NCBI RefSeq assembly: GCF_030814715.1
Contig: NZ_JAUSVO010000002.1
Location: 558,001 to 622,000, forward strand
Source of the DNA: Kaistia dalseonensis
GTDB lineage: Bacteria > Pseudomonadota > Alphaproteobacteria > Rhizobiales > Kaistiaceae
Reading direction: 5' to 3'
DNA length: 64,000 nucleotides
Translations under genes and position numbers: made by a program
The notes under the pieces: model-generated
Databases searched by the model: none
What the model was told of the DNA's origin: nothing
What the model saw: only the letters and a program-made list of their open reading frames with translations
In this document: positions 1 to 64,000 of the stretch, piece by piece
Numbering within the stretch: the first letter of the stretch is position 1
Layout of the letters: the number at the start of each line of letters is the position of its first letter

Positions 1-1
1 G

Positions 2-166
2 CGGCGCACGGTGGGCGAATTGCTGCCGCCGAGCCTCGCGGACGTCGCCGATATCGTCGTCCATCACTGGAGCGACGACATCTGGGCGCGCGGCGCCGCC
101 GCCATGACGTTGCGCGACCTCTATGGCGCGCCTTGGAACACCACAGGACCCGCCGTCCACCGCTGA
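2..166 (+). CDS. C-terminal fragment, possibly a ROK-family transcriptional regulator
   Basis: An open frame runs in from the left edge and stops at TGA 164-166, giving about 54 residues of a C-terminus. The tail contains WARGAAAMTLRDLY. An Arg-Gly-Ala-Ala run followed by a short amphipathic helix resembles the end of ROK-family sugar-responsive repressors or kinases. The two genes that follow, a Gfo/Idh/MocA dehydrogenase and a ThuA protein, are common companions of such regulators in rhizobial sugar-use loci. The family call is an inference from a short tail and the context; another family is possible because the DNA-binding domain lies outside the window. Confidence 0.4.
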   Translation, partial: RRTVGELLPPSLADVADIVVHHWSDDIWARGAAAMTLRDLYGAPWNTTGPAVHR

Positions 167-203
167 CGGCCGACGAGAACAAATCGCTTCAGGGAGAGAA
201 CGA

Positions 204-1304
204 ATGGTTGAACGTGTTGGAATCGGGTTTATCGGCTGCGGCAATATCAGCTCCGCCTATCTGAAGGCGGCGGCCGGCTTTCCGATCCTCGATATCAGGG
301 GCGTCGCCGATCTGAACGAGGATATCGCGCGCGCCCGTGCGGCCGAATTCGGCCTGAAGGCGGTCTCGATCGACGCGCTGCTCGCCGATCCCTCGATCGA
401 CATCATCGTCAACCTCACCATCCCCAAGGCGCATGTCGAAGTCGGCCTCAAGGCGGTCGCGGCGGGCAAGCATGTCCATTCCGAAAAGCCGCTCGGCATT
501 TCGACCGCCGAGGCCCGCCTGCTCGTCGAGGCGGCGAAGGCGAAGGGCGTGCGCCTCGGCTGCGCCCCGGATACGTTCTTCGGTGGCGCGCAGCAGACCA
601 GCCGCAAGCTGATCGACGAAGGCGCGATCGGAACGCCGATCGCCGGCACGGCCTTCTTCATGTGTCCGGGCCATGAGCGCTGGCATCCGAGCCCCGCCTT
701 CTACTATCTCAACGGCGGCGGCCCCATGCTCGATATGGGCCCCTATTACGTCACCAGCCTCGTCAACCTGCTCGGACCGATCGCGCGCGTCGCCGGCGTC
801 GCGACCAAGCTGCGCGACGAGCGGCTGATCACGTCCGAACCGCTGAAGGGCACGAAGATCCCGGTCGAAGTCGCGACCCATGTCGCCGGGACGATGGAGT
901 TCGTCTCGGGCGCCGTCGTCACCATCGCCATGAGCTTCGACGTCCCGCGCCACCTGCATAGCCCGATCGAGCTCTATGGCTCCGATGCGTCGATCCTGGT
1001 GCCCGATCCCAACTTCTTCGGCGGCGAGATCAAGCTCGCGACCGCCTCGGAGGACTGGCACGCGGTTCCGACCCAGCACGGCTATGCCGACGGCAATTTC
1101 CGCGTCATCGGCGTCGCCGACATGGCGGAGGCGATCCGCACCGGCCGGCCACACCGCGCCAGTGGCGATCTCGCCTTCCACGCGCTCGAAGTCATGGAGG
1201 CGTTCCAGCGCTCGTCCGACACCGGCACCCACATCACGATCGAAAGCCGGCCCGAGCGGCCGGCCGCCCTCGCCGTCGGCGTGCCCGTCGGCGCCATCGG
1301 CTGA
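204..1304 (+). CDS. Gfo/Idh/MocA family NAD(P)-dependent oxidoreductase
   Basis: 366 residues. The N-terminal Rossmann fold begins with VGIGFIGCGNISSAYL, and the family motif EKPLG follows near residue 100, as in inositol 2-dehydrogenase and glucose-fructose oxidoreductase relatives. These cytoplasmic enzymes oxidise or reduce sugars and cyclitols with NAD(P); the substrate cannot be read from sequence. I chose the ATG at 204 because AGGGAGAG lies just upstream and the Rossmann strand begins immediately after it; the same frame is open upstream without family similarity. A ThuA-like gene follows after 28 bp, so the two are probably co-transcribed in a sugar-catabolic unit. Confidence 0.9.
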   Translation: MVERVGIGFIGCGNISSAYLKAAAGFPILDIRGVADLNEDIARARAAEFGLKAVSIDALLADPSIDIIVNLTIPKAHVEVGLKAVAAGKHVHSEKPLGISTAEARLLVEAAKAKGVRLGCAPDTFFGGAQQTSRKLIDEGAIGTPIAGTAFFMCPGHERWHPSPAFYYLNGGGPMLDMGPYYVTSLVNLLGPIARVAGVATKLRDERLITSEPLKGTKIPVEVATHVAGTMEFVSGAVVTIAMSFDVPRHLHSPIELYGSDASILVPDPNFFGGEIKLATASEDWHAVPTQHGYADGNFRVIGVADMAEAIRTGRPHRASGDLAFHALEVMEAFQRSSDTGTHITIESRPERPAALAVGVPVGAIG

Positions 1305-1332
1305 ATGAAATTCCAGAACAGGGAGTGAGACC

Positions 1333-1977
1333 ATGCGCGAGGCACTGATCGTCTGGGGTGGCTGGAGCGGCCACGAGCCGGAACAGGGCGCCCATATCAT
1401 CAGCGCGATGCTGGAGGAGGAAGGCTTCAAGACCTATGTCGAGAACTCGACCGAGGCTTTCGCCGACCCGGCCATCGCCGATATGAGCCTGATCGTCCCG
1501 ATCTACACCATGTCGAAGATCGAGAAGGAAGAACTGGCCAACCTGACCAAGGCGGTCGAGGGCGGCGTCGGCCTCGCCGGCTATCATGGCGGCATGGGCG
1601 ACGCTTTCCGCGAGGCGGTCGAATACCAGTTCATGGTCGGCGGCCAGTGGGTTGCCCATCCCGGCAACATCATCGACTACCATGTCGACATCACCCGGCC
1701 GGACGATCCCGTCATGGAGGGCCTGCCGGCGCGCTTCCCCTACCGGTCCGAGCAATATTACATGCATGTCGACCCCTCCAACGAGGTGCTCGCGACCACG
1801 ACCTTCAAGGGCGACCATGCCTATTGGATCGACGGCGTTGTCATGCCGGTGGTCTGGAAGCGCAAGCACGGCCAGGGGCGCGTGTTCTATTCATCGCTCG
1901 GCCATGTCGCGAGCGAGTTCGACGTGCCAGAGATGAAGACGATCCTGCGCCGCGGCATGCTCTGGGCCGCGCGCTGA
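1333..1977 (+). CDS. ThuA-like domain protein (trehalose-utilisation family)
   Basis: 214 residues, the usual size for stand-alone ThuA proteins. The fold is type-1 glutamine-amidotransferase-like. Visible family features are the opening ALIVWGGWSGHEPEQGA, a central GVGLAGYHGGMGDAF turn and a late GQGRVFYSSLGH segment. In rhizobia ThuA works with ThuB (a Gfo/Idh/MocA dehydrogenase) in 3-keto-sugar metabolism of trehalose-type disaccharides, and here too the gene follows such a dehydrogenase. GGGAGTGAGACC precedes the ATG. The actual substrate is unknown, because relatives are associated with many glycosides. Confidence 0.88.
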   Translation: MREALIVWGGWSGHEPEQGAHIISAMLEEEGFKTYVENSTEAFADPAIADMSLIVPIYTMSKIEKEELANLTKAVEGGVGLAGYHGGMGDAFREAVEYQFMVGGQWVAHPGNIIDYHVDITRPDDPVMEGLPARFPYRSEQYYMHVDPSNEVLATTTFKGDHAYWIDGVVMPVVWKRKHGQGRVFYSSLGHVASEFDVPEMKTILRRGMLWAAR

Positions 1978-2027
1978 CAGCACGGTCGCTCAAGCTCCCG
2001 TAGCGCCCCGCAGGCCTCCCCGCGCTC

Positions 2028-2130
2028 CGTCATCCCGGACGAAGCAAAGCTTCGAGCCGGGATCCATACAGCTCTGATGTCGATTGATAGGTCTCAGGCT
2101 GCATGGGTCCCCGCTTTCGCGGGGATGACG
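2028..2130. repeat. Intergenic palindromic repeat element (CGTCATCCCGG type)
   Basis: The gap after the ThuA gene holds a palindromic block. It opens with CGTCATCCCGG and closes with GGGGATGACG. Inside are two smaller hairpins: an AAGCAAAGCTT turn flanked by CCGG arms, and CCCCGCTTTCGCGGGG. Blocks with these termini are a widespread dispersed intergenic repeat of alphaproteobacterial chromosomes, usually found between gene ends. It lies between two gene 3' ends (ThuA plus, holA minus), so its hairpins could also act as a bidirectional transcription stop. Confidence 0.7.
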
Positions 2131-2180
2131 GCAATGGAGGGGACGTGTCCAGGTGCGGAAAGCACGCGGCACGACCTTGA

Positions 2181-3215
2181 CTACCGTCGCGGCTGGCGCG
2201 CCAGCGTCGCGATGCCGAGCAGGGCCTGCGCGATCACGCTATCTGCGATGGCCGCCTTGAGGCGGCTGTCCAATATGGCGCGATCGAGCCGGTCGAGCGC
2301 CGCGGTCAGCCGATCCAGCGTCCAGAGCCGGACCTGCTGCTCGAGCTTGGCTTTGCGCTGGAAGAACAATCCGCCCGACGCGCCATCGATCGCCGCCTGG
2401 CTCGTGGCGCCATTATCGATCGCCGCGGCGATCCGGTGCAGCATCTGGAAATGCCGGAGCGCCGCCGCCGCGATCACGAAGGCGGCCGTGCCCGAGGCGA
2501 CCAGGCGACGGAAGGAGACATCGAGCTCCTTGACGTCGCCGAGCGCCATCGCGTCCACCGCCTCATCCGTCGCCGAGGCGCCGGCATCGCCGACAATCGC
2601 ACGCACAGCGGCGATGTCGATGCTGCGTTCGCCGCGCGCATAAAGGCAGAGTTTGGCAATCTCGGAGCGGCTCGCGAGGCGGTCCGATCCGAGCAGCCCG
2701 CGTAGCAGGTTGCGCGCATCGGGCTCGATGGTCAGACCGGCCGCCTGCACTTCGCCGTCGATCAGCCGGTCGAGCGCCATGTCATTGTCGGCATAGCAGG
2801 CGATCGCGGCCGCGCCGCGCGCATTCTCGCAGACCTTGCGCAGGCCCGTGCCCTTCTTCAGGTCGCCGGCCTCGATCACCACCCAAGCATCCTGCGGCGG
2901 GGCGGCGAGTACAGCCTCGACAGCGGCCTGGATCGGCCGGTTGCCGCCGAGCCGCACCCAGATCGCCCGCGTGCCGCCGAAGAGCGCGATCGTGTTGGCC
3001 TCGTCCGCCAGCCGGCCCGGATCGGCCGCTATCTCCGCCGAATCGAGCCGGACGAGCGCGAAGGGATCATCGCCCTTGCCGAGCACGGTCTTGACGAATT
3101 GCGCCGCGCGCTCGGAGACGAGGCCGGTATCGCTGCCGTGGATCAGCACCACGCGGACATCGGGATTGGGCCGGCTCAGGAACCGGTCCGCATCCTGCGG
3201 CTTGATCTGGACCAT
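2181..3215 (-). CDS. holA: DNA polymerase III subunit delta
   Basis: 344 residues, normal for HolA, the clamp-loader subunit that opens the beta sliding clamp. The N-terminal VVLIHGSDTGLVSERA and the later helical region resemble the degenerate AAA+ fold of delta: there is no usable P-loop, as expected. ATG start at 3215. It lies directly downstream of lptE on the same strand (21 bp gap), following the leuS-lptE-holA order common in Hyphomicrobiales, so the three are probably one transcription unit. Confidence 0.93.
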   Translation of the reverse strand: MVQIKPQDADRFLSRPNPDVRVVLIHGSDTGLVSERAAQFVKTVLGKGDDPFALVRLDSAEIAADPGRLADEANTIALFGGTRAIWVRLGGNRPIQAAVEAVLAAPPQDAWVVIEAGDLKKGTGLRKVCENARGAAAIACYADNDMALDRLIDGEVQAAGLTIEPDARNLLRGLLGSDRLASRSEIAKLCLYARGERSIDIAAVRAIVGDAGASATDEAVDAMALGDVKELDVSFRRLVASGTAAFVIAAAALRHFQMLHRIAAAIDNGATSQAAIDGASGGLFFQRKAKLEQQVRLWTLDRLTAALDRLDRAILDSRLKAAIADSVIAQALLGIATLARQPRR

Positions 3216-3236
3216 CGACCTCGACCCGCCGGCGCC

Positions 3237-3797
3237 TCAGCTCGCCTTCTTGTTGGCGAGCTCGAGCGCGAGGCGCAGCTGGATTTCCTCGGCCGCGGCA
3301 AGGGCGGCGCGGTTTTCCGCGTCGAGCCGTGCGCGCACATTGGCGAAGTTCTGGTTCGAACGGTCATAGGAGGCGACGCCGCGGCCGATCGTGCGCACGA
3401 TGCTGCGGCCGGACGCGATCTCGGTCAGCTCATAGCGGACGGAGACCGTGACCTGATAGGCCGGCGCCGTATCGTCGCGCTCGAAGCCGAGCCGCTCTTC
3501 CGACGTGTCGACCGTCATCGACAGCGTATAGATCGCCGGCGGCGGCGCACGGCCGCCGGTGAAGGCCACGATCAGGTTGTTGCGAACCTCCTGCGCGACC
3601 CGGTCGGCAACGCCGTTGATCGCGATCGCGGAGAGGTCGGCATAGACCTTCGGGCTGTTGGCGACCGGCATGTAGACCGGGCGGACCGTGCAGGCGCCGG
3701 CAAGGCCGAGAAACACGACGGCGAACGCGATTCCGGCCAGCCGGCCGGTGGAACGGACTGCCCGTACGGGCCGGAATTCGCGATCAGACGACGACAT
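3237..3797 (-). CDS. lptE: LPS-assembly lipoprotein LptE
   Basis: 186 residues. An N-terminal hydrophobic segment (about residues 19-35) ends in the lipobox LAGAC, so the mature protein is an outer-membrane lipoprotein beginning at Cys. The rest matches the LptE/RlpB family, the plug of the LptD translocon that inserts lipopolysaccharide. Its start overlaps the end of leuS by 14 bp, which indicates translational coupling, and holA follows. The family is weakly conserved, but the lipobox plus the leuS-holA position make the call firm. Confidence 0.9.
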
Positions 3798-6408
3798 TCA
3801 CGATCCTCTTCGGCACCACGACAATCTTGCGGGGAGCCCGGCCTTCCAGCGCACGCGTGACGCCTTCAAGCGCAAGCACGGCCTCCTGAATATCAGCTTC
3901 GGAGGCCGTTGCCGAGATCGTCAGTTCAGCACGCTTCTTGCCGTTGATCTGGACCGGCAGCGTCATTTCGTCCTCGACCAGCAGCGCGCGGTCGACGACG
4001 GGCCAAGGCGCCTCGGCCGCGAGGCCTTCGCCGCCCAGAATGGTCCAGCATTCCTCGGCCAGATGCGGGATCATCGGCCCAATGACGCCGGTCACGATCC
4101 GCGCCGCCTCGTTGAGCGCGAAGGCGAGATCAGCCGACGGCGCGCCACCGGCATTGCGCACGGCCGCGATCGCCTCGCCGAACTGGTTGGCGAAGGCGTG
4201 GACGCGCGCGACGGCGACGTTGAAGCGCAGCCGGTCGAAGTCCTCCTCGACCGAAGCGGCGAGCTTGTGCGCGGCGCGGCGGAGCGCGGTCGCCTCCGGA
4301 CCGAACTGGTTTGGCAGGCCGCTGGCTTCGGCGCCGCCGAGCTCGACGGCCTCGTTGACCAGGCGCCACAGCCGCTGCGTGAAGCGCCACGCGCCCTCGA
4401 TGCCGGCTTCCGTCCATTCGCTGTCGCGCTCGGGCGGCGTGTCGGAGAGCATGAACCAGCGCGCGCAATCGACACCATAGGTATCGGCGACAATCTCCGG
4501 CGGCACGACATTGCGCTTCGACTTCGACATCTTCTCGGGCGGGCCGACCGTCACCGGCTCATCGGTGCCGACGCGAACCGCCGTGCCATCGGCGCGCTTC
4601 TCGACCTCTTCGGGGAACAGCCATTTACCGGCCGAATCCTTGTAGGTCTCGTGGACGATCATGCCCTGCGTGAACAGGCCGGCAAACGGCTCGGCGACCG
4701 AGACGCGGCCGACGCTCTTCAGCGCGCGGGTGAAGAAGCGCGAATAGAGCAGATGCAGGATCGCATGCTCGATGCCGCCAATATACTGGTCGACGGGCAG
4801 CCAGTGATCGGCAGCGCCCTTGGAGAGCGGCTGCTCGCCGGGCGCGCTGGCGAAGCGGGCGAAATACCAGGACGAATCGACGAACGTGTCCATCGTATCG
4901 GTCTCGCGCGTCGCCGCGCCGCCGCATTGCGGACAGTTCACATGCTTCCAGGTCGGATGGCGATCGAGCGGATTGCCCGGCCGGTCGAAGGTGACGTCGT
5001 CCGGCAGCACGACCGGCAGGTCGGCCTTCGGCACCGGCACCGGACCGCAGCTCGGGCAATGGATGATCGGGATCGGGCAGCCCCAATAACGCTGCCGCGA
5101 AATGCCCCAGTCGCGCAGGCGGAAATTGACCTGCCGCTTGCCCTGCGGCCGGCCGGCGAGATCCTGCGCCTCGAGGCGCCTGGCGATCGCTTCCTTGGCG
5201 TCCGGGATCGAGAGACCGTCCATGAAATCGGAATGGAACAGCAGCCCATCGCCGTCATAGGCGACATTGCCGACCGCGAAGGTCTCGGGATCCTCGCCTT
5301 CGGGCAGGACCACGGCCTTGACCGGCAAATCATATTTGCGCGCGAAATCGAGATCGCGCTGGTCATGCGCCGGGCAGCCGAAAATGGCGCCGGTGCCGTA
5401 ATCCATCAGGATGAAGTTCGCGACATAGACGGGCAAATACCAGCCGGGCACGAGCGGGTGCTCGGCGCGAATGCCGGTATCGAAGCCCTTCTTTTCCTGC
5501 GTCTCGATCGCCTCGGCCGACGTGCCGCCGCGACGGCACTCGGCGATGAAATCGGCGAGACCGGGCTTCGTATCCGCGAGCTTCTCGGCCAGCGGGTGAT
5601 TGGCGGCGATCGCCAGGAAGGACGCGCCATAGAGCGTATCCGGCCGGGTCGTGTAGACCTCGAGCTCGGTATCGCCGGCCGGCGCCGTCTTTGCGTCGAG
5701 CGCGAAGCGGACCATCAGGCCTTCCGACCGGCCGATCCAGTTGCGCTGCATCAGGCGGACCTTGTCCGGCCAGCGGTCGAGCCCGTCCAGCGCCGCGAGC
5801 AGTTCCTCGCCGAACGCCGTGATCTTGAAGAACCATTGCGACAGCTTGCGCCGCTCGACCAGCGCACCCGAGCGCCAGCCGCGACCGTCGATCACCTGCT
5901 CATTGGCGAGCACGGTGTTGTCGATCGGGTCCCAGTTGACCTCGCTCTCCTTGCGATAGACGAGGCCTTCGCCGAAGAAATCAGTGAAGATCGACTGCTG
6001 CTCGGCATAATAGGAGGGATCGCAGGTCGCGATCTCGCGGCTCCAGTCGAGCGACAGGCCGAGCAGCTTCAACTGCTCCTTCATCGTCGCGATATTCTCG
6101 TAGGTCCAGATCTTGGGATGGCTGTTGCGCTCGATCGCGGCGTTTTCCGCCGGCAGGCCAAAGGCATCCCAGCCCATCGGATGCAGGACGTTGAAGCCCT
6201 TCATCCGCTTGAAGCGGGCCACGACGTCGCCCATGACATAGTTCCGCCCATGGCCGATATGGATCCGGCCCGACGGATAGGGGAACATCTCGAGCACGTA
6301 ATATTTCGGACGCGGATTGTCGTTCTTCGTCTCGAAGATGCCGCGTTCGGCCCAGACGCGCTGCCAGCGCGGTTCGGCGTCGCGGGGATTGTAACGTTCT
6401 ATGGCCAT
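3784..6408 (-). CDS. leuS: Leucyl-tRNA synthetase
   Basis: 874 residues, normal for bacterial LeuRS, a class I synthetase that charges tRNA-Leu in the cytoplasm. The HIGH signature is at residues 50-53 within [12 protein letters not shown], and KMSKS is at residues 626-630. Between them lie the editing domain and a zinc-ribbon-like CPSC...CPQC insertion. I chose ATG 6408 ([10 protein letters not shown]), the usual LeuRS N-terminus; an in-frame upstream ATG would add 22 unrelated residues. No strong Shine-Dalgarno is visible at the chosen start. Confidence 0.97.
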
Positions 6409-6573
6409 GATCCGTCGTCGAAATGGGATAAAAGGGCGGCAGTCGCCGCCTTTGGGACAGGCAGCGACCTTCACCAGAAAGGTCGCGCGTGGTCAACCGC
6501 TATCGCAGCCGCAGCGGTTGAGCAGGCTTTGATGGCGTGTTAGGCGCAACAATCGTTTTGTTCCGGAGGCACC

Positions 6574-7251
6574 ATGTCCGACGATGTCGAAGCGCGTCTC
6601 GCAACCGTGCTTGAACGCATTGGCGCTGCCGAAGCGCAATATGGGCGTGCTCCCGGCAGCGCGCAACTGATCGCGGTCTCGAAGACCTTCGACGCCGATG
6701 CGATCCGGCCCGTGATCGCGGCCGGCCAGCGCCGGTTCGGCGAGAACCGCGTGCAGGAAGCGCAGTCGAAATGGCCGGCGCTGCGCGCTGAGACCACCGA
6801 TATCGAGCTGCACCTGATCGGCCCGCTGCAATCCAACAAGGCGCGCGAGGCAGTCTCGCTCTTCGACGCCATCCACACGATCGACCGCGACAAGATCGCC
6901 GGCGCGATCGCCGATGAAATGGCCCGGCTCGGCCGCACGCCGCTCCTCTTCGTTCAGGTCAATACCGGGCTCGAGCCACAAAAGGCCGGCATTGCGCCGC
7001 GCGAGGCGGTCGCCTTCGTCGAGCGCTGCCGCGCCGAGCACGGCCTCGCCATTGCCGGGCTGATGTGCATCCCGCCCGCCAACGAAATTCCTGGGCCGCA
7101 TTTCGCGCTGCTCGCCAAGCTCGCCGCCGAGGCCGGGCTGCGCGAACTCTCCATGGGCATGAGCAGCGATTTCGAAACAGCGATCGCCCACGGCGCGACC
7201 TATATGCGCGTCGGCGGCGCCATCTTCGGTCATCGGCCGCCGATCGCCTGA
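6574..7251 (+). CDS. YggS-family pyridoxal phosphate homeostasis protein
   Basis: 225 residues. This is a PLP-binding TIM-barrel protein related to the N-terminal domain of alanine racemase. The PLP lysine is K37 in LIAVSKTF. Other family motifs are FGENRVQEA and the late LSMGMSSDFETAI. It buffers free PLP and has no known catalytic reaction. TCCGGAGG sits just upstream of the ATG. It is transcribed divergently from leuS, a common arrangement in rhizobia. Its stop abuts the stop of the convergent L,D-transpeptidase gene with no gap. Confidence 0.94.
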   Translation: MSDDVEARLATVLERIGAAEAQYGRAPGSAQLIAVSKTFDADAIRPVIAAGQRRFGENRVQEAQSKWPALRAETTDIELHLIGPLQSNKAREAVSLFDAIHTIDRDKIAGAIADEMARLGRTPLLFVQVNTGLEPQKAGIAPREAVAFVERCRAEHGLAIAGLMCIPPANEIPGPHFALLAKLAAEAGLRELSMGMSSDFETAIAHGATYMRVGGAIFGHRPPIA

Positions 7252-7782
7252 TCAGGCGACCGAGACGATCGCGCCCGGGCGAAGACGGCGCAGAATGGCC
7301 AGCATGTCGGCCTTGCGCACGGCGACGCAGCCTTCGGTCGGCGAGAAGCCGGGCCGCGCGAGATGGAAGAAGATCGCGCTGCCCCTGCCCTGCGCCCGGC
7401 GCGACAGGTTCCAGTCGAGCACCACGACGACGTCATAGAGATGATCGGCGCGCCACATCGCTTCATGGCTGGCGCGGTAGGGCAGCTTGACGGGCCGGTT
7501 GTAGTTCGCGTCCCAGACCTGATCGCACCAGCCGTCATCGGCACGGAGCGGACGGGTGGGCAGCAGCGATCGCGGACGGGCGACCCGATCCGGCCGATAG
7601 CGGATTTCCACAACGCGCATGCGGCTCGCCGGGGTCCCGCCATCGCCCTCGCGCTTGCCATGGGTGAGGCCGCTGCGGCCCAGCGCGCAGGGGTAAACCG
7701 CCTGTCCGATCCGCAGCAGACCCCTGGTGCGCGAGCCGGGGCGGGATCGAACTTCGATGATCGTCATGTTCCGGGCGCTCAT
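7252..7782 (-). CDS. L,D-transpeptidase (YkuD-like) family protein
   Basis: 176 residues. The C-terminal half carries the YkuD catalytic signature as HLARPGFSPTEGCVAV, with His, Ser, Gly and the nucleophilic Cys in order, so the active site looks intact. Such enzymes make 3-3 peptidoglycan cross-links or attach proteins to stem peptides. The protein looks like the compact single-domain COG3786 type. No signal peptide or membrane segment is visible in any usable start (ATG 7782 or ATG 7767), which is odd for a periplasmic enzyme. It is divergent from the response-regulator gene. Confidence 0.8.
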   Translation of the reverse strand: MSARNMTIIEVRSRPGSRTRGLLRIGQAVYPCALGRSGLTHGKREGDGGTPASRMRVVEIRYRPDRVARPRSLLPTRPLRADDGWCDQVWDANYNRPVKLPYRASHEAMWRADHLYDVVVVLDWNLSRRAQGRGSAIFFHLARPGFSPTEGCVAVRKADMLAILRRLRPGAIVSVA

Positions 7783-7907
7783 GGTACGCTTTGACGTTGG
7801 GGCTTGCTTGCGCGGCGGCGCCCGAGAAGGTTAAACGTTGGCGGAATGATTCATAAGTGTGCTTCGGATGGGCTGGGGAATCCGGAGGAACCGCAGAGGC
7901 AACACAT

Positions 7908-8591
7908 ATGACTGCACGTCGGATCCTCGTTGTCGACGATGATGATTTGCTGCGCGAGAGTCTGGTGGAGCAGCTTTCGCTCTACGAAGAGTTCGAGCTT
8001 GCCGAAGAGGCGACCGCCACCAAGGGGGTCCAGCGCGCCCGGAGCGAGCCGACCGACCTTCTGATCATGGATGTCGGCCTGCCCGACATGGATGGTCGCG
8101 AGGCGGTGAAGCTGTTGCGCAAGGGCGGCTTCAAGGCGCCCATCGTGCTGCTGACCGGCCATGATTCCGAATCCGATACCATTCTCGGACTCGAATCCGG
8201 CGCGAACGACTATGTGACGAAGCCGTTCCGCTTCGCGGTCCTGCTTGCGCGCATCCGCGCCCAACTGCGCCAGTTCGAGCAGAGCGAGGACGCGACCTTC
8301 ACGATCGGCCGCTACACCTTCCGCCCGAGCGCCAAGCTGCTGCTCGACGAGCGCGGGCAGAAGATCCGCCTGACGGAAAAAGAGACCTCGATCCTCAAAT
8401 TCCTCTATCGCGCCGGCGAGAAGGTCGTGGGCCGCGATATCCTGCTGCATGAGGTATGGGGCTATAATTCTGGCGTTACCACGCATACGCTGGAAACACA
8501 CATCTACCGGCTGCGGCAGAAGATCGAGCGCGAGCCGTCCATTGCCGAGCTTCTGGTGACAGAGGCCGGCGGATACAAGCTGGTTCCATGA
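7908..8591 (+). CDS. OmpR/PhoB-family response regulator
   Basis: 227 residues: receiver domain (about 1-118) then winged-helix DNA-binding domain (about 130-227). The phosphoacceptor is D55 in LLIMDVGLPDMDG, with the acidic pocket at D10-D12, the switch Thr at 83 and the conserved Lys at 105 (TKPF). The effector domain shows the usual THTLETHIYRLRQKIE recognition helix. No histidine kinase gene is nearby, so the partner is unknown. The ATG at 7908 is preceded by AGAGG; the upstream open frame looks non-coding. A cNMP-binding protein gene follows after 10 bp, so the two are probably co-expressed. Confidence 0.92.
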   Translation: MTARRILVVDDDDLLRESLVEQLSLYEEFELAEEATATKGVQRARSEPTDLLIMDVGLPDMDGREAVKLLRKGGFKAPIVLLTGHDSESDTILGLESGANDYVTKPFRFAVLLARIRAQLRQFEQSEDATFTIGRYTFRPSAKLLLDERGQKIRLTEKETSILKFLYRAGEKVVGRDILLHEVWGYNSGVTTHTLETHIYRLRQKIEREPSIAELLVTEAGGYKLVP

Positions 8592-8601
8592 TGTTGGGTC
8601 T

Positions 8602-9078
8602 ATGACGCTCGCCGAGGACATTTCTCTCCTGAGCCGCGTGCCGCTTCTGTCGGATCTGGCGAGCGATCATCTGCGCCTGCTGGCCTTCAGCGGCATCCGC
8701 CTCGAGCTTCCGGCCGGGCGGATCCTGTTCAAGGCCGACAGCAAGGCGCTGTCGGGCTTCATCATCATGTCCGGCGAGATCGAGATGTCCGCGCATCATG
8801 GCGAGACCGTCCGCTCGCTCGGCAAGTTCGGTCCGGGCTCGCTGCTGGGCGAGACAGCGCTCTTCGTCGAGACGAGGCGGCCCGCCACGGCGACTGCGCT
8901 GGTCGATACCGTCGTGGTCGAGATCGACCGCACGCTGATGAGCCGCATGCTGACGGAATATCCCGAAGTCGCCACACGGCTCTTCGTTAGGCTCCGCCAG
9001 CGCCTCGGCGACACGGTGGGCGAACTCGCTGGCGTCCACGCGAAGCTCGACGCGCTGCATTATCCCGAACTGCCGTAG
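8602..9078 (+). CDS. Cyclic-nucleotide-binding domain protein (Crp-like sensor only)
   Basis: 158 residues consisting of one cNMP-binding beta-roll (about residues 12-125) plus a short helical tail. The phosphate-binding-cassette region reads GSLLGETALFVETRRPATATA, keeping the Gly-Glu and Arg residues that contact cyclic nucleotides. No helix-turn-helix follows, so it is not a Crp-type regulator by itself. Coupling to the preceding response regulator suggests it modulates that pathway, but the partner is unknown. The stop codon TAG lies inside a dispersed repeat element. Confidence 0.85.
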   Translation: MTLAEDISLLSRVPLLSDLASDHLRLLAFSGIRLELPAGRILFKADSKALSGFIIMSGEIEMSAHHGETVRSLGKFGPGSLLGETALFVETRRPATATALVDTVVVEIDRTLMSRMLTEYPEVATRLFVRLRQRLGDTVGELAGVHAKLDALHYPELP

Positions 9079-9126
9079 AGCGCTTCCGAGCGAGGCGGAC
9101 ACCGCTTCGCGCCAGGGAAAGCGCGA
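9076..9126. repeat. Gene-tail dispersed repeat, copy A
   Basis: A 51-bp block begins TAGAGCG and contains TTCCGAGCGA, GGACACCG and TTCGCG. It matches position for position, with scattered substitutions, a second block at 55150-55200. In both places the first three bases are the stop codon of the preceding plus-strand gene. The ends form inverted arms (GCGCTTCC with GGGAAAGCGC), so the transcript can fold. Elements of this pattern are scattered in Hyphomicrobiales genomes. Confidence 0.65.
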
Positions 9127-9199
9127 CACGTCGGATGGATGGATCCTCTCGGCCCGCCCTATTCCGCGCTTCACCGGCGATGAGCCGGACCACTCCATG

Positions 9200-9230
9200 A
9201 AAAACGCCGCCCTGTTTCCAGAGCGGCGTT
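9200..9230 (-). terminator. Rho-independent terminator of the secreted repeat protein gene
   Basis: Perfect 8-bp arms AACGCCGC (9203-9210) and GCGGCGTT (9223-9230) enclose a 12-nt loop. Read on the minus strand the hairpin is followed by a run of five T (9204-9200). It lies 21 bp past the stop of the minus-strand gene ending at 9252. Confidence 0.8.
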
Positions 9231-9251
9231 GAAGTCTTGCGCGTTTCGCGA

Positions 9252-11666
9252 TCAGCGGCGGAAGCCACCGCCGCCGAAGCCGCCGCCATGGAAGCCGCCA
9301 AAGCCGCCGCCTCCGAACCCGCCACCGCCAAAGCGGTCGCCGCCGCCGAAGTCGCCACCACCAAATCCGCCGCCGCCGAAGCCGCCGAAATGGTCACTGC
9401 CATCGCTGAAGCCGCCGAAGCCGCCCCGCGAACTGAAGTCGTCGACGCGGTCCTGTCCGGCGCTCTGGAAGCTGCGCTGGTTGTTCAGGTCGTTCAACGT
9501 GTCCTGATCATGCTCGGGCTGCCAGCCATTCTGCGTATGGGTCTGCCAGCTGCCATCATCGCTGTACTGATGAATATTGCCGTTATGATCGGTGTAGACA
9601 TTGCCATTGTTCCAGGCGACGCCGTTGCCGGTCTTCGCATTGCCGGCGACACCGCGGCTATCCGCGCTGATATGGCCGTCATTGTCGGTGATGCCGGATT
9701 CGCTCGCATGACCGATGCCGGTATTGGCGTTGTAGCTGGCCGACTGGCGGCCGGCAGCGCCATTGCCGGTATAGGGGTTGAACGCAGCAGCGGAACGGCC
9801 GGCAAAGTCGGTGCCGTCGGCGGTGTGGCCGGCATAGGAGCGGGCGGCCCATTCGTTGCCGGTGGCGGGATTGTAGCCCCAGGCGTGGTTGACGGTCGCC
9901 TCGCCACCCCAGCGGCCATAGATGTTGGTCTGGTTGATGTTGACGTGGTTCCACGAACCGCCCCACGGGCCGGCGCCCCAATAGGGACCCCAATAGGGCG
10001 CAGCCGAACCCCAGATCGCGCCGGCAGCGAAGCCGAAGGCAAAGCCGGCCGCCGTATCGAGCGCGAAATTGGCGCCGTAGCCATAGGTGACCGGGCAGCC
10101 ATACCAGACCGTGCCGACATAGCCCGCGCAGGAATAGCCCGTGCCATAGACGACGACGCCATCGTTGATCGCCACGCCGAAATAGCCGGGCGTGTAGCCG
10201 ACGACGACGGTATCGGGCGTCGAGGAATAGACGCGGACATAGGTCACGTAATGGACCGGCGACGAGACCGGGATCGTGTAGATCGCATCCGGCACGACAT
10301 CGGCCACGACCCAGGGGCCGACCGGCGTCGGCGCGACAAACCAGACACCGGCGGAGACCGCATAGAAGCGGCCGCCATCGAGCTGGATCACCGGCGTCGC
10401 CGTATTCTCGGCATAAGCGAGGCTCGTACCGGGAATGGCGACGAACTTCGGCGTGCCGCCATCATATCGGACGTCGAGCGTCGTCGAACGCTTGACGACC
10501 GCGGTCTGCGGAATGGTGGCGGCGATCGCCGCTTCCTTGGCCTGCGGCGTGCCGGGCACAGAGACGAGCGCCGTAGCACCGGGATCCTGCGGCGATATCT
10601 TGGCGAAGTCCGCCGGCAGGCTGCCGGCCGGGACATAGTTCCACGGATCGGTCGGCCCGCCATTGCCGCTGAACCAGCGGCCCGAGACCAGCACGTAATA
10701 GAGATTGCTGTTCGGATCGAGGAAGACGGCGTGATCCGCATTGCTCATGCGCAGCAGCGACGTGCCGCCGACCGGAACCATTTGCGGCTCGCCGGTCGTC
10801 AGCACCAGCTCGGTCGGCATCGTGGCGATCAGGATCGCCGGCGGCTGGTCGGGCTTCTTGCCGCTTTCCGGCAGCATGGCGTCCGGCGCATCGGCCGAGC
10901 TCGCCACCTTGGCCGCATCGGCCAGCGCCTGAGGGATTTCGGTCGTCGAGACCCATGATCCGTCGAGGCTCGGCGACTGGTACCAATAGCCGGCGACATT
11001 GGCGTGATAGATGTTGTCGGGGCTGAGCAGGATCAGCGCGCGCGTGTTCATGACGCGCTGATAGGTCGAGGCGCCTTCGACGGGCTTGAGGTCCGGGCTG
11101 CCGGAGATCAGTACGAGATCGGTCGGCATCGCCTTGAAGACGATGTGCGGCGGCTCGTTCTTGACCGGCACGTTCATCTCGGCCGTCAGGCCCTTGCCTG
11201 CGGCGTAGCTCGTCTGCAGATGGTCGAGCGCGACGGTCCAGCCCTGGGTCGGAATGCGCGACTGGAGCGCGCTCTTCAGCGTGGCGTCCTGCGTCTGATC
11301 GGTCGGCACGTCCACCCGGTCGATCGAGATCGGGCCGAGCACGGCGAGGCGCGAGGGCTTGTCGATCTCGACATGGGCGGTGAAGCGGGCGATGCCATAG
11401 ACCGGCGTGCCATCCTTGGGGCCGAGCGCCACGGCGGCGCGGCCGGAGATCTGATCGCCGTTCCAGTTCTCGATCAGTGGCTGGTAGACCTGCAGGACCT
11501 TCCCCGCGACGTCGAAACTGCGCGGCCAGGCCAGGACGGCGGAAGCAGACGGCGCCGGCGCGGCGGCCTCCTGCGCAAAAGCCGCGCCGGCAAACGGCGG
11601 CAATGCAACGGGCGACAAGGCGCTTGCGGCGAGCGCAAGCACGACGGCGTAACGATAGCGAGACAT
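9252..11666 (-). CDS. Large secreted protein with three internal repeats and a Gly/Phe-rich tail
   Basis: 804 residues from the ATG at 11666 (upstream in-frame residues do not look like a leader). A signal peptide of about 31 residues ends in AFA-QE. Three diverged repeats of about 60 residues follow, at roughly 179-238, 282-345 and 397-452. Each has a MPT-LVL-type opening, a proline/glycine turn and a closing Tyr/Trp-rich SGRWF-type strand pair; the third is the most diverged. Residues 500-570 are Gly/Tyr/Trp-rich. Residues 590-705 have short TG-N-AA-type repeats. Residues 748-804 are almost only Gly and Phe. The architecture resembles secreted proteins sometimes labelled carbohydrate-binding family V/XII, but I cannot assign a function. 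It is a single-gene unit with its own terminator. Confidence 0.75.
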   Translation of the reverse strand: MSRYRYAVVLALAASALSPVALPPFAGAAFAQEAAAPAPSASAVLAWPRSFDVAGKVLQVYQPLIENWNGDQISGRAAVALGPKDGTPVYGIARFTAHVEIDKPSRLAVLGPISIDRVDVPTDQTQDATLKSALQSRIPTQGWTVALDHLQTSYAAGKGLTAEMNVPVKNEPPHIVFKAMPTDLVLISGSPDLKPVEGASTYQRVMNTRALILLSPDNIYHANVAGYWYQSPSLDGSWVSTTEIPQALADAAKVASSADAPDAMLPESGKKPDQPPAILIATMPTELVLTTGEPQMVPVGGTSLLRMSNADHAVFLDPNSNLYYVLVSGRWFSGNGGPTDPWNYVPAGSLPADFAKISPQDPGATALVSVPGTPQAKEAAIAATIPQTAVVKRSTTLDVRYDGGTPKFVAIPGTSLAYAENTATPVIQLDGGRFYAVSAGVWFVAPTPVGPWVVADVVPDAIYTIPVSSPVHYVTYVRVYSSTPDTVVVGYTPGYFGVAINDGVVVYGTGYSCAGYVGTVWYGCPVTYGYGANFALDTAAGFAFGFAAGAIWGSAAPYWGPYWGAGPWGGSWNHVNINQTNIYGRWGGEATVNHAWGYNPATGNEWAARSYAGHTADGTDFAGRSAAAFNPYTGNGAAGRQSASYNANTGIGHASESGITDNDGHISADSRGVAGNAKTGNGVAWNNGNVYTDHNGNIHQYSDDGSWQTHTQNGWQPEHDQDTLNDLNNQRSFQSAGQDRVDDFSSRGGFGGFSDGSDHFGGFGGGGFGGGDFGGGDRFGGGGFGGGGFGGFHGGGFGGGGFRR

Positions 11667-11837
11667 TCGTCTCCCCCCAATCTCAAGAGCACAGAAGAAC
11701 TTAATAACCCCGCATCGCCGGCAAATATACATTGCCAGTTGCAACGCGTATTCCCGAAACTGTTCTCACCAGTATCCGTGGCGGAACCATGGCATCCGTC
11801 GGGCGGTTCATAGCACGGGAAGCGCGCGAAGACCCCC

Positions 11838-12194
11838 TCAGGGCGTACCGGGCGAAGGGACCCGCGCGTTCTGGGCCGCCGCATGGCGATCGCCCAGCTC
11901 GACATAGCGCATGAACGCGCTGTCCTCATTCTCCAGGCCACGGCGCATCAGCACGATATATTCGAGCGATTCGGCATAGGTGAGCCCCCGGAAAGCCTCG
12001 TGGCCATCGAGGTCCGTCGTCAGGCCGGCGTCACCCTCGAAGCGGGCGCGCTCCTCATCGGTGAGTTCGAGCCGCTGCGCCTCGAGCCTGGCGGTGTCGC
12101 CACGCGGGTCGCTGCCCGGCCCCCGGCGCCGTTTCAGCTTGGATTCCATCGGCCGTTTCTGGCCGACAGATCCGATTTCGCGCCGCATCCTCAT
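11838..12194 (-). CDS. Small hypothetical protein
   Basis: 118 residues, not recognised. The N-terminus is very basic (RMRREIGSVGQKR, then KLKRRRG). The middle is acidic and helical, and the segment GLTYAESLEYIVLMRRGLE looks like a real amphipathic helix. There is no signal peptide or membrane segment. CAGGAGC lies 8 nt before the ATG at 12194, which supports expression and this start. An internal ATG at 12149 would give 103 residues. It lies downstream of the patatin gene on the same strand, behind a hairpin, so it may be separately transcribed. Confidence 0.55.
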   Translation of the reverse strand: MRMRREIGSVGQKRPMESKLKRRRGPGSDPRGDTARLEAQRLELTDEERARFEGDAGLTTDLDGHEAFRGLTYAESLEYIVLMRRGLENEDSAFMRYVELGDRHAAAQNARVPSPGTP

Positions 12195-12259
12195 GACTGC
12201 TCCTGAAAATGGTGGTTCGCATTTTCACGGTCAGTCCTAGGTCGCAATCGTTGATGAAA

Positions 12260-12295
12260 GCAGAATCCAAACAGTTGGATTTGTTGGTATTCTGC
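12260..12295. terminator. Nested hairpin, candidate terminator of the patatin gene
   Basis: Outer arms GCAGAAT (12260-12266) and ATTCTGC (12289-12295) are perfect. A competing inner hairpin, AATCCAA (12264-12270) with TTGGATT (12275-12281) and loop ACAG, shares bases with the outer one. In the plus direction it is followed by CCTTTTTTCCCC; in the minus direction by only TTT. It lies 27 bp past the stop of the patatin gene. The alternative pairings could also be regulatory. Confidence 0.5.
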
Positions 12296-12322
12296 CCTTT
12301 TTTCCCCGCCGATCCGACGGCT

Positions 12323-13477
12323 TCAGGTCGGGTCGTCGCGGTGCAGGTCATGGATGGAAACGCCGCGCGCATGGGTGGGCGGCAGCAGCCAGTCACCATG
12401 ACGCAGCGTCCGGGCCGTGTCTTCGAGACCTGTCTCCCAATGTTCGTTCATCGAGAGATTCGAGAACTCGTAGTCGGCGCCCTGACCCTCGTAATTCTTG
12501 TGCTGGTAGATCAGGTGAACGATGTTGACGAGGCCGGGCTCGGAGAAATCGGCGATCATCGCCCGTTCCTCGTCGGTGATCTTGTCGTCGGGAAGGCGCT
12601 TCAGCGCATCCAGCAGATGCTGCTTCAAGCCGTGGATGCGGCTGAAATTGTCGGTGTTCTGCCGCGTACGGCTCGAATACATGATGTCCTTGTGGCGCCC
12701 CAGCACCTGCCCCATGCTGCGCGGCAGATTGCCGAGCGCACTGAACAGATCGACCTGGAACACGAGCGAGCTTCGATCCTCGTCCTGGTCGAGCAGATAT
12801 TGCAGCGGCGTGTTCGAGACGATGCCGCCATCCCAATAGAATTCACCCTCGATCTTGACCGGCGGCAAAGCGGGCGGCAGCGCGCCGCTCGCCATGATGT
12901 GCTCCGGCCCGAGCTCGATCTCGTCCGTATCGAAATAGACGAAGTTTCCGGTCTGCACATTGACGGCGCCGACGCTGAGCCGCTTCGTACCATCGTTCAG
13001 AATGTCGAAATCGATGAGCTTTTCGAGCGTCGCGCGAAGATCGGCCGTATCGTAGAAGCTGGTCGCGCCCTCGGCGCCGGCGGGCAGCAGCCAGGGATTG
13101 ACCGGGCGCGGCCGGAAGAAGCCGGGCCGGCCATAGGCGACCGTGATGGCCGAACTGATGCGGTTGCGCATGTCGTGGAAGATGTCGCCCTGCGGCTTCA
13201 TCGGCCAAATGCTCTGGCCCGAGACCGTCTCCCAAAATGCGCGCAGCCGGGGAATGCGATCCTCGGGGCGATTGCCGGCAATGATCGAGGCGTTGATGGC
13301 GCCAATGGACACGCCGGACAGCCAGGTCGGCTCGCAGCCGGCGGCCGCCAGCGCCTGATACACGCCCGCCTGATAGGCGCCAAGCGCGCCGCCGCCCTGG
13401 AAGACCAGCGCCACCCGATCGTACTTCTTCGCGATCTCCGCAATATCCAGTTTCCTGGCGGTAGCCGGCCTTGCCAT
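12323..13477 (-). CDS. Patatin-like phospholipase
   Basis: 384 residues. The patatin domain begins with the oxyanion-hole loop QGGGALGAYQAGV, followed by the nucleophile elbow GVSIG (Ser57) and the dyad aspartate in WDGGI. All catalytic elements are present. The C-terminal third matches the DUF3734 extension found in alphaproteobacterial and polyhydroxyalkanoate-associated patatins. It is probably a cytoplasmic or membrane-surface acyl hydrolase; the lipid substrate is unknown. I chose ATG 13477 because GGAG precedes it at the right distance and similarity begins just after it. It stands alone, transcribed in the same direction as glpDK upstream. Confidence 0.92.
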   Translation of the reverse strand: MARPATARKLDIAEIAKKYDRVALVFQGGGALGAYQAGVYQALAAAGCEPTWLSGVSIGAINASIIAGNRPEDRIPRLRAFWETVSGQSIWPMKPQGDIFHDMRNRISSAITVAYGRPGFFRPRPVNPWLLPAGAEGATSFYDTADLRATLEKLIDFDILNDGTKRLSVGAVNVQTGNFVYFDTDEIELGPEHIMASGALPPALPPVKIEGEFYWDGGIVSNTPLQYLLDQDEDRSSLVFQVDLFSALGNLPRSMGQVLGRHKDIMYSSRTRQNTDNFSRIHGLKQHLLDALKRLPDDKITDEERAMIADFSEPGLVNIVHLIYQHKNYEGQGADYEFSNLSMNEHWETGLEDTARTLRHGDWLLPPTHARGVSIHDLHRDDPT

Positions 13478-13658
13478 GTCGAACTCCGAATGATTGGCGC
13501 GATGAATGAAGAACCCCGATCGGTCAGCCCAAGAAAAGGCAGCCATCCGCTGACGGCCCGATATCCGTTGCTCTTCCGAAACAGCAGCTATAGCCCGGCA
13601 TTCTTAATGTTTCGAAGGCAGAGACAAGACAAAAGCCGCCCCGTCGCCGATTTGCCGC

Positions 13659-15146
<1,488 letters not shown>

Positions 15147-15171
15147 CAAATCCTCCCGGGCATTCCGTCTC

Positions 15172-16692
15172 TTATTGGGCGGCGGCGCTCAGCGCCTCAT
15201 CGGCGATCTCGGCCATGAAGACCTCGAGTGCCGCAACCTCCTCCGCCGACAGCCGCAGGCCGAGCTTCGACCGCCGCCAAAGAACGTCCGTCGCGGTCCG
15301 CGCCCACTCCTCGCGGATCAGATAACGAACCTCCGCCTCCGACAGGCCGGCACCGAAGGCCCGGCCCAGATCAGCCTCCGAATGCGCCTCGCCAAGGATC
15401 ATGCGCGCCCGCGTGCCGTAATGGCCGACGAGACGAACCAGAAGCGCCCTCGGCAGGCCCGGATAGTCGCGCGCGAGCGTGTCGACCAGAGCGGGCTTGC
15501 CGTTGATCGGAAAGTCGCCGCCGGGCAGGGCTGCCTTGGCGGTCCAGGCCGGGCCGCGCCGGCCAAGGATCGGCTCGATCTTGGCGAGCACGCTCTCCGC
15601 CAGCCGACGATAGGTCGTGATCTTGCCACCGAAGACGTTCAGCATCCGGGGCTCGGCGCCCTCCCCGTCGACCTTCAGCACATAGTCGCGCGTCGCCTCC
15701 TGCGCGCTGGTGGCGTGGTCGTCATAGAGCGGGCGAACACCGGAATAGGTCCAGACGATCGACTCGCGCCGGATCGGCGCCCGGAAGTACTCGCTCGCCG
15801 CTGCGCAGAGATAATCGATCTCCTCATCGCTGATCGCGACCTTGGCCGGGTCGGCCGCATAGTCGCGATCAGTCGTGCCGATCAGCGTGAAATCGTTCTC
15901 GTAGGGAATGGCGAAGATGATGCGGTTATCGGCATTCTGGAAGAAATAGCAGCGGTCATGGTCGTAGAGCTTGGGAACAATGATATGGCTGCCCTGGACG
16001 AGGCGGACATTGTGCTCCGTCTCGCCATTACCGACGGCCCGCAGCACGCGGTCGACCCATGGCCCCGCCGCATTGACCACGAAGCGCGCCAGAACCGTCT
16101 CCTCCTGACCGGAGACCGTGTCGCGGATGCGGACCGACCAATGGTCAATTCGCCGCTCGACGGATTCGACCCTCGTCCGGGTCCGCAGGATCGCGCCGCG
16201 ATCGACGGCATCGCGCGCATTGAGCGCGACCAGCCGGGCATCGTCGACCCAGCAATCGGAATATTCGAAGGCACGATGATAGAGCGGCTTCAGCGGCTTG
16301 CCCGCCGGGTCCGACCGCAAATCGAGCGTGCGGGTCGCCGGCAGCGCCTTGCGGCCGCCGAGATGGTCATAGATGAAGAGCCCGAGCCGCAGCAGCCAGG
16401 CCGGGCGCAGGCCCTTGTGATGCGGCAGCACGAAGCGGAGCGGATGGATGATGTGCGGCGCGTTGGCCCACAACACCTCGCGCTCCATCAGCGCCTCGCG
16501 CACCAGGCGGAACTCGTAATATTCAAGATAGCGCAGCCCGCCATGGATGAGCTTGGTCGCCGCCGAGGACGTGCCGCTCGCCAGATCGTTCATCTCGGCC
16601 AGGAAGACCGAATAGCCGCGCCCGACCGCATCGCGGGCGACGCCGCAACCATTCACGCCGCCACCGATGACGAAGATGTCGTAGATCGACAC
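15172..16692 (-). CDS. glpD: Aerobic glycerol-3-phosphate dehydrogenase
   Basis: 506 residues, the usual length. The FAD-binding Rossmann motif [18 protein letters not shown] is at the N-terminus, and the family stretch [18 protein letters not shown] follows. It oxidises glycerol 3-phosphate to dihydroxyacetone phosphate and passes electrons to the quinone pool at the inner membrane. The start is GTG at 16692, supported by AGGAGAG eight bases upstream. First gene of the glpD-glpK unit; the 200-bp gap upstream should hold the promoter. Confidence 0.97.
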
Positions 16693-16892
16693 GATGCCGC
16701 TCTCCTGCCCGCACTACGCGCTTCTATAGCGTCCATTTGCCTGCCGCGATATCCGCCGCCGGGCGCTCACGCGCACGGCCGACGCGCTGAATTGATCACG
16801 GCGCTGCATCGAATTTAAGCGCCAGAAAGATTGCAGGAAGATTTTCACGCGCCGATTGGTATGCTTGGCGACGTGATCCGGACCCTGATTCA

Positions 16893-18713
16893 ATGACGGA
16901 ACGACCCGACGACTCTACTGGCGAAGCGCCTGAACTGGACATGCGCGGCGAGATAGAGGAGCTGATTCGACAGTTTACCGCCTTCATGTCGGCGCTCTGG
17001 CACTCGTCGGGGCGGAGCACCTTCGTGCTGCTCTCTGTCGGCATGGTCACGGTGATCATCGCGACATCGGGCATGCAGATCGTGCTCAATGCCTGGAACA
17101 AGCCGTTCTATGACGCGATCGAGCAGAAGAACGTTCCGTCCTTCCTGTTCTACCTGATGGTGTTCGGCGGCATTGCCGGCGTGCTGCTCGCCCTCAATGT
17201 CGCGCAGACCTGGCTCGACCAGATGATCAAGCTGCAGTCGCGCAAATGGCTGACGCGTGACCTGATCAGCCAATGGCTGAAGCCGCGGCGGCTGGTCCTG
17301 CTCCGCGACGCCGGCGACATCGGCATCAACCCGGACCAGCGCGTGCACGAGGATGCGCGCCATCTCGCGGAGCTGACAGCCGGGCTCGGCATCGGCCTGC
17401 TCCAGTCCTCATTGCTGCTCGTCAGCTTCATTACGGTGCTCTGGAGCCTTTCGAGCGGCATCGCGCTCGTCATCGACGGCATGAGCATCGTCATCCCGGG
17501 CTATATGGTGTGGTGCGCGCTGATCTATGCCGCAACCGGCTCCTGGGTGTCCTGGCGCGTCGGCCGGCCGCTGATCAATATCGGCGTCGAACGCTATGCG
17601 CGCGAGGCGGACATGCGCTTCGCCCTGGTCCAGGTCAGCGAGAACGCCAATGGCATCGTCCTCAATGCCGGCGAGGCGGATGAACGGGGCCGCCTCAACG
17701 AAGAGCTCGAGCGGCTGCTCGCCGTCATGCGCCGGCTCGTCGATTCGATCGCGCGGCTGACCTGGGTCACGGCCGGCTATGGCTGGGTCGGCATCGTGGC
17801 GCCGATCGTCATCGCCGCCCCCGGCTATTTCGGCGGCCAGCTTTCCTTCGGGCAGCTGATGATGGTCGTCGGTGCCTTCAACCAGGTGCAGAATTCACTG
17901 CGCTGGTTCGTCGACAATTTCAGCGCCATCGCCGACTGGCGCGCGACGCTCTCCCGCGTCATGAGCTTCCGCGAGGCGTTGACGTCACTCGAAGACCAGC
18001 GCAACGGCGCCGGTCGGATCGCCTATGAACCCGATCCAATGGATGGTCTTTCCCTGCGCGACGTCTCGGTGCGCTGGACCGACAATAGGGCGCGGCTCGA
18101 CCAGCCGGAAATCGACATTCTGCCCGGCGACCGCATGCTGATCGTCGATCGGACCGGATCGGGACGCGGCGCCCTCTTCTCGGCACTGGCGGGCCTCTGG
18201 CCATGGGGATCCGGCACCATCCTGCTGCCGGCCCGCAGCAAGGCGATGTTCCTGCCCGAACGCCCCTATGTGCCGGACGGACCGCTGCGCGCCGCCCTCA
18301 CCTATCCGACTTCGGGATCAGGCCTCTCGGACGGCGACCTTGGCGCCGCGCTCGACCGCGTCGGCCTCTCGCGCCTCAAGCCATCGCTGGACCGCAAGTC
18401 GCGATGGGGCCGCGAGCTCTCATCCGACGACGAGGAACGCCTGACCTTCGCGCGCCTGCTCCTGCTCAAGCCGCAATGGATCTTCAGCGAGCAGTCGATC
18501 GACACGCTCGACGACGAACAGCGCGCGATCTTCCGCTCGATCCTCGAAACCGATCTCGCGAAATCGGCCCTGGTCACGGTCTCGGCGCGCCCATCCGCCG
18601 GTGATTTCTACAATCGCACGGCCAATCTGGTTCTCGTCGAACCAGCTGAACCTGAACACATTGCCGACGACACCGCCGCGGCGATCGAGACAGCGCCCGG
18701 AACACCCTCATGA
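16893..18713 (+). CDS. SbmA/BacA-YddA type ABC membrane protein with a degenerate ATPase domain
   Basis: 606 residues: a transmembrane domain (about 1-350, hydrophobic segments near 42-60, 84-104, 163-186, 195-215 and 290-312) of the ABC_membrane_2 / SbmA-BacA type fused to a C-terminal nucleotide-binding domain. The NBD fold is recognisable, but every catalytic motif deviates. Walker A is DRTGSGRG at 419-426 (Lys to Arg425, Ser to Gly426). The Q-loop Gln is Glu456. The signature is LSSDDEER at 509-516 (Gly lost). Walker B/catalytic DE is EQ at 533-534. The switch His is Ala565. Relatives import peptides or acyl compounds; SbmA and BacA are proton-driven and have no NBD. I infer a non-hydrolysing, possibly proton-coupled transporter. 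The gene overlaps the glucanase gene by 4 bp. Confidence 0.85.
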   Translation: MTERPDDSTGEAPELDMRGEIEELIRQFTAFMSALWHSSGRSTFVLLSVGMVTVIIATSGMQIVLNAWNKPFYDAIEQKNVPSFLFYLMVFGGIAGVLLALNVAQTWLDQMIKLQSRKWLTRDLISQWLKPRRLVLLRDAGDIGINPDQRVHEDARHLAELTAGLGIGLLQSSLLLVSFITVLWSLSSGIALVIDGMSIVIPGYMVWCALIYAATGSWVSWRVGRPLINIGVERYAREADMRFALVQVSENANGIVLNAGEADERGRLNEELERLLAVMRRLVDSIARLTWVTAGYGWVGIVAPIVIAAPGYFGGQLSFGQLMMVVGAFNQVQNSLRWFVDNFSAIADWRATLSRVMSFREALTSLEDQRNGAGRIAYEPDPMDGLSLRDVSVRWTDNRARLDQPEIDILPGDRMLIVDRTGSGRGALFSALAGLWPWGSGTILLPARSKAMFLPERPYVPDGPLRAALTYPTSGSGLSDGDLGAALDRVGLSRLKPSLDRKSRWGRELSSDDEERLTFARLLLLKPQWIFSEQSIDTLDDEQRAIFRSILETDLAKSALVTVSARPSAGDFYNRTANLVLVEPAEPEHIADDTAAAIETAPGTPS

Positions 18714-19975
18714 CACGAAGCCGGCATGCCAAGCCCGCGCAGCAGGAGCGCCTTTCGGACGACGCGCTGCTCGATCTCGTCCAGCGCCAGACCTTCCGCT
18801 ATTTCTGGGATTTCGCCCATCCCGTTTCCGGGCTCATCCGCGACCGGACGCTCGGGGACGACGAATGGTGCGCGACCGGCGGCACCGGCTTCGGCGTCAT
18901 GGCGATCATCGTCGCCGTCGAACGCGGCTGGGTGAGCCGCGCGGCGGCTGTCGAGCGGCTCCTGAAGATGGTTCGCTTTCTCTGGCGCACGCCATCCTAT
19001 CACGGCGCCTTCCCGCATTTCCTGAACGGCACGACCGGCGCCACGCTCCCCTTCGGCCGTCGCGACGACGGCGCCGACATCATCGAGACCGCGCTGCTGC
19101 TGCAGGGCCTGATCGCCGCGCGCAATTACTTCGTCGGCGAAGGAGACGAGGTCCAGATCCGTGGCCTGATCGACGGTCTCTGCAGCGGCGTCGAATGGGA
19201 CTGGTTCACCCGCGACGGCCGCGAAGCGCTCTACTGGCACTGGAGCCCGAACCAGGGCTGGATCATGAACCACGAGATTCTCGGCTGGAACGAATGCCTG
19301 ATCGCCTTCGTTCTGGCGGCCGGCGCGCCACAGCATGCGATCGTGCCGGCAGTCTATCACAATGGCTTCACCCAGAGCCGGACGTTCCTGAACCGACGCC
19401 GCTTCTACGATATCGAGCTGCCGCTCGGCCCTGATGGCGGCGGGCCCCTCTTCTTCGCGCATTATTCGTTCCTGGGTCTCGATCCGCGCGGCCTCGTCGA
19501 TCGCTATGCCGACTACTGGGCGCAGAACGTCGCCCATACCCGCATCAACTACGAGCACTGCGTCCGTAACCCTAACAAGTTTGCCGGCTATGGACCGGAT
19601 TGCTGGGGCCTGACGGCGAGCGACAATGACCAGGGCTACTCCGCCCATGCGCCGGACAATGATCTGGGCGTGATCACGCCCACTGCGGCGCTGTCGAGCT
19701 TCCCCTATCTGCCGGAAGCGAGCATGCGGGCGATCCGCCATTTCCACGACGATCTCGGCGCGCACATCTGGCGCGATTACGGCTTCACCGACGCCTTCAA
19801 TGAAAGCGTCGGCTGGTATGCGAAGACGCATCTGGCAATCGACCAGGGCCCGATCATCATCATGATCGAGAATTACCGCAGCGGGTTGATCTGGGACCTC
19901 GTCATGCGCGATCCCCAGATACAGCGCGGCCTGCGGTCGCTCGATTTCAACAGCCCGCGCCTGGCGTCCGCTTAA
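18710..19975 (+). CDS. GH144-like glucoamylase-domain protein (endo-beta-1,2-glucanase family)
   Basis: 421 residues matching the COG5368 glucoamylase-domain / GH144 family of (alpha/alpha)6 barrel hydrolases, whose characterised members cut beta-1,2-glucans. Family landmarks are QRQTFRYFWDFAHP, TGGTGFGVMAI, DDGADIIETALLLQGL, WHWSPNQGWIMNHEI and DCWGLTASD. The N-terminus (MTRSRHAKPAQQERL) has no visible signal peptide, although many relatives are exported. The ATG overlaps the stop of the degenerate ABC gene (ATGA), so the two are translationally coupled. The stop codon TAA shares bases with the stop of the convergent GMC gene. The exact substrate, for example cyclic beta-1,2-glucan, is inferred from the family. 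Confidence 0.83.
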   Translation: MTRSRHAKPAQQERLSDDALLDLVQRQTFRYFWDFAHPVSGLIRDRTLGDDEWCATGGTGFGVMAIIVAVERGWVSRAAAVERLLKMVRFLWRTPSYHGAFPHFLNGTTGATLPFGRRDDGADIIETALLLQGLIAARNYFVGEGDEVQIRGLIDGLCSGVEWDWFTRDGREALYWHWSPNQGWIMNHEILGWNECLIAFVLAAGAPQHAIVPAVYHNGFTQSRTFLNRRRFYDIELPLGPDGGGPLFFAHYSFLGLDPRGLVDRYADYWAQNVAHTRINYEHCVRNPNKFAGYGPDCWGLTASDNDQGYSAHAPDNDLGVITPTAALSSFPYLPEASMRAIRHFHDDLGAHIWRDYGFTDAFNESVGWYAKTHLAIDQGPIIIMIENYRSGLIWDLVMRDPQIQRGLRSLDFNSPRLASA

Positions 19976-21585
19976 ACCGCCTCGCCCGTGATGAAGGCGA
20001 CAGCCCGGTCGCCGAGCGCCATCACTGGCGCATTGGTATTGCCGGACGGCACGGCCGGCATGGCGGAGCAATCGATCACCCTGAGGCCATCGACGCCCCG
20101 GACGCGCAGCCTTGTATCGAGCACCGCCATCGGGTCGTCATCGCGCCCCATCCGCGCCGTGCCGGTCGGGTGATAGTTCGTCTTCACCGTCTGGCTGCAG
20201 AACGCCGCGAGCTCGGCATCGGAGGTCTTGCCGGCACCCGGCAGCATCTCGTCATGGATCATCGCGCCGACCGGCGCGGTCGCAAGCAGTTCACGCGCAA
20301 AGCGGAGCGAGGCGATCGTCAGGCGCAGATCGTCCGGATCGCCAAAGAAGTTCGAATCGACCAGCGGCCGCGCCGCCGGATCGGTCGAGCGCAGCTTCAC
20401 CGTGCCGCGTGCCTTCGGCCGGAGCAGGCAGGACGTCAGCGTGACGCCGTGCGTCGGCTTCATGGTGGTGATGTCGCGGTCCAGATAGACGATCGGCGCG
20501 CAATAGAGCTGGATCGTTGGCCGCTCGCCCCCATCGGGGTCATAGAAGGCGCAGGATTCGATGCCGGTCGTGGTCACCGGCCCGGTGCCGAAGGCCAGAT
20601 ATTGCAGCCCGTTCCTCACCATCGGCCAGCCAGTATCTTCGCCGAAATAGCCGAAGGCGCCCTTGGTCGAGCAGATCACCGGCACTTCATGATGATCATT
20701 CAGGCTCTGCCCGACGCCGGGCAGGTCGGCGACGACCTTGACGCCGTGCTCGGCGAGATGGTCGGCCGGGCCGATGCCGGACAGCATCAGCAGCTTGGCG
20801 GTGTTGTAGCTGCCCGTCGCGACGAGGACCTCGGCGGCCGCATGCGCGGTGACAAGCGCATTGCCGAATTTGTACTCGATGCCGACCGCGCGACCCTTCT
20901 CGACGATGATGCGCGTGACGAGCGCATCGGTCACCACGGTGAGCCTCGGATCACCCATCACCTGCGACAGGAAGGCGGTGACGGCGTCGCAGCGCTCCAT
21001 CCGGCCCCGCATTCGGCCCATGGTGTGCTGCATGATGCCGACGCCAGCCTGCCGCGCGCCATTGAAATCGGGATTATAGGGGATGCCCGCGCCCTGCGCC
21101 GCCAGGATGAAGGCTTCCGTCATCTTGCAGGTCGAGCCGGGATCGGAGACCCAGAGCCCGCCATCAATGCCGTGATAGGCGTCGTTGAACTTCGTATTGT
21201 GCTCCAGCGCGCGAAAATGCGGCAGCATCTCGCCATAGGACCAGCCGGAATGGCCACCGAGCATGGCGTCCCAGCCGTCATAGTCCTCGCGCTGGCCCCG
21301 CATATACACCATGGCGTTGACCGAGGAGCCGCCGCCCAGAACCTTGGCCTGTGGCACGATCGGGGCCCGGCCGCCGAGCTGCGGCTGCGGCACGGGCTCG
21401 TGCATCTCGAGGAAATCGTCGCGGCCGAGATATTTCATGTAGCCGGCCGGCATGCGCATGATGCGGGCGTAATGCGCCGGGCCGCGCTCGATCAGCAGCA
21501 CCCGCGCGCCATGGTCGCGCACGAGCCGCGTCGCGGCCACGCAGGCGGACGAACCGCCACCCGCGATGATGTAGTCATACTCCAT
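19972..21585 (-). CDS. GMC-family FAD oxidoreductase (choline dehydrogenase-like)
   Basis: 537 residues. The N-terminal FAD dinucleotide-binding motif is DYIIAGGGSSACVAATRL with the ribose-binding acidic end LLIERGP. The PROSITE-type GMC motif lies in VLGGGSSVNAMVYMRG. The C-terminus has the catalytic His-containing NYHPTGTARMG. The family oxidises alcohols such as choline or polyols; the substrate here is not readable. AGGGAGGA precedes the ATG at 21585, and the frame upstream has no leader-like content. A long imperfect palindrome sits 38 bp upstream and may be its operator. Confidence 0.92.
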   Translation of the reverse strand: MEYDYIIAGGGSSACVAATRLVRDHGARVLLIERGPAHYARIMRMPAGYMKYLGRDDFLEMHEPVPQPQLGGRAPIVPQAKVLGGGSSVNAMVYMRGQREDYDGWDAMLGGHSGWSYGEMLPHFRALEHNTKFNDAYHGIDGGLWVSDPGSTCKMTEAFILAAQGAGIPYNPDFNGARQAGVGIMQHTMGRMRGRMERCDAVTAFLSQVMGDPRLTVVTDALVTRIIVEKGRAVGIEYKFGNALVTAHAAAEVLVATGSYNTAKLLMLSGIGPADHLAEHGVKVVADLPGVGQSLNDHHEVPVICSTKGAFGYFGEDTGWPMVRNGLQYLAFGTGPVTTTGIESCAFYDPDGGERPTIQLYCAPIVYLDRDITTMKPTHGVTLTSCLLRPKARGTVKLRSTDPAARPLVDSNFFGDPDDLRLTIASLRFARELLATAPVGAMIHDEMLPGAGKTSDAELAAFCSQTVKTNYHPTGTARMGRDDDPMAVLDTRLRVRGVDGLRVIDCSAMPAVPSGNTNAPVMALGDRAVAFITGEAV

Positions 21586-21622
21586 GCCGCCGTCCTCCCT
21601 CGGACGCCGGTCCTTGGCCGAA

Positions 21623-21658
21623 CCGGCTTTCATCATATTATTGTATGATCAAAGCCGG
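21623..21658. promoter_or_regulatory. 36-bp palindrome between pncB and the GMC gene (operator or terminator)
   Basis: Arms CCGGCTTT (21623-21630) and AAAGCCGG (21651-21658) are perfect. Inside them, ATCATA (21632-21637) and TATGAT (21644-21649) are also perfect, with a C/C mismatch between and a 6-nt centre. The AT-rich inner 6-6-6 palindrome looks like a repressor operator in front of the minus-strand GMC gene. The whole can equally form a stem-loop behind the pncB stop, but there is no T-run. Confidence 0.5.
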
Positions 21659-21672
21659 CGGCAACTGCGGAG

Positions 21673-22989
21673 CTAGACCAGCACGGGCTGCGTCGCGAGT
21701 TTTTTCTGTCCGAAGACGCGGCGGTAGCGTTCGATTTCCTCGGCCGGTCCGGTCGCCTTATTCGCATTGTCCGAGAGCTTCACCGCGGGGCGGCCATTGG
21801 CTTCCACCACCTTGCAGACAAGCGAAATCGCCTGCAACCGATCGTCCTTGCCGTCGGGCGCACAGTCGCGGAAGTCATTGGTGACATGCGTGCCCCAGCC
21901 GATCGACAGGTTGACGCGGCCGCGCAGCTTCCGCGCCGCCTCCTCGATCATGTCGATATCCATGCCGTCCGAAAGCACGATCAATTTGTCACGCGGATCG
22001 AGGCCGTGCGATTCCCACCAGGCGATCGCTTCCTCGGCGCCCTCGATGGGGGGGCGGGAATCCGGGCGGATACCCTTCCAGGCGAGTGTCCAATCCGGCG
22101 CATTGCGCAAGAAATCGGCGGTGCCATAGGTATCTGGCAGGATGACGAGCAGGTTGCCGTCATACATCTGCTGCCAGTCGCGCAACACGTTATAGGGCGC
22201 CTGATGCAGCTCCGCATCGTCATTGGCGAGCGCGGCATAGACCATGGGCAATTCATGCGCATTGGTGCCGATCGCCTCCAAGCCGGAATCCATCGCCATC
22301 TTGACGTTGGACGTACCGACGAAATTGTCGCCGAGCCCCTCCTGCAACGCCTCGACGCACCATTTCTGCCAGAGGAAGCCATGTCGGCGCCGCGTGCCGA
22401 AATCGGCGATCTTGAGCGGTCCTTCCTGGCCGAGCACGCGCAGCCGCTCGATCTTGCCCCAGAGCTTGGCCTTGGCCTTCGCATAGAGCACATCGAGCTC
22501 GAACCGGCTCATGCCCTTCATCGCGGCGCGGGCGCGCAATTCGCTCACGATCGCGAGCGCGGGCACCTCCCAGAGCGTCGTATCGCTCCAGAGCCCTTCG
22601 AAGAGCAGTTCATATTGCCCGTCATCGGTGCGCCGAAGGTCGTATTCTGGCAGCTGGAAGTTCTCGAGCCATTCGAGAAAATCCGGCTTGAAGATCTGCT
22701 TCACGCCATAGAACGTATTGCCGGCGAGCCAGATCAACTCGTTCTTCTGGAACCGCAAAGTCCGTGCATGGTCGAGCTGGTCGCGCAGCTCCCGCTCGTC
22801 GATGACGTCGGCGAGGCGAACCGATTTGGTGCGGTTGATCAGGCCAAATGTAGCGCGGACGTCCGGGGACGTCTCGCGGATCAATTGCAGCATCAGGAAC
22901 TTGTAGAAATCGGTATCGAGCAGCGTCCGGACGATCGGATCGATGCGGAAGCCGTGATTGTAGACGCGCGTGGCGATATCGAGCGACAT
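21673..22989 (-). CDS. pncB: Nicotinate phosphoribosyltransferase
   Basis: 438 residues, typical for the longer proteobacterial PncB. It couples nicotinate with PRPP to form nicotinate mononucleotide in NAD salvage, using ATP. Family features are the N-terminal [16 protein letters not shown] and the phosphate-binding region around [12 protein letters not shown] and [14 protein letters not shown] start at 22989. It stands alone on the minus strand; the gap upstream (22990-23245) has no gene and no clear signal that I could see. Confidence 0.95.
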
Positions 22990-23245
22990 GAAATGTCCAG
23001 CGGGAGCCTAGGGGCGGGGCATGGTCATGTGCCGCGTCGGCACGTTCCAGCTGCAATCAAATGGAACCCGAGAAGTTCCGGCCAAGCCGCCCAATCCCGA
23101 TCATGGCTCGCGTCCGTTCCTCCCGGATGAGACGTCGAAGCTAGCCCCTGAGATCGATACGTCAATCGCTTTCGCGGAATTGCCGATCCGCCACGGCCGG
23201 AACGGCTTGAGCGCGCGCGAAAATTCGGCAGAAACCAGCGCCGCC

Positions 23246-23461
23246 TCAGGCCTTCTTCAGAAATTCGGTCCGAAGCACCAGCCCCTTGATCTTCTCGGCA
23301 TTGCATTCGATCTCGGCCGGGTCATCGGTCAGGCGGATATTCTTGATCATGGTGCCGCGCTTCAGCGTGGTCGACGTTCCCTTGACCTTCAGGTCCTTGA
23401 TCAGCGTGACCGAATCGCCGTCGCTGAGTGTGGTGCCGTTGCTGTCCTTGACGGGGGTCAT
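23246..23461 (-). CDS. PhnA/YjdM-family protein, short form
   Basis: 71 residues covering only the C-terminal PhnA domain (VKDSNGTTLSDGDSVTLIKDL, then KRGTMIKNIRL and LRTEFLKK). The zinc-ribbon N-terminal half of E. coli YjdM (about 110 residues) is absent; short forms like this are common in alphaproteobacteria. The historical link with phosphonate use is not supported for the family, so the role is unknown. ATG start at 23461. It is divergent from dapF. Confidence 0.85.
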   Translation of the reverse strand: MTPVKDSNGTTLSDGDSVTLIKDLKVKGTSTTLKRGTMIKNIRLTDDPAEIECNAEKIKGLVLRTEFLKKA

Positions 23462-23595
23462 CGCTGTCTTGCTCTGTTGCTGAAAGGGGAGTTGGCAGCC
23501 GATAGCACAAACGGGCGGCGCTGCATCACCCCGCCGGTGTTTTAATTGCGCGAAGCTTCCGCCATATAGAGGCGGATAGAGGTTGGAACGCTGTC

Positions 23596-24480
23596 ATGAA
23601 TGCACCCTTCGCCAAGATGAATGGCATTGGCAACGCGATCACCGTGCTCGATCTGCGCGCCGGCTCGCGCCGGCTCGGCGCGGACGAAGCACGCGCCATC
23701 GCCGCCGACCCGCGCACGGCTTTCGACCAGTTGATGGTGATCGAGCCCGCACGCACCGCCGGCACCGAAGCGTTCATGACGATCTTCAATACGGACGGAT
23801 CCACCTCCGGCGCCTGTGGCAATGGCACGCGCTGCGTCGCGCTCGTCCTGCAGCGCGAATCGGGCCAGAGCGATTTCAGGCTCGAAACATCGGCCGGCCT
23901 GCTCGACGTGCAGGCGCATGGCGCCGACGCCATTACCGTCGACATGGGAACCCCACGCTTTGGCTGGGCCGATATCCCGCTCTCGAAGTCGTTCGACGAT
24001 ACCCGCGCGATCGAGCTCGACTTTGGGCCCGCCGACGCGCCGATCCTGAGCGCGCCGTCGGTCGTCAATGTCGGCAACCCGCATGCGATCTTCTGGGTCG
24101 ATGATCCCTATGCCTACGATCTGGGCCGGATCGGACCGATCCTCGAACACCATCCGCTCTTTCCCGAACGCGCCAATATCTCGCTGGCGGCGGTCACCTC
24201 CGACCACGCGATCACGCTGCGGGTCTGGGAGCGCGGCGCGGGCCTGACGCTCGCCTGCGGCTCGGCCGCCTGCGCCGTCGCCGTGGCCGCCGCGCGAACG
24301 GGACGCACGGGCCGGAATGTCGATGTGACGCTGCCCGGCGGTGTGCTCAACATCCAGTGGCGTGATGACGACCATATCCTCATGACCGGCGCGGCCGCGT
24401 TCGAACATGAGGGCGTGATCAGCCTCGGCGCTCCGCTGACGATCTCCGTCAACCCGGAAAGCGTCGTCCTTCGCGCCTGA
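23596..24480 (+). CDS. dapF: Diaminopimelate epimerase
   Basis: 294 residues, normal. It converts LL- to meso-diaminopimelate for lysine and peptidoglycan synthesis. Both catalytic cysteine sites are present: GACGNGTRC in the first domain and LACGSAACA in the second. The start is ATG 23596 ([13 protein letters not shown]), which preserves the conserved N-terminal KMNG strand. It is the first gene of the dapF-mtaB-ftsY-yciB string that is conserved in Hyphomicrobiales. Confidence 0.96.
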
Positions 24481-24561
24481 CGGGTGGCCTTTCCCGGCCA
24501 TTTCCGCCATATACCGCATGAGAAACAGGCCGGCCGTTCACCGGCCCTGACCCATGGCTTC

Positions 24562-25827
24562 ATGACCGTCGATATCGTCACATTCGGTTGCCGCCTCAAC
24601 ACGCTCGAATCCGAGGTGATGCGCACGCGCGCCCATGAGGCGGGCCTCGACGACGCCATCGTCTTCAACACCTGCGCCGTGACCACCGAAGCTGTTCGTC
24701 AGGCCCGGCAATCGATCCGCCGTGCCCGCCGCGAGCGGCCGGGAACGCGCATCATCGTTTCCGGCTGCGCGGCCCAGGTCGATCCGGCTGCCTTCGCCGC
24801 CATGCCCGAAGTCGACATAGTGCTCGGCAATCAGGAAAAGCTCTCGGCCGACGCCTATCGCGGCGGCGATTTCGGCCTTGGCGAGACGCTGAAGGCGCGC
24901 GTCGCCGACATCATGACGGTGACGGAGACGGCCGGCCATCTGGTCGCTGGCATGGACGGGCACACGCGCGCTTTTGTCGAAATCCAGAATGGCTGCGATC
25001 ATCGCTGCAGCTTCTGCATCATCCCGTTCGGCCGCGGCCCGTCGCGCTCGGTTCCGATGGGTGCGGTGATCGAGCAGATCCGGCACCTGACGCAGACGGG
25101 TCACGCCGAAATCGTGCTGACGGGCGTCGACATCACGGCCTATGGCGCCGATCTCCCGGGCCGGCCGAGCCTCGGCAAGCTGGTCGCGACGATCCTGAAG
25201 CTGGTTCCTGAACTGCCGCGCCTGCGCCTCTCCTCTCTCGACACGATCGAGGTCGACGATGCGTTGCTCGGCGTCATCGCGAACGAAGAACGGCTGATGC
25301 CGCATTTCCATCTCTCGCTGCAGGCAGGCGACGACATGATCCTGAAGCGGATGAAGCGGCGCCATTTGCGCGCCGATGCCGTCCGCTTCTGTGATGACGT
25401 CCGGCGCGCACGGCCTGACGCGGTCTTCGGCGCCGATATCATTGCGGGTTTTCCAACCGAGACCGAGGTGATGTTCCAGAACTCGCTCGCCCTCGTCGAG
25501 GATTGCGGGCTGACGCATCTGCATGTCTTCCCGTTTTCGCCCCGCCCCGGCACGCCCGCCGCCCGCATGCCGCAGATCGGCGCCGCGACGATCAAGGAGC
25601 GCGCCGCAAGGCTGCGCGCCCGCGGCGCCAGCGCGCTCGAACACTATATGGACCGTGAGATCGGCGCCCGGCGCCGCGTGCTGATGGAGCGGGGCGGCGT
25701 CGGCCGGACCGAGCATTTCGCACCGGTCGTCATGCCGGACGTTCCCGCCGGAGCGCTGGTCGAGGCACGGATCACCGGCCGGACCGCACAAGGCCTCATC
25801 GCCCAACCCGTTGAAAAGGCTGCCTGA
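24562..25827 (+). CDS. mtaB: tRNA t6A37 methylthiotransferase MtaB
   Basis: 421 residues. This is a radical-SAM methylthiotransferase that adds a methylthio group to t6A37 of ANN-decoding tRNAs. The N-terminal cluster domain has FGCRLNTLESE and NTCAVT. The radical SAM Cys motif is NGCDHRCSFCIIPFGRG (CxxxCxxC). A TRAM-like tail follows. I chose ATG 24562 (MTVDIVTFGCRLN) because the family starts here; the upstream open frame overlaps only the dapF gap. Its stop TGA overlaps the ftsY ATG by one base. Confidence 0.94.
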   Translation: MTVDIVTFGCRLNTLESEVMRTRAHEAGLDDAIVFNTCAVTTEAVRQARQSIRRARRERPGTRIIVSGCAAQVDPAAFAAMPEVDIVLGNQEKLSADAYRGGDFGLGETLKARVADIMTVTETAGHLVAGMDGHTRAFVEIQNGCDHRCSFCIIPFGRGPSRSVPMGAVIEQIRHLTQTGHAEIVLTGVDITAYGADLPGRPSLGKLVATILKLVPELPRLRLSSLDTIEVDDALLGVIANEERLMPHFHLSLQAGDDMILKRMKRRHLRADAVRFCDDVRRARPDAVFGADIIAGFPTETEVMFQNSLALVEDCGLTHLHVFPFSPRPGTPAARMPQIGAATIKERAARLRARGASALEHYMDREIGARRRVLMERGGVGRTEHFAPVVMPDVPAGALVEARITGRTAQGLIAQPVEKAA

Positions 25828-26948
25828 TGTCAGAGGAAAAGAAGGGGTTGTTCCGCCGGTTCTTCGGTGGTGGCGACAAGAGCCCCAAACCCGACACGGA
25901 AGACCATGCCGCCCGGGAAGTCGCGATCGCGATTGAAGAGGTGCCGATTCTCGGCGCTGTCCTGCCGGAGCCGCAGCCCCTTCCGCCTGAACCCGAGCCC
26001 GAAATCGAGGCACAGCCTGCCCCGCCACGGATGAACTGGTTCCAGCGGCTCAAGGCGGGCCTCGCCCGCTCGTCGAGCGCGCTGTCCGAGAGCATCACCT
26101 CCGTCTTCACCAAGCGGAAGCTGGACGCCGCGACGCTGGAGGAGTTCGAGGATGTCCTGATCCAGGCCGATCTCGGCCTCGCTACGGCGAGCGCGATCAC
26201 CCAGGCGCTCGCCAAGGGACGATACGACAAGGAAATCGACGACGCGGATGTGAAGGCGATCCTCGCCGAGGAGGTCACCAAGGTTCTCGCTCCGGTGGCG
26301 ATACCCCTCGTGATCGACTCCGCCCGCAAGCCGCATGTCATCCTGGTGGTCGGCGTCAACGGCACCGGCAAGACGACAACGATCGGCAAGCTTTCCGCCA
26401 AGCTCCGCGCGGAGGGCCGCTCGGTGATGCTGGCCGCCGGCGACACCTTCCGCGCCGCCGCCGTCGAGCAATTGAAGATCTGGGGCGAGCGCACGGGGTG
26501 CACGGTCGTGGCGCGGGCGATCGGATCCGACGCCTCCGGCCTCGCCTTCGACGCCCTGCGCGACGCCCAGGCTGCCGGCACCGACGTGCTCATGATCGAT
26601 ACGGCCGGGCGGCTTCAGAACCGCACCGAGCTCATGGCGGAGCTGGAGAAGATCATCCGCGTGATCAAGAAGCAGGACCCGACGGCTCCCCATACCGTCC
26701 TGCTGACGCTGGACGCGACCACAGGACAGAACGCCTTGCAGCAGGTCGAGATCTTCGGCCGGACGGCCGGGGTGACCGGCCTCGTCATGACCAAGCTGGA
26801 CGGCACGGCGCGCGGCGGTATTCTGGTGGCGATTGCCGCGAAATACCGGCTGCCGATTCATTTCATCGGCGTCGGCGAAGGCATGGACGATTTGGAGCCC
26901 TTCGAAGCCGAGGATTTCGCCCGCGCCATCGCCGGGCTCGCGACGTGA
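25827..26948 (+). CDS. ftsY: Signal recognition particle receptor FtsY
   Basis: 373 residues. An acidic, proline-rich N-terminal A region (about 1-70) leads into the NG domain. The GTPase motifs are [14 protein letters not shown] (G1), DTAGR (G3) and [10 protein letters not shown] (G4). It docks ribosome-SRP complexes to the SecYEG translocon at the inner membrane. It overlaps mtaB by one base. The downstream yciB start is 64 bp away. Confidence 0.97.
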
Positions 26949-27012
26949 ACGACGCCATAGACCCGGCGCAATTCCTGCCCTATTTCGGGATGACGAACGA
27001 CGAAAGCCGGCC

Positions 27013-27612
27013 ATGACGATCGAGATCGAACGCGCTCCGAACGACCCGAAGCGCAAGGAACTGAACCCCATTTTGAAGCTCTTGCTCGAACTGGGGCCGC
27101 TTGGCGTCTTCTTTTTCGCCAATGCGCGATACGGAATCTACTGGGCGACCGGGGCTTTCATGGTCGTGACGCTCGCGGCGCTGGCAGCTTCTCTAGTCAT
27201 CACGCGACGGTTGCCGATCATGCCGCTCGTGACGGGCATCGTCGTCGTGGTGTTCGGCGGACTGACGCTCTGGCTGCACGACGACACCTTCATCAAGATG
27301 AAGCCGACGATCGTCAACGCGCTGTTTGGCGCCGTGCTGCTCGGCGGGTTGCTCTTCGGCCGCTCGCTTCTCGGCTATGTCTTTGATTCTGTTTTCAAAT
27401 TGACCGATGAAGGCTGGCGCGTGCTGACCTTCCGCTGGGGCCTATTCTTCCTGCTGCTCGCTGTCCTGAACGAAGTGATCTGGCGGATGTTCTCGACCGA
27501 TGTCTGGGTGCAGTTCAAGGTCTTCGGCATCATGCCGCTGACCCTCGTCTTCACCCTGTCGCAGCTGCCGCTGATCACGCGGACGACCATCCCCGACGAG
27601 CAGCCCAAATAG
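27013..27612 (+). CDS. yciB: Septation protein A / inner membrane protein YciB
   Basis: 199 residues with about five to six hydrophobic membrane segments. Family features are the opening [20 protein letters not shown] and a late VNEVIWR-type motif ([18 protein letters not shown]). YciB is an inner-membrane protein linked to cell-envelope integrity and intracellular septation. I chose ATG 27013 because the homologous N-terminus begins there; the in-frame extension upstream is a shadow of ftsY. It follows ftsY as in other Hyphomicrobiales and converges on ccmG. Confidence 0.94.
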
Positions 27613-27660
27613 CGGCTCGCGTAAAAGAGCAATCAGAACAACACGTTGAAGAACCGGGCG

Positions 27661-28308
27661 CTACGGCGTGGCGCTCGGGGCGATGAGCTTTTCGATCTCC
27701 GGCATCAGCACCTTCGCCAGGCTTTCCGGGCTGAGCGGGCCGATGAACTTGTAGCGGATGATCCCGTCCGGTCCGACCAGGAAGGTCTCCGGCACGCCAT
27801 AGACGCCCCAGTCGATCGCGGTGCGACCGGTCTTGTCGACGCCGATCGCCGAAAACGGATTACCGAGCTGGCCGAGAAAGCGGGCCGCGTTCTCGGGCTG
27901 ATCCTTGTAGTTGATCCCGACCAGGCGGATGCGCGGGTCGCGCGCCAGCGTCTCCAGCACGGGATGCTCCTCGCGGCAGGGCACGCACCAGGACGCCCAG
28001 ACATTGACCAGGGTCGGCTTGCCGGGGTTGCCATTAGCCTTGCCACCCGCATTGCCATCATCATTGCCGCCGAACAGCGATGACGGCAGCCCGGGCACGC
28101 CGGAGCCGGCGAGCGGCGGCAGGTCGGTCGCCGGGGCCGGTCGGCCGACCAGCGCGGAGGGGACGATCGAGGGGTCGCCGCCCTGTTCGAGCTTCACCAG
28201 GAAGACGATGGCGACGAGGCCGAACAGGACAAGCGGCGCGGCGATGGCGACCTTACGGCCGAACGAGCGCGGGGGCTTCGCCGGGCGATTTGCGGATTCT
28301 GCGCTCAT
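27661..28308 (-). CDS. ccmG: Cytochrome c biogenesis thiol:disulfide interchange protein CcmG/DsbE
   Basis: 215 residues. One membrane anchor lies at about 19-38, followed by a periplasmic thioredoxin fold with active site WASWCVPC (Cys108, Cys111). It keeps apocytochrome c cysteines reduced for heme attachment. A Gly/Asn-rich insertion at about 79-96 before the CxxC strand is unusual for the family. The start overlaps the ccmD stop by 4 bp (ATGA). It is the last gene of the ccmC-ccmD-ccmG unit. Confidence 0.94.
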   Translation of the reverse strand: MSAESANRPAKPPRSFGRKVAIAAPLVLFGLVAIVFLVKLEQGGDPSIVPSALVGRPAPATDLPPLAGSGVPGLPSSLFGGNDDGNAGGKANGNPGKPTLVNVWASWCVPCREEHPVLETLARDPRIRLVGINYKDQPENAARFLGQLGNPFSAIGVDKTGRTAIDWGVYGVPETFLVGPDGIIRYKFIGPLSPESLAKVLMPEIEKLIAPSATP

Positions 28309-28487
28309 CGGGAGCGACCTCCCCGCGCGGCCGAGCGACGGCGGACGCCACGCGCCTCGAGATCGCGCAGCCGCCGGCGCTGGGCGCGGCCGTCGAGCAG
28401 GATCCAGGCGACGAGGCCGAGCACGATCAGCACGGTCAGCCCATAGGCGGCGAGAATGAAGCCCGCATGAGTACCGAGATCGATCAC
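28305..28487 (-). CDS. ccmD: Heme exporter protein CcmD
   Basis: 60 residues from a GTG start at 28487. A single membrane segment (about 9-31, HAGFILAAYGLTVLIVLGLV) is followed by a basic cytoplasmic tail with RRRLRDLEARG, exactly the CcmD plan. It helps release holo-CcmE from the CcmABC complex. It overlaps ccmC by 4 bp upstream and ccmG by 4 bp downstream. A longer open frame containing it reads through ccmC out of frame and is not real. Confidence 0.9.
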   Translation of the reverse strand: MIDLGTHAGFILAAYGLTVLIVLGLVAWILLDGRAQRRRLRDLEARGVRRRSAARGGRSR

Positions 28488-29227
28488 GCCCCTGCCCCCG
28501 GAGCGCTCGCGACAGCGACGAGCTGCAGCGCTCGAATACGCCGGCGCAATATCTCGTTGCGCATCGCCATCAGGCTCAGCGTCAGAAACAGGAAGGTGGC
28601 GCCGACCGCGCAGATCAGCAGCGGATAGAGCAGGCTCGCATCGATCGTCGAGCCGCCCATGCGGAACACGCTCGCGCCCTGATGCAGCGTGTTCCACCAA
28701 TCGACCGAGAATTTGATGATCGGCAGGTTGACCGAGCCGACCAGGATCAGCACGGCGGCGACGCGGCCGGCCTTGTTCGGGTCCTCGATCGCATTCCAGA
28801 GCGCGATCAGCCCGAGATACATGAGAAAAAGGACCAGCACCGAGGTGAGGCGCGCATCCCACTCCCACCAGGTGCCCCACATCGGCTTGCCCCAGAGCGA
28901 GCCGGTGACGAGCGCGACCAGCGTGAAGGCGGCGCCGACCGGCGCGGTCGCCTTGGCCGCGACATCGGCCAGCGGATGGCGCCAGACCAGCGTGCCCAGC
29001 GCCGAAACCGCCATCAGCCCATAACCGAACATGGCGAGCCAGGCGGCGGGCACATGGATGAACATGATCTTGACCGTCTCGCCCTGCTGGTAGTCGGGCG
29101 GCGCGACGAAGAGCGCGAGATAGAGCCCGACACCGAGCACGGCCGCCGTCACCGCCCAGAACCAGGGCAGCAGGCGACCGGACAGGGTCATGAAGCGCGT
29201 GGGATTGGCGAGATCGAGAAGAGCCAT
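28484..29227 (-). CDS. ccmC: Heme exporter protein CcmC
   Basis: 247 residues with six hydrophobic segments. The tryptophan-rich heme-binding WWD motif is MWGTWWEWDARLTS in the periplasmic loop, with flanking histidines as expected. CcmC transfers heme to CcmE during cytochrome c maturation. It is the first gene of the local ccmCDG unit. ccmA and ccmB, often directly upstream in Hyphomicrobiales, are not here: an unrelated SDR gene takes their place. Confidence 0.95.
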   Translation of the reverse strand: MALLDLANPTRFMTLSGRLLPWFWAVTAAVLGVGLYLALFVAPPDYQQGETVKIMFIHVPAAWLAMFGYGLMAVSALGTLVWRHPLADVAAKATAPVGAAFTLVALVTGSLWGKPMWGTWWEWDARLTSVLVLFLMYLGLIALWNAIEDPNKAGRVAAVLILVGSVNLPIIKFSVDWWNTLHQGASVFRMGGSTIDASLLYPLLICAVGATFLFLTLSLMAMRNEILRRRIRALQLVAVASAPGAGA

Positions 29228-29289
29228 GGCGCAAAGTCATACGGCCTGTGCCGACCGCCTGCAATGCGGCGAACCGGGCAGGCGGCCGA

Positions 29290-30048
29290 TCAGTGGCCGC
29301 CGCCGTTCAGCATGTCGAACACCGCGCCGAAGCGGCCATCCACCTCGGCAAAGCGCAGTGGCTTGACCCGCTCGACCAGGATCTCGTCCGCATGCGGATC
29401 AGCCTGCAGCAGGCGCATCGTCTCGTCGATGAAGTCCTTGAGCGGCAGCGCGTCGGGGTCGCTCGCCTGCCCCGGTCCCATCAGCTCCGTCTGCACATAG
29501 GGCGGCACGATCTCATGCACCTGAATGGCCGTATTGCGCAGCTGATAGCGCAGCGACTGGCTGTAGGAATGGATCGCCGCCTTGGTCGCGCAATAGGTCG
29601 GCGTCGCGGCGATCGGCAGGAAGGCGAGCCCTGACGACACGGTCAGGATCGCGGCATGCTCCTGCTTCAGGAGATGCGGCAGCAGCGCCGCGGTCAGACG
29701 GATCGGGCCGAGCAGGTTCGTCGCCACCGTCGCTTCCGCATCAGTCAGATCATCCGGCTGGGCGAGCAGATCCTCCGGCCGCATGATGCCGGCATTGTGA
29801 ATGACGACATTGAGCGAGGGATGGCTTGCGGCGAGTTCGGTCGCCACGGCGCGGATGGACTGGTGATCCTCGATGTCGAGCACGACGGAGTGCAGGCCCG
29901 GATGGGCTGCCACGGTCTCGTCGAGCGCCGACTGACGGCGTCCGGCGATGATGACCTGATTGCCGAGCGCCTGGAACGCGACGGCCAGCGCCTGTCCGAT
30001 GCCCGAGCCGCCGCCCGTGATCAGGATCGTATTCCCGGTGGTCTTCAT
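29290..30048 (-). CDS. SDR-family oxidoreductase (DltE-like)
   Basis: 252 residues. Classical short-chain dehydrogenase: cofactor motif ITGGGSGIGQALA at the N-terminus, HNAGIM (NAG motif), a catalytic Ser before it leads to YCATKAAIHSYSQSL (YxxxK). The best resemblance is to the DltE-like group of unknown substrate. I chose ATG 30048 because AGGAG precedes it and the cofactor strand begins there. It is divergent from an HxlR regulator with paired palindromes between, so it is probably that regulator's target. Confidence 0.92.
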   Translation of the reverse strand: MKTTGNTILITGGGSGIGQALAVAFQALGNQVIIAGRRQSALDETVAAHPGLHSVVLDIEDHQSIRAVATELAASHPSLNVVIHNAGIMRPEDLLAQPDDLTDAEATVATNLLGPIRLTAALLPHLLKQEHAAILTVSSGLAFLPIAATPTYCATKAAIHSYSQSLRYQLRNTAIQVHEIVPPYVQTELMGPGQASDPDALPLKDFIDETMRLLQADPHADEILVERVKPLRFAEVDGRFGAVFDMLNGGGH

Positions 30049-30080
30049 GATGTTTCTCCTGCTTCGCCGCTGATCTATGG

Positions 30081-30125
30081 TGGTTACGAACCAGTGGAAA
30101 GTAGGCACCTGAAAGAGCCATACTT
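30081..30125. promoter_or_regulatory. Candidate HxlR operators in the SDR/HxlR divergent promoter
   Basis: Two inverted repeats lie in the 97-bp divergent gap: TGGTT-ACG-AACCA (30081-30093, perfect) and AAGTA (30099-30103) with TACTT (30121-30125), 17 bp apart. HxlR dimers typically bind such spaced palindromes next to their own gene. Binding itself is an inference. Confidence 0.45.
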
Positions 30126-30145
30126 ACCGAACGGAGAGTGTAGGC

Positions 30146-30598
30146 ATGACAATAGCGGCATCATCGCCACAGGAACCTGGCCCGACGGCGCTCGTCCCTC
30201 CGCGGGATGCGCGCCCCATGCGGGTCGAGACCTATCCCGATCCGCTCGACCCCGCGCTCGAAGCGCTGGTGCGGCAGATCATCGGGCGCGTGGCGGACAA
30301 ATGGACCATGCTCGCGCTGGAGGTGCTGGCCGAGCATGGGCGGCAGCGCTTCACGCGGATCGGCGAACTGATCGGCGGCATCAGCCAGAAGATGCTGACC
30401 AAGACGCTGCGCCAGATGGAGGCGGACGGGCTGGTGACGCGGACCGTGCTGCCGGTGATCCCGCCCCATGTCGAATATGAGCTGACCAGCCTCGGCCTCA
30501 GCCTGGGCGAGGCTTTTTGCGGCGTCTGGATCTGGGCGGCGCACAATCGCGCCGCGATCGAGGCGGCCCGCGCGGCCTTCGAGGCGCGGCAGGCCTGA
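30146..30598 (+). CDS. HxlR-family transcriptional regulator
   Basis: 150 residues. The winged helix-turn-helix (about 38-125) has the family pattern IGRVADKWTMLALEVL, then RFTRIGELIGGISQKMLTKTLRQ and DGLVTR. The conserved N-terminal Cys used by redox-sensing members (YodB, HypR) is missing; the only Cys is near residue 118. It therefore probably does not sense electrophiles through that residue. It is divergent from the SDR gene and probably autoregulates and controls it. ACGGAGAG precedes the ATG at 30146. Confidence 0.92.
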   Translation: MTIAASSPQEPGPTALVPPRDARPMRVETYPDPLDPALEALVRQIIGRVADKWTMLALEVLAEHGRQRFTRIGELIGGISQKMLTKTLRQMEADGLVTRTVLPVIPPHVEYELTSLGLSLGEAFCGVWIWAAHNRAAIEAARAAFEARQA

Positions 30599-30620
30599 CG
30601 CGACCATTCTCCAGACGAAA

Positions 30621-30646
30621 ACGGGGCCCGCGCTGGCGGACCCCGT
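30621..30646. terminator. Hairpin between HxlR and GH51 genes, candidate bidirectional terminator
   Basis: Arms ACGGGGCCCGC and GCGGACCCCGT pair with one C/A mismatch around a GCTG loop. It sits between two converging gene ends (HxlR stop 30598, GH51 stop 30674). Flanking T-runs are short on both sides, so termination is plausible but not strong. Confidence 0.5.
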
Positions 30647-30673
30647 CTAAAGACAGACGGACTCGACGGGCGC

Positions 30674-32197
30674 TCAGTTCACCTGCGGCGCAGCCTTGGT
30701 CGTGATGACGTTGAAGGAGGCCGGCTTCAGCTTGATGCGCAGCTTTTCGCCGTCGACGACGACATCCGAGTTGGTCTTGGGTGCGACGGTGTTCGGTGCA
30801 TCCTTGGTGTTGACCGCCTTCAGATTCGAATGGTGGATCTCGGTCGCGGCGACGAGCGAGCGCTCCTTGCCGAGGCCGCGCAGATCGACATCGACCTCCA
30901 TCGAATCCGACAGGCTGCGGTTCAATGCGAAGATGGTCGTTGTGCCATCGGCCGGATTATCGATCACCGTCGAATAGAGATAGGGGATCTCAGGGAACGC
31001 CTTGGCGGAATAGCTCGGCGAATCGACCACGCCGCGCAGCACGCGGCCATGGCCATATTTCGAGGCGAGCGCGAAGGGGTGGAAGATCGTCTGGCGCCAG
31101 GCGGCGCCGCCGGTCTCGGTCATGATCGGGCCGATAACGTTGACGAGCTGCGCGAGGCAGGCCGTCTTCACGCGGTCGGCATTGTTGAGCATGGCGATCA
31201 GCGCGCCGCCGACGATCAGCGCATCCTCGGCATTGTAGACTTCCTCGATCAGCGGCGGCGCCTCGGGCCAGCCGGGCTTGCGCATGTGCTCGATCTTGTG
31301 GGTCTTGTACCAGACGTTCCATTCGTCGAGCGACAGCATGATCTTCTTGTGCGAGCGGCGCTTGGCACCGACCGCGTCGCAGATCGCCGCGACCTCCTTG
31401 ATGAAGGCGTCGAGCAGCTCGATGACGCCGAAATATTCCGAGGCGGAATCGGCGTTGTTGTTGAAATAGGTGTGCAGCGAGATGAAATCGACCTCGTCAT
31501 AGCAGTGATCGAGGACCTGATATTCCCACGAGCCATAGGTCGGCATGTTGCGATGCGACGAGCCACAGGCGGCGAGCTGGATCGTCGGATCGACCCAGCG
31601 CATGACCTTGGCGGTCTCAAGCGCGACGCGGCCATATTCTTCGGCGGTCTTGTGGCAGATCTGCCAGGGGCCATCCATCTCATTGCCGAGGCACCAGAAC
31701 TTGATGTCGTGCGGCTTCTCGAAACCATGGCTCTTGCGCAGGTCGGAGAGCGCCGAGCCGCCGGTGTGGTTGCAATATTCGAGGAACTGCCGCGCCTCGT
31801 CCGGTCCCTTGGTGCCGAGATTGACGCCGAACATCGGCTCGATGCCGGCCTTCTTCGACCATTTCATGAATTCATTGGTGCCGAACTGGTTCGTCTCGGT
31901 CGAGAACCAGGCGAGATCGCGGCGCACCGGGCGCTGATCGCTCGGGCCGACGCCATCCTCCCAATTATAGCCGGAGAGGAAATTGCCGCCGGGATAGCGG
32001 GTGATGGTGGTGCCGAGTTCCCGCGTCAGCTCCAGGACGTCGCCACGAAAGCCATCCTCGTCGGCGGTCGGGTGACCCGGCTCATAGATGCCGCCATAAA
32101 CGCAGCGGCCCATATGTTCGACGAAGGTGCCGAACACCCGCCGGTCCAAATCGGAGATCACGAAATCGCGGTCGACGGTCAATCGGGCTTTCAGCAT
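30674..32197 (-). CDS. GH51 alpha-L-arabinofuranosidase
   Basis: 507 residues, typical of intracellular GH51 enzymes. The acid/base is E173 in [10 protein letters not shown] and the nucleophile is E292 in SLDEWNVWY, almost the same spacing as in characterised bacterial GH51 enzymes. There is no signal peptide, so it acts in the cytoplasm on imported arabino-oligosaccharides or arabinosides. It lies 79 bp downstream of the two ABC permeases on the same strand, so uptake and hydrolysis are probably one operon under the GntR gene upstream. Confidence 0.95.
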
Positions 32198-32276
32198 GGG
32201 AGAACTTTCGAGAAGACTGGGTTGATCGTCTGGCGCCCAGCGGATCGGAGCGCCGCTTGTTCTGGATCGGCCGGCG

Positions 32277-33104
32277 CTAGCCCTTGATGCCCGCCGACAG
32301 CATGATCGCTTCCGTCACGCGGCGCTGGAAGATCAGATAGGCGAGGGCGACCGGCAGCGCGGCGAGCACGGCGCCGGAGAGGTTGCGGGCATATTGCACG
32401 CCGAACGCATCCTTCACCTGCGTGATGCCGACGGTGACGTTCATCATCTCCTGCTGCGTGACGACCAGGAACGGCCAGAGGAAGTTGTTCCAGGCGCCAA
32501 TGAAGGTGATGATCGCGAGCGCGGTCGAGATGCCCCAGTTCATCGGCAGGAAGATGCGGAAGAAGAGCTGGAACTCGCTCGCGCCGTCGATCAGCGCCGC
32601 CTCGCGGAACTCCTTCGGGATCTGGTCGAAGAACTGCTTGTAGACGATGACGGCGACCGGAACGATGAGCTGCGGCAGGATCACGCCGAGCCATTTATTG
32701 ATGAAGCCGAAATCGTTCATCAGGATGAAGTGCGTCACGATCAGCGTCTGGATCGGCACCATGAAGCTGGCGAGGATCATGAGCCAGAGGATCGTCCGCC
32801 CGGGAAAGCGCAATTGCGACAGCGCATAGCCGCAGGCCGAGCTCAGCATGATGACGAGGATCGTCACCGAGCCGGACGTCACCAGCGAGTTCAGATACCA
32901 GCGGCCGATCTGCGTGTTGAGCACGACATAGATATAGCCGGCCAGCGTCCAGATCTTCGGCAGCAGCCCGACGCCGGGCTCGACCACTTCATATTCGGGC
33001 TTCAGCGTCGTGATCACGGCCCAGTAGAGCGGGAACGCCCAAAGCATGGCAAACCCGATCGTGATGACCGTAATGATCCCGGAGGCGACATTGAGACGTT
33101 TCAT
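32277..33104 (-). CDS. Carbohydrate ABC transporter permease (MalG/UgpE type)
   Basis: 275 residues with about six membrane segments. The coupling-helix EAA loop reads EAALIDGASEFQLFFRIFLP. It forms a heterodimer with the preceding permease in the inner membrane. Its ATG overlaps the stop of that gene by 4 bp. In this locus it probably imports arabinose-containing oligosaccharides, judged from the GH51 neighbour only. Confidence 0.93.
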   Translation of the reverse strand: MKRLNVASGIITVITIGFAMLWAFPLYWAVITTLKPEYEVVEPGVGLLPKIWTLAGYIYVVLNTQIGRWYLNSLVTSGSVTILVIMLSSACGYALSQLRFPGRTILWLMILASFMVPIQTLIVTHFILMNDFGFINKWLGVILPQLIVPVAVIVYKQFFDQIPKEFREAALIDGASEFQLFFRIFLPMNWGISTALAIITFIGAWNNFLWPFLVVTQQEMMNVTVGITQVKDAFGVQYARNLSGAVLAALPVALAYLIFQRRVTEAIMLSAGIKG

Positions 33105-33979
33105 GACCGCGCTCCCCGCACCCGAAGCACCTGATACTGCAACACGGAAACCACCACGATCACCAGGAACAGGATGACGGCGACGGCAGCCGCATAGCCG
33201 CCGCGATTGAGCTGGAAGGCGAATTTGTAGATGTACTGGACCATCACATAGGTCGAGTTGAACGGCCCGCCCTGCGTGAACAGGTAGATCTGGTCGAAGA
33301 TCTTCAATTGCAGGATCAGCTGGATCGTCAGCACCAGCGCCGTCACCGGCCAGATCAGCGGCCAGGTCAGATGACGGAACTGCTGCCAGGAGCTGGCATT
33401 GTCGAGCGACGCGGCGTCATAGAGATCCTGCGAGATGTTGCGCAGGCCCGCGATGAACAGCAGCACGTTGAAGCCGTTGGTCCACCAGATCGTGATGAAG
33501 GCGACGCTCGGCATCGCCCAGTATTTGTCGCGGAAGACGGCGACGCGCGAGCCGTTGAAGAGCTCGATCGCATATTGGGCGATGCCGAACTGCAGATCGA
33601 GCATCCACTGCCAGATCAGGAACACCACCGTGACCGGCAGGATGTAGGGCAGGAAGAAGGCGGCGAGCACGAGGCTCTGAAGCCAGCCCTTGAGGCGCGT
33701 CACCATCAGCGCGATCACCAGGCCGAGCAGCGTCGTCGGGATCACCGTCAGCAGGACGAAATAGCCGGTATGGAGCGCCGCGGCGAAGAACTGCTTGTCG
33801 CTGGCAAGCTTGATGTAGTTCGCCCAGCCGATCCAGTTGCCCTCGCCGATCAGCGGGGCATCGGTGAAGCTCAGCTGCACCATCTTGTAGGTCGGATAGA
33901 TGAACAGAACGAGATAGGCGATCACGAACGGCGCGACGAGAATGAAGGCCGCCGTGGCCTGATTGCGTCCGAGCTTCAT
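33101..33979 (-). CDS. Carbohydrate ABC transporter permease (MalF/UgpA type)
   Basis: 292 residues with six membrane segments. The N-terminal segment is TAAFILVAPFVIAYLVLFIYP. The EAA-like loop is DAASLDNASSWQQFRHLTWP. It is the partner of the MalG-type permease encoded next (4 bp overlap). A 74-bp gap with a strong hairpin separates it from the binding-protein gene upstream, typical of loci where the binding protein is made in excess. Confidence 0.93.
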   Translation of the reverse strand: MKLGRNQATAAFILVAPFVIAYLVLFIYPTYKMVQLSFTDAPLIGEGNWIGWANYIKLASDKQFFAAALHTGYFVLLTVIPTTLLGLVIALMVTRLKGWLQSLVLAAFFLPYILPVTVVFLIWQWMLDLQFGIAQYAIELFNGSRVAVFRDKYWAMPSVAFITIWWTNGFNVLLFIAGLRNISQDLYDAASLDNASSWQQFRHLTWPLIWPVTALVLTIQLILQLKIFDQIYLFTQGGPFNSTYVMVQYIYKFAFQLNRGGYAAAVAVILFLVIVVVSVLQYQVLRVRGARS

Positions 33980-34012
33980 GAAATTGTCCTTGCCGCGCTT
34001 CGGAGGCGGAAC

Positions 34013-34035
34013 CGCCCGGCCGAGATGGCCGGGCG
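34013..34035 (-). terminator. Intercistronic GC hairpin between binding protein and permease genes
   Basis: Perfect 9-bp arms CGCCCGGCC (34013-34021) and GGCCGGGCG (34027-34035) enclose a 5-nt loop. It lies 18 bp after the binding-protein stop and has no T-run on the minus strand. It is therefore more likely a partial attenuator or a 3'-end mRNA stabiliser than a full terminator. Confidence 0.6.
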
Positions 34036-34053
34036 ATCCTTTCGATCAGAGAC

Positions 34054-35331
34054 TTACTGCAGGAGGCCCTGCAACTCGTCCTTGGCGGCGGAGATGGCGT
34101 CGGCGGGCGCGCCATCGCCATTGAAGGCCGGCATGAAGTAATTCGAAGCGGCTTCATAGATCGGCGAAGCGACACCGGCGATCGTCGAGGACGGATCGAA
34201 GGTGGCGGTCTTGGCGAGCGTCGAATAGATCGCGTTCGGCAGCATCTTCTTGAATTCGTCGCTGTCGGTGACCGGCAAATAGGCCGGGATGTGGCCAGCG
34301 GTCGCCCAGAAGATGCTGTGCTCGTTCATCCACTTGATGACGGTGAGGACGGCCTTGAGCTTCTCCGGGCTGATTTCCTTGCCCTTACGGTTCGGCACGG
34401 CGAAGGAGTGCGAATCGGCCCAGGTCGCGGGCTGGTCGAACAGCACGGGGATCTGGATCGCGCCCCATTCGAAGCCGAGCTTGCCGCTCTTGGCGAGGTC
34501 GGTCATCGTCGGGACTTCCCAGACGCCGTTGATGTGCATCGCGGCCTTGCCCGAGGTGAAGAGCGCGATCGAAGCGGGATATTCCGTCTGCTTCGGCACC
34601 CAGCCCTCGGTGGTCCACTTGGCCATCTCGGCGAGCGCCTTGGTGGCCTTGTCGGCATTGTCGCCGTCCAGGACCTTGCCGTCATTGATGAACGAGCCGC
34701 CCTGCTGGGCGAGCAGCGTATAGAAGACGCGCCAGGTCGTGCCGTTATCGGCGGTCGGGATCGACAGGCCGACCTGATCCGGCCCGGTCGTCAGCGTCTT
34801 CAGCGCGGCCTCGAAATTGGCGGCGCCGTCGAGGCCCTTGGGCAGGCCGTCATCGCCGAGAAGGCCGGCCTTCTTCAGGAGGTCCTTGTTGTAATAGAGG
34901 ATGATCGAGTGGATATCGAAGGGGATGGCGTATTGCTTGCCATCGACCTGCGCGGCCTTCCAGTTAGCCGGCGCATAATTGTCGCCGGAGAAGCCGGCTG
35001 CCTTCAGCTCGTCCGGGGTCAGTTCGCGCAGCGTGCCCGTCGAGACGCCGAGCGGCAGGCGCGAGAGATGGTACGTCATGACATCGGGGCCTTCGCCGAC
35101 AGCGGCCGAGGTCTGCACCTTGGTGTAGAAAGGCACGCCCCATTCCAGCGTCGTCGCCTGGATCTCGATATCGGGGTTTTCCTTGTTGAACTGGTCGAGC
35201 AGCGCCTTCATGCGCACGCCGTCGCCACCCGACAGGAAGTCCCACCAGACCACGGTTTCCTTGGCCTGGGCGCCGGCGGTCATCGCCAGCAGCGCCGCGG
35301 TCGCGAGCGCCTTCTTCATGAATCCACGCAT
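34054..35331 (-). CDS. Extracellular sugar-binding protein of the ABC transporter
   Basis: 425 residues. The signal peptide MRGFMKKALATAALLAMTAGAQA is cleaved at AQA-KE. The mature part matches family 1 solute-binding proteins (VVWWDFLSGGDGVRMKALLDQFNKENPDIE). GAGGAAACG precedes the ATG at 35331, which decides the start. It feeds the two permeases encoded downstream. First gene of the transport operon and divergent from the GntR gene. No ATP-binding subunit gene is present in the locus. Confidence 0.93.
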   Translation of the reverse strand: MRGFMKKALATAALLAMTAGAQAKETVVWWDFLSGGDGVRMKALLDQFNKENPDIEIQATTLEWGVPFYTKVQTSAAVGEGPDVMTYHLSRLPLGVSTGTLRELTPDELKAAGFSGDNYAPANWKAAQVDGKQYAIPFDIHSIILYYNKDLLKKAGLLGDDGLPKGLDGAANFEAALKTLTTGPDQVGLSIPTADNGTTWRVFYTLLAQQGGSFINDGKVLDGDNADKATKALAEMAKWTTEGWVPKQTEYPASIALFTSGKAAMHINGVWEVPTMTDLAKSGKLGFEWGAIQIPVLFDQPATWADSHSFAVPNRKGKEISPEKLKAVLTVIKWMNEHSIFWATAGHIPAYLPVTDSDEFKKMLPNAIYSTLAKTATFDPSSTIAGVASPIYEAASNYFMPAFNGDGAPADAISAAKDELQGLLQ

Positions 35332-35768
35332 CGTCGTTTCCTCCGTCTTCGGTCGCACCTTCGGATCTCCCAACAAGACCCGTCCTCCGGCGACATTCTC
35401 TTATCGGCGCGCACCGCCCATTACGGAGACGCTGCGCGACCCACCTGCCGAATGCGCCTATCCTCCTCGACGGGCGCAGACCGCATATCGTTCCATGACA
35501 TCCACTTACGGATGCGTGAGAGGCGTCATGGATCTTGAATTGGATCAGGGGCGGGGTGAAATGTCACGGTGATCGGCTGACCGACGCAATTTCCGCGAAG
35601 CCCCTCTCCCCAACACCGCTCCAATGGTATTATCATATGCGGCGATCATGATTTTGATCGACACCTTTGTCAACGGCCTCTTGCCGCCCTCGTCAGGTGG
35701 CTTGCCGTTTGCAGTGGCCGATCCAAGAAAAACCGCGTAGGGGATGACACGTGTCGGGAGAGCGCGGG
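35332..35768. promoter_or_regulatory. 437-bp divergent control region between binding-protein and GntR genes
   Basis: No gene is supported here. The region becomes AT-richer near 35,620-35,670. It contains the near-palindrome ATGGTATTATCAT (35624-35636; ATGnTA with TAnCAT), the best candidate operator for the GntR regulator encoded next door. Promoters for both directions should lie here, but I could not fix their -35 and -10 elements. Confidence 0.45.
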
Positions 35769-36497
35769 ATGCTGGAGCGCGAATTATCAGTCGGGACAAT
35801 GAGTGCGCAGGTCGCCAATCACGTTGGCGCGCGCATCGTTTCGGGTGAATTCCTGCCGGGCTCGGCCCTGCCGATCGAAAGCGAGCTGTGCGAATTCTAC
35901 GGCGTCAGCCGCACCACGGTGCGCGAGGCCGTGAAGAGCCTGGCCGGCAAGCGGCTGGTCGAGGTTTCGCCCAAGATCGGAACGCGCGTCCTGCCCTTTT
36001 CCGAATGGAACCTGCTCGACCGCGAAGTCCTGGCCTGGCGGCTGCAGGCGCAGTTCGACGGCAAGATCGTCGAGGATATCTTCGAGATGCGCCTCTGCTT
36101 CGAGCCGCGCGCTTCGTTCCTCGCGGCGCGCGACGGCACGGCCGAGGATCACGCGCTGATCGAGCAGCATTTTCGCGAGCTGGTCGCCGCCCATGAGCAG
36201 GGCATGCCGGTCAAGACAATCTCCGAATCGGCGCTGGAATTTCACCTCGCCATCATCAACGCGTCGCATAACGGGCTGTTCGTGACGATTGGCAGCGCGG
36301 TCAAATCGGCGCTGCGCGTCTCGTCGGAAATGCTCCAGCGCCACGCGACGCGGCCGAGCGAGGATGTCGCGCTGCATGATGCGGTCCGTACCGCCATCGT
36401 GGCGCGGAAGCCGAAAGAAGCCGCGAGCGCGATGGAATATCTCCTCGCCGCCTCGCGCGAACGCCTCCTGCCGCTGACGGTCGACGCCGCCGAATAG
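35769..36497 (+). CDS. GntR-family (FadR-type, FCD domain) regulator
   Basis: 242 residues from ATG 35769, where GGGAG lies 8 bases upstream; GTG 35751 with AGGGG is an equally spaced alternative giving 248. The winged HTH (about 10-70) contains ESELCEFYGVSRTTVREAVKSL. The C-terminal all-helical FCD ligand domain has the metal-site residues in the LEFHLAIINASHN and ALHDAVRTAI segments. It probably represses the divergent arabinoside transport and GH51 genes and responds to a sugar acid or sugar. Confidence 0.93.
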   Translation: MLERELSVGTMSAQVANHVGARIVSGEFLPGSALPIESELCEFYGVSRTTVREAVKSLAGKRLVEVSPKIGTRVLPFSEWNLLDREVLAWRLQAQFDGKIVEDIFEMRLCFEPRASFLAARDGTAEDHALIEQHFRELVAAHEQGMPVKTISESALEFHLAIINASHNGLFVTIGSAVKSALRVSSEMLQRHATRPSEDVALHDAVRTAIVARKPKEAASAMEYLLAASRERLLPLTVDAAE

Positions 36498-36543
36498 CGA
36501 CGTCCGTCAAGCGATCAGGTCGCGGACGCCGGTCCCGTATCGC

Positions 36544-37419
<876 letters not shown>

Positions 37420-37448
37420 CGAAACCACTCCTCAATACGCGTCGGCGA

Positions 37449-38297
37449 TCAGGCCGCCCGGAGGCGCTTTTCGCGCTGGATGATCTCGGAGGCGAGCCGC
37501 AGATAGGCCTGGCTGCCCGTGCTCTTGAAATCATAGAGCAGGACCGGCTTGCCATGCGACGGCGCCTCGGAGATCCGGACATTGCGCGGGATCACCGTGT
37601 CATAGACTGCGTCGCCCATATGGGCGCGCACATCGGCCACGACCTGGCCGGCGAGATTGTTGCGGCTGTCGAACATGGTCAGCACGATGCCATGGATCGA
37701 CAGTTCCGGGTTCAGCGCATGCTTGACCTGGTCGACCGTCTGCAAGAGCTGGCTCAGGCCCTCGAGCGCGAAGAATTCGCATTGCAGCGGCACGAGGATC
37801 GAATGCGCCGCCGAGAGCGCATTGATCGTGAGCAGGTTGAGCGAAGGCGGGCAATCGACCAGCACATAGCTGTAGTTTCGGATACGAATCGAATCCGCCC
37901 GCTGCGAATGGTTCGCCAGGGCGCGCCGCAGACGGAAGGCACGATCGGAGCGGCCGGCGATCTCCAGCTCGACACCGAGCAGATCCATGGTCGACGGCGC
38001 GACCGACAGCCGCGGCACGGCCGTTTCCATGACGATCTCGGCCAGATTGGATTCGCCGACCAGCAGATCATAGGTCGAGCGCAGGCGGCTGCGCCGATCG
38101 ATGCCGAGGCCCGTGGAGGCGTTGCCCTGCGGGTCGAGATCGACGATCAGCACTTCCTCGCCAATGGCCGCCAGCGCCGTACCGAGATTGATCGCCGTCG
38201 TCGTCTTGCCGACGCCACCCTTCTGGTTGGCCAGCGCGATGACGCGCGGCAGGGGCGGCAGCAGCGAGGGGGGCGAAAAGCTGTCGGTATAGGTCAT
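37449..38297 (-). CDS. parA: Chromosome partitioning ATPase ParA
   Basis: 282 residues. Deviant Walker A ALANQKGGVGKTTTAINLG near residue 24-40 and Walker B region VDLDPQGNAS. It forms the nucleoid gradient that pulls ParB-parS complexes to the poles. It is flanked by rsmG upstream (24 bp) and parB downstream, the canonical alphaproteobacterial order. Confidence 0.97.
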   Translation of the reverse strand: MTYTDSFSPPSLLPPLPRVIALANQKGGVGKTTTAINLGTALAAIGEEVLIVDLDPQGNASTGLGIDRRSRLRSTYDLLVGESNLAEIVMETAVPRLSVAPSTMDLLGVELEIAGRSDRAFRLRRALANHSQRADSIRIRNYSYVLVDCPPSLNLLTINALSAAHSILVPLQCEFFALEGLSQLLQTVDQVKHALNPELSIHGIVLTMFDSRNNLAGQVVADVRAHMGDAVYDTVIPRNVRISEAPSHGKPVLLYDFKSTGSQAYLRLASEIIQREKRLRAA

Positions 38298-38321
38298 CGG
38301 AAGCCTCTTCCAACGCGCGGA

Positions 38322-38957
38322 TTACGCCGAACGGCGCTCCGCCCGGCGAATTTCGACGATCGAACTGCGTTCGTCGATCATGCTCTTGTGTCTTACCAGA
38401 TCGAGTGACCAAGATTTAGAGGCTTCTGCCAATTCCACATCGAAATCTTCACCTTTGTGAAATGCCGCCGCCGCGCCCTGCGCCAGAACGGGCGCGGAGA
38501 GATCAAGCAGATCATCGAGGCTCGCCAGGGCGCGCGCACTGATGAAATCGACCGGTTCCGCCCATTGTTTCAGAACCGATTCGATTCGTCCCTCATGCAC
38601 GACGGCGCGCGCGCCGGTCTCGCGAATCGCCGTGCGGAGGAAGGCACATTTGCGCTGATTGCTCTCGACGCAATGCACGACGCCGTCGCCCCGTTCGGCG
38701 AGCAGGATCGCCGTGACCATGCCGGGCAAGCCACCGCCACTGCCAATATCGAGCCAGCGCAATGCGCCGGGGAAGAGCGCGACGAGCTGGGCCGAATCAG
38801 CGATATGGCGCGACCAGATCTGATCGAGCGTCTTGGGCGAGATCAAATTCTGGGCCGGCTGCCAGCGCTTCAGCAGCGCGACATAGCGCGACAGGCGATC
38901 CGCTGTTTCACGTGAAACAGGGAGAATGGCCTCGACGGCCGCAATGCTCTCGCTCAT
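38322..38957 (-). CDS. rsmG: 16S rRNA m7G527 methyltransferase RsmG (GidB)
   Basis: 211 residues. The SAM-binding motif is [12 protein letters not shown]. It methylates G527 of 16S rRNA. Codons for VSRET near the N-terminus contain a full parS site (38904-38919), so this stretch is under DNA-level constraint as well. The ATG overlaps the mnmG stop by 4 bp. Confidence 0.95.
38904..38919. promoter_or_regulatory. parS: parS site inside rsmG
   Basis: TGTTTCACGTGAAACA, a perfect palindrome identical to the chromosomal parS consensus bound by ParB. It is embedded in the rsmG coding sequence and reads as V-S-R-E-T. Confidence 0.95.
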
Positions 38958-40879
38958 GCGCTTGCTCGCTCCTGGCGCCCGGCCCCTTGCCGCCCCCGCC
39001 GAACCGCCGTCAACAGCAAGGCCAGAGCCGCCGGCGTCATGCCCTCGATACGGCTGGCCTGGCCCAGCGTTGCCGGCTGGACCAGGGCCAAACGCTGCCG
39101 CAGCTCGTTCGACAGGCCGGCGATCCCGGCATAGTCGAGCGCGCTGTCCAGCGCGACCGCCTCATCGCGGCGGATCGAATCAATGTCGCTTTGCTGCCGA
39201 TCGAGATAAACCGCATATTTCGCATCGGCCTCGATCTGGTCGAGGATCGCCTGCGGGAAGCCACCCAGCTCCGGCCAGAGGCCGATCAGGCGCAGCGGGT
39301 CGATATCGGGATAGGCCAGCAGATCGAACGCCGTTCGCCGCACGCCATCCTGATTGACCGAAAGTCCGCGCCGGTTCGCCTCGTTCGGCGTCATCGCCAA
39401 CGCCTGGAACCGGGCCCGTGCCGCCGCCAGCTGATCAAGCTTGAAGGCAAAGGCTGCGCCGCGCTCGGCGCCGACGACACCGAGGCGAAGGCCGACCGGC
39501 GTCAGCCGCTGGTCGGCATTGTCGGCTCGCAAGGACAGCCTGTACTCGGCACGAGAGGTGAACATGCGATAGGGCTCGGTCACGCCGCGCGTCACCAGAT
39601 CGTCGATCATCACGCCGATATAGCTCTCTGAGCGGCTGAAGACGAAACCATCCTGCCCGTCGGCGCGCCGCGCAGCGTTGATACCGGCGACCACGCCTTG
39701 CGCCGCCGCTTCTTCATAGCCCGTCGTGCCGTTGATCTGCCCGGCCAGGAACAGGCCCGAAACGCGCTTCACCTCGAGCGCCGGCGACAGCTCACGCGGA
39801 TCGACATGATCATACTCGATTGCATAGCCCGGCCGAATGATCCGTGCCTGTTCAAGGCCCGGGATCGAGGCGACGATCGCCGCCTGGACATCCTCGGGCA
39901 GTGAGGTCGAGATGCCGTTCGGATAGACGGTCGGATCGTCGAGACCCTCCGGCTCCAGGAAAATCTGGTGCCCATCGCGCTCACCGAAACGAACGACCTT
40001 GTCCTCAATGCTCGGGCAATAACGCGGCCCACGGCTTTCGATCTGGCCGGAATACATGGGCGAGCGCGCGAGATTGGCGCGGATGACGGCGTGGGTCGCG
40101 GCCGTGGTGCGCGTAATGAAGCAATCGACCTGGGGCCGCGTGATCGCCGCCGTCAGGGTCGAGAAAGGCTCGGGCTGCTCGTCACCGGCCTGTCGCTCCA
40201 GCGACGACCAATCAATGGTCCGGCCATCAAGGCGCGGCGGGGTGCCGGTTTTCAGCCGCGCAAGGCGGAGCGACAGCCGCTCCAGCGCCCGCGACAGGCC
40301 CATGGCTGGCTGCTCTCCAACTCGGCCGGCCGGAATCTTGGCCTCGCCAATATGGATCAGGCCGCGCAGGAAGGTGCCCGTCGTGATGACGACCGCGCCG
40401 CAATCGATGCGCCGTCCATCGGCCATCACGACGCCGACGATCCGGCCATTCTCGACCACCAGATCATCCGCCTCGCCCTCGACCACAGTCGGGCCATCGG
40501 TTGCGGCAATCGCGTCCTGCATCGCGGCGCGATAGAGCTTGCGATCGGCTTGGGCCCGCGGCCCACGCACGGCGGGGCCCTTGCGACGATTGAGCAGGCG
40601 GAACTGGATGCCGGCCGCGTCAGCAACCCGACCCATCAGCCCATCCAGCGCATCGACCTCGCGCACCAGATGACCTTTGCCGAGACCGCCTATTGCGGGG
40701 TTGCAGGACATGACACCGATGGTCGCGCGCTGATGCGTGACCAGCGCGGTGCGCGCGCCGAGACGGGCGGCCGCTGCGGCCGCCTCTGTTCCAGCATGGC
40801 CGCCGCCGATCACGATGACGTCGAAAGAACCCGGGACGCCGGAAGAATCATGCCGTTCATTCATGGGGATGCTCGTCAT
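38954..40879 (-). CDS. mnmG: tRNA uridine-5-carboxymethylaminomethyl modification enzyme MnmG (GidA)
   Basis: 641 residues. The FAD-binding motif is [22 protein letters not shown]. The conserved [20 protein letters not shown] and the C-terminal helical tRNA-binding domain follow. Together with MnmE it installs the cmnm5 group on U34 of several tRNAs. ATG 40879 is used; ATG 40864 is a close alternative, and neither has a clear Shine-Dalgarno. It follows mnmE across a 75-bp gap that holds the second parS. Confidence 0.97.
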
Positions 40880-40930
40880 TCTGATGGCGCTGATCTAGTC
40901 GCTTCGCCGCGCCACGTCAAAGCCCAACAC

Positions 40931-40946
40931 TGTTTCACGTGAAACA
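40931..40946. promoter_or_regulatory. parS: parS site between mnmG and mnmE
   Basis: TGTTTCACGTGAAACA, the same perfect 16-bp palindrome as in rsmG, about 2.0 kb from it and about 6.7 kb from the CtrA site in the putative origin. It lies in the short intergenic gap. Confidence 0.96.
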
Positions 40947-40954
40947 TCGGCCGC

Positions 40955-42265
40955 TCATTTGCCGATGCAGAATTCGCTGAAGATGACATCGAGCAGATCC
41001 TCCACATCGATCCGCCCGGTGATCCGTCCAATCGCGTCAGCCGCGCGTCGCAGCATTTCGGCTTTCACCTCGATGCCATGCGCCTGCTCGATATCGGCAA
41101 GCGCCTGTCGCGCCTCTTCGAGTCCGTGCCGTTGCCGCGCTCGCGTCACCATGGCGCTCGGCATCGGACGATCCAGCTTCAACGCTGCCGCGATGGCGGT
41201 TTCGAGCCGATCGAGACCGGCTCCGGTCTGCGATGACACCAGCAGACCAGCCTCGGGATCGATTCGTTTCGAGTCCGAATCGAGCAGGTCGGCCTTGGTT
41301 CGGACTAGCAGGCGCGGCACGTCGGCCGGCAGGTCGTCCGGGACAGATCCACCATCCGTCAGGACGAGGATCAGATCCGCGGCATCGGCGCGCTTGCGTG
41401 CCCGGCGTATGCCTTCACGCTCAACCAGATTATCCGCCTCGCGCAGCCCGGCCGTATCGATCAGCGTCACGGCATGGCCCCTGAGATCGAGCGCGACCTC
41501 GATCAGGTCGCGCGTCGTGCCGGGTTCAGCGGTCACGATCGCCGCCTCGCGCCGGATCAAGGCATTCAGAAGGCTGGACTTGCCGACATTCGGCGCGCCG
41601 AGCAGGACCACTTCAAAGCCGGAGCGCACCCGCTCGCCGAAATGCGAATCATCGAGATGGCGGCCAATCTCCGCTGCAACCTCGGCCGCCGACGCCCAGG
41701 CCGGCGCGGCGACATCGTCGGGGACATCCTCCTCGTCGCTGAAATCGAGATCCGCCTCGATCAGCGCGCGGGCGCGGATCAGCCGGGTGCGCCAGTCATC
41801 ATAGAGACGGCGCAGCCCGCCCTCGGCCTGCCGCAAGGCCAGCCGGCGCTGCATCTCGGTCTCGGCCGCCACCAGATCGGCGAGGCCTTCAATCTCGGTC
41901 AGGTCCGCTCGTCCATTGGCGAAGGCCCGCCGCGTGAATTCGCCGGCCTCGGCCGGTCGATAGCCGGGCAGGGCGGCCAGCATTGCGAGGATCGAAGCCA
42001 CGACGGCGCGGCCGCCATGGACCTGAAACTCGGCCACATCCTCGCCGGTGAAGCTCGACGGTCCGGCGAAGAACAGCACGAGGCCGCGATCGAGCGCCTC
42101 GCCGGAGGCCGGATCGCGCAAGACCCGCAGCGTCGCGATGCGCGGCTCAGGCACCGCGCCCAATATCATTTCGAGTCCGAATCGAACGCGCGGCCCGCTC
42201 AGGCGGATGACCGCAACGCCGACGGGCGGCGCGCCGCTCGATAGCGCGAAAATCGTGTCATCCAT
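40955..42265 (-). CDS. mnmE: tRNA modification GTPase MnmE (TrmE)
   Basis: 436 residues. N-terminal folate-binding domain, then a helical domain interrupted by a G domain with [14 protein letters not shown] (G1), EPGTTRD (G2) and DTAGLRE (G3). The C-terminal FCIGK motif with the essential Cys is intact. Partner of MnmG in U34 modification. It heads the mnmE-mnmG-rsmG-parA-parB string and is divergent from the DUF255 gene. Confidence 0.97.
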
Positions 42266-42346
42266 GGCTCGTTCCCCTTGCCCCCTCGATCACCCGCGCT
42301 ACGGTTCCCGCCCCACGGTTCCTGCTCATTGACCAGCGAGGGCGCG

Positions 42347-44389
42347 ATGTCCGGCAATCTGCTCCAATACGAGACCAGCCCCTATCTGCTGCAGCATCGG
42401 GATAATCCCGTTCATTGGCGTGGCTGGAACGAAGCCGCCTTCGCGGAGGCCCGGCAGCTCGATCGCCCGGTCCTGCTCTCGATCGGCTATGCCGCCTGCC
42501 ATTGGTGCCATGTCATGGCACATGAATCGTTCGAGGACGAGGCGACGGCGGCTCTCATGAACCGTCTCTTCGTCAACATCAAGGTCGACCGCGAGGAGCG
42601 GCCCGATATCGACCAGATCTACATGGCCGCGCTGCACGCGCTCGGCGATCAGGGTGGCTGGCCGCTGACCATGTTCCTGACGCCGACGGCACGCCCAATC
42701 TGGGGCGGCACCTATTTTCCGAACGAGGCGCGCTATGGCAAGCCGTCCTTCCGCCAGGTGCTGACCGAGATCGCCAGGCTCTACGCCGAAGACCGTGACG
42801 CCATCCTCGCCCAGGCCGACAGCATCACCGCCCATCTCGCCAAGCCGCGTCCTGACGCAGGCTCGGTGCCGCTCGACGAGGAACTGCTCGACCGCGCCGG
42901 CGACGCCATCCTGAACATCATGGACCGCGAGAAGGGCGGCACGCGCGGCGCGCCGAAATTTCCCAACACGCCGGTACTCGATTTTCTCGCGCGCTGCCAT
43001 GAACGCACCGGCCGCGCCGATCTCGCCGCGATCGTCGACACCACGCTGGCCGGGATGAGCCAGGGCGGCATCTTCGATCATGTCGGCGGCGGCTTCGCCC
43101 GCTACTCCGTCGATGCCGAATGGCTGGTGCCGCATTTCGAGAAGATGCTGAGCGATAATGGCCTGCTGCTCGAACGCCTCGCGCTCGCGACCCGGATCTC
43201 GCCCCGCGCCGATCTGTTTCGCGACCGAATCGAAACCACGATCGGCTGGCTGCTGCGCGAGATGCAGCTCGAGGGCGGCGCCTTCGCGGCGAGCCTCGAC
43301 GCGGATTCCGGAGGCGGCGAGGGGCGCTTCTATGTTTGGCGCCGTGCCGAGTTCGACGCGCTGCTCGGGCCGGACGACGCCGCCTTCATCGCCGCGCTCT
43401 ATGACATCACGCCGGCCGGCAATTGGGAGCACGTCTCGATCCCGAACCGCCTCGCGACGCCGGAGAGCCTCGGCGCTGCCGATGATCTCCGCCGGCGCCG
43501 GATCCTGGCCGAACTGCGCGTGGCACGCGACCAGCGTCCGAGACCGGCGCTCGACGACAAGATCCTGGTCGACTGGAACGGCTATGCCATTGCCGGCCTA
43601 GCGCTCGCCGGGCAGTTGCTGGGCGAGCCGCTCTGGGTCGCCCACGCCGAGACGGCCTATCGTTTCATAACCGAATCGGTCGCGCGGGATGGTCGGCTTG
43701 GCCATGCGCTCCGCGCCGGCAAGATGGTCCATCCGGGCTTCTCATCCGATCTCGCCACCATGGCGCATGCGGCCTTCGCCCTGCACCAGGCGACGCAGCG
43801 CGCGCGCTATGTCGCCGATGCGATTCGCTTCCTCGATGATCTCGACGCGCATCACCGCACCGCCGATGGCGGCTATCATCTCACGGCCGATGACGGCGAG
43901 GCGGTGATCATCAGGAAGAGCGACCGGACGGATGATGCGACGCCCAATCCGCACGGCCTCGCCGCCGACACGCTGATCCGCCTCTGGGCCTATTCCGGCG
44001 ATGACCGTTTCCGCGCCCGGGCGGATGCGATCCTCGCTGGCTCCGCCGCCAATATCGTGGCCAATGTGTTCGGCACGGCGAGCCTGCTCGGCGCGCTCGA
44101 TCTGCGCCTGCGCGTCCGCACGGTCGTCATCATCGTACCGCCCGGCACGACCGGCCGTGAACTGCGCGCCGTCGTCGATGCGCATTGGCGATCGGATATC
44201 GTGCTCGATCTCCGCGATGACGGCGATCTGCTCTCACCCGCTCATCCGGCCTTCGGCAAGAGCGCGATCGAGAGCCGGGCGACGGCCTATGTCTGTCAGG
44301 AGGGGCGTTGTTCGCTGCCGGTCACTGAGGCCGCGGATCTCGCCGCGCTGCTCGAAGGCCGGGCCGGGACCGTCTGGTCGCCGGCGTGA
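42347..44389 (+). CDS. DUF255 thioredoxin-domain protein (YyaL/SPATA20 family)
   Basis: 680 residues. The N-terminal thioredoxin-like DUF255 domain has [16 protein letters not shown] and a CHWC redox motif in [17 protein letters not shown]. The C-terminal two thirds are an (alpha/alpha)6 toroid resembling N-acylglucosamine 2-epimerases and glycosidases. The function is unknown in bacteria. I chose ATG 42347 because GAGG lies upstream and family similarity starts at LLQYETSPY. It is divergent from mnmE. Confidence 0.9.
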
Positions 44390-44421
44390 ACCATCCTGCG
44401 GGATCGAAGATCCTGGCAGGG

Positions 44422-44453
44422 AAAAGGCGAGGGGTCCTTGTGGTCTCCTCGCC
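44422..44453 (-). terminator. Rho-independent-like terminator of rho
   Basis: Arms GGCGAGG (44426-44432) and CCTCGCC (44447-44453) flank a 14-nt loop. On the minus strand the hairpin is followed by four T (44425-44422). It is 13 bp past the rho stop. Confidence 0.7.
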
Positions 44454-44465
44454 CTGGTCGGTGGA

Positions 44466-45731
44466 TCAGGTGTTCATCTGATCGAAGAAATCGGCATTGC
44501 TCTTGGTCTGGCGCAGCTTGTCGAGCAGGAACTCGATCGCGTCGACCGTGCCCATCGGCATGAGGATGCGGCGGAGCACATACATCTTCTTGAGCACGTC
44601 CGGCGGAACCAGCAGTTCCTCCTTGCGCGTGCCCGAGCGGGTGATGTCGATCGCCGGGAAGGTGCGCTTGTCCGCGACCTTGCGGTCGAGGATGATTTCG
44701 GAGTTACCCGTGCCCTTGAACTCTTCGAAGATGACTTCGTCCATGCGGCTGCCGGTATCGATCAGCGCGGTGGCGATGATCGTCAGCGAGCCGCCTTCCT
44801 CGATATTACGCGCGGCGCCAAAGAAGCGCTTCGGGCGCTGCAGCGCATTGGCGTCGACACCACCGGTCAGCACCTTGCCGGATGACGGCACGACGGTGTT
44901 GTAGGCGCGGCCGAGGCGGGTGATCGAATCGAGCAGGATGACGACGTCGCGGCCATGCTCGACGAGGCGCTTGGCCTTCTCGATCACCATCTCGGCGACG
45001 GCGACATGGCGTGTCGCCGGTTCGTCGAAGGTCGAGGAGATGACCTCGCCCTTCACCGAACGCTGCATGTCGGTGACTTCTTCCGGCCGCTCGTCGATGA
45101 GCAGCACGATCAGATAGCATTCCGGGTGATTGACGGCGATCGAGGACGCGATGTTCTGCAGGAACACGGTCTTGCCGGTGCGCGGCGGCGCGGTCACCAG
45201 CGCGCGCTGGCCCTTGCCGAGCGGCGCCACCAGATCGATGATCCGTGGCGTCATGTCCTTCGAGGCCGGAACGTCCAGCTCCATCTTGAAGCGCTCATTG
45301 GGATAGAGCGGCGTCAGATTGTCGAAATGGACCTTGTGGCGCGCCTTGTCGGGGTCTTCGAAATTGATCGTGTTGACCTTGAGGAGGGCGAAGTAGCGCT
45401 CGCCATCCTTGGGGCTGCGGATGTGGCCCTCGACCGTGTCGCCCGTGCGGAGCGAGAAGCGCCGGATCTGGGAGGGCGAGACGTAGATGTCGTCGGGACC
45501 AGCGAGATAGTTCGCATCCGGCGAACGCAGAAAGCCGAAGCCGTCCTGGAGAACCTCGACGACACCCTCGCCGACGATCTCGACATCATTGTCGGCAAGC
45601 TGTTTCAGGATCGCGAACATCAGCTCCTGCTTGCGCAGCGTGCTCGCATTCTCGACCTCAAGCTCTTCGGCAAAGGCCAGCAGCTCCGTGGGAGACTTGG
45701 CCTTGAGGTCCTGCAGTTTCATTTCACGCAT
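44466..45731 (-). CDS. rho: Transcription termination factor Rho
   Basis: 421 residues. The N-terminal helical and cold-shock-like RNA-binding domain has DGFGFLRS. The RecA-type motor has Walker [10 protein letters not shown] and Walker [12 protein letters not shown]. It terminates transcription as a hexameric RNA translocase. The start is ATG 45731 ([10 protein letters not shown]), the N-terminus usual for Hyphomicrobiales Rho; the frame is open upstream but unrelated. The 229-bp leader has no gene. Confidence 0.97.
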
Positions 45732-45960
45732 GTGTTTTTTTGAATCTCGTTTGGATTCACGGAAGACGAATGGATCAATCGTGGGGATTGCGCAGAACTT
45801 AAGCCTGGCTGGACCAAGGGCCGCCGGCACGACGCATCTCTCATTCCTGGCGGAACGATCGGCGCCCGTCTGCTTCGACAAGATGGCGCAGCATAATCGG
45901 TCAAATGACTGACGGCAAGCGCCTCAAGCGCTGCCATCTGCCAATAATCGCTGGAAAACC

Positions 45961-46389
45961 TCAGAAAGGCTTCACCACGACTAAAATCACGATGAGGATC
46001 ATGAGGATGGTCGGAATCTCGTTCGCCAGCCTGTAGGTCCGCTCGGACAGCTGGTTGCGGTCCGCCTCGAAGGCACGCCGCTTCGCGCTCAGCCACATAT
46101 GGAAAGCGCTCATCGCGATCACAAGAATGAATTTCGCGACGAACCAGCCCTGCTGCGTCCAGCCGCCGAGATAGGCGATGGCGAGACCGGCCACCCAGGT
46201 CACGATCATGGCCGGGTTCATGATCAGCCGCAGGAGCTTGCGCTCCATCACCTTGAACGTCTCGGATTCCGCCGAACCGACCGCGGCGCGGCTGTGATAG
46301 ACGAAGAGGCGCGGCAGATAGAAGATCCCCGCCATCCACGCTATCACCGCGATGACGTGCAGCGCTTTCAGCCAATCATAATAGGCCAT
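45961..46389 (-). CDS. hemJ: Protoporphyrinogen IX oxidase HemJ
   Basis: 142 residues with four membrane segments. The heme-ligating His is in the first segment (YDWLKALHVIAVIAWMAGIF), and YLPRLFVYH follows. HemJ oxidises protoporphyrinogen IX in heme synthesis. I chose ATG 46389, the family start with GGGA upstream. It is 59 bp or less from hemE and in the same direction, so hemE-hemJ are co-transcribed and feed the same pathway. Confidence 0.94.
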   Translation of the reverse strand: MAYYDWLKALHVIAVIAWMAGIFYLPRLFVYHSRAAVGSAESETFKVMERKLLRLIMNPAMIVTWVAGLAIAYLGGWTQQGWFVAKFILVIAMSAFHMWLSAKRRAFEADRNQLSERTYRLANEIPTILMILIVILVVVKPF

Positions 46390-46402
46390 CGTCCCGTGCC
46401 TT

Positions 46403-47449
46403 TCAGCGCCGCACGCGGGCGACGAGTTGTTCGACATGCGCGATCGGCGTTTCCGGCACGATGCCATGGCCGAGATTGAAGATCAGCCGCCCGCCTTCCA
46501 TCGCCGCCAGTATGGCGTCGACCGCGGCATCGAGCCGGGCGCCGCCGGCGACCAGGATCATCGGATCGAGATTGCCCTGCAGCGCGACGCGCCCCCCTGT
46601 CTCCTGGCGGATGGCTCCAAGTGGAACCGTCCAGTCGACCCCGATCCCGTCCACACCGGTCTCGGCGACGAAAGCGGAAATCTGCCGATCAGCGCCCTTG
46701 GGAAAGCCGATGATCCGCGCGTCGGGAATCTCGGCCCTGATGCCGGCGACGATACGCGCGATCGGACCGGAGGACCAGCGCGCAAAGGCTTCGGGCGACA
46801 GGACACCAGCCCAGCTGTCGAAGATCTGGACCGCATCGGCGCCCGCCCGCAGCTGCGCCAGGAGGTAATCCGTCGACGCCGCGACCAGACGGTCGATCAG
46901 ACGGTCGAACATCTCGGGATCGCGGGCGGCAAAAAGGCGGGCCGGCGCCTGGTCCGTGGTTCCGCGTCCGGCGATCATGTAGGTCGCAACCGTCCAGGGA
47001 GCGCCACAGAAGCCGATCAGGGCCTTGTCAGGGGCCAGCTCCGCCCGAACACGCTCTACAGTCTCCATGACCAGCCGCAGCCGATCGGCGACGCCTTCGA
47101 CGACGAGTCCGTCGATCTCTCCGGGTGTGATCGGGTCCAGTCGCGGCCCCTCGCCTTCGACGAAGCGAACGGAGCGGCCGAGCGCATGCGGGATGACGAG
47201 AATGTCGGAAAACAGGATCGCCGCATCAAAGCCGAAGCGGCGGATCGGCTGCATCGTCACCTCGGCGGCAAGCTCCGGCGAGAAGCAGAGATCGAGGAAC
47301 GAACCGGCCCTGGCCCTCAGTTCCCGATACTCGGGAAGATAGCGCCCAGCCTGACGCATCAGCCAGATCGGCGGGGAAGCGAGGGCTTCGCCGCCCAGAA
47401 CGCGCAGGAAGCGCTGTTCCGGCTTCCGTGTCGTCGGATCGTTATGCAC
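46403..47449 (-). CDS. hemE: Uroporphyrinogen decarboxylase
   Basis: 348 residues from GTG 47449, where GAGG lies 8 bases upstream; GTG 47458 is an in-frame alternative giving 351. The family signature [16 protein letters not shown], with the substrate-binding Arg residues, is near the N-terminus. It converts uroporphyrinogen III to coproporphyrinogen III. It borders the putative origin, as in Caulobacter, where a hemE promoter overlaps origin CtrA sites. Confidence 0.95.
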
Positions 47450-47528
47450 CGTCGCCACCTCAATAAAAAGAGAAAGAGGATTCTTGGATTCTTCTTCTTC
47501 TTGAGGGGGGAATTACCGTCATTCCTCT

Positions 47529-47537
47529 TCATCCACA
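47529..47537 (+). promoter_or_regulatory. DnaA-box-like site 1
   Basis: TCATCCACA, one mismatch from TTATCCACA and one from the Caulobacter G-box TGATCCACA. It lies on the hemE side of the putative origin. Confidence 0.6.
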
Positions 47538-47684
47538 ATGCGACCCCGAAGCCACCATCGCGAAAGGACGGTTTTGGGCCCGCAAACGGGCTCTGGGGAA
47601 AAACCGGAGGTCGTCCGCGCTAGCACCTTGATTCAGGCGAGTTCTTTCACGGTCGTTAAAATTTGAGCGATCCGGGCCAGGTTG

Positions 47685-47699
47685 TTAATACCTCGTTAA
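47685..47699. promoter_or_regulatory. CtrA-binding site in the putative origin
   Basis: TTAA, seven bases, TTAA: an exact match to the full CtrA recognition sequence. In Caulobacter such sites in Cori block DnaA-driven initiation. It is the only full match I saw in the window. Confidence 0.75.
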
Positions 47700-47840
47700 T
47701 AATTGTGGCGAAGGCGGCCTTATTCTCACTGATGCCGACAGGGGGACATTTCTATCCCCAGCCTCAGCCGCTGTTGATCATTTTGATGCGATCGCGGACA
47801 GTTCGCCCGATCGGCGCCCGGGACCGTCATTGTCCCGTCA

Positions 47841-47849
47841 TCATCCACA
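47841..47849 (+). promoter_or_regulatory. DnaA-box-like site 2
   Basis: TCATCCACA again, identical to site 1, ending 15 bp before the ppsR start codon. It could couple initiation to ppsR transcription. Confidence 0.6.
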
Positions 47850-47864
47850 GGGCTGGGGGTAAGT

Positions 47865-48710
47865 TTGAAGAGCGAGGCGCGGCACCTCCATCTGCATCTG
47901 GTTTCCGATGCGACCGGCGAGACGCTGCTGACGACCGCCAAGGCGGCTTCGGCGCAATATCCGAGCGTGACCGTCATCGAGCACCTTCACGCCATGGTGC
48001 GCTCGCCGAAACAGATCGAGCATATACTGGGCGATATAGAGCGCGAACCGGGCATCGTGCTGTTCACGCTGGTCGATCGAACCATTGCCGATCCGCTCGA
48101 GGCGGGATGCCGGGAGATCGCGGTTCCCTGCTTTTCCGTGCTCGATCCCGTGCTGCAGGTGTTTCAATCCTATCTCGGCGCGTCGCGCGAGGGGCGGGCC
48201 GGCGCGCAACATACGCTCGATGGCGACTATTTCCGCCGCATCGAGGCGCTGACCTTCACCATGATGCATGACGACGGCCAATTGCCGGAAGAACTCGACC
48301 TTGCCGAGATCGTCATCATCGGCGTCAGCCGGACGTCAAAGACCCCGACGAGCATCTATCTCGCCAATCGCGGCGTGCGCACCGCCAACATACCGATCGT
48401 GCCCGGCGTGCCGCTGCCCGAACAGCTCGAGGCGGCGCGCCGGCCGTTGATCGTCGGGCTGGTGGCGACGGCGGACCGCATCGTGCAGATGCGCGAAAAT
48501 CGCGTGCTCGCGCTGTCGAGTTTCGCGGCCGACGATCCCTATGTCGATCGCGCCGCCGTCGCCAACGAGATCGCCACCACGCGCCGGATCTGCGCGCGGA
48601 ATGGCTGGCCGGTGATCGATGTGACGCGGCGTTCGATCGAGGAGACGGCGACGGCAATCCTCGCATTGCGGCGGGGCAATGCCGCGCTCAAGGAAGGCCA
48701 GCCGCGATGA
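47865..48710 (+). CDS. ppsR: Pyruvate, phosphate dikinase regulatory protein (DUF299)
   Basis: 281 residues. A bifunctional ADP-dependent kinase and Pi-dependent pyrophosphorylase that switches PPDK or PEP synthase off and on. The P-loop is [18 protein letters not shown]. The start is TTG 47865, set by the preceding GGGGGTAAG and by the family N-terminus ([13 protein letters not shown]). Its stop overlaps the maf ATG by 4 bp. First plus-strand gene right of the origin, as in Caulobacter. Confidence 0.93.
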
Positions 48711-49300
48711 CGATTATTCTGGCCTCGACGAGCAAGGCGCGTCGTGCGCTGCTCGCCAATGCGGGGATCGCCTTCGAGGCGGTCGCCTCCCCGATCGACG
48801 AGCGCGCCGTGGAAGCGCCGCTACTGGAAGCCGGCGTGCCGCCGTCGGAGATCGCCCAGGCTCTTGCCGATGCGAAGGCGCTCGGCGTATCGGTACATAG
48901 TCCGGGTGCGCTGGTGATCGGGTCGGATCAGGTGCTCGATCTCGATGGTGAGCGGTTCGTGAAGCCGGTCGATCTCGCCGATGCCGGCCGCCAGATCGCG
49001 CGCCTTGCCGGCCGCCCGCATCATCTGCGCAGCGCCGTGACGCTGGCGCGCGACGGCGTCGTGCTCTGGCGTCATCTCGATACGGCGACGCTGACGATGC
49101 GCCCGCTCGACCAGGCCGCAATCGAGCGCTATCTCGCCGCGGCGGGTGACGACATTCTCTGGTCGGTTGGCGGCTACATGCTGGAGGGCGTCGGAATTCA
49201 GCTGTTCTCGGCGATCGAAGGCGACTATTTCAGCATTCTCGGCCTGCCGCTGCTGCCGCTTCTCGGCGCGCTGCGCGACCTCGACGCGATTTCGAACTGA
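48707..49300 (+). CDS. Maf-like nucleoside triphosphate pyrophosphatase
   Basis: 197 residues. The Maf fold starts with [19 protein letters not shown] and has the metal/base region [13 protein letters not shown]. It hydrolyses non-canonical or modified nucleotides to monophosphates; which nucleotide cannot be told here. It overlaps ppsR by 4 bp and is 10 bp from aroE. Confidence 0.93.
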
Positions 49301-49310
49301 GACGAGTTCA

Positions 49311-50159
49311 ATGACCACGCCTTCTATTCCGACCGCCTGCGTCATCGGCTGGCCGATCAAGCATTCCCGTTCGCCGATCATTCATCGCTACTGGCTGCAG
49401 CAATTGGGGATTGCCGGCGACTATGTCCGCCATGCCGTGGCGCCGGAGGATGTTGGGGCGTTCTTTCGCGATTTCGCGAAGGGGCCGTTCATCGGCGCCA
49501 ATGTCACCGTGCCGCACAAGGAAGCAGCGTTCGCCGCCGTCAGTCGTGCCGACGCGGTCGCAACCGCGCTCGGCGCGGTCAATACGGTCTGGCTGGAAGA
49601 GGGCGCGCTTGTCGGCGCCAATACGGATGCGCCGGGCTTTCTCGCCAATCTCGACCAGTTGGCGCCGGGCTTCGACAGCGCCGGTGGCCCGGCGATCGTG
49701 CTGGGTGCCGGCGGTGCGGCGCGCGCCGTCATCTGGGCGTTGAAGGCACGTGGCTTCGCGCCGGTTCATGTCGTCAATCGCACGCGCGCCCGCGCCGAGG
49801 CTCTGGCGGAACGCTTCGGCCCCGGCATCGAGGCGGCGAGCTTCGAGGACCTGCCGGCCCTGCTTCCGCATGCGGCGCTGCTCGTCAACACGACCTCGCT
49901 CGGCATGCAGGGCGAGCCGCCACTCGAGATCGACCTCGGCCCGGCCGATGATCGGCTGCTGGTGACGGATATCGTCTATATCCCGCTCGAAACGCCGCTT
50001 CTGGCGGCTGCGAAGGCGCGCGGTCTCAGGACCGTCGATGGCCTCGGCATGCTTCTGCACCAGGCGGTGCCGGGCTTCGAACATTGGTTCGGCCAGCGCC
50101 CGGTGGTGACGGATGAACTGCGCGCGCTGATCCTCGCCGATATCGGTCAAGTCGCATGA
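49311..50159 (+). CDS. aroE: Shikimate dehydrogenase
   Basis: 282 residues. The substrate domain opens with [19 protein letters not shown] and has NVTVPHKE. The NADP fold has [15 protein letters not shown]. It reduces 3-dehydroshikimate in aromatic amino acid synthesis. ATG 49311 is the family start; the frame is open upstream only as a shadow of maf. It overlaps coaE by 4 bp. Confidence 0.96.
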
Positions 50160-50749
50160 TCAGGATCGGCCTGACCGGCTCGATCGGCATGGGCAAATCA
50201 ACCGTGGCGCGGTTCTTTGCGGCCGAAGGCGCCGTGATCCATGATGCGGATGCCGTGGTGCACGCGCTCTATCGCGGCAAGGCCGTCGAGCCCGTCGGCG
50301 CTCTGTTCCCCGAGGCCGTGGTCGATGGCGCCATTGACCGCACCAAGCTGACTGCCCTGCTCGCTGCCGATCCCGGCGCGCTGAAGCGATTGGAGGCAGT
50401 CGTCCATCCGCTGGTGCATGAAGCGGAGATCGAGCGCATCGCGCAGGCCCGCGCTGCCGGGCGTCGCATGATCGTCCTCGATATTCCGCTGCTGCTCGAA
50501 ACCGGCGGCGAAAGCCGTGTCGATGTCGTGGTGGTCGCCTCGGCGGCTGCCGAATTGCAGCGCGAGCGCGTGCTGCGGCGAACGGGGATGACGGTGGAAA
50601 AGTTCGAGAGGATTCTCGGCCGCCAGATGCCGGATGCCGAAAAGCGGCGGCGGGCGCATTTCGTGGTCGATACCAGCGGCCGCTTCGAAGCGACGGCGGA
50701 AACCGTGGCCGGGATCGTCCGCGCGCTCGCGGCCCGCGCCGCGGCATGA
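50156..50749 (+). CDS. coaE: Dephospho-CoA kinase
   Basis: 197 residues. The P-loop [17 protein letters not shown] is at the N-terminus, and the lid has [18 protein letters not shown]. It performs the last step of CoA synthesis. Its ATG overlaps the aroE stop (ATGA). CoaA, the first enzyme of the same pathway, is also in this window. Confidence 0.96.
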
Positions 50750-50847
50750 ACGGATCGTGGATAAGCGCGGCGGACCTTGCGGCTCGCCCGCGCCATGCCC
50801 ACCATGAGCGCCTGATATTTCGGGCTTGATGTGATCGGAAACTGACA

Positions 50848-51561
50848 GTGCGCGAAATCGTCTTCGATACGGAAACGACGGGCCTCGATCCCTTGAAGGG
50901 CGATCGGCTGGTCGAAATCGGCTGCGTCGAGCTGGTCAACCATTTGCCGACCGGGCAGACCTACCACGTCTATATCAACCCGGAACGCTCCATGCCGGCC
51001 GAGGCATTCCGCGTCCACGGCCTCTCCGACGAGTTCCTTGCCGACAAGCCGGTCTTCAGCGCGGTGGTCGATGAATTCGAGGCGTTCATCGGCGATGCGA
51101 TGCTGATTGCCCACAACGCCACCTTCGACATCAATTTCATCAATGCGGAATTCGCGCGGCTGGGCAAGCCGCCCGTCGCGCCGGCGCGTGTCATCGACAC
51201 GCTGGTGCTCGCGCGGCGCAAGCATCCGATGGGGCCGAATTCGCTCGATGCGCTCTGCGCGCGCTACGGCATCGATACGGCCAAGCGTACCGTCCATGGC
51301 GGCCTGGTCGATTCGGAGCTGCTGGCTGAAGTCTATCTCGAACTGATCGGCGGCCGGCAGCCGGATCTGGTTCTCGTCACCGACGAAGCGGTCGCGGCCG
51401 CGGAAGCCGAGTTCACGGCGGCGGCGGCGTTGGTCGTGCCGCGTTCGGTGCTTCTGCCCCCGCGCGTGACCGACGCGGAGCGCGCGGCGCATGGGCAGTT
51501 CATCGCGAAGATGGGCGAAAGCGCCCTCTGGCGGAGCTATGCCGCCGAGGGCGCTGAATAG
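50848..51561 (+). CDS. dnaQ: DNA polymerase III epsilon subunit
   Basis: 237 residues. DEDDh 3'-5' exonuclease: Exo I is FDTETTGLDPLKGDRLVEIG, Exo II lies in HNATFDINFIN, and the HGGLVDSELLAEVY stretch carries Exo III. It proofreads replication. The start is GTG 50848. A TTATCCACG-like sequence (reverse, 50756-50764) lies in the gap upstream. Confidence 0.96.
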   Translation: MREIVFDTETTGLDPLKGDRLVEIGCVELVNHLPTGQTYHVYINPERSMPAEAFRVHGLSDEFLADKPVFSAVVDEFEAFIGDAMLIAHNATFDINFINAEFARLGKPPVAPARVIDTLVLARRKHPMGPNSLDALCARYGIDTAKRTVHGGLVDSELLAEVYLELIGGRQPDLVLVTDEAVAAAEAEFTAAAALVVPRSVLLPPRVTDAERAAHGQFIAKMGESALWRSYAAEGAE

Positions 51562-51563
51562 TC

Positions 51564-52046
51564 CTAGCTCGGGCGACCGCTCGGCTGGTTCTGGGCGAAT
51601 TCCATCAGGCGCTGGCGATAGAGCGCGGTGAAATCGACCGGGTCGATCAGCAGCGGCGGGAAGCCGCCATTGCGGGTCATGTCGGCGAGGATCTGGCGCG
51701 CGAAGGGGAACAGCAGGCGCGGGCACTCGATCATCAGCAGCGGCGGCAGGTTCTCGCTCGGCACATTGGAGATGCGGAACACGCCGGCATAGACCAGCTC
51801 GGCGACGAAGAGCGTCTGGTCACCGTCGGTGGCGCGGCCTTCGAGCCGGAGCTCGATCTCGAAATCCTCCGCATCGAGCGGATTGGCCTGGACGTTGATG
51901 CCGATATTGATATTCGGCGCAGTCCGGCGCGGGCCCAGAGAGCGCGGCGCGTCCGGGTTCTCGAACGACAGGTCCTTGACGTACTGCAACAGGACCGTGA
52001 GGTTCGGCTGGCCCAGCGAGCGGGCGTCTTCGTTGTTTTCGGCCAT
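51564..52046 (-). CDS. secB: Protein-export chaperone SecB
   Basis: 160 residues, normal. It keeps preproteins unfolded and hands them to SecA. Family features are [18 protein letters not shown] and the late [21 protein letters not shown] 52046 has GGGAG upstream; the open frame before it is not SecB. It converges on dnaQ (2-bp gap) and is divergent from the Tim44-like gene. Confidence 0.95.
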
Positions 52047-52310
52047 CAAGCGGCGCTCCCTTGCGCGATCGGCAGCTCCTGGCCGATCAGACGGTTGGCT
52101 CGCTAACACTTCCCATCGCGTGATACAAGCCGCGCGCGGGCCTCCGGGAAGCGTGTGTGGAAGGCCGTGCCCCTTGACAGATCGGGCGGGGATCGGGCTT
52201 GAACGCTTGACGCCCTTGGATCGGCAACCGACCATGACCACATGCTATAGTGGTTTGGTTGGCAGCAATTGGCCTCATGGCCGCAGGAATTAGGACAGGA
52301 CGCCTTCGGC

Positions 52311-53063
52311 ATGACCGGCTTCGTCGATATCTACACGCTGATCTTCCTCGTCCTCGCGGTGGTGATCTTCTTCAAGCTGCGCAGCGTGCTCGGCCAGCGC
52401 ACCGGCAGCGAACGCCGTCCCTTTGATCCCTTCTCGCGCCGTACGGCCGCGAACGATACCGATGCCAAGGGTACCGATGCCAAGGGCGCCGACGCCAATG
52501 GCGGCAAGGTTGTGAGCCTGCCCCGGCGCGACGATGCCGCCATTGCTGCGACGCCGGCTCCGATCACCGTCGCCGATGAACGCATCGCCGCCATCGCGCC
52601 GCCGGATTCGCCCCTCGCCGCCGGTCTGGTCGCGATCATGGCCGCCGATCGGACATTCGATCCCAAGCAGTTCATCGACGGCGCCCGCACGGCTTACGAG
52701 ATGATCGTCAGCGCCTTTGCGCGCGGCGACCGCAAGGCGCTGAAGCCGCTGCTCGGCCGTGAGGTCTTCGACGGTTTCGCGGCCGCGATCAGCGAGCGCG
52801 AACAGCGCGGCGAGACGGTCGAGTTCAATTTCGTCGGCATCGACAAGGCCGAAATCACCGAAGCCACCCAGAAGGGCGGCACGGCGCAGATCACGGCGCG
52901 CTTCGTCTCCAAGATCGTATCGGCGACGCGCAACAAGGCCGGCGAGGTGGTGGATGGCGATCCCGTCCATGTCGCCGATGTCACCGACATCTGGACCTTT
53001 GCGCGCGACGTCAATTCCCGTGACCCGAACTGGACGCTCGTCGCGACCGAAACCGTCGAGTGA
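52311..53063 (+). CDS. Tim44/TimA-like domain protein
   Basis: 250 residues. One N-terminal membrane segment (about residues 5-20, IYTLIFLVLAVVIFF), a variable linker with repeated DAKG units (about 44-62), and a C-terminal Tim44-like domain with the family pattern FIDGARTAYEMIVSAFARGD. Alphaproteobacterial TimA is related to the mitochondrial import motor subunit; its bacterial role is unclear. Divergent from secB, another export component, and 15 bp before mltA. Confidence 0.92.
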   Translation: MTGFVDIYTLIFLVLAVVIFFKLRSVLGQRTGSERRPFDPFSRRTAANDTDAKGTDAKGADANGGKVVSLPRRDDAAIAATPAPITVADERIAAIAPPDSPLAAGLVAIMAADRTFDPKQFIDGARTAYEMIVSAFARGDRKALKPLLGREVFDGFAAAISEREQRGETVEFNFVGIDKAEITEATQKGGTAQITARFVSKIVSATRNKAGEVVDGDPVHVADVTDIWTFARDVNSRDPNWTLVATETVE

Positions 53064-53078
53064 GGCGGGGAGAGCGCC

Positions 53079-54176
53079 GTGTCGACGGCACCGCGCGCGC
53101 GGCTCGTTCCCCTTGATTTCAGCGATCTCGCCGGCTGGCCGGATGATGATCACGCCGCCGCCTGGAGCGCCTTTCGCCTGAGCGCGGCGCATATTGCAGA
53201 TCATCCGCCCAAGACGCGCGCGCTCGGTTTCGATGGCGCGGCGCTTTCCGCGATCGCGCGTGCCGCCATGGCCGAGCCGGTCATTCTCGACCGCGATGCG
53301 GCGCGGCGCTTCTTCGAAACGCATTTCCAGCCGGTGCGCGTCGAGCCCGATGAAGGCGAGGGCTTCTTCACCGGCTTCTACGAGCCCGAGGCGGAGGCTG
53401 CGCTCGTCCCTGGCGCCGGCTTCGACGTGCCGCTCTATCGCGCGCCGCCCGAACTGGTCGAGATCGACGAGCACAATCCGCCGCCCGGCCTCGAGCCCGG
53501 CATGCGCTTTGCGCGCAAGACCTATACGGGGTTCGAGCCGTTCTTCGAGCGCGGCGAGATCGAGCGCGGCGCGCTGGCCGGCCGTGGGCTGGAACTCGCT
53601 TTTCTCGCTGATCCGGTCGATGCGTTCTTCATTCACATCCAGGGCGCCGCGCGGCTGCGTCTCGCCGATGGCGGCCTGCTCCGCGTCACCTATGCCGCGA
53701 AATCCGGCCATGCCTATACGCCGATCGGCCGCGTGATGATCGAGCACGGCGCGCTGCAGAAAGGTGGCGTGACGATGCAGACCATCCGGGCCTGGCTCGG
53801 CGCCCATCCGGCCGAGGCCCGCGCCATGATGTGGGAAAACCGCTCCTTCATCTTTTTCCGCGAGGCGGCGGTGCAGGATCCCTCCCTCGGGCCGATCGCC
53901 GCCGCCAAGGTGCCGCTGACGCCCGGCCGCAGCCTCGCCGTCGATCGCACGCTGCACACCTTCCACATGCCGGTCTGGATCGAGACGACGCTGCCGGCCG
54001 AGGAGGGCGGCGCGCCGTTCCGCCATCTGCTGGTGGCGCAGGATACGGGCTCGGCCATTCTGGGCGCCGCACGTGGCGACATCTTCTTCGGCTCCGGCGA
54101 TGCGGCGGGCCGGGTGGCCGGCCGCACGCAGGCGAAAGGCGGGTTCGTGGTGCTCGCGCCGCGGAGGCTCGGTTGA
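53079..54176 (+). CDS. mltA: MltA-domain lytic murein transglycosylase
   Basis: 365 residues. MltA barrel with FFTGFYEPE, the MltA inserts and a C-terminal 3D domain (LLVAQDTGSAILGAARGDIFFG, here given in part) that contains the catalytic aspartate region. It should cleave the glycan strand to 1,6-anhydro products. The start is GTG 53079 with GGGGAGAG upstream. There is no signal peptide or lipobox, unlike E. coli MltA, and no room for one after the Tim44-like gene. Overlaps the Smr gene by 4 bp. Confidence 0.92.
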   Translation: MSTAPRARLVPLDFSDLAGWPDDDHAAAWSAFRLSAAHIADHPPKTRALGFDGAALSAIARAAMAEPVILDRDAARRFFETHFQPVRVEPDEGEGFFTGFYEPEAEAALVPGAGFDVPLYRAPPELVEIDEHNPPPGLEPGMRFARKTYTGFEPFFERGEIERGALAGRGLELAFLADPVDAFFIHIQGAARLRLADGGLLRVTYAAKSGHAYTPIGRVMIEHGALQKGGVTMQTIRAWLGAHPAEARAMMWENRSFIFFREAAVQDPSLGPIAAAKVPLTPGRSLAVDRTLHTFHMPVWIETTLPAEEGGAPFRHLLVAQDTGSAILGAARGDIFFGSGDAAGRVAGRTQAKGGFVVLAPRRLG

Positions 54177-54781
54177 GCCGGCGTCGTCGCGGCCTTTCGC
54201 GGGAAGAGCGCACGCTCTGGGCCGCCGTGGCGCGTACCGTCGAGCCTCTGCGTGTCGAGGATGCGGTCGTCGAGCCGCCGCCCGAGCCGGAACCTGAACC
54301 CGCTCCGCCGCCGGTCGTCGCACCCGTCAAGAAGCTGCGCGGCAAAGGCGCGGATACCGCGCCGCCCAGGCCGGTTCCGCCGCCACAACCGCCCGCCCAT
54401 CCCCCGCTCCATCCGATCGAGCGCCGCACGCTGACCCGCGTCGCGCGCGGCACGGTCGGCATCGATGCGCGGATCGACCTGCACGGCCTGACCCAGCTCG
54501 ACGCGCATGATCGGCTGCGCGGCTTCCTCTTCAGTGCGCAGGCCCAGGGCGCCAGGCTCGTTCTCGTCATCACCGGCAAGGGCAAGGCCGGCGGCGATCC
54601 GCATTATGGCGAGTTCGCCGAGCGCGGCGTGCTGCGCCGGCGCGTGCCGCAATGGCTCGCCGAACCGGGCCTGCGCTCGATCGTCATCGGTTTCGAGGAG
54701 GCCCACCAGACTCATGGCGGCGGCGGCGCGCTCTATGTCCGCATCCGTCGGCGGCGGGGCCACGGAGTCGACGAGCCATGA
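54173..54781 (+). CDS. Smr-domain protein
   Basis: 202 residues from TTG 54173, which overlaps the mltA stop (TTGA) and has GGAGG upstream. A Pro/Glu-rich linker (about 30-85) leads to a C-terminal Smr domain with IDLHGLTQLDAH and VITGKGKAGG. Smr domains are nucleic-acid endonuclease-like modules, linked in bacteria to MutS2 and ribosome-collision rescue. The stand-alone role here is unknown. It overlaps the XRE gene by 4 bp. Confidence 0.9.
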   Translation: MSRRRRGLSREERTLWAAVARTVEPLRVEDAVVEPPPEPEPEPAPPPVVAPVKKLRGKGADTAPPRPVPPPQPPAHPPLHPIERRTLTRVARGTVGIDARIDLHGLTQLDAHDRLRGFLFSAQAQGARLVLVITGKGKAGGDPHYGEFAERGVLRRRVPQWLAEPGLRSIVIGFEEAHQTHGGGGALYVRIRRRRGHGVDEP

Positions 54782-55152
54782 CGCCCTTCGGCCAGCGCAT
54801 GCGCCAGCTTCGCGCCGAGCGGAAGGTGTCGCTGAAGACGATGGCCGACGAGATCGGCGTATCGAGCTCCTATCTCTCGGCGCTCGAACATGGTCGGCGT
54901 GGCACGCCGAGCTGGCTGACGCTGCAGAGGATCATCGCCTATTTCAATGTGATCTGGGACGATGCGGAGGAGTTGCAGCGCCTCGCCGAGCGCTCGCATC
55001 CGCGCGTGGTGGTCGATACGGCCGGGCTCGATCCCGCCGCGACCGAGCTCGCGCATCTCATCGCCGACAAGATCGGCCGTCTCGGTCCGAAATCGCTGCG
55101 CGACATCAAGAAGGCGGTGCTGGACGCCGCGCGCCGCGACGGTGCTGCCTAG
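54778..55152 (+). CDS. XRE-family helix-turn-helix protein
   Basis: 124 residues. The HTH spans about 5-65 with MRQLRAERKVSLKTMADEIG and SSSYLSALEHGRRGTPSW. The remainder (about 70-124) is a helical tail of unknown function. It is the last gene of the tightly overlapped Tim44-mltA-smr-xre string, which suggests a link with the envelope, but the target is unknown. ATG 54778 overlaps the Smr stop. Its TAG stop is the first codon of repeat copy B. Confidence 0.9.
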   Translation: MTPFGQRMRQLRAERKVSLKTMADEIGVSSSYLSALEHGRRGTPSWLTLQRIIAYFNVIWDDAEELQRLAERSHPRVVVDTAGLDPAATELAHLIADKIGRLGPKSLRDIKKAVLDAARRDGAA

Positions 55153-55232
55153 AGCGTTTCCGAGCGAAGTGGACACCGGTTCGCGTGAAGGAAACGCGAA
55201 CTATGATCGAGCGCGTTTCCGGGCGAAACGCG
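55150..55232. repeat. Gene-tail dispersed repeat, copy B, plus adjacent hairpin
   Basis: The 51-bp block 55150-55200 matches copy A at 9076-9126. Its ends GCGTTTCC and GGAAACGC are perfect inverted arms. A second hairpin follows: CGCGTTTC (55212-55219) and GAAACGCG (55225-55232), directly against the stop of the minus-strand DUF1402 gene. The pair separates two converging genes and may end both transcripts. Confidence 0.65.
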
Positions 55233-56174
55233 TCAGAGCAGCTTGCGCAGCTCGTCCTCGCGCTCATTGATCAGCCAACCGTAATAGTTCTCTTCCGGCC
55301 AGGCCGCCTTGTTGCGCTTGCGCGCCGCCGCGAGCGTCCGGGCGCGCACCTTCACGTCGCCGATATTGTAGAGCGTCGCGGTGATGCCGGGATTGTCGGA
55401 AATGTCGACGCCGGCCGTATCGCGATAGACATCGATCGACAGGCGGATGATCGCCGCCATGTAGTCGAGCGAAATGTCCGGGTCCATGATTGCCTGGTAG
55501 ACCTCAGGCGCCTTGTCCATGTCGAGCAGCGGCAGGCCGCTCTTCCTGTGCACGATATCGGTGACGGTCAGCGCCGTCAGCGGATTGATCTGGCCGAGGC
55601 CGAAGGTCTGGCCGGCGAAGAGCGGCTGGAAGAACACCTTGGAGAAGCGGTCGCGCGGATAGGAGACGCCGTCGACCCTCTTGCCACGGAACGTCGAGTC
55701 CCAGACATTCTCGCGGCAGGTCCACAGGTCGTAATTGGTGGTGAGATCGTTGCAGTCGGCGAATTCCGGCCGCGCCACGAAACTGGCGATCGATATGCCG
55801 GCATAGCCGAAGGCGAGGTCCTTGGTGCCGAGATAGGCGAGTCCCTTCACATAATAGGCCTGGGCGCTGTCGAGGCCGCCGACATTGTAGGTGTGCTCGC
55901 CCACGATCGCGCCGATCATGTGGATCGGGTCGATGCCGTACTGGGCGGCGGACTTCTTGATCGATCGGATGAGGTTCTTGTCGCGCTTCAGCAGGGCGTA
56001 GATCTTCTGGTACTTGCCCTCGAAGCTCTCCTTCGTCTCGCCGACGCGCTTGATCGAACTCATGTCGATCGGCGGCTGCGTCTTGGAACGATTGCCGGGC
56101 GGATCGTTGACCACGGCCAGCGCCGGGCTGATCGAAAGGGCCAGGAGAAGGGCTGTGCTGCGCAGTAGACGCAT
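55233..56174 (-). CDS. DUF1402 secreted protein, lytic-transglycosylase-like motifs
   Basis: 313 residues from ATG 56174. The signal peptide is LLRSTALLLALSISPALA with cleavage near ALA-VV. The body matches the alphaproteobacterial DUF1402 family. It shows AIVGEHTYNV, then QTFGLGQINPLTALTVTDIV: an early Glu followed by a G-L-G-Q-I-N-P-x-T-A pattern, as in Slt-type transglycosylases (catalytic Glu, then GLMQIxPxTA). I infer a lysozyme-like fold and a peptidoglycan role; this is not established. Cysteines in ADCNDL and WTCREN may form a disulfide. Confidence 0.8.
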   Translation of the reverse strand: MRLLRSTALLLALSISPALAVVNDPPGNRSKTQPPIDMSSIKRVGETKESFEGKYQKIYALLKRDKNLIRSIKKSAAQYGIDPIHMIGAIVGEHTYNVGGLDSAQAYYVKGLAYLGTKDLAFGYAGISIASFVARPEFADCNDLTTNYDLWTCRENVWDSTFRGKRVDGVSYPRDRFSKVFFQPLFAGQTFGLGQINPLTALTVTDIVHRKSGLPLLDMDKAPEVYQAIMDPDISLDYMAAIIRLSIDVYRDTAGVDISDNPGITATLYNIGDVKVRARTLAAARKRNKAAWPEENYYGWLINEREDELRKLL

Positions 56175-56331
56175 TGATGCGGTCCGCCGGAAGGTCAGAT
56201 AGATGCTACCGGCGAGCCCGGCGCGACAGGCGGCGCTTATAGCATCGGAATGTGGCCTGCAACATGGCATCGTTAACGAAGTGTGACGACGATCACGCGA
56301 TGGTGTCTGCCGCCTTCGGCATAGGGGCATG

Positions 56332-56368
56332 AAAAAGCCCGGCCGCCTGAACGGGCAGCCGGGCCTTT
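56332..56368 (-). terminator. Rho-independent terminator of the hslV-GNAT-hslU operon
   Basis: Arms GCCCGGC (56337-56343) and GCCGGGC (56358-56364). On the minus strand the hairpin is followed by five T (56336-56332), 20 bp past the hslU stop. On the plus strand only CTTT follows. Confidence 0.8.
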
Positions 56369-56387
56369 CGAAGGGTTGGCCTCGTCG

Positions 56388-57692
56388 TCAGAGGATGTAG
56401 CGCGACAGGTCCATGTTGCGCGAGAGATCGCCGATATGGGCCTCGATATAGGCCGCGTCCACCGTCACGGTTTCGCCGGAGCGATCGGGTGCCGCGAACG
56501 AAATCTCGTCCAGGATGCGTTCCATAACGGTCTGCAACCTTCGCGCGCCGATGTTCTCGATCGAGGAATTGATCTCGACCGCGATGCGCGCAATCGAATC
56601 GATCGCGTCGTCGGTGATCTCCAGGGTCACGCCTTCGGTGAGCATCAGCGCGACATATTGCTTGATCAGGCTCGCCTCCGTCTCCGTCAGGATCTGGCGG
56701 AACTCCGATTGCGTCAGCGCGGAAAGCTCGACGCGGATCGGCAGGCGGCCCTGCAGTTCCGGCAGCAGGTCGGACGGCTTGGCGATATGGAACGCGCCCG
56801 AGGCGATGAAGAGGATGTGGTCCGTCTTCACCGGCCCGTATTTGGTCGCGACCGTCGTGCCCTCGATCAGCGGCAGCAGGTCGCGCTGCACGCCCTCGCG
56901 CGAGACGTCGCCGGAGCGGCCGTCACGGGCGCAGATCTTGTCGATCTCGTCGATGAAGACGATGCCGTCATTCTCGACCACCGAAATGGCCTCGGCCGTG
57001 ACCTGTTCGTCATCGAGCAGCTTGTCGGATTCCTCGTCGATGAGAACCTTGTAGGAATCCTTGACCGTGACGCGGCGCGTCTTGGTCTTGCCGCCGAACG
57101 CCTTGCCCAGCATGTCGCCGATATTCATCACGCCGATCGAGGCGCCGGGCATGCCGGGAACCTCGAATTGCGGCATGCCGTTCGACTGGTCGCGGACCTG
57201 GATCTCGATTTCCTTGTCGTCGAGCTCGTTCGCCCGCAGCTTCTTGCGGAAGCTCTCGCGCGTCGCCGGGCTCGATGATTCGCCGACCAGCGCGTTCAGC
57301 ACGCGCTCCTCGGCCGAGAGATGCGCCTTGGCCTCGACATCCTTGCGCTTCTTCTCGCGCGTCAGCCCGATGCCGACTTCGACGAGATCGCGGATGATCT
57401 GCTCCACGTCACGGCCGACATAGCCGACCTCGGTGAACTTGGTCGCCTCGACCTTCAGGAAGGGCGCGCCGGCGAGCTTGGCCAGGCGGCGCGAGATCTC
57501 GGTCTTGCCGACGCCGGTCGGCCCGATCATCAGGATGTTCTTCGGCAGCACCTCTTCGCGCATCGCGCCTTCGAGCTGCTGGCGGCGCCAGCGATTGCGC
57601 AGCGCGATCGCGACGGCGCGCTTCGCATCATTCTGGCCGATGATGAAGCGGTCGAGTTCGGACACGATCTCGCGGGGTGAGAAATTGGTCAT
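56388..57692 (-). CDS. hslU: HslUV protease ATPase subunit HslU
   Basis: 434 residues. AAA+ unfoldase: Walker A is [15 protein letters not shown], Walker B is [11 protein letters not shown], and the pore loop GYVGRD is present. The C-terminal tail DLSRYIL, which activates HslV, is intact. It unfolds substrates for the HslV peptidase. It overlaps the GNAT gene upstream by 4 bp. Confidence 0.97.
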
Positions 57693-58207
57693 ACCGTCTT
57701 GTCCTCAAGGTCGCGCCTCATCATGAGCGCGGGACCGTAAATCGTTGTGCGCCGGTCGAAAATGGTGAAGCCGGCCTTGGTGTAGGCGCGGATCGCACGG
57801 TGGTTGTCGGGATCCGGGTCGATGATGAGGCGCGGCACGCCTTCATCGAAGCGCAGGCGCGCAAATTCCATGATCATCCGTGGCCCGTGGCCGAGCCCGA
57901 CGAGATCGGGCTCGCCGATCATCTGGTCGATGCCGAGCGTGCCGGGCGGCTGGTCCTGGTAGGGGTGGCCCGCCTCGGCATGCGGGTCGTAGCTCTGGAT
58001 GTAGCCGGCGGTCCGGCCATCGATCTCGAGCATGTAGGGCTTCACCGAGGCGCTGCCGATATGGGCCGCGATGTTCTCCACCTCTTCCTCGACGTCGTCG
58101 TTCCACCATGCCGCGACATGCGGGTTCGCCAGCCATTTCGCGATCCAGTCAAGATCGGCGAAAATCATCGGCCGGAAAGCGTAATGAAAGGCGGGTTCAG
58201 GCGGCAT
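57689..58207 (-). CDS. AAC(6')-like GNAT acetyltransferase
   Basis: 172 residues, one GNAT domain. [16 protein letters not shown] at the N-terminus and [18 protein letters not shown] at the C-terminus match the aminoglycoside 6'-N-acetyltransferase-like subgroup (Acetyltransf_8). The acetyl-CoA loop is GLGHGPRMI. The substrate is unknown, and antibiotic inactivation should not be assumed. It is inserted between hslV (11-bp overlap) and hslU (4-bp overlap), so it is expressed with the protease. Confidence 0.88.
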
Positions 58208-58763
58208 CGAGCTGTTCGAGCGTCACGCTCGTATTGGTGTAGACGCAGATATCGGCGGCGATCGCCATCGCCTTGCGGGCGATCTGCTCCGCGCTCTGGT
58301 CGGTATCGATCAGCGCGCGCGCGGCGGCGAGCGCGTAATTGCCGCCCGAGCCGATGCCCATCACGCCGCCTTCCGGCTCCAGCACGTCGCCGGTGCCGGT
58401 CAATACCAGGCTGGTCGTCCTGTCGGCGACGAGCATCATGGCTTCGAGCCGGCGCAGGTAACGATCGGTGCGCCAGTCCTTGGCGAGTTCGACGCAGGCG
58501 CGCGTCAACTGTCCGGGATATTGCTCGAGCTTGGCTTCGAGGCGCTCCAGCAGCGTGAAGGCATCGGCCGTCGAGCCGGCGAAACCGGCGATCACACCGC
58601 CCTTGCCGAGCGGGCGCACCTTTCGGGCATTGCCCTTGATGATCGTCTGGCCGAGCGAGACCTGGCCGTCGCCGGCGATCACCACCTTGCCGCCCTTGCG
58701 GACGGTGATGATGGTCGTGCCGTGCCAAGGGCCATAGGGGCTGTCATTTTCGGAATGGGTCAT
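58197..58763 (-). CDS. hslV: HslUV protease peptidase subunit HslV
   Basis: 188 residues. Threonine peptidase of the proteasome-like family: [14 protein letters not shown], so processing after Gly15 would expose catalytic Thr16. [10 protein letters not shown] follows. I chose ATG 58763, as in other Hyphomicrobiales HslV with a short propeptide. First gene of the hslV-GNAT-hslU unit; the 195-bp gap upstream is divergent to hisB. Confidence 0.96.
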
Positions 58764-58958
58764 ATCGTGCTTTCGTGGCAGATCGCCTTGGTCCCGAAAG
58801 GCCCCGCGGCGATCCCTGGTTCGAGGCTCATATGTAGGAGCCTGGCTGCATCCTGCAAAGGCTTGCTCAAGCCGGGGCCTCGCTTGAGAGGTCTCTTGTG
58901 GCATTCCAAGGGAACGCCTGCTAAAAGCCCGCCTGTCTTCGGTGAGAAGGAAGCTGAT

Positions 58959-59552
58959 ATGCGCAGCGCCACGGTCGAGCGCAAGACGAAGGAAACCGAG
59001 ATCGCGGTCACGCTCGATCTCGACGGCACCGGCCTGTCCGAGATTTCCACGGGCATCGGCTTCTTCGATCATATGCTCGATCAGCTCGGCCGCCACGGTC
59101 TCATCGACCTGAAGGTGGTGGCCAAGGGCGATCTCCATATCGACCAGCACCACACCGTCGAGGATGTCGGCATCGCGATCGGCCTTGCGCTCCGTAAGGC
59201 GCTCGGCGATTTCCGTGGCATCACGCGCTATGCCGATACGCATCTCGCCATGGACGAGGCGCTGACCCGCTGCGCCATCGACGTGTCCGGCCGGCCCTAT
59301 CTGGTCTGGAAGGTCGAATTCTCGCGTCCCAAGGTCGGCGATTTCGATACGGAGCTCTTCAAGGAGTTCTTCCAGGCCTTCGCGCAGAATGCCGGGATCA
59401 CGCTCCATATCGAAAACCTCTATGGCGAGAACAATCACCATATCGCCGAGACCTGCTTCAAGGCGCTCGCGCGCACGCTGCGGGCAGCGGTGGCGATCGA
59501 TCCCCGCCAGGCGGACCGTGTGCCGTCGACCAAGGGCAAGCTGGGCGACTGA
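58959..59552 (+). CDS. hisB: Imidazoleglycerol-phosphate dehydratase
   Basis: 197 residues, the monofunctional form without the phosphatase domain. Metal-binding motifs [26 protein letters not shown] and ENNHHIAET are intact. Histidine biosynthesis. GAGAAGGAAG precedes ATG 58959; the open frame upstream is unrelated. First gene of the his operon. Confidence 0.96.
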
Positions 59553-59560
59553 GGGCGATC

Positions 59561-60061
59561 ATGGCAGTCTACAAGGTCTATGCCCCGCCCGCTCCCCCGA
59601 CCGGCGGCGCGGCCTCGCCCGAGCATTTCGTCTTCGTCCGGGAGAGCTTCAGCTGGGCGGCGTTCCTGATCCCGCTGCCCTGGATGCTCTATCGGCGCCT
59701 GTGGATCGTGCTCGCCTTCTATTGCCTCGCCGCCGTCGCGATGGCGCTTCTGGCCGGGTCCGAGCTCGCCCCGGTCTCCATGGCGCTCGGCGTGCTGACG
59801 CCCTTCGTGCTCGGCTTCGAGGGCAATGCGCTGCGCGGTTGGAGCCTCGACCGGCGCGGCTACACGCTTGAAGGCGTGGCCGAAGGCCGGCGGCGCGACG
59901 ATGCGGAAATCCGCTTCTTCACGCGCTGGGTCGGCGGACATGCCGCCGCGCCGCAACAGCCGACACCAGGCCCGGCCGCCCGGACACTGCCCATCACGAC
60001 GCTGCGTGAAACGCCGACGGGTATCGTCGGCCTGTTTCCGACCGCAGGGACACAAACATGA
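59561..60061 (+). CDS. DUF2628 membrane protein
   Basis: 166 residues with two hydrophobic stretches (about 45-65 and 67-85) after an aromatic [20 protein letters not shown] segment typical of DUF2628. The function is unknown. It sits between hisB (8-bp gap) and hisH (4-bp overlap), so it is translated with the histidine genes. The same insertion is common in Hyphomicrobiales. Confidence 0.87.
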
Positions 60062-60708
60062 CGATCGCGATCATCGATTACGGCGCCGGCAATCTTCACT
60101 CGGTCGGCAAGGCGCTGGAACTCGCCAGCGTCCAGATCGGCCGGCCGGAAGCCGTCATCATCACCTCCGAGCCGGATTTCGTCGCCAAGGCCGACCATGT
60201 CATCCTGCCGGGCGACGGCGCCTTTGCCGATTGCAGGACCAACCTCGATTCTGTTCCCGGCATGATCGAGGCGATCAACGAGACGATCGACGGTCGCGGC
60301 CGCCCGTTCCTCGGCATCTGCGTCGGCATGCAGCTGCTCGCGACGCGCGGCATCGAATATGGCGTGACCAAAGGGCTCGACCGCATTGCCGGCGAGGTCC
60401 GTGAGATCCACCCGACGGATCCACACCTGAAGGTCCCGCATATGGGCTGGAACACGCTGAACGCAGCCTCCGGCCACGCGCTGCTCGAGGGCATTCCGCT
60501 GGGCGAGCAGGGCTGGCACGCTTATTTCCTGCACAGCTACCAGCTCTATGCCGATGATCCGGCCGATATCGTCGCGACCGCCGACTATGGCGGCCCGGTC
60601 ACGGCGATCGTGACGACGGGCAATATTGCCGGTACGCAGTTCCATCCCGAGAAGAGCCAGAAGCTCGGTCTCGCCCTTCTCGCCAACTTCCTGAAGTGGA
60701 AGCCCTGA
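60058..60708 (+). CDS. hisH: Imidazole glycerol phosphate synthase glutaminase subunit
   Basis: 216 residues, class I glutamine amidotransferase. Nucleophile Cys88 in [11 protein letters not shown]; the His-Glu pair is in QFHPEKSQ. It supplies ammonia to HisF. Overlaps DUF2628 by 4 bp and hisA by 1 bp. Confidence 0.96.
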
Positions 60709-61448
60709 TGATCCTCTTTCCCGCCATCGACCTGAAGGACGGCCAGTGCGTCCGCTTGAAGCTCGGCGACATGGATCAGGCCACGGTCTTCAACGCCGAT
60801 CCGGCCGCCCAGGCGCGCGATTTCGAGGCGCAGGGCTTTGACTATCTCCACGTCGTCGACCTGAACGGCGCCTTTGCCGGCAAGCCGGTCAATGGCGCGG
60901 CGGTCGAGGCGATCCTCGGCGCGGTCAAGATGCCGGTGCAGCTCGGCGGCGGCATAAGGGACATGGCCGGTGTCGAGGCCTGGCTCGAAAAGGGCATTGC
61001 CCGTGTCATCCTCGGCACGATCGCGGTGCGCGATCCCGATCTCGTCCGCGCCGCCTGCAAGGCGCATCCCGGCCGCGTCGCGGTCGGCATCGATGCGCGC
61101 GGCGGCAAGGTCGCGGTCGAGGGCTGGGCGGAGACTTCCGAACTTTCGACGGTGGAACTCGCCCGCCGCTTCGAGGATGCCGGCGTCGCTGCGATCGTCT
61201 TCACCGATATCGACCGCGACGGCGTGCTGAAGGGCCTCAACATCGAGTCCACGCTGGCGCTCGCCAATGCTGTCTCGATCCCCGTCATCGCCTCGGGCGG
61301 CCTCGCTTCCCTCGACGATGTCCGCCGGCTGCTCGAGCCCGACTGTGCGATACTCGAGGGCGCGATCTCCGGCCGCGCCCTCTATGATGGCCGCCTCGAC
61401 CCCAGGGAAGCGCTGGCGCTGATTCGCCGGGCGCGGGAGCTCGCCTGA
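60708..61448 (+). CDS. hisA: Phosphoribosylformimino-5-aminoimidazole carboxamide ribotide isomerase
   Basis: 246 residues, (beta/alpha)8 barrel. It opens with [16 protein letters not shown] (catalytic Asp) and has the duplicated phosphate-binding loops GGGIRD and SGGLAS. ATG 60708 overlaps the hisH TGA by one base; a codon-4 upstream ATG is in frame but inside hisH. Overlaps hisF by one base. Confidence 0.96.
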
Positions 61449-62236
61449 TGCTGAAGACCCGTGTCATTCCCTGCCTCGACGTCAAGGACGGCCGTGTCGT
61501 CAAGGGCGTGCAGTTTGTCGATATCATCGATGCCGGCGATCCGGTCGAGGCCGCCAAGGCCTATGACGCCGCCGGCGCCGACGAGCTCTGCTTTCTCGAC
61601 ATCACCGCGACGCATGAAAATCGCGGCACGATCCTCGATGTCGTCGCCCGTGTCGCCGAGGCCTGCTTCATGCCGGTCACCGTCGGCGGCGGCGTGCGCG
61701 CTGTGGAGGATATCCGCGCGCTGATGCTGGCCGGCGCCGACAAGGTGGCGATCAACAGCGCTGCCGTGGCTGACCGGACCATCGTCGCGAAAGCGGCGGA
61801 GAAGTTCGGCGCGCAGGCGATCGTGGTGGCGATCGACGCCAAGCAGACCGCGCGGCGCGGTTTCAACGGCGACCATCACGACCGCTGGGAGATCTTCACC
61901 CATGGCGGCCGCAAGCCGACCGGCATCGACGCGGTCGAATATGCGATCGAGGTCGCTTCGCTCGGCGCGGGCGAGATTCTGCTGACCTCGATGGATCGCG
62001 ACGGCACGCGCGACGGGTTCGACCTCGCGCTGACGCGCACCATTGCCGATGCGGTTACCGTGCCGGTCGTCGCGTCGGGCGGTGTCGGCGCGCTGGATCA
62101 TTTCGTCGACGGCGTGCGTCTCGGCCATGCGAGCGCGGTGCTCGCCGCGTCCGTGTTCCATTTCGGGCAGTTCACGATCGGCGAGGTCAAGGCCCATATG
62201 GCGGCGGCCGGCATTCCGATGCGGCTCGATGGCTGA
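61448..62236 (+). CDS. hisF: Imidazole glycerol phosphate synthase cyclase subunit
   Basis: 262 residues, (beta/alpha)8 barrel. It starts [20 protein letters not shown] with catalytic Asp11 and has the second acid in [10 protein letters not shown]. It closes the imidazole ring with ammonia from HisH. Overlaps hisA by one base and hisE by 8 bp. Confidence 0.97.
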
Positions 62237-62570
62237 GGAGAACAGCTTGTCTTCATTCACGCTCGCCGACCTCGCCGCGATCATCAAGACGCGCGCCCAT
62301 TCCGGCGATCCCGGCTCCTATACGGCCAAGCTCGTCGCCAGGGGCGCGAGCCGGGCCGCGAAGAAATTCGGCGAGGAGGCGGTGGAACTCGCCATTGCCG
62401 CCGCCGAGAAGGACAGGGCCGCCTTGACGTCAGAGGCGGCAGATGTGCTCTACCATCTGCTGGTGGTTCTGGAAGCGAGCGACGTACCGCTCGACGCCGT
62501 CATGAATGAGCTCGCCGGCCGCACCGGCCGTACCGGGCTCGAGGAAAAGGCATCGCGGCCGCCGGAATAG
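62229..62570 (+). CDS. hisE: Phosphoribosyl-ATP pyrophosphatase
   Basis: 113 residues from ATG 62229. A TTG at 62247 (107 residues, SSFTLADL) has a better Shine-Dalgarno (AGGAG) and may be the real start. All-alpha MazG-like fold with [15 protein letters not shown] and [11 protein letters not shown] holding the metal-binding acids. Second step of histidine synthesis. Confidence 0.93.
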
Positions 62571-62595
62571 CCGGTCGCTCGCAGGAACGTCGCTG

Positions 62596-63549
62596 ATGGA
62601 TACGCAATCGCGCCCCGAGCACGCCCCTCATCGTTATTTCACGCGGGAGGAATGGGCGAGCCTCAGGGCCGACACGCCGCTGACGCTGGATGAAGACGAT
62701 CTGGCGCGGCTCAGAAGCCTGAACGACCCGATCTCGATCAGTGACGTGATCAGCATCTACCTGCCGCTGTCGCGCCTGCTCAGCCTCTACGTCGCCGCGA
62801 CGCAAGGCCTCTATAACGCGACGCGCACCTTTCTCGGCTCGGCCGAGGGCAAGACGCCCTTCATCATCGGGATTGGCGGCTCGGTCGCGGTCGGAAAATC
62901 CACCACGGCCCGCGTGCTGCGCGCGTTGCTCACCCGCTGGCCCAATACGCCGAAGGTGGCGCTGATCACCACGGATGGTTTCCTCTATCCCAACGCCGTG
63001 CTCGAGCGCGAAGGGCTGATGGAACGCAAGGGCTTCCCCGAGAGCTATGATCTCCCGGCCCTCCTCGATTTCCTGTCCGACATCAAGGCGGGCGCCGAGA
63101 AGGCCTCGGCGCCGGTCTATTCCCACCTCGTCTATGACATCGTGCCGAACGAGCGCGTCATCATCGACCGGCCGGACATACTGATCGTCGAGGGGCTCAA
63201 CGTGCTGCAGGCGCCGCGCCTGCCGCGCGACGGCAAGGCGGTGCCCTTCGTCTCGGATTTCTTCGATTTCTCGATCTATATCGATGCCGCCGAGGCGGAC
63301 ATTCACCGCTGGTATGTCAATCGCTTCCAGCGCCTGCGCGAGACGGCGTTCCGCGACCCCAACTCCTATTTCCATCGTTATGCGATGATTTCCGACGAGG
63401 ATGCGCTGGCGATCGCCGAGCGGCTCTGGTCGCGGATCAACCTCGTCAATCTGCGCGACAACATCCTGCCGACCCGGCCGCGCGCCGATCTGATCCTGCG
63501 CAAGGGCCACCGCCACCTCATCGAGGAAGTCGCGCTGCGCCGCATCTGA
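62596..63549 (+). CDS. coaA: Pantothenate kinase, type I
   Basis: 317 residues, typical. The P-loop is [17 protein letters not shown]. Other family segments are TTDGFLYPN and [21 protein letters not shown], here quoted in part. First step of CoA synthesis. AGGA lies before ATG 62596; the in-frame extension upstream is a shadow of hisE. It follows the his operon by 25 bp, an order common in Hyphomicrobiales. Confidence 0.96.
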
Positions 63550-63676
63550 GAAAGCGAGGCGCGGCGCGGTTTTCCCGCCTTGGATTGCCACTCGTTCGCA
63601 GTTGCGAAGATAGGCGTTGAAGCGCGCCCGCGCGGGTGTTAGGTCGCCCGGACGCTTCGCCACGGGAAGGTCGATC

Positions 63677-64000
63677 ATGAAGAGCTGGACGGATAAGAGG
63701 ACGCTTGTCGCGCTCGGCTCGATCGTGATCGCGGTCGTCGTGATGGCCCTCAAATATGTGGCCTATCTCCAGACGGGCAGCGTCGCGCTCTATTCGGATG
63801 CGCTCGAAAGCGTCGTCAACCTGATCACGGCGCTCGCCGCCCTCTGGGCGATCCGCGTCAGCAACAAGCCGGCCGACAGCGACCACCAGTTCGGACACCA
63901 CAAGGCGGAGTATTTCTCCGCCGTGCTCGAAGGCGTGCTGATCGTGCTCGCCGCCATGCTGATCATGCGCGAGGCCTGGTTCGCCTTTTCCGATCGGCGC
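63677..64000 (+). CDS. Cation diffusion facilitator family transporter, N-terminal part
   Basis: 108 residues before the window ends. Two hydrophobic segments start the CDF fold (LVALGSIVIAVVVMALKYVA; then VNLITALAALWAI). The site-A metal residues are visible in YSDALESVVNL and in the HQFGHHKAEY histidine cluster. It should export Zn, Fe, Mn or Co using the proton gradient; the metal is not readable. Incomplete at the right edge. Confidence 0.92.
   Translation, partial: MKSWTDKRTLVALGSIVIAVVVMALKYVAYLQTGSVALYSDALESVVNLITALAALWAIRVSNKPADSDHQFGHHKAEYFSAVLEGVLIVLAAMLIMREAWFAFSDRR

Follow-up and report, generated by a model that had tools for sequence, protein, structure and literature searches.

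The open reading frame at 16893–18713 (+ strand) of the window, by which we mean the entire 64,000-nucleotide stretch of Kaistia dalseonensis DNA analysed here, encodes a 606-aa ABC half-transporter of the ExsE lineage whose nucleotide-binding domain (NBD) has kept 0 of 7 catalytic motif residues in alignment with intact relatives. Comparison of homologues indicates that this motif loss is old and lineage-wide, and that Kaistia stands at one extreme of the decay. We suggest, with confidence somewhat above even, that the protein is an ATP-independent transporter importing beta-1,2-glucan fragments, in which the dead NBD would act as a docked clamp and influx would be driven by cytoplasmic GH144 hydrolysis and/or protons.

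An ABC half-transporter with a degenerate NBD

The frame runs from ATG to TGA, free of internal stops, and its assignment draws on the ORF, Pfam, motifs and tree (all coordinates are on the + strand). The transmembrane domain (TMD; residues about 40–365, 17010–17987) matches Pfam ABC_membrane_2 and SbmA_BacA (PF05992), bearing out the initial annotation, which had related the membrane half to SbmA/BacA. The NBD (residues 380–582, 18030–18638), delimited by the model and by structure and profile matches, scores 16.8 bits against Pfam ABC_tran, below the cut-off of 25, versus 61.5 for an intact paralogue in the same genome. In the dead Walker A, D-R-T-G-S-G-R425-G426 (18147–18170), R425 and G426 occupy the Lys and Ser/Thr positions. 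E456 (18258–18260) replaces the Q-loop Gln; the signature reads L-S-S-D512-D-E (18417–18434), with D512, after S510 and S511, at the second Gly position; Walker B ends in S-E533-Q534 (18477–18494), at the Asp and Glu positions; and A565 (18585–18587) stands in place of the switch His. The initial annotation had named losses at 425, 426, 456, 512, 533–534 and 565, and the alignment confirmed every residue. D512 presumably resembles CFTR G551D. The protein thus lacks the Walker A Lys, Q-loop Gln, signature Gly, Walker B Asp-Glu and switch His of a working ATPase; by descent and fold, a type-IV TMD plus NBD in a single chain, it is an ABC transporter. The NBD fold is retained in an AF2 model of the single chain (whole-model mean pLDDT 76.4, pTM 0.69), with pLDDT of 86–92 in most ten-residue blocks of the domain, in line with the earlier remark that the fold is otherwise well kept. 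Helices 133–138 and 252–257 are also present, the former (17289–17306) lying between long helices 2 and 3, where the ICL1 coupling helix is expected.

Conservation and selection in Kaistia

The initial annotation had proposed aligning close homologues, and this revealed that the substitutions are common to Kaistia orthologues, bar one residue in one protein. All 13 near-full-length orthologues (window included) possess E456, E533 and Q534, and none has K425, G512 or H565; S/T426 is absent from 12 of them, and the thirteenth lacks six of the seven residues. A 14th Kaistia genome carries a partial copy in the same state where readable. None of the 13 near-full-length copies has a stop inside the match, and across six close Kaistia pairs dN/dS was 0.03–0.14 for the TMD and 0.07–0.41 for the NBD. 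Purifying selection acts on both halves of the transporter. With open frames and dN/dS well below 1 we rejected a pseudogene, as the initial annotation had. Another of its proposed checks, comparing substitution rates by half, found the NBD to be the faster, with a median NBD/TMD dN ratio of 2.13 in Kaistia versus 0.96 in the intact paralogue. With its roughly twofold higher rate, the NBD is under weakened constraint.

Motif erosion and ancestry of the ExsE lineage

The relatives covered comprised 80 of 148 from one search, 50 of 78 matching genomes from another and the fetched part of the matches from a third. Fragments (L021, L034, L035, L113), a copy with two stops (L064) and near-duplicates were removed before counting, and a copy with a broken frame (L206) was excluded from the motif, entropy and linkage tallies. 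We called a protein degenerate if it had under 6 of the 7 motif residues; no row scored 6. The motif tally was thinned from 149 rows, which included Kaistia duplicates (L037–L044) and other duplicates, to 94; L037–L044 were left out of the trees, the D123/H157 comparison and the entropy analysis. Among the thinned degenerate members, the signature Gly was kept in 3/94 and the switch His in 3/93, the Q-loop Gln in 21/94, the Walker B Glu in 56/94, the Walker A Lys in 67/94 and the Walker B Asp in 78/94. Persistence of the Walker A Lys and Walker B Asp in many members outside Kaistia suggests that nucleotide binding may still matter there. Entropy at nucleotide-contact positions was 1.75 vs an NBD average of 1.78 in the degenerate lineage, and 0.30 vs 0.92 in intact relatives (19 rows drawn per side). 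We rejected a Kaistia-only oddity, the same state occurring across many genera of an old lineage. One locus (L145) has two tandem copies, both degenerate.

A careful TMD-only tree of 52 chosen rows placed degenerate and NBD-less rows opposite all intact rows (support 100/98), and a constraint that grouped the degenerate rows but left out the NBD-less ones was rejected (AU p 5.5e-82). The window TMD groups with that of the presumed Sinorhizobium meliloti ExsE, and intact YddA/BclA-type relatives fall outside this group. In the first careful tree (74 rows, among them E. coli SbmA and YddA, which are very distant), two degenerate rows (L075 and L104) fell apart from the others, giving 2 changes to the degenerate state; 25% of bootstraps had 1 change. 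With 92 rows, a quick tree supported a single change at 79; a later quick tree without the E. coli rows (87 rows) did so at 98. Because trees with different rows disagree, a single origin of the degenerate state depends somewhat on row choice. On the evidence of these trees, the degenerate lineage is descended from intact ATPases. The suggestion in the initial annotation of an evolutionary intermediate thus holds in part: by tree and motif counts the protein belongs to a graded series, but this series lies off the line to SbmA itself.

The S. meliloti pSymB gene that we take, by gene order, to be exsE encodes a protein of the same lineage, 46% identical to the window protein and likewise a TMD plus degenerate NBD (4/7). 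Unlike the window protein it retains the Walker A Lys-Thr and Walker B Asp-Glu, and its gene lies between exsH/PAS/response-regulator and que genes, near exo genes and without a GH144. The accessible text of PMC12003926 places the ExsE class, mostly clade A, in the SbmA/BacA-like family. A degenerate NBD in the ExsE lineage goes unmentioned in the accessible parts of the literature covered, including PMC12003926 and PMC13316013, and the word "degenerate" is absent from the main text of PMC12003926.

NBD-less relatives and the docking loop

In six genomes of one family (f23), NBD-less versions are nested inside the dead-NBD lineage. This family is probably Rhizobiaceae, judging from an 86%-identical ExsE homologue within it (L170). 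The six proteins stop at about one common residue after TM6. We found no NBD remnant in the fetched stretch of any of the six (best tblastn E 0.31) and no ExsE-like NBD elsewhere in these genomes (best match 31% identity, E 2.4e-19), where a control search of three genomes gave 40–53% identity at E 1.8e-50 or better. The NBD-less genes have dN/dS of 0.19–0.44. From its nested position, this end point is a separate loss within the degenerate lineage, apart from that of SbmA.

The ICL2 docking-loop region (residues 248–262, 17634–17678) is conserved among Kaistia proteins, with identity of 0.86 at TM identity 0.82, and has decayed among NBD-less proteins, with 0.46 at 0.81; other degenerate pairs gave 0.59 at 0.64, and NBD-less versus degenerate 0.34 at 0.63. 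Divergence was weak for ICL1 under the matched control and clear for ICL2 only. Since ICL2 is conserved among Kaistia proteins and decayed in the NBD-less ones, the dead NBD seems to serve as a structural part that stays docked. Of the two module roles that the initial annotation had offered, the structural one is thus the most likely, while regulation by nucleotide sensing is unlikely as the nucleotide-contact residues are gone.

A separate observation concerns Kaistia against the other members: their docking loops diverge at similar TM identity (ICL2 0.47 at TM 0.61), which counts against the docked-NBD case.

Comparison with SbmA and ATP-driven transporters

SbmA/BacA (SLiPT) has a related TMD (PF05992). 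In the available portion of PMC13316013, SbmA was proposed in 2026 to be a YddA-like ABC descendant that lost its NBD, a proposal resting on a tree and on separated-domain cases such as Rhizobium tibeticum, with the TMD in one gene and the NBD gene in another operon; SbmA is described there as lacking both an NBD and coupling helices and as carrying the full glutamate ladder. The window protein, in contrast, has an NBD at residues 380–582, keeps the coupling-helix segment (helices 133–138 and 252–257, with ICL2 conserved among Kaistia) and has an incomplete ladder: SbmA E203, E269 and E378 correspond to A163, G231 and D348, while E193 and E276 are retained as E153 and E238, and E287 aligns with E261 at a place where the alignment is unsure. 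E153 and H157 lie at 17349–17363; E153 is not universal, since some members have Q or A there. H157 characterises the degenerate lineage (72/94 vs 1/48 intact rows), as does D123 (17259–17261; 82/94 vs 1/48). These two residues, D123 and H157, may contribute to a substitute (proton) coupling device; having been identified by comparison, they are a lead rather than a test. Proton drive of the window protein is only possible, as the SbmA-type ladder is incomplete here.

The best PDB match was Rv1819c (6tqe; phmmer E 6e-60; Foldseek E 1.1e-21 at 27% identity, with an rmsd of 13.7 over the whole chain). Rv1819c/mycobacterial BacA and YddA/BclA are ATP-driven, whereas the window protein is without any catalytic residue. 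According to the accessible text of each source, Mycobacterium marinum BacA is strictly coupled to ATP hydrolysis (PMC10960864) and BclA transport requires it (PMC12003926); the window protein lacks the residues for such hydrolysis and would differ from BclA in this respect. ABC transporters with a single degenerate nucleotide-binding site, such as MsRv1273c/72c (PMC12038006), share degenerate NBD motifs but have one impaired site per dimer, whereas in the window protein neither site can be complete.

A GH144 glucanase gene overlaps the transporter gene

A 421-aa GH144 endo-beta-1,2-glucanase (PF10091) is encoded at 18710–19975, its start overlapping the transporter stop by 4 bp. It matches CpSGL (5gzh) at E 6.4e-142 and shares its catalytic acids, a similarity that takes in CpSGL D135, D139, E142, E211, F268 and Y330, the first four of which align with D119, D123, E126 and E195 of the enzyme. 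CpSGL is presumably secreted; the window GH144, unlike CpSGL, has no hydrophobic N-terminal stretch by hydropathy. Such a stretch was found in 0 of 98 GH144/GH3/GH15 N-termini, using hydropathy from a guessed start Met as a crude substitute for signal-peptide prediction (cut-off 2.0; a positive control, the DUF1194 protein of L063, scored 2.27).

GH144 or GH3 lies within 3 kb at 43 of 90 thinned degenerate loci versus 3 of 19 intact loci (p 0.011, which takes no account of ancestry). In a smaller thinned set without the f23-family loci (L170–L219) the figures were 42/58 vs 3/19 (Fisher p 2.3e-5). Some flanks (L121–L144, L170–L199) extend only about 1.5 kb, so linkage is undercounted there. Among 90 unthinned rows, 39 have GH144 no more than 400 bp away, and in 37 of these it follows the transporter gene downstream on the same strand. 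Linkage is weak in the f23 family (0/30 loci with short flanks, 2/14 with longer ones and 0/6 NBD-less) and absent at Mesorhizobium and S. meliloti loci. The same glycosidases also occur near three intact relatives (L057, L060, L066), which indicates that ATPase loss is not required for the pathway. The window genome has one GH3 match, in a 353-aa frame, leaving the step after GH144 unaccounted for in this genome.

Proposed mechanism and alternatives

We propose that an ordinary ABC transporter of the YddA/BclA kind lost two residues early: the signature Gly, usually replaced by Asp, and the switch His, usually replaced by Arg. Either way the ATPase site would no longer be competent. Erosion of the Q-loop and of both Walker motifs followed separately in several lines, most Kaistia proteins keeping none of these residues, and in one line of another family the NBD was deleted. 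In Kaistia the NBD may persist as a catalytically dead docked clamp steadying the cytoplasmic side of the TMD. The transporter would be a homodimer of type-IV fold that no longer uses ATP. It would import a hydrophilic oligosaccharide, with fragments of beta-1,2-glucan as the likeliest substrate, which the co-encoded GH144 (and, in other genera, GH3/GH15 enzymes) would then cleave in the cytoplasm. Influx could be driven by this hydrolysis, as facilitated diffusion, and/or by protons. The sequences themselves establish the motif losses, the ancestry, the retention under selection, the missing NBD of the nested clade and the gene linkage, whereas the homodimer, the lack of ATPase activity, the direction of transport, the substrate, the energy source and the scaffold role are inferred. 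In the accessible text of PMC12003926, Phyllobacterium zundukense ExsE, known here by phenotype alone, gave intermediate complementation of the S. meliloti delta-bacA gentamicin phenotype.

That ExsE relative changed a phenotype in vivo (PMC12003926), which sits poorly with the idea that transport has been given up and the protein now serves at the membrane as a receptor, scaffold or regulator, perhaps by holding the glucanase there. We regard this role as unlikely, though deserving of some weight: a dead NBD, a partner enzyme gene overlapping by 4 bp and an NBD docking loop conserved among Kaistia proteins would all suit it, but the TMD is the more conserved part and the part that would signal is absent from NBD-less members. 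It is more doubtful still that the NBD binds or slowly hydrolyses nucleotide through non-canonical residues, making this an atypical ABC transporter. The frequent survival of the Walker A Lys and Walker B Asp outside Kaistia, and the fold kept in the model, are what such activity would predict; against it, 12 of 13 Kaistia orthologues miss all seven residues and the thirteenth six, and contact positions in the lineage are as variable as the NBD average.

Each ATP site of an ABC transporter pairs Walker A/B from one subunit with the signature from its partner. The Kaistia protein has neither, so a mixed dimer would be without a complete site, and we consider it very improbable that the intact YddA-like paralogue supplies the ATPase in a heterodimer. 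An intact (7/7) paralogue at 32–34% identity does occur in all 13 Kaistia genomes with a near-full-length copy, and heterodimers with one degenerate site are known (accessible text of PMC12038006); the paralogue, however, is distant and on another contig, both tandem L145 copies are degenerate, and NBD-less members exist. We give least credence to a gene that is decaying and merely not yet lost, which the faster NBD (dN ratio 2.13) would fit, given 13 of 13 stop-free Kaistia copies, dN/dS well below 1 in both halves and a state common to an old lineage spanning many genera.

Implications for the ExsE lineage

How primary ATP-driven pumps relate to secondary transporters is an open question. 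We think it about an even call that in the ExsE lineage an ABC transporter was long ago converted by nature to an ATP-independent glucan importer, with all stages alive: intact near glucan genes (L057, L060, L066), hydrolysis-dead with nucleotide-binding residues (most members), a fully dead docked NBD (Kaistia), and clean NBD loss with docking-loop decay (the six genomes). This series, from intact motor to dead motor to no motor, would offer a view of how an ATP-driven pump may become ATP-free. It would be a second case, beside SbmA, of a route from ABC transporter to NBD-less protein, here with intermediates preserved, so that the order of losses becomes legible: the hydrolysis motifs went first, then the nucleotide contacts, and finally the domain with its docking loop. 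Each stage is open to experiment. The annotation "ABC transporter ATP-binding protein/permease" (e.g. in plasmid records) covers proteins that probably have no ATPase, and the gene arrangement suggests a pathway in which beta-1,2-glucan pieces would be taken up and then degraded in the cytoplasm.

Loss of the catalytic residues in a folded nucleotide-binding domain

The transporter gene (16893-18713, + strand) encodes 606 aa without internal stops, comprising a transmembrane domain (TMD, residues about 45-362; Pfam ABC_membrane_2 and SbmA_BacA matches) and a nucleotide-binding domain (NBD, residues 380-582; AF2 fold and best PDB matches). Its best match was Rv1819c (PDB 6tqe; phmmer E 6e-60, Foldseek E 1.1e-21), and in the AF2 model most NBD blocks had pLDDT of 86-92, with a whole-model mean of 76.4 and pTM of 0.69. 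The initial annotation had described the catalytic motifs as lost, and we found that all seven positions are indeed replaced: R425 and G426 (Walker A Lys and Ser/Thr), E456 (Q-loop Gln), D512 (signature Gly), E533 and Q534 (Walker B Asp and Glu) and A565 (switch His). Pfam ABC_tran scored 16.8 bits, below the cut-off of 25. Intact proteins scored 66.3 (L057, a relative in another genome) and 61.5 (the same-genome paralogue), other relatives 50.5 (L045), 33.6 (the Sinorhizobium meliloti homologue) and 25.8 (L046), and two NBD-less proteins that were scanned gave no match.

A near-full-length copy was present in 13/14 Kaistia genomes, including this one, the 12 others being 70-75% identical; the 14th holds only a fragment, on a short contig. 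As the initial annotation had suggested checking, we asked whether the substitutions are conserved: E456, E533 and Q534 are fixed in 13/13 copies, position 425 is R in seven and H in six, the signature Gly position is D in 12 and S in one, and the switch His is kept in none. Across six close Kaistia species pairs, dN/dS ranged from 0.03 to 0.14 in the TMD and from 0.07 to 0.41 in the NBD, and the NBD/TMD dN ratio, also proposed as a check, had a median of 2.13 (78 pairs), compared with 0.96 in the same-genome intact paralogue. Constraint on the NBD is therefore weaker than on the TMD, yet not absent. This paralogue (L002:1167-2819) is YddA-like and is shared by the remaining 12 Kaistia genomes whose copy of the transporter is near full length.

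Motif decay across the ExsE lineage

Relatives were gathered from a public-genome scan (best 80 of 148 loci), an order-wide search (297 genomes, 41 matching at E 1e-150 or better) and a search of 247 genomes of family f23, inferred to be Rhizobiaceae (78 matching at E 1e-120 or better). Members keeping fewer than six of the seven catalytic residues were called degenerate; no sequence kept exactly six. Thinning at 85% identity left 94 degenerate members, with scores from 0 (6 members) to 5 (10 members), and among the sequences examined a score of 0 was found in Kaistia only. The signature Gly was kept in 3/94, the switch His in 3/93, the Q-loop Gln in 21/94, the Walker A Lys in 67/94, the Walker B Asp in 78/94 and the Walker B Glu in 56/94. 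Given that almost all members lack the signature Gly and switch His and most retain the Walker A Lys, elements of hydrolysis were probably lost before the nucleotide contacts, the latter presumably several times. By its motif residues, one f23 subgroup (L210, L211, L212, L215-L219) appears to be another route to a dead NBD, in a different order: it separately lost its Walker A Lys and Ser/Thr (R-R, R-H, R-K, Q-R), and 7/8 members retain the Q-loop Gln.

A TMD-only tree of 52 sequences placed every degenerate sequence opposite the intact ones (support 100/98). An earlier tree that included very distant E. coli sequences gave two changes, not one, and required 3 to 6 changes for each motif residue. 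Two TMD residues also mark the lineage: D123 occurs in 82/94 degenerate versus 1/48 intact sequences, and H157 in 72/94 versus 1/48. A less-decayed, taxonomically close relative, with 5/7 residues left, is carried by a Hyphomicrobiales MAG grouped with Kaistia's family (L163 and L067). For four loci (L038, L039, L051, L111) record names appear to disagree with content, MAGs labelled Verrucomicrobiota and Marinimicrobia among them holding alphaproteobacterial-type genes.

Of the 78 matching f23 genomes we read 50: 43 degenerate (score 1-4), 6 NBD-less, one with a broken frame (L206) and none intact. In the S. medicae and S. meliloti RCAM1750 records, a relative without a gene name lies on a pSymB-type plasmid between a block of exsH, PAS and response-regulator genes and the que genes, with exo genes in the vicinity; from the order of the exs genes we presume it to be exsE. 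This presumed S. meliloti ExsE scores 4/7, having lost the signature Gly, Q-loop Gln and switch His.

PMC12003926 treats ExsE as a separate class. There, Phyllobacterium zundukense ExsE gave intermediate complementation of the S. meliloti delta-bacA gentamicin phenotype, and little or none for NCR247.

NBD-less members and probable docking of the dead NBD

The six NBD-less f23 genomes span four genus codes, and their proteins match the ExsE TMD at 53-60% and end at about the same point past TM6. No NBD remnant was detected near these genes (best E 0.31; about 10 kb fetched each, 3.5 kb for L205), nor an ExsE-like NBD elsewhere in the six genomes (best match 31%, E 2.4e-19, with two weaker ones up to 33%); as a control, three genomes returned 40-53% at E 1.8e-50 or better. 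dN/dS among the six was 0.19-0.44, and all retain D123 and H157. Five of the six were included in the 52-sequence TMD-only tree, where they formed one clade (100/99) within the degenerate lineage, and a grouping of degenerate sequences without the NBD-less ones was rejected (AU p 5.5e-82).

The docking-loop region ICL2 (residues 248-262) was 0.86 identical in Kaistia at TM identity 0.82, 0.46 at 0.81 among NBD-less members, and 0.84 at 0.77 in intact pairs (0.70-0.80 band). The loop is therefore held constant with a dead NBD present and decays without one. From these identities, the dead NBD in Kaistia most likely remains docked to the TMD. Against this, Kaistia ICL2 has drifted from that of other members (0.47 at TM 0.61); for reference, other degenerate pairs gave 0.59 at 0.64, and NBD-less versus degenerate pairs 0.34 at 0.63. 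Entropy at nucleotide-contact positions versus the domain average was 0.30 versus 0.92 bits in intact proteins and 1.75 versus 1.78 in the degenerate lineage, where the stretch after Walker A is still more conserved (1.04 bits).

Linkage to glucan-degrading genes

The transporter gene runs into a GH144 gene (18710-19975), the stop codon of the former overlapping the start of the latter by 4 bp; the GH144 product matches a Chitinophaga endo-beta-1,2-glucanase (5gzh) at E 6.4e-142 and retains the catalytic acids. Among 90 unthinned degenerate loci (L037-L164), 39 carried GH144 no more than 400 bp away, in 37 of them downstream on the same strand, and 39 carried GH3 no more than 1.5 kb away, in 36 of them upstream and divergent; GH15 was close by in ten degenerate loci among L037-L116. 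With f23 added and after thinning, linkage was seen in 43/90 degenerate and 3/19 intact loci; within f23 it was seen in 2/14 loci with longer flanks, 0/30 with short flanks and 0/6 NBD-less. A hydrophobic N-terminal stretch was absent from the 42 GH144, 41 GH3 and 15 GH15 N-termini examined; glycosidases located inside the cell would need an importer.

Ten other genomes that were searched have PF10091 matches in frames of 2,859-2,894 aa (nine) or 1,174 aa (one), the large frames being of the size we would expect of cyclic glucan synthases. The sole PF10091 gene of this genome is the GH144 gene. This pattern fits a consumer of cyclic beta-1,2-glucan rather than a maker.

Three intact 7/7 relatives from Rhodospirillales-type genomes (L057, L060, L066; around 6001-7750) lie near the same GH3-GH144-GH15 genes and are candidates for the ancestral ATP-driven state. 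At L145:2990-6964, two adjacent degenerate transporter copies (4/7 and 2/7), clustered with GH144, GH15 and GH3, may form a heterodimer in which both halves are dead. In a Mesorhizobium locus (L063:7869-8843) the gene after the transporter codes for a DUF1194 protein whose N-terminus includes a hydrophobic stretch; glycosidases are not there, and the transporter may have a different substrate or role.

A proposed ATP-independent import route

PMC13316013 derives SbmA from a YddA-like ABC transporter that lost its NBD, and reports a TMD gene in Rhizobium tibeticum with its NBD gene elsewhere. In the open-access papers searched we found no statement describing the ExsE lineage as ATPase-dead, nesting NBD-less members among dead-NBD ones, or associating the lineage with GH144/GH3.

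Rv1819c has a large hydrophilic cavity. In the favoured reading, a transporter dimer with a similar cavity would admit glucan oligosaccharides, which the cytoplasmic glucanase would consume, and this removal would therefore allow net influx without ATP, possibly assisted by protons. The dead NBD would then act as a clamp on the cytoplasmic side, with D123 and H157 as a candidate new coupling device.
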